This document shows, in pieces, positions 1 through 10,723 of a DNA stretch of 10,723 nt (position 1 is its first letter; every line of letters begins with the position of its first letter). This stretch comes from Candidatus Desantisbacteria bacterium CG1_02_38_46 (GTDB lineage Bacteria; Desantisbacteria; UBA1551; UBA1559): assembly GCA_001871015.1 (NCBI GenBank), contig MNUO01000004.1:1-10723 (forward strand), read 5' to 3'. Under the pieces are notes generated by a model that saw only the letters and a list, made by a program, of their open reading frames with translations, had not been told where the DNA came from and did no database searches. Both the position numbers and the translations under genes were made by a program.

Positions 1-2
1 CT

Positions 3-248
3 TCTTCAAAATATCTGTATTTCAATGATGGTAAAAGACGTCAGCAAATAAGATGCAAGGTCTGTTCTTCTCTGACACAGGTTCATCCCAGAGACAGAGA
101 AACTCGAAAGAGCAAATACGCCTGTCCATATTGCACTCACAAACTTTTCCTGTGGAAGGAAAATAAGGACGTATCGATTTACAAGTGCTGCAATGACAAC
201 TGCTCTCATTATTTAACTATATATAACGCATTAAAGGTTTGCACATAA
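3..248 (+). pseudogene. Transposase N-terminal fragment with zinc ribbon, interrupted by IS630 element
   Basis: This reading frame is open from the window edge to a TAA at 246-248. Its cysteine pairs (RCKVC, CPYC, then KCCNDNC) are arranged like the zinc ribbons at the N-terminus of a family of DDE transposases found in anaerobic bacteria; the match is from memory of the family, which I cannot name precisely. The recognisable part ends near NCSHYL, about 225. The last residues and the stop codon are read from the left inverted repeat of the IS630 element, so the catalytic part of this transposase is missing. The start lies outside the window. It is the only convincing plus-strand gene here, and it is almost certainly inactive. 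Confidence is high that it is a transposase-like fragment and lower for the family. Confidence 0.6.
226..243. repeat. Left terminal inverted repeat of the IS630 element
   Basis: ACGCATTAAAGGTTTGCA here matches the reverse complement of 1316-1333 (ACGCATTAAATACTTGCA) at 15 of 18 positions, with mismatches at positions 11-13. The stop codon of the catalytic transposase frame (231-233) lies inside it. Confidence 0.8.
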
Positions 249-773
249 TGTTTTCAAGGTATTATTAGACTGTTCCCAGTCTGCGAAACAAGAAATTAAA
301 GAGCTCCTGAGTTCTTTCACAAGTTTGAAATACCGATTATGAGTTACTTTGCGCCGTGTAATTCCCCATACCCGTTCAATAGGATTAAGTTCAGGAGAAT
401 ATGGTGGCAGAAATATTCGCTTAAGCCGGTATCGGTTTTGAATAAAGAATTTTTTTAAGTCTCGTGCCTTATGCCAAGGAGCATTATCAAGAATCAAGAA
501 TATTTTCCCTCGAGTATGGGCAAATAAATATTCAAGGAATTCTCGAAATGTATCGCCATTGAATGTAGAAGCCTCTTTGGTTAGAAGACGTCCCGTTTTT
601 AAATTGATTGCTCCAAAGAAACCAATTTTCTCTCTGGTTGAGGCAGAAGCCACTTGAGGCTGTTCTCCTTCGGGAGCCCACATTTGTATTAAACTGGTGT
701 GTCTTTGAAAATGAACTTCGTCTGTAGCCCATAATTGAATGCGGGAATCTTTCATCCATCTGTAGAATTTTTT
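231..773 (-). CDS. IS630 transposase, catalytic DDE part (ORF B)
   Basis: This frame holds the RNase H-like catalytic domain of an IS630-family transposase, which cuts and rejoins the element's ends. The three acidic residues sit in typical motifs: the first Asp in LWATDEVHF, the second in FLILDNAPWH, and the Glu in PPYSPELNPIERVW. An ATG at 755 would give a 174-residue protein starting MKDSRIQ and overlapping the upstream frame's stop as ATGA. However, the frame is open back to a TAA at 774-776, exactly at a run of eight A, and the added residues (KKFYRW) look like family sequence. It is therefore more likely made as a fusion with the upstream frame through slippage. The stop codon lies in the left inverted repeat. 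Confidence 0.85.
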   Translation of the reverse strand, partial: KKFYRWMKDSRIQLWATDEVHFQRHTSLIQMWAPEGEQPQVASASTREKIGFFGAINLKTGRLLTKEASTFNGDTFREFLEYLFAHTRGKIFLILDNAPWHKARDLKKFFIQNRYRLKRIFLPPYSPELNPIERVWGITRRKVTHNRYFKLVKELRSSLISCFADWEQSNNTLKTLCANL

Positions 774-1261
774 TTAAACTTTTCTTGCTCAACAACATCT
801 GCCTCTCGGGCTTTTCTGCGAGGGCGTTGTAAAGTGAATCCCATCTGGTGAAAGAGATACTGACATTGCCGAACTTGAAGCATTGCTCCGTAGCGTTCTT
901 TAAGATGGTGAGAGAGTAAAGGACCATCCCATAGGTTTTGGGAATATCCCAATTCTCGTGGAGAATGCCGTATTTCCTTTTTTAACTTTCGCCTTTGGGA
1001 TAAGGAAAGTCGAGAAGGACGTCCCGGACGTTCTCCTTCTTGCAGACCGGCAAATCCAGATGTTAGGAATCGCTGTAGCCAATACTGCACGGCCCGGGGA
1101 GAATCTCCATAAACCCGAGAGATTTCTTTAGTTTCCATGCCACGAAGAGCACAAAGAACAACATGAAGTCGATGAAAATATCTACCTTCTGGACGATGCG
1201 AAATTTCATCTTGAATAGCAGCAATGAATGTTTCTACATCCGGAACTGCTCTTTTTCTCAT
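752..1261 (-). CDS. IS630 transposase, helix-turn-helix DNA-binding part (ORF A)
   Basis: This 169-residue frame is the N-terminal half of the IS630 transposase and binds the terminal repeats. A helix-turn-helix is visible around residues 35-75 (LCALRGMETKEISRVYG...SPRAVQYWLQRF). It is followed by the GRP-containing linker (GERPGRPSRLS) and a second winged-helix-like segment containing LSHHLKERYG and GFTLQRPRRK. Past the A-run, the last residues (NSTDG) are not family-like, which supports a -1 shift into the catalytic frame. The ATG at 1261 follows a GGGGG-containing Shine-Dalgarno at about 9 nt, and that site lies inside a hairpin (1261-1293). The promoter is at 1293-1320. Confidence 0.85.
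   Translation of the reverse strand: MRKRAVPDVETFIAAIQDEISHRPEGRYFHRLHVVLCALRGMETKEISRVYGDSPRAVQYWLQRFLTSGFAGLQEGERPGRPSRLSLSQRRKLKKEIRHSPRELGYSQNLWDGPLLSHHLKERYGAMLQVRQCQYLFHQMGFTLQRPRRKAREADVVEQEKFKKNSTDG
768..775 (-). other. Probable frameshift site (run of eight A) joining the two transposase frames
   Basis: On the minus strand the sequence reads TTTAAAAAAAATTC. The upstream frame passes through it as TTT AAA AAA AAT. The downstream frame has a TAA ending at 774 and opens only within the run. A -1 slip here gives EKFKK(K)FYRWMKDS, joining the two halves without loss. Ribosomal slippage and transcriptional slippage are both possible. Confidence 0.6.
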
Positions 1262-1293
1262 AGGAATAAACCCCCTTTTTAGGTTTATTCCTA
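1261..1293 (-). promoter_or_regulatory. Hairpin covering the transposase ribosome-binding site and start
   Basis: A perfect 12-bp inverted repeat (TAGGAATAAACC at 1261-1272, GGTTTATTCCTA at 1282-1293) encloses a 9-nt loop. In minus-strand RNA the loop and second arm contain the G-rich Shine-Dalgarno and the first base of the ATG at 1261. RNA reading in from outside would form the whole hairpin and hide the start. RNA from the element's own promoter would begin within the first arm and could not form all of it. This is a known way for insertion sequences to block activation by neighbouring promoters; that it applies here is inference. Confidence 0.6.
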
Positions 1294-1320
1294 TTATAGC
1301 ATATTTTTTTAAAAATGCAA
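1293..1320 (-). promoter_or_regulatory. Transposase promoter
   Basis: On the minus strand, TTGCAT (1320-1315) and TATAAT (1298-1293) are separated by 16 bp, with a run of seven A in the spacer. The -35 box overlaps the inner end of the right terminal repeat, as in many insertion sequences. Transcription would start near 1286, inside the first arm of the hairpin at 1261-1293. Confidence 0.65.
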
Positions 1321-1333
1321 GTATTTAATGCGT
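1316..1333. repeat. Right terminal inverted repeat of the IS630 element
   Basis: This is the partner of the repeat at 226-243. Its inner end (TTGCA on the minus strand) also forms most of the -35 box of the transposase promoter. Its outer part contains the TAA stop (1325-1327) of the interrupted Fe-S protein gene. Confidence 0.8.
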
Positions 1334-2500
1334 TTCATATAAATCATCAAAGATTTTTGTGCCTGTTATAGCAGAGTATCCGTTTATATCCAGAAAGTGA
1401 GCAATTTCGAAAGCAGTATAATTAAGTCTGCGATAGATGCTTGCCGTTACCTCTGAATTTGCTCCGGATGGTATCTTTATTCCTATTGAAACAAGTGCCA
1501 CAATGTCCGGCAGGTGATATTCCGGATGTACGTGCGCGTCATTGTCAAAATCTTCTTTCTTGCCGACGGCAAACATATCTATTGAATTTTCCCTGCAGAT
1601 ATTTTTGATTTTATCGGCAAGGTCTTCAGGAGATGCAATTAATTTTTCTTTTTTTCGCCTGGGTGCCCGGCAATATGAAAGGTCTGAAACCCGCTTTTCC
1701 GGCACCATGCAGAATTTCAGACAACACCCTTCTTCACCTGTATGCATACCGTATTTTTCATGATATGCGAGAATTACTGATTCGTTCACTTTTTCAGGTA
1801 TTTGCAGGGCCAGATTTAAGCAAAAATTTTCTGCCCATGAACAGCGCCATTTATTGGTATCAGGAAATTCAAAAATCTTTCCGCCGATTTCAATCTTATT
1901 TTGTTTTTTTACTTCCTTTCTGAAACAATCAGTGGGGCAATTTTTCACACACATCATACACTTGTCGCAGAGAGGATTTCCGCTGTACATAGATGAAGGT
2001 TTTAGATCTGCTTCGGTAATGATAGAGACAAATCTCTGCCGCGGTCCAAATTCCGGCGTAAGAGTAAGGCCGCTCCAGCCGATTTCTCCCATGCCTGCAG
2101 CAACGGCAGCATACCTGTGTGCCAGGTCAGGGGCAAAATCAACTTTTAAATCCTTATAACCGTGGTAGCGCCAGATATTACTTGCAGCAATGGGCAGTGT
2201 TTTATAACCTTTGTCCTCAAGAAAGCGAGCCAGAAGAAACGAAATGTCATTCAGTTTCGGATTTATCACAGAGCTCTGACTGCCATAAGGACCCATGTCA
2301 TGCGGCGTCGGTTCTCCGCCCAGTTCAACCGAGGCATCCAGATGATGGATGGCAGCTACAACTACAGATTTTGCCTCAGGTAGAAGTCCCGGCGGACTCA
2401 TTCTTAAAGGCGCTCCTTTAAATCTTTCTACGGGTGCAATGCCCACTAAATCCGCTCCCAGTTCTCTCGCCTTCCTTATTACTTCTTCTGTCAAGTCCAT
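1325..2500 (-). CDS. QueG/reductive-dehalogenase-like Fe-S protein with a second, truncated copy of its N-terminal domain
   Basis: This 391-residue protein resembles the cobamide-dependent Fe-S reductases related to epoxyqueuosine reductase (COG1600). Residues 1-165 form the N-terminal domain, with the family-like stretch AAGMGEIGWSGL at about 134-145. A ferredoxin-type motif follows, LCDKCMMCVKNCP (Cys178, 181, 184, 188), and further cysteines (220, 227, 259, 260, 264) could ligate a second [4Fe-4S] cluster. From residue 291 the chain begins a second copy of the N-terminal domain (DLADKIKN...DMFAVG, then PDIVALVSIG and AHFLDINGY). It stops after about 100 residues, where ETH-stop is read from the IS630 end. 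The original gene was therefore probably longer. I chose the ATG at 2500 because GGGAGG lies 4 nt upstream; an ATG at 2512 with GGAAGA upstream is possible. The substrate is unknown. Confidence 0.75.
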   Translation of the reverse strand: MDLTEEVIRKARELGADLVGIAPVERFKGAPLRMSPPGLLPEAKSVVVAAIHHLDASVELGGEPTPHDMGPYGSQSSVINPKLNDISFLLARFLEDKGYKTLPIAASNIWRYHGYKDLKVDFAPDLAHRYAAVAAGMGEIGWSGLTLTPEFGPRQRFVSIITEADLKPSSMYSGNPLCDKCMMCVKNCPTDCFRKEVKKQNKIEIGGKIFEFPDTNKWRCSWAENFCLNLALQIPEKVNESVILAYHEKYGMHTGEEGCCLKFCMVPEKRVSDLSYCRAPRRKKEKLIASPEDLADKIKNICRENSIDMFAVGKKEDFDNDAHVHPEYHLPDIVALVSIGIKIPSGANSEVTASIYRRLNYTAFEIAHFLDINGYSAITGTKIFDDLYETH

Positions 2501-2540
2501 TATTCCTCCCATAAGTATTTTCTTCCAATCTTTTCCCTCC

Positions 2541-3503
2541 TTAAAAATCTTTTTTCATAACCATCCATATCTCTGTAGGAACAAAACCTGCTTTTCCATA
2601 ATAATTACTCTTATCAACTGCGCCAAAAGCGATTATTCTCCTACCCCCTCTTCTCCTGACCATCTCAAGTACCTTAAAAAGAAGAATAAGACCTATCCCC
2701 TTTCCCCGAAAGTCCTCCTGAAGTCCAATCCCTATTCCCAGGCAAGCATCACCTGATTCGGAGATATGAGAGGGACCAGCAAAACCAATGAACTCATTAT
2801 TTTTTCTAACAGTCATTATTTCTTCTGCTGACAACTTACCAATTGATGTTAATATAGAAAATTGTTCATGCCAGCTGCCAGGAAAAACTTTAGAAAGAAA
2901 ATCTAAAAATTTATCCTGCCCTAATATTTGTAGACATTCCAAAGTAATTCCACTGTTTTTTAAACATTCTTCTCTCTCATAAATATAAGAAGGAATTTCC
3001 ATCTGTGCAAGATCAACGGTCATAGAATCAATAGAAGAAACTACCTCAAATCCATACTTTTTAAAGAAAATAATTGCTTCCTGCCAATGGGAGGATACCC
3101 CTAGAAAAGAAAGAATGGTTCCTCGTAGATATGTAGGATATCCTGCTCGTATTCGTGTTTCCCCTTTTTGAAGTAAAAATTTAATTGCTTCTTCCAGCAA
3201 TTTTTTTCCTATTCCCTTCCTCCTTTCCTCTGGATGAACCATAATAACAGGTATACAACCCGGGAATTCTCCAGTGGGAGTAAAAGGAATTTTCTTTGTT
3301 GCAGTCATAACAAAACCTATTATCTGATTGTTCCTGCGGGCAACAAAACATCCTTCAGAATTGAGAGCAAAATCTCCAAAGAATTGTTTTTGGAAAACAT
3401 TTTCTGGAATCTTGTAATCCTGAAACACCATATTCCAGAGAATATCAATAGAATGAAGATATTCGGGTTTAAACTGATCAATAGAGTAGGTTTGTTTTGA
3501 CAT
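2541..3503 (-). CDS. Tandem GNAT N-acetyltransferase
   Basis: This 320-residue protein has two GCN5-related acetyltransferase domains. The first (about 5-165) contains the acetyl-CoA pyrophosphate loop RRKGIG at residues 94-99 within VHPEERRKGIGKKLL. The second (about 185-320) contains RGKGIG at 266-271 within LQEDFRGKGIGLILL, and ends in the typical NYYGKAGF motif. Both loops look intact, so both domains could bind acetyl-CoA. Many tandem GNAT proteins keep only one active domain. No signal peptide is visible, so it is probably cytoplasmic. The ATG at 3503 follows AAGG at 4 nt, and the gene starts 16 nt after the methyltransferase stop, consistent with co-transcription. The acceptor cannot be read from the sequence; an amino sugar or amine from the pathway is a guess. 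Confidence 0.8.
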   Translation of the reverse strand: MSKQTYSIDQFKPEYLHSIDILWNMVFQDYKIPENVFQKQFFGDFALNSEGCFVARRNNQIIGFVMTATKKIPFTPTGEFPGCIPVIMVHPEERRKGIGKKLLEEAIKFLLQKGETRIRAGYPTYLRGTILSFLGVSSHWQEAIIFFKKYGFEVVSSIDSMTVDLAQMEIPSYIYEREECLKNSGITLECLQILGQDKFLDFLSKVFPGSWHEQFSILTSIGKLSAEEIMTVRKNNEFIGFAGPSHISESGDACLGIGIGLQEDFRGKGIGLILLFKVLEMVRRRGGRRIIAFGAVDKSNYYGKAGFVPTEIWMVMKKDF

Positions 3504-3519
3504 ACAACCTTCACATGGA

Positions 3520-4902
3520 TTAACTGACTAATTTATCAGAGGCTTCTTGATATATTCTATCCAATTCTTTTTTTATTTTCTCTTCTAAGTAAAAATTGTG
3601 CTGAGCAATCTTTTCTTTAGCAATTTTTTTTGCTTCTTCTTTTAATTGTAAAAAATTTTCATACTTGAAGAAAAGTTTTGGTTCAAGATAAATCTTACGG
3701 TATTCTAAAGTTGAAGGATGATCTAAAAACATTCCAGAGACAATCCCTTCCTGAATAGTTTGAAAAGATAAACCTTCTTCCTTAACTTCAAATCCCTGCA
3801 TAAATTTCTCAACATGAGAAACTATGTCACTATGTATTACAAGATGAACAGGACTGAACGCACCTCCTGATGTTGCTCCTGCACTAAGAAAAGTCTTTGC
3901 TCCGGCCAGAGCACCCACAGCAAGAGAAAATCCTAATTTAAACATGCCCTGAATATTATCTATTGTTCCTCCAAACGCTACTCCCATCATCTCTCCAATA
4001 ACATAATTTATCACCTGTCTTACAGCATTACAATAGAGAATGGATTCAGGAAAAGGAAATGATGGAGTCATTTTTTTAAGATCAAATAGAAATCCTCCAA
4101 AAGAACAATAGGAATACACTTCAGGATCAATCAATTTTGGAGTGATATAAGCGGCAAGTGCTTCAGCCATTCCCTGAATGAGCATCCCTGGAAAAAAGAT
4201 TGGAGCAGTAGCCCCAGCCATTGGAACTGCTCCTCCTCCAAGACAAATTCCTTTTAAATTGTGCTTTTTAATTCTATTGTTATAAATAAGTTCTAATGCA
4301 TGAAAATTCAATCTGAGGGGGCTAATAGGAATTTCTAAGGTTACATAAGGTGGTTCCCTTCCTGCGATTTGTCCCATAAGACACATATATTCTGCTTCCT
4401 CCATGCTTGAAGCAAGAGTATACCCTCCTATCATCTGACTGTTTTCAATGCAGATTTTAAAAGTAGCAATTTGATGCAGGTGTTGAGGGACAGTCTGAAG
4501 ATGTATAGGAGAAGGACCGTACATCTGGTAGGCATCACATATCTTCACAGCATTTTTCAAATCTTCAGCAGTGGCCAGGCGAGTTTCCTCAGTATCAATA
4601 TCCATATAATTAAGTGGCATATAAGGAGGAACCATGGTAAATCTGGAAGTATTGTGTCTGTTATATGAATATTCTGCATTCTGAGATTTTATTTTTTGAA
4701 TAAACTTTTCCACTATATCTGTTGAGTAATATACGCGATTGCCATCTACCTTTATTCCTTTATATGTGGAAAGTAGCTTAAGAATACCTTCATGGTTAAT
4801 TTCCACACCCACTTTTTCCAACACCAATAATGTTTCCTTATAAATTTTCTTCAATTGAGATTCAACCAATCCACCTGACAAAAAATAATTTACATTTTCC
4901 AT
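3520..4902 (-). CDS. MttB-superfamily (trimethylamine-type) methyltransferase, non-pyrrolysine
   Basis: This 460-residue protein belongs to the MttB superfamily (COG5598), whose members transfer a methyl group from a quaternary or tertiary amine to the Co(I) of a corrinoid protein. The TIM-barrel core shows the family stretch AVPMAGATAPIFFPG with following MAEALAAY (about 225-252). A later segment with GEMMGVAFGGTIDNIQGM and the glycine-rich AGATSGGAF (303-349) also fits, as does the C-terminal FLDHPSTLEYRK (392-403). The length is normal and no internal amber codon interrupts the frame, so it is a non-pyrrolysine member. Characterised members of that type act on glycine betaine, carnitine, proline betaine or gamma-butyrobetaine; the substrate here is unknown. 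No corrinoid protein or activase gene is in the window. An AAGGAG precedes the ATG by 10 nt. Confidence 0.85.
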   Translation of the reverse strand: MENVNYFLSGGLVESQLKKIYKETLLVLEKVGVEINHEGILKLLSTYKGIKVDGNRVYYSTDIVEKFIQKIKSQNAEYSYNRHNTSRFTMVPPYMPLNYMDIDTEETRLATAEDLKNAVKICDAYQMYGPSPIHLQTVPQHLHQIATFKICIENSQMIGGYTLASSMEEAEYMCLMGQIAGREPPYVTLEIPISPLRLNFHALELIYNNRIKKHNLKGICLGGGAVPMAGATAPIFFPGMLIQGMAEALAAYITPKLIDPEVYSYCSFGGFLFDLKKMTPSFPFPESILYCNAVRQVINYVIGEMMGVAFGGTIDNIQGMFKLGFSLAVGALAGAKTFLSAGATSGGAFSPVHLVIHSDIVSHVEKFMQGFEVKEEGLSFQTIQEGIVSGMFLDHPSTLEYRKIYLEPKLFFKYENFLQLKEEAKKIAKEKIAQHNFYLEEKIKKELDRIYQEASDKLVS

Positions 4903-4931
4903 TTTTTGAGTTCTCCTTATAATTTCCCTCT

Positions 4932-5591
4932 TTATTTAGCTGAGAGAGCAATTTTTAATCTAATCATATATTCACCCTGCCAGCGTTCGTCTGGTGCTTG
5001 ACCAGGACGTAAAGTATCAAAATCAAAGGTAAAGCCACCATCCTTACTGGAACAGCTGCGGTTATAACTCTTGCTGGTGTCAATTGCCATGTAAAAACCT
5101 CCATAGCTCGCATTCTTAGGGTTATCCTCTGACAATTCTGACCACCTAAATTTGATAGTATTTTCTCCTTTTTCAAGCAGTTGTGGTTTAATAGATATTT
5201 CATGACATCCTCTTGTAGCTAAAAAAATACCTTCTGTTTCTATTGCCACTTCATCATTTACCAGAATTTGTATATTTGCCCAATTTATTCCCTCCACAGG
5301 TTTATTGAAATGCTTTTTCAGTGGTGAAAAGTAGGGGGCGTAGCCTATTTTATACCAAATCTTTGCTTTTTTTATCTGGTTCGGATTGATATCTAAATTG
5401 ATTATTTTACAGATCACTTGACCTGGATGGAAACACACTCCCCAATATGACTCATCAACACCATCATCATCCTGAATTGTTATCCACACATAGTTATCCT
5501 CTCCAACATTCTCTGCTTTTACCCCTTTTACCCCAAGAAACACCAAGATAAAAATTGATGTCACTGCTATTCCTGATTTTATTGTTTTCAT
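4932..5591 (-). CDS. Small secreted protein, probable beta-sandwich, unknown family
   Basis: I do not recognise this 219-residue protein. Residues 1-26 are a clear Sec signal peptide: MKTIKSG, a hydrophobic core, and cleavage probably after VKA. No lipobox is seen. The mature part is rich in aromatic and beta-forming residues. One stretch, WANIQILVNDEVAIETEG, followed later by ISIKPQLLEKGENTIKFRW, resembles the beta-strand and 'GeNtI' pattern of galactose-binding-like domains. There are five cysteines (53, 61, 129, 180 and one in the signal region or absent from pairing), so disulphides are possible. GAGGAGG lies 6 nt upstream of the ATG. It sits 26 nt after the DUF4838 gene and 29 nt before the methyltransferase, so it is probably co-expressed. 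A glycan-binding accessory role is a guess. Confidence 0.65.
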   Translation of the reverse strand: MKTIKSGIAVTSIFILVFLGVKGVKAENVGEDNYVWITIQDDDGVDESYWGVCFHPGQVICKIINLDINPNQIKKAKIWYKIGYAPYFSPLKKHFNKPVEGINWANIQILVNDEVAIETEGIFLATRGCHEISIKPQLLEKGENTIKFRWSELSEDNPKNASYGGFYMAIDTSKSYNRSCSSKDGGFTFDFDTLRPGQAPDERWQGEYMIRLKIALSAK

Positions 5592-5617
5592 ACACTTCCT
5601 CCTCGTATAATATATTT

Positions 5618-8167
5618 TTAACGAAACAAAAGGAAACCAAATTTGTCTGGACTCAGATTATTACCAGCAGTAAATCTCCATCCACTTATTTCTTTATTTT
5701 TCTCCTTCCCACTTTGGCGCTGTCGAGTAAAATTAACCTTCCATCTGGAACCAGAATTCGGTTTCTTCTCTGCAAAAGAAACAAAAGGAATAGCCATTTC
5801 TACTGTCCAGAATAAATCTCCTTTATAAACTTTAGCTGAGTACTGCGGATTCCATCCAGTATTAGTTATGTAAGCATCATATTTTATCTCAGAGGCTGAA
5901 ACTATTATCTGATAAAACTTATCTCCATTAGATGATGGAACTACAAAAAACTCGATACAATCATCTCTCCATACACGTCCATCATGTTCCTGAATCTCAG
6001 TTACAAGATCTCCCATGTTTTTTTCCATGCAGAGATAGGCTAAATAGAGATTATCAGAATCGTAAGCAACCCCCACCAGTGTTGGCTGTGAAACTAGAAT
6101 ATCAGATTGATATTCTCGAAAATCATCAACCTTCTTAGCCTTCAACCAGCATTTATCATCTAATATTCCATCAATCTTGGGTGGAATAGAGGTAAACTCT
6201 GCTGAAAGAGAATCACTATTGATTATAGCAGGATGGATATTATAAACAAAAGATTTGAGCCAGCGGATATTAGATTTAGCCCAGGGACTATTGTCAAAAG
6301 CTTGTGCCCAAGCTCCTTTTTTACCTGCTTTTTCCATCAGTAATCCTATTTTCAGATATATGGAATCAGTAAAAGAATTTGGAGGCAATTTTTCTACCCA
6401 ATTCTTATAGTTATTAACAGCAAAAAGCAAAACTTCATCCTTTAGTTGGGATATTTTTTCTAATTCAGTAAGTTGTTCAAATTTATTTAAAAAAGATGAT
6501 AAATTTTTCCTCCATCCTTCAAAAGAAGAAAGAAAGAAATTTGCACGAGATTTTTCCTTCTCTGTCCCTGCTTTTTCTACAACTAATTTTAATAGCTGTT
6601 CGCATTTAACCATATCATCTATTCTGAGGGGAACAAGATAATTGCTTGAATTAAAATTCATATACTGATTTTTCCTTCCACTCTTAAACCATTCTGATTG
6701 GGGAATTCTCTTTGTCCAGTATTCCTCCCAGAATGCAAAATACTCTGCAAGATACGGAGCAGCTTCTTTACCAACAGCACATTCGTACCACTCCTTTAAA
6801 GTCTTATCAACATCCAGATTTGGATTCCACTGTAATTTTAGAGATAAATATAGCTTTGGACCTTCTCTCCAATCCGCAGCAGGATATGCTTCAGCATAAA
6901 GAGCTCGTACATTATTCTCATAAGCAAACCGGTAATATTCTGCCATTTTATGAAACCATACCCGCGGGGTAATATAATGGTCACGTGGTTTTCCATATAT
7001 GTAGTCATACCAACCCAGTGTGGAAGCAAATTTCGCCCATTCTCCTGTTAATTTCTGGCCTTCTTTCTCTATTTCTTTATCTGCCCACTTTAAACGTTCG
7101 TAGGTCATATAAGGGATAATATGGGAGTTCAATTTTACCTTGGAAGGTGGGTCGAAAACCTCGCTATAAGCAAGCAATCCAAAATATTTATCAGGATATT
7201 TTTTCAGTACTCCCTCGACCACTGCATTACACCATTCATAATATATATCTGAGTAATTTCTTAATCCTAAACTGTTTTTCTTATCACCAACCCTTGCCAG
7301 ACACTCTCCACACTTACAATGTCCACCTTCATCGTTGACACCCAGAGAATAAGAAGTCCGTTCTGGATTTTTAGTAAAATACTCACAGATATTCTTGATT
7401 GCTTCTTCAACAATGCCTTCACTACTAAAACAGGGTTGCCACCCGTGTGTTTTATTATCTTTGGGAAGATAACGTGTTTCTTTTTCTTTAATTGGAAAAA
7501 ATTGTGGGTGGATTTTGGTATATGTCTCCGGCGGAAAAAGACGGAGAAGATTATGATGAAATCTTACCCGGTGATGCATCCGATTATATCTTGCCCAGTC
7601 TGCTTGCTCTTTTCCCTTTAATCCGCTGAAGAAACGGGAGAAGAAAATGGGCTCCTGTTGAACTTCTTTTGTTGAGATTTTCAATGTCTCATAACAAGGA
7701 ATATATTCACCTAATTCTCCTGGAAAAAGCCATCGGATTCCAATATATCTCTCCAGAAATTCGTAAACACCAAACTCGGTCCCAAATTCAGAGCCACCAA
7801 TAATAACTATATTTTTGTCATCCGGAAAAGAAATTACAAAACCATCGGCATCCAGTTTTTCAATTCCCAGGTTTAAGTTTTTAACATAAGAGGTATTTCC
7901 CAGGTGAATTTTAATAAGACCTATATCTGCTGGTTCTTTCTGAACAGGAATTTCAGCTTTGGTGCTTAAAAGAATATATTTTGAGAGTGTGTGCGCAAGA
8001 CTTTCTAATGAACTATTTACATCAGCAGGAACAACAACCATGACCAAAGGTTTCCCATTTTCTACCAGAGTAATTGTTTCTGTTACTTCTGCATAAATTC
8101 CTCTACTAAAAATACATAGCAGGTTTACCATCACAACTACCTCCAACCAAACATTTATTTTTCCCAT
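5618..8167 (-). CDS. Secreted DUF4838 glycoside-hydrolase-like protein with C-terminal CBM9-like domain
   Basis: This 849-residue protein has an N-terminal signal peptide (hydrophobic 8-20, cleavage near IYA at 24-26). Residues 35-165 resemble the N-terminal domain of GH67 alpha-glucuronidases, including GGSEFGTEFGVYEFLER and IRWLFPG. Residues 170-500 form the DUF4838 TIM-barrel-like domain with its CxCxxC motif (Cys284, 286, 289, in NDEGGHCKCGEC). The acidic residues near 279-280 and Glu336 are candidates for catalysis. A helical region follows at 510-645. Residues 655-849 are a CBM9/DOMON-like carbohydrate-binding domain, with PPKIDGILDDKCWLKA, a DDCIEFFV strand and the closing WKVNFTR. AAGGGAGG lies 6 nt before the ATG. 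Its activity is unassigned; a role in exported or periplasmic cleavage of uronic-acid or amino-sugar glycans is inferred from domain relatives. Confidence 0.8.
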   Translation of the reverse strand: MGKINVWLEVVVMVNLLCIFSRGIYAEVTETITLVENGKPLVMVVVPADVNSSLESLAHTLSKYILLSTKAEIPVQKEPADIGLIKIHLGNTSYVKNLNLGIEKLDADGFVISFPDDKNIVIIGGSEFGTEFGVYEFLERYIGIRWLFPGELGEYIPCYETLKISTKEVQQEPIFFSRFFSGLKGKEQADWARYNRMHHRVRFHHNLLRLFPPETYTKIHPQFFPIKEKETRYLPKDNKTHGWQPCFSSEGIVEEAIKNICEYFTKNPERTSYSLGVNDEGGHCKCGECLARVGDKKNSLGLRNYSDIYYEWCNAVVEGVLKKYPDKYFGLLAYSEVFDPPSKVKLNSHIIPYMTYERLKWADKEIEKEGQKLTGEWAKFASTLGWYDYIYGKPRDHYITPRVWFHKMAEYYRFAYENNVRALYAEAYPAADWREGPKLYLSLKLQWNPNLDVDKTLKEWYECAVGKEAAPYLAEYFAFWEEYWTKRIPQSEWFKSGRKNQYMNFNSSNYLVPLRIDDMVKCEQLLKLVVEKAGTEKEKSRANFFLSSFEGWRKNLSSFLNKFEQLTELEKISQLKDEVLLFAVNNYKNWVEKLPPNSFTDSIYLKIGLLMEKAGKKGAWAQAFDNSPWAKSNIRWLKSFVYNIHPAIINSDSLSAEFTSIPPKIDGILDDKCWLKAKKVDDFREYQSDILVSQPTLVGVAYDSDNLYLAYLCMEKNMGDLVTEIQEHDGRVWRDDCIEFFVVPSSNGDKFYQIIVSASEIKYDAYITNTGWNPQYSAKVYKGDLFWTVEMAIPFVSFAEKKPNSGSRWKVNFTRQRQSGKEKNKEISGWRFTAGNNLSPDKFGFLLFR

Positions 8168-8256
8168 TTTGTGCCTCCCTTAAATTATTTTTACAAGGAG
8201 CGAGTTTTTAAATCACCTCATTTAACTCTTTAACCCTGCAACTCTATATGAACTTT

Positions 8257-10215
8257 TTAAGACTTCAGTTCTTTATTCGACCTACCTGTCTCTACAATGA
8301 CAAGGTTTTTCCTTTTTATAGTAAAAGGACCTTTTATTTTACTTTTACTTAAAAGTTCACTTCCTTCTATTCCTATATCCACAATTTTATCTTCCAATGT
8401 TTCATTAAAGAGAAATAATAGTTCTTTATCTCCGTTCTGCCGTTTTCTTAAAGTTATCCCCTCGGGAAGGTCATCAAAATGTTGTACATTTGCTTCTTTT
8501 AAAAGTGAAGAAAAAAGATAAGAATAGAAAGAATCTTCTGGGAATGTTCCCAGATAAAAGACATTACCGTTTCTGGTAAAAGCAGCATCTGCAATATAGG
8601 AATTGTTATATTTAGCCAAAACCTGCGCTTTTTTCGGAACTATCTCCTGACAAAGCACAGAACAGTCAAATTCTTTCCCTTTTATTTTTATCCTTCTCTG
8701 TTCCTCGGTACAGCTTTCTCCTATTTCAATTCCACAGAGTCTCCTTAACGCTGGATGTAATGTACCAGGAATAACATTGTTATTCTCATTTTTTAATCCT
8801 GAACCGCACGTAATAAAAACAAAACCTCCATTTTTTGTATAGTTATTCAGATTCCTGATAAGATTATCAGTTATTATATATAGTGCAGGAAGGATAACCA
8901 ACTTGCAAGAAGACAGATCGTTCTCACTTGAGAGAACATCAATATTTATCCCAAACTTAGATAATGCATTCCATACGGAAAATACTATTTGCTCATATTG
9001 TTTGCCAAAATAAGGGGCTCTATCTAATGCCCATCGTGAAGGATAGTTAGTAAGCATTGCCACCTCTGAAATCACAGAAGAGCCTTTTAAATGAGATTGG
9101 AGATTTCTCAAGTTTTTACCTGTGAAAGCAATTTCCTTATAATAACGGCCGCGACTTCCATCATTCTCTAATATCCCGTGATGAAGTTGTTCATGGGCAA
9201 ACGGACATTGCCTCCATCTGAAATATAATATCCCATCTGCTCCCTGAGAAATAGCTTGATACGTCCACAGTCTAATCATTCCCGGTGCGGAAGAGGTAGT
9301 AGCGATATTCCCAAAATTTGTATCAGAAGACCTTTGTTCAACTACCCAGAAATTTTTCTTTTTAAAACCACGGACAGAATCCATCTCCAAGGCATGATAA
9401 CATTGGAACAGAGGATAATTGATTGTTGCTGCAATATCCTGATTCTTGAAGAAATTAAAGTAGTCAACAGTGTGAGCATAAAAACCACCTTGGGCATTTG
9501 TTGTAATTGGCTTCTTTGAATATTTCCTTAATGCTTCTACCTGAAGATTAACCAAAGAAACAGTATTTTCGCTATTAAACTTCATCCAGTCCTGGTATTG
9601 CGCAGGATAGAATCCTCCGCTCGGATCAATCTGCGGAGGGTCAATCTGTGAGAATTCATTATATTCATTCCCCCAGAATACAGTTCCCCAGACTCTGTTT
9701 AAGTCCTCTATATTTTTATATTTTGCCCCAAGGTATGCTTGAAATTTTTTTCTGCAGAGAGAGCAGTAACAGATATTCCCAACAGCATATTCATTGTCTA
9801 AATGCCAGCCGATAAGTAAGGAATTTTTACCAAAATGCTCTGCTAATTTTTTTGCTAATTCTCTTGCTTTATCCCTTAGTAAAAAGTTGGAAAGACAGGT
9901 GTAGTATCTACCACCTGAGGAGACTCTGTGCCCTTCTTTTGTTACCCTTATCATTGAGAGGTCTTTCTCAATTAGCCAGGGTGGTGCCCCCCGGGAAGGA
10001 ACACCAAGAAGGATACCAATCCCTTGTTTCTCAAGGATTTCAAATATCCTGTCCAGCCATTCAAAATCGTACCTACCGTCTTCAGTTTCCATCCTGCTCC
10101 AGCAAAATTCACCAATTCTTACCGCGTTAAATCCTGCTTCTGCCATAAGTTCTGCATCTTTTTCCCATCGAGCCTCACACCAATGCTCAGGATAATAATC
10201 TGCTCCGTAATACAT
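8257..10215 (-). CDS. GH42 beta-galactosidase
   Basis: This 652-residue enzyme is a glycoside hydrolase family 42 beta-galactosidase. The N-terminus (YYGADYYPEHW, then GFNAVRIGEFCWSRMET) is typical. Glu142 in WHLDNEY is the expected acid/base, and Glu293 in FWVVEQRSS is the expected nucleophile. Cys107, 149, 151 and 154 occupy the positions of the zinc site known in thermophilic GH42 enzymes. The barrel (1-370) is followed by the trimerisation domain (about 385-580) and a small beta domain. The length is normal. No signal peptide is present, so it probably acts in the cytoplasm on imported oligosaccharides. The ATG at 10215 has GGGG 7 nt upstream, and that site overlaps the last codons of the remnant gene upstream. 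A gap of 89 nt with no terminator separates it from the DUF4838 gene. Confidence 0.9.
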   Translation of the reverse strand: MYYGADYYPEHWCEARWEKDAELMAEAGFNAVRIGEFCWSRMETEDGRYDFEWLDRIFEILEKQGIGILLGVPSRGAPPWLIEKDLSMIRVTKEGHRVSSGGRYYTCLSNFLLRDKARELAKKLAEHFGKNSLLIGWHLDNEYAVGNICYCSLCRKKFQAYLGAKYKNIEDLNRVWGTVFWGNEYNEFSQIDPPQIDPSGGFYPAQYQDWMKFNSENTVSLVNLQVEALRKYSKKPITTNAQGGFYAHTVDYFNFFKNQDIAATINYPLFQCYHALEMDSVRGFKKKNFWVVEQRSSDTNFGNIATTSSAPGMIRLWTYQAISQGADGILYFRWRQCPFAHEQLHHGILENDGSRGRYYKEIAFTGKNLRNLQSHLKGSSVISEVAMLTNYPSRWALDRAPYFGKQYEQIVFSVWNALSKFGINIDVLSSENDLSSCKLVILPALYIITDNLIRNLNNYTKNGGFVFITCGSGLKNENNNVIPGTLHPALRRLCGIEIGESCTEEQRRIKIKGKEFDCSVLCQEIVPKKAQVLAKYNNSYIADAAFTRNGNVFYLGTFPEDSFYSYLFSSLLKEANVQHFDDLPEGITLRKRQNGDKELLFLFNETLEDKIVDIGIEGSELLSKSKIKGPFTIKRKNLVIVETGRSNKELKS

Positions 10216-10216
10216 T

Positions 10217-10468
10217 CTACTTCCCCTTTTTTAATGAAAAAGTTTCAAAAATGCTTCCGTTACTTTTAATTATCTCCACATCAATAGATTTATTATTTAC
10301 AGTTACCTTGCAAATGTGAAGAATATTAGCCGCAAAAATCTGATAAGGATTATAAACTTCATTAACCGGATAATGTAATGGATGCGGTGAAAGATAAAGC
10401 AAGCCAGCCCCTCCCGTAGCAATAAAGTGTTTCCCTTTATATATGGTTCTTCCGAGAAAACTATGGGT
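10217..10468 (-). pseudogene. C-terminal remnant, probable metallophosphoesterase
   Basis: The frame is open from a TGA at 10499-10501 to a TAG at 10217-10219. From SFLGRTIYKGKHF onward it reads like the end of a calcineurin-like phosphoesterase: IATGGAGLLYLSP resembles the 'sGGGG..ly' loop, and ICKVTVNNKSIDVEIIKSNGSIFETF resembles the closing beta-strands ('vtvdgd.v.v.vi.pdG.i'). The residues before SFLGRT come from the palindromic repeat cluster, so the N-terminal catalytic part and its metal ligands are gone. A TTG at 10402 could start a 61-residue peptide, but no real function is expected. Its stop lies 1 nt before the GH42 ATG, so the intact gene was once translationally coupled to GH42. 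The family call is from memory of motifs only. Confidence 0.45.
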
Positions 10469-10471
10469 AGT

Positions 10472-10557
10472 AGGTATCCACCTGAGGCGGACTGCTACTC
10501 ATCCCGATTCCAATCGGGGCCACCCCCCTGTCTTTTGTCAAAGACAAAAAGGGGGGT
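10472..10557. repeat. Cluster of GC-rich palindromes (possible small mobile or REP-like element)
   Basis: Three adjacent inverted repeats stand out against the AT-rich background. At 10477-10491, TCCACCTGAGGCGGA is a near-palindrome. At 10503-10518, CCCGATT and AATCGGG are 7-bp arms around CC. At 10523-10556, six C pair with six G around an inner stem of TTTTGTC and GACAAAA (10533-10539, 10543-10549). The cluster replaces the missing N-terminal part of the phosphoesterase gene. No transposase is present, so it would have to be moved by another element. None of these palindromes was seen elsewhere in the window. Confidence 0.55.
10523..10556. repeat. Long G/C-ended stem-loop
   Basis: The outer arms are C6 (10523-10528) and G6 (10551-10556). 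The inner arms are 7 bp with an AAA loop (10540-10542), and the internal loop is asymmetric (4 nt on one side, 1 on the other). It lies in the path of transcripts from the promoter at 10641-10668. The stem is not followed by a U-run on the minus strand, so a simple intrinsic terminator is unlikely. Confidence 0.5.
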
Positions 10558-10565
10558 TCAATCAA

Positions 10566-10610
10566 AGGTCTTTTTTATCGTTATAGGCATCACCTCCTGT
10601 CGCAAGACCT
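10566..10610 (-). other. Leader inverted repeat enclosing an orphan Shine-Dalgarno
   Basis: Arms AGGTCTT and AAGACCT (10566-10572 and 10604-10610) enclose a 31-nt loop. The loop holds a perfect AGGAGGT (10592-10598, minus strand) and an ATG at 10590. That ATG is only 1 nt from the AGGAGGT and would give a 10-residue peptide ending at 10558. No long frame follows. I match no known riboswitch to it. It is probably the old translation start of the disrupted gene, or else a leader structure. Confidence 0.35.
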
Positions 10611-10640
10611 ACTTGGATGACTTATTTAATGCTAACTAAA

Positions 10641-10668
10641 ATTATATTCACTTTTTAGAAATTGTCAA
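10641..10668 (-). promoter_or_regulatory. Consensus sigma-70-type promoter reading into the cluster
   Basis: On the minus strand, TTGACA (10668-10663) and TATAAT (10646-10641) are separated by 16 bp. Both boxes are perfect consensus. It points toward the phosphoesterase remnant and GH42 and is the only strong promoter I see upstream of them, so it is the likely operon promoter. Transcripts would pass through the leader inverted repeat and the palindrome cluster before GH42. No operator was recognised, and 10669-10723 shows no gene. Confidence 0.7.
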
Positions 10669-10723
10669 GTTTTCAGAAAAATTCTTTAGACAATTTCAAA
10701 CTTCGAGATTAAAGGAATCAATT

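Follow-up and report, generated by a model that had tools for sequence, protein, structure and literature searches.

An MttB-superfamily methyltransferase gene in a putative glycan-catabolic operon of a Candidatus Desantisbacteria genome

The window, by which we mean the whole 10,723-nt stretch of DNA that was analysed, carries on its minus strand a run of six same-direction genes extending from position 10215 down to 1325, with successive gaps of 89, 26, 29, 16 and 28 nt. The first gene (8257–10215) encodes a GH42 beta-galactosidase-like protein of 652 residues (Pfam GH42, 373 bits against a cut-off of 21), which contains the motifs DNE at 140 and VEQ at 292; from these motifs, we take the two glutamates to be of the catalytic type. 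The second (5618–8167) encodes a secreted DUF4838 protein of 849 residues with a GH67N-like N-terminus and a C-terminal CBM9 domain (Pfam DUF4838, 163 bits; CBM9_1, 33 bits). It is followed by a secreted protein of 219 residues without a Pfam match (4932–5591) and by an MttB-superfamily methyltransferase of 460 residues (3520–4902; Pfam MTTB, PF06253, 100.9 bits against a cut-off of 25), hereafter the window MttB. The GH42, DUF4838, CBM9_1 and MTTB scores all exceed the curated cut-offs. Signal-like N-termini, read by eye, are present in the DUF4838 and 219-residue proteins and absent from the GH42 and MttB proteins. No homologue of the 219-residue protein was found in any locus examined, nor in viral contigs, and its structure prediction (pLDDT 33) was unusable.

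The sequence-only reading had described these four genes as one tightly spaced run, and the open reading frames and the gaps of 89, 26 and 29 nt were recovered as it gave them. The 16-nt gap that it listed last has the size it reported, but the gene list was incomplete: this gap leads to the fifth gene of the run, encoding a tandem GNAT acetyltransferase of 320 residues (2541–3503), and then, after 28 nt, to the sixth (1325–2512), encoding a truncated reductive-dehalogenase/QueG-like 4Fe-4S protein of 395 residues. The tight spacing supports the operon-like linkage that had been proposed, and by this spacing the six genes would form one operon and would be transcribed together. A promoter-like site, TTGACA-16-TATAAT, lies on the minus strand upstream of the GH42 gene (10641–10668) and is a consensus match only (12/12), in a region where such matches occur at chance level (28 found against 30 expected). 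In the 29 nt that precede mttB, the promoter scan gave no minus-strand match, and an Rfam scan of the window gave none. No SusC/SusD pair, the criterion for a polysaccharide utilisation locus of the Bacteroidota type, was present among the scanned window genes. On the other side of the GH42 gene, a minus-strand open stretch of 93 codons (10217–10498), without a clear start or a Pfam match, stops immediately ahead of the GH42 start codon; it may be what remains of an upstream gene.

The product of the sixth gene corresponds to the N-terminal half of a two-domain family of 742–769 residues, full-length members of which, in genomes G416, G409 and G262, are 65–67% identical to it across its 395 residues. 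It scores below the cut-offs for both reductive dehalogenases (44 against 160 bits) and QueG (35.6 against 200 bits); G416 contains 13 matches to this RDH/QueG-like family. The second domain is gone in the window at the point where an IS630-type element begins. This element (218–1341, minus strand) is bounded by 26-nt terminal inverted repeats (218–243 and 1316–1341) and encodes an IS630-type transposase in two overlapping frames (231–755 and 752–1261, minus strand). At the contig edge, a plus-strand stretch (3–248) reads as a zinc-finger-like fragment of transposase type.

The mttB frame has no internal stop, hence no UAG/pyrrolysine codon. The predicted structure of the window MttB, an AlphaFold model built from 15 clade members (pLDDT 86), is similar to the Desulfitobacterium hafniense glycine betaine methyltransferase MtgB (Z-score of 32.0 with 2QNE, with 22% identity; see also 9YCE) and to the pyrrolysine-containing trimethylamine methyltransferase MttB of Methanosarcina barkeri (Z-score of 31.6 with 7XCL, and of 31–32 across 7XCL–7XCN), with 436–438 residues aligned. 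The next fold in the comparison is MtmB, with a Z-score of 15. The model indicates that the window protein has the MttB/MtgB fold over its full length. Like MtgB, it contains no pyrrolysine; it differs in this respect from M. barkeri MttB, and scores 125.5 bits against the cut-off of 525 for the trimethylamine methyltransferase equivalog TIGR02369.

In a maximum-likelihood tree of 50 proteins, the window MttB falls within a 16-member clade that excludes MtgB (support 99/98). A placement among MtgB, MtcB, MtpB and MtyB had been proposed as a check; the tree provides it for MtgB. The sister of the window MttB is the homologue in genome G415 (48% identity in the search and 47% across the aligned tree columns), followed by those in G416 (35%) and G262 (29%). 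All three genomes belong to one other phylum, in which 18 of the 35 genomes examined carry a relative at E ≤ 1e-12. MttB is absent from the other genome of the same order as the source genome, and the window MttB shares only 18% identity with the second MttB of the source genome, which is encoded on contig C79. A contig scan with the single window sequence gave no matches, and one with a three-sequence MttB alignment gave eight loci at 22–27%, which were of little use; viral contigs gave no MttB match.

The nearest homologues of both the MttB protein (48%) and the RDH-like protein (67%) are thus in another phylum, as would be expected if the contig were mis-binned and came from that phylum, that of G415, G416 and G262. 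We regard this as very unlikely. The tetranucleotide distance of the window to the other contigs of the source genome is 0.104, inside the range of those contigs among themselves (0.067–0.18), and its distance to G415, G416 and G417 is larger (0.16–0.18). Moreover, proteins 50–67% identical to those of that phylum are also encoded on other contigs of the source genome, including one with many housekeeping genes. Exchange of genes between the two lineages, or catabolic genes inherited from a shared ancestor, would explain this more simply.

Compared with ten non-redundant clade members, the window MttB departs from the clade at 15 of 43 conserved columns (A24T, P135L, D137T, Y277K, V281S, G283P, F300Y, K313T, P315D, D346G, E347G, E352V, E359D, W412F and, at residue 416, G416N). 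In the same comparison, the sister protein from G415 deviates at 5 of 37 columns and the homologue from genome G416 at 12 of 44. The window MttB also lacks approximately seven residues of a C-terminal loop bearing a conserved F-H-L-W-G stretch. In M. barkeri MttB, the loop comprising residues 396–452 contributes to corrinoid-protein binding, and Gly372 touches the corrin ring (PMC9842639); residue G346 of the window MttB, counted by hand along the alignment, aligns with Gly372. The lost residues, which include D137, Y277, G283, K313 and D346-E347, and the loop deletion would fit a protein that has changed function, keeping its fold for another chemistry on a glycan-derived intermediate or persisting as a non-catalytic relic. 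We consider such a change unlikely, given that superfamily-wide conserved columns are kept at 12 of 14 positions and lost at just two, that the 460-residue frame is intact, and that the G416 homologue is nearly as deviant. Comparison with the G415 gene (dN of 0.47, dS of approximately 2.4, which is saturated, and dN/dS of approximately 0.2) further suggests purifying selection, and with it a maintained protein with an altered residue set. Because so many clade-conserved residues are lost, demethylation by the window MttB can be called no more than plausible, and the protein may have lost its activity.

Corrinoid-dependent methyl transfer would require partner proteins, and no corrinoid protein, activator or tetrahydrofolate (THF) methyltransferase is encoded in the window, which does not hold the three components in one cluster. 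The three-component set is nevertheless present in the genome outside the window. Contig C5 encodes an MtgC/MttC-type corrinoid protein with the DxHxxG motif (NF047996, 218.7 bits, under the cut-off of 370), contigs C17, C89 and C33 each encode a RACo-type reductive activator (RACo_C), and methyl-THF:corrinoid methyltransferase-family proteins are encoded on C17 (PRK07535, above its cut-off) and on C13, the latter also encoding CODH/ACS subunits. The earlier statement that no corrinoid protein is at hand therefore stands for the window and fails for the genome. The genes for MtqC and MtqA/RamQ of Eubacterium limosum are not linked to those for the non-pyrrolysine MttB homologues MtpB, MtcB and MtyB, and MtqC serves all three (PMC8604678). 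Unlinked corrinoid partners are thus normal, and the lack of a linked corrinoid protein near the window MttB is not odd.

The window MttB resembles these E. limosum proteins, and MthB of the same organism, in being a non-pyrrolysine homologue. However, the genes for MtcB and MtyB lie beside a transporter or a regulator (PMC8604678), whereas the window mttB lies beside glycosidase genes. Its similarities to MtgB extend to the MtgC-like corrinoid protein of the source genome; it differs from MtgB in belonging to a different clade, in having no linked mtgC or mtgA, in its position among glycosidases and in the loss of several clade-conserved residues.

Other members of the clade are also found near carbohydrate-active proteins. 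In G416, the GH2, UroD and MttB genes follow one another in a single run, 33 and 26 nt apart. A DUF4838 gene lies upstream of mttB in G391 and 3.4 kb away in G392; in G409, the neighbours are a UroD protein, an MGH1-like glycosidase and an amidohydrolase, an arrangement repeated in G408 without a UroD gene in view; and in G262, UroD genes, a GDSL esterase and DUF2961/GH172 are nearby. On other MttB branches, an MttB of G416 is accompanied by GH20, an MGH1-like glycosidase, two UroD proteins and a tandem GNAT protein, and an MttB of G262 adjoins GH29. A different conserved neighbourhood, with no relation to glycosidases, surrounds clade MttB genes in five genomes of the other phylum, where a nucleoside hydrolase of the inosine-uridine type and, by reading, a macrodomain-like protein are encoded nearby.

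A glycosidase was found near MttB in approximately 8 of 20 loci, as against 2 of 18 random stretches of the same genomes (p=0.07; p=0.16 if the control count is 3 of 18), the control proteins and one case locus having been classified by eye; this enrichment is suggestive only. In a search centred on DUF4838, MttB occurred in none and UroD in one of 17 loci of other genomes, and no GH42 gene was found beside any other MttB locus examined. The sequence-only reading had named confinement of the pairing to this genome as a result that would speak against it. The general pairing of the clade with glycosidases recurs in another phylum, and the exact set of GH42, DUF4838 and MttB was seen only in the source genome.

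With the glycosidase enrichment this weak, the window MttB might demethylate betaine or another quaternary amine unrelated to the glycan, its neighbours being there by chance or through common regulation. Trimethylamine (TMA) or acidic quaternary amines are the substrates of those members of the superfamily that have been characterised (PMC12155760). Glycan-related and UroD genes abound in the source genome, so that chance adjacency is likely; UroD genes are equally frequent in random stretches of related genomes. We nonetheless hold such a function to be rather unlikely, as mttB is flanked by gaps of just 29 and 16 nt, the clade is found by glycosidases in several genomes, and neither a betaine transporter nor a corrinoid gene is nearby; no transporter for TMA or acidic quaternary amines is linked to the window MttB.

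The source genome (1.73 Mb, 88% complete) encodes approximately 25 UroD-family proteins, counted from 26 profile matches of which two fall in a single frame. Among 98 sampled genomes, the number is typically 0–2; seven of the 98, among them the source genome and its fellow member of the order, have at least 18, counts in this sample being capped near that value. Members of the UroD superfamily include O-, S- and halogen-demethylases (PMC10418091); the O-demethylases MtvB, OdmB, VdmB and MtoB and the MtaA-like proteins, with which the proteins of the source genome share this superfamily, belong to a family other than MttB. Several of the source-genome UroD genes adjoin alpha-L-fucosidases, GH20, an FGGY kinase and L-fucose isomerase. 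In two loci (L092, 3652–13398, and L091, 153–10467), pairs of UroD genes lie by alpha-L-fucosidase (GH29), FGGY kinase, L-fucose isomerase and GH20 genes, making up a fucose-glycan locus. The UroD genes of this genome are on contigs C51, C65, C83, C90 and C101 and others, many of them in sugar-catabolic loci. Adjacency of UroD to MttB was considered as a signal and dropped, given that random stretches of the same genomes hold UroD genes just as often (nine in 210 kb against six in 150 kb; p=0.79).

On contig C79 (locus L004, 33–13032), the second MttB lies between UroD-family and CBM9 proteins. The cluster also encodes a DUF6785/DUF6784 membrane protein and a second UroD protein, as well as, by reading, a pyruvate-dehydrogenase-like E1 alpha/beta pair, an SDR protein and an amidohydrolase.

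Our preferred reading, which we hold tentatively and at somewhat less than even probability, is that the window contains a small glycan-catabolic operon in which an MttB-clade type I corrinoid methyltransferase demethylates something obtained together with the glycan. The secreted DUF4838/CBM9 and 219-residue proteins would act on an extracellular polymer by binding or cutting it, and galactoside ends would be cleaved in the cytoplasm by the GH42 protein. The MttB-family protein might then take a methyl group from a quaternary-amine or O-methyl substituent accompanying the glycan and pass it to the unlinked MtgC-like corrinoid protein, from which the methyl-THF methyltransferase and then CODH/ACS, through acetyl-CoA synthesis, could use it. 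The first and last parts of this scheme follow from the families present; we infer the link between them, including the MtgC-like protein as partner, together with co-transcription, what the methyl donor is and where it comes from, and that the window MttB is an active demethylase. The clustering of the second MttB with a CBM9 protein and two UroD-family proteins speaks for glycan demethylation, whereas the lost residues and loop, the amine substrates of characterised relatives, the absence of MttB from the 17 DUF4838 loci, the glycosidase p-value and the lack of UroD enrichment speak against it.

On a broader view, which we consider distinctly unlikely, the MttB clade and the numerous UroD proteins would together form an anaerobic corrinoid route by which methyl groups are removed from methylated glycans and enter the Wood–Ljungdahl pathway. 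Methylated sugars are present in algal and microbial polysaccharides. Literature searches, with limited terms and in a limited collection, found no anaerobic demethylation route for methylated sugars and no paper that connects loci of glycoside hydrolases to proteins of the MttB or UroD type. The parts of the system are ordinary and their combination is unusual: a known superfamily is represented here by a variant whose setting is not described in the literature searched. A demethylase clade tied to glycan operons, together with CODH/ACS and approximately 25 UroD proteins, provides a concrete and testable candidate. If true, the proposal would give methylated sugars, or betaines linked to glycans, a way of being used anaerobically, and would extend the substrates of the MttB superfamily past amines, a question left open by its authors (PMC8604678).
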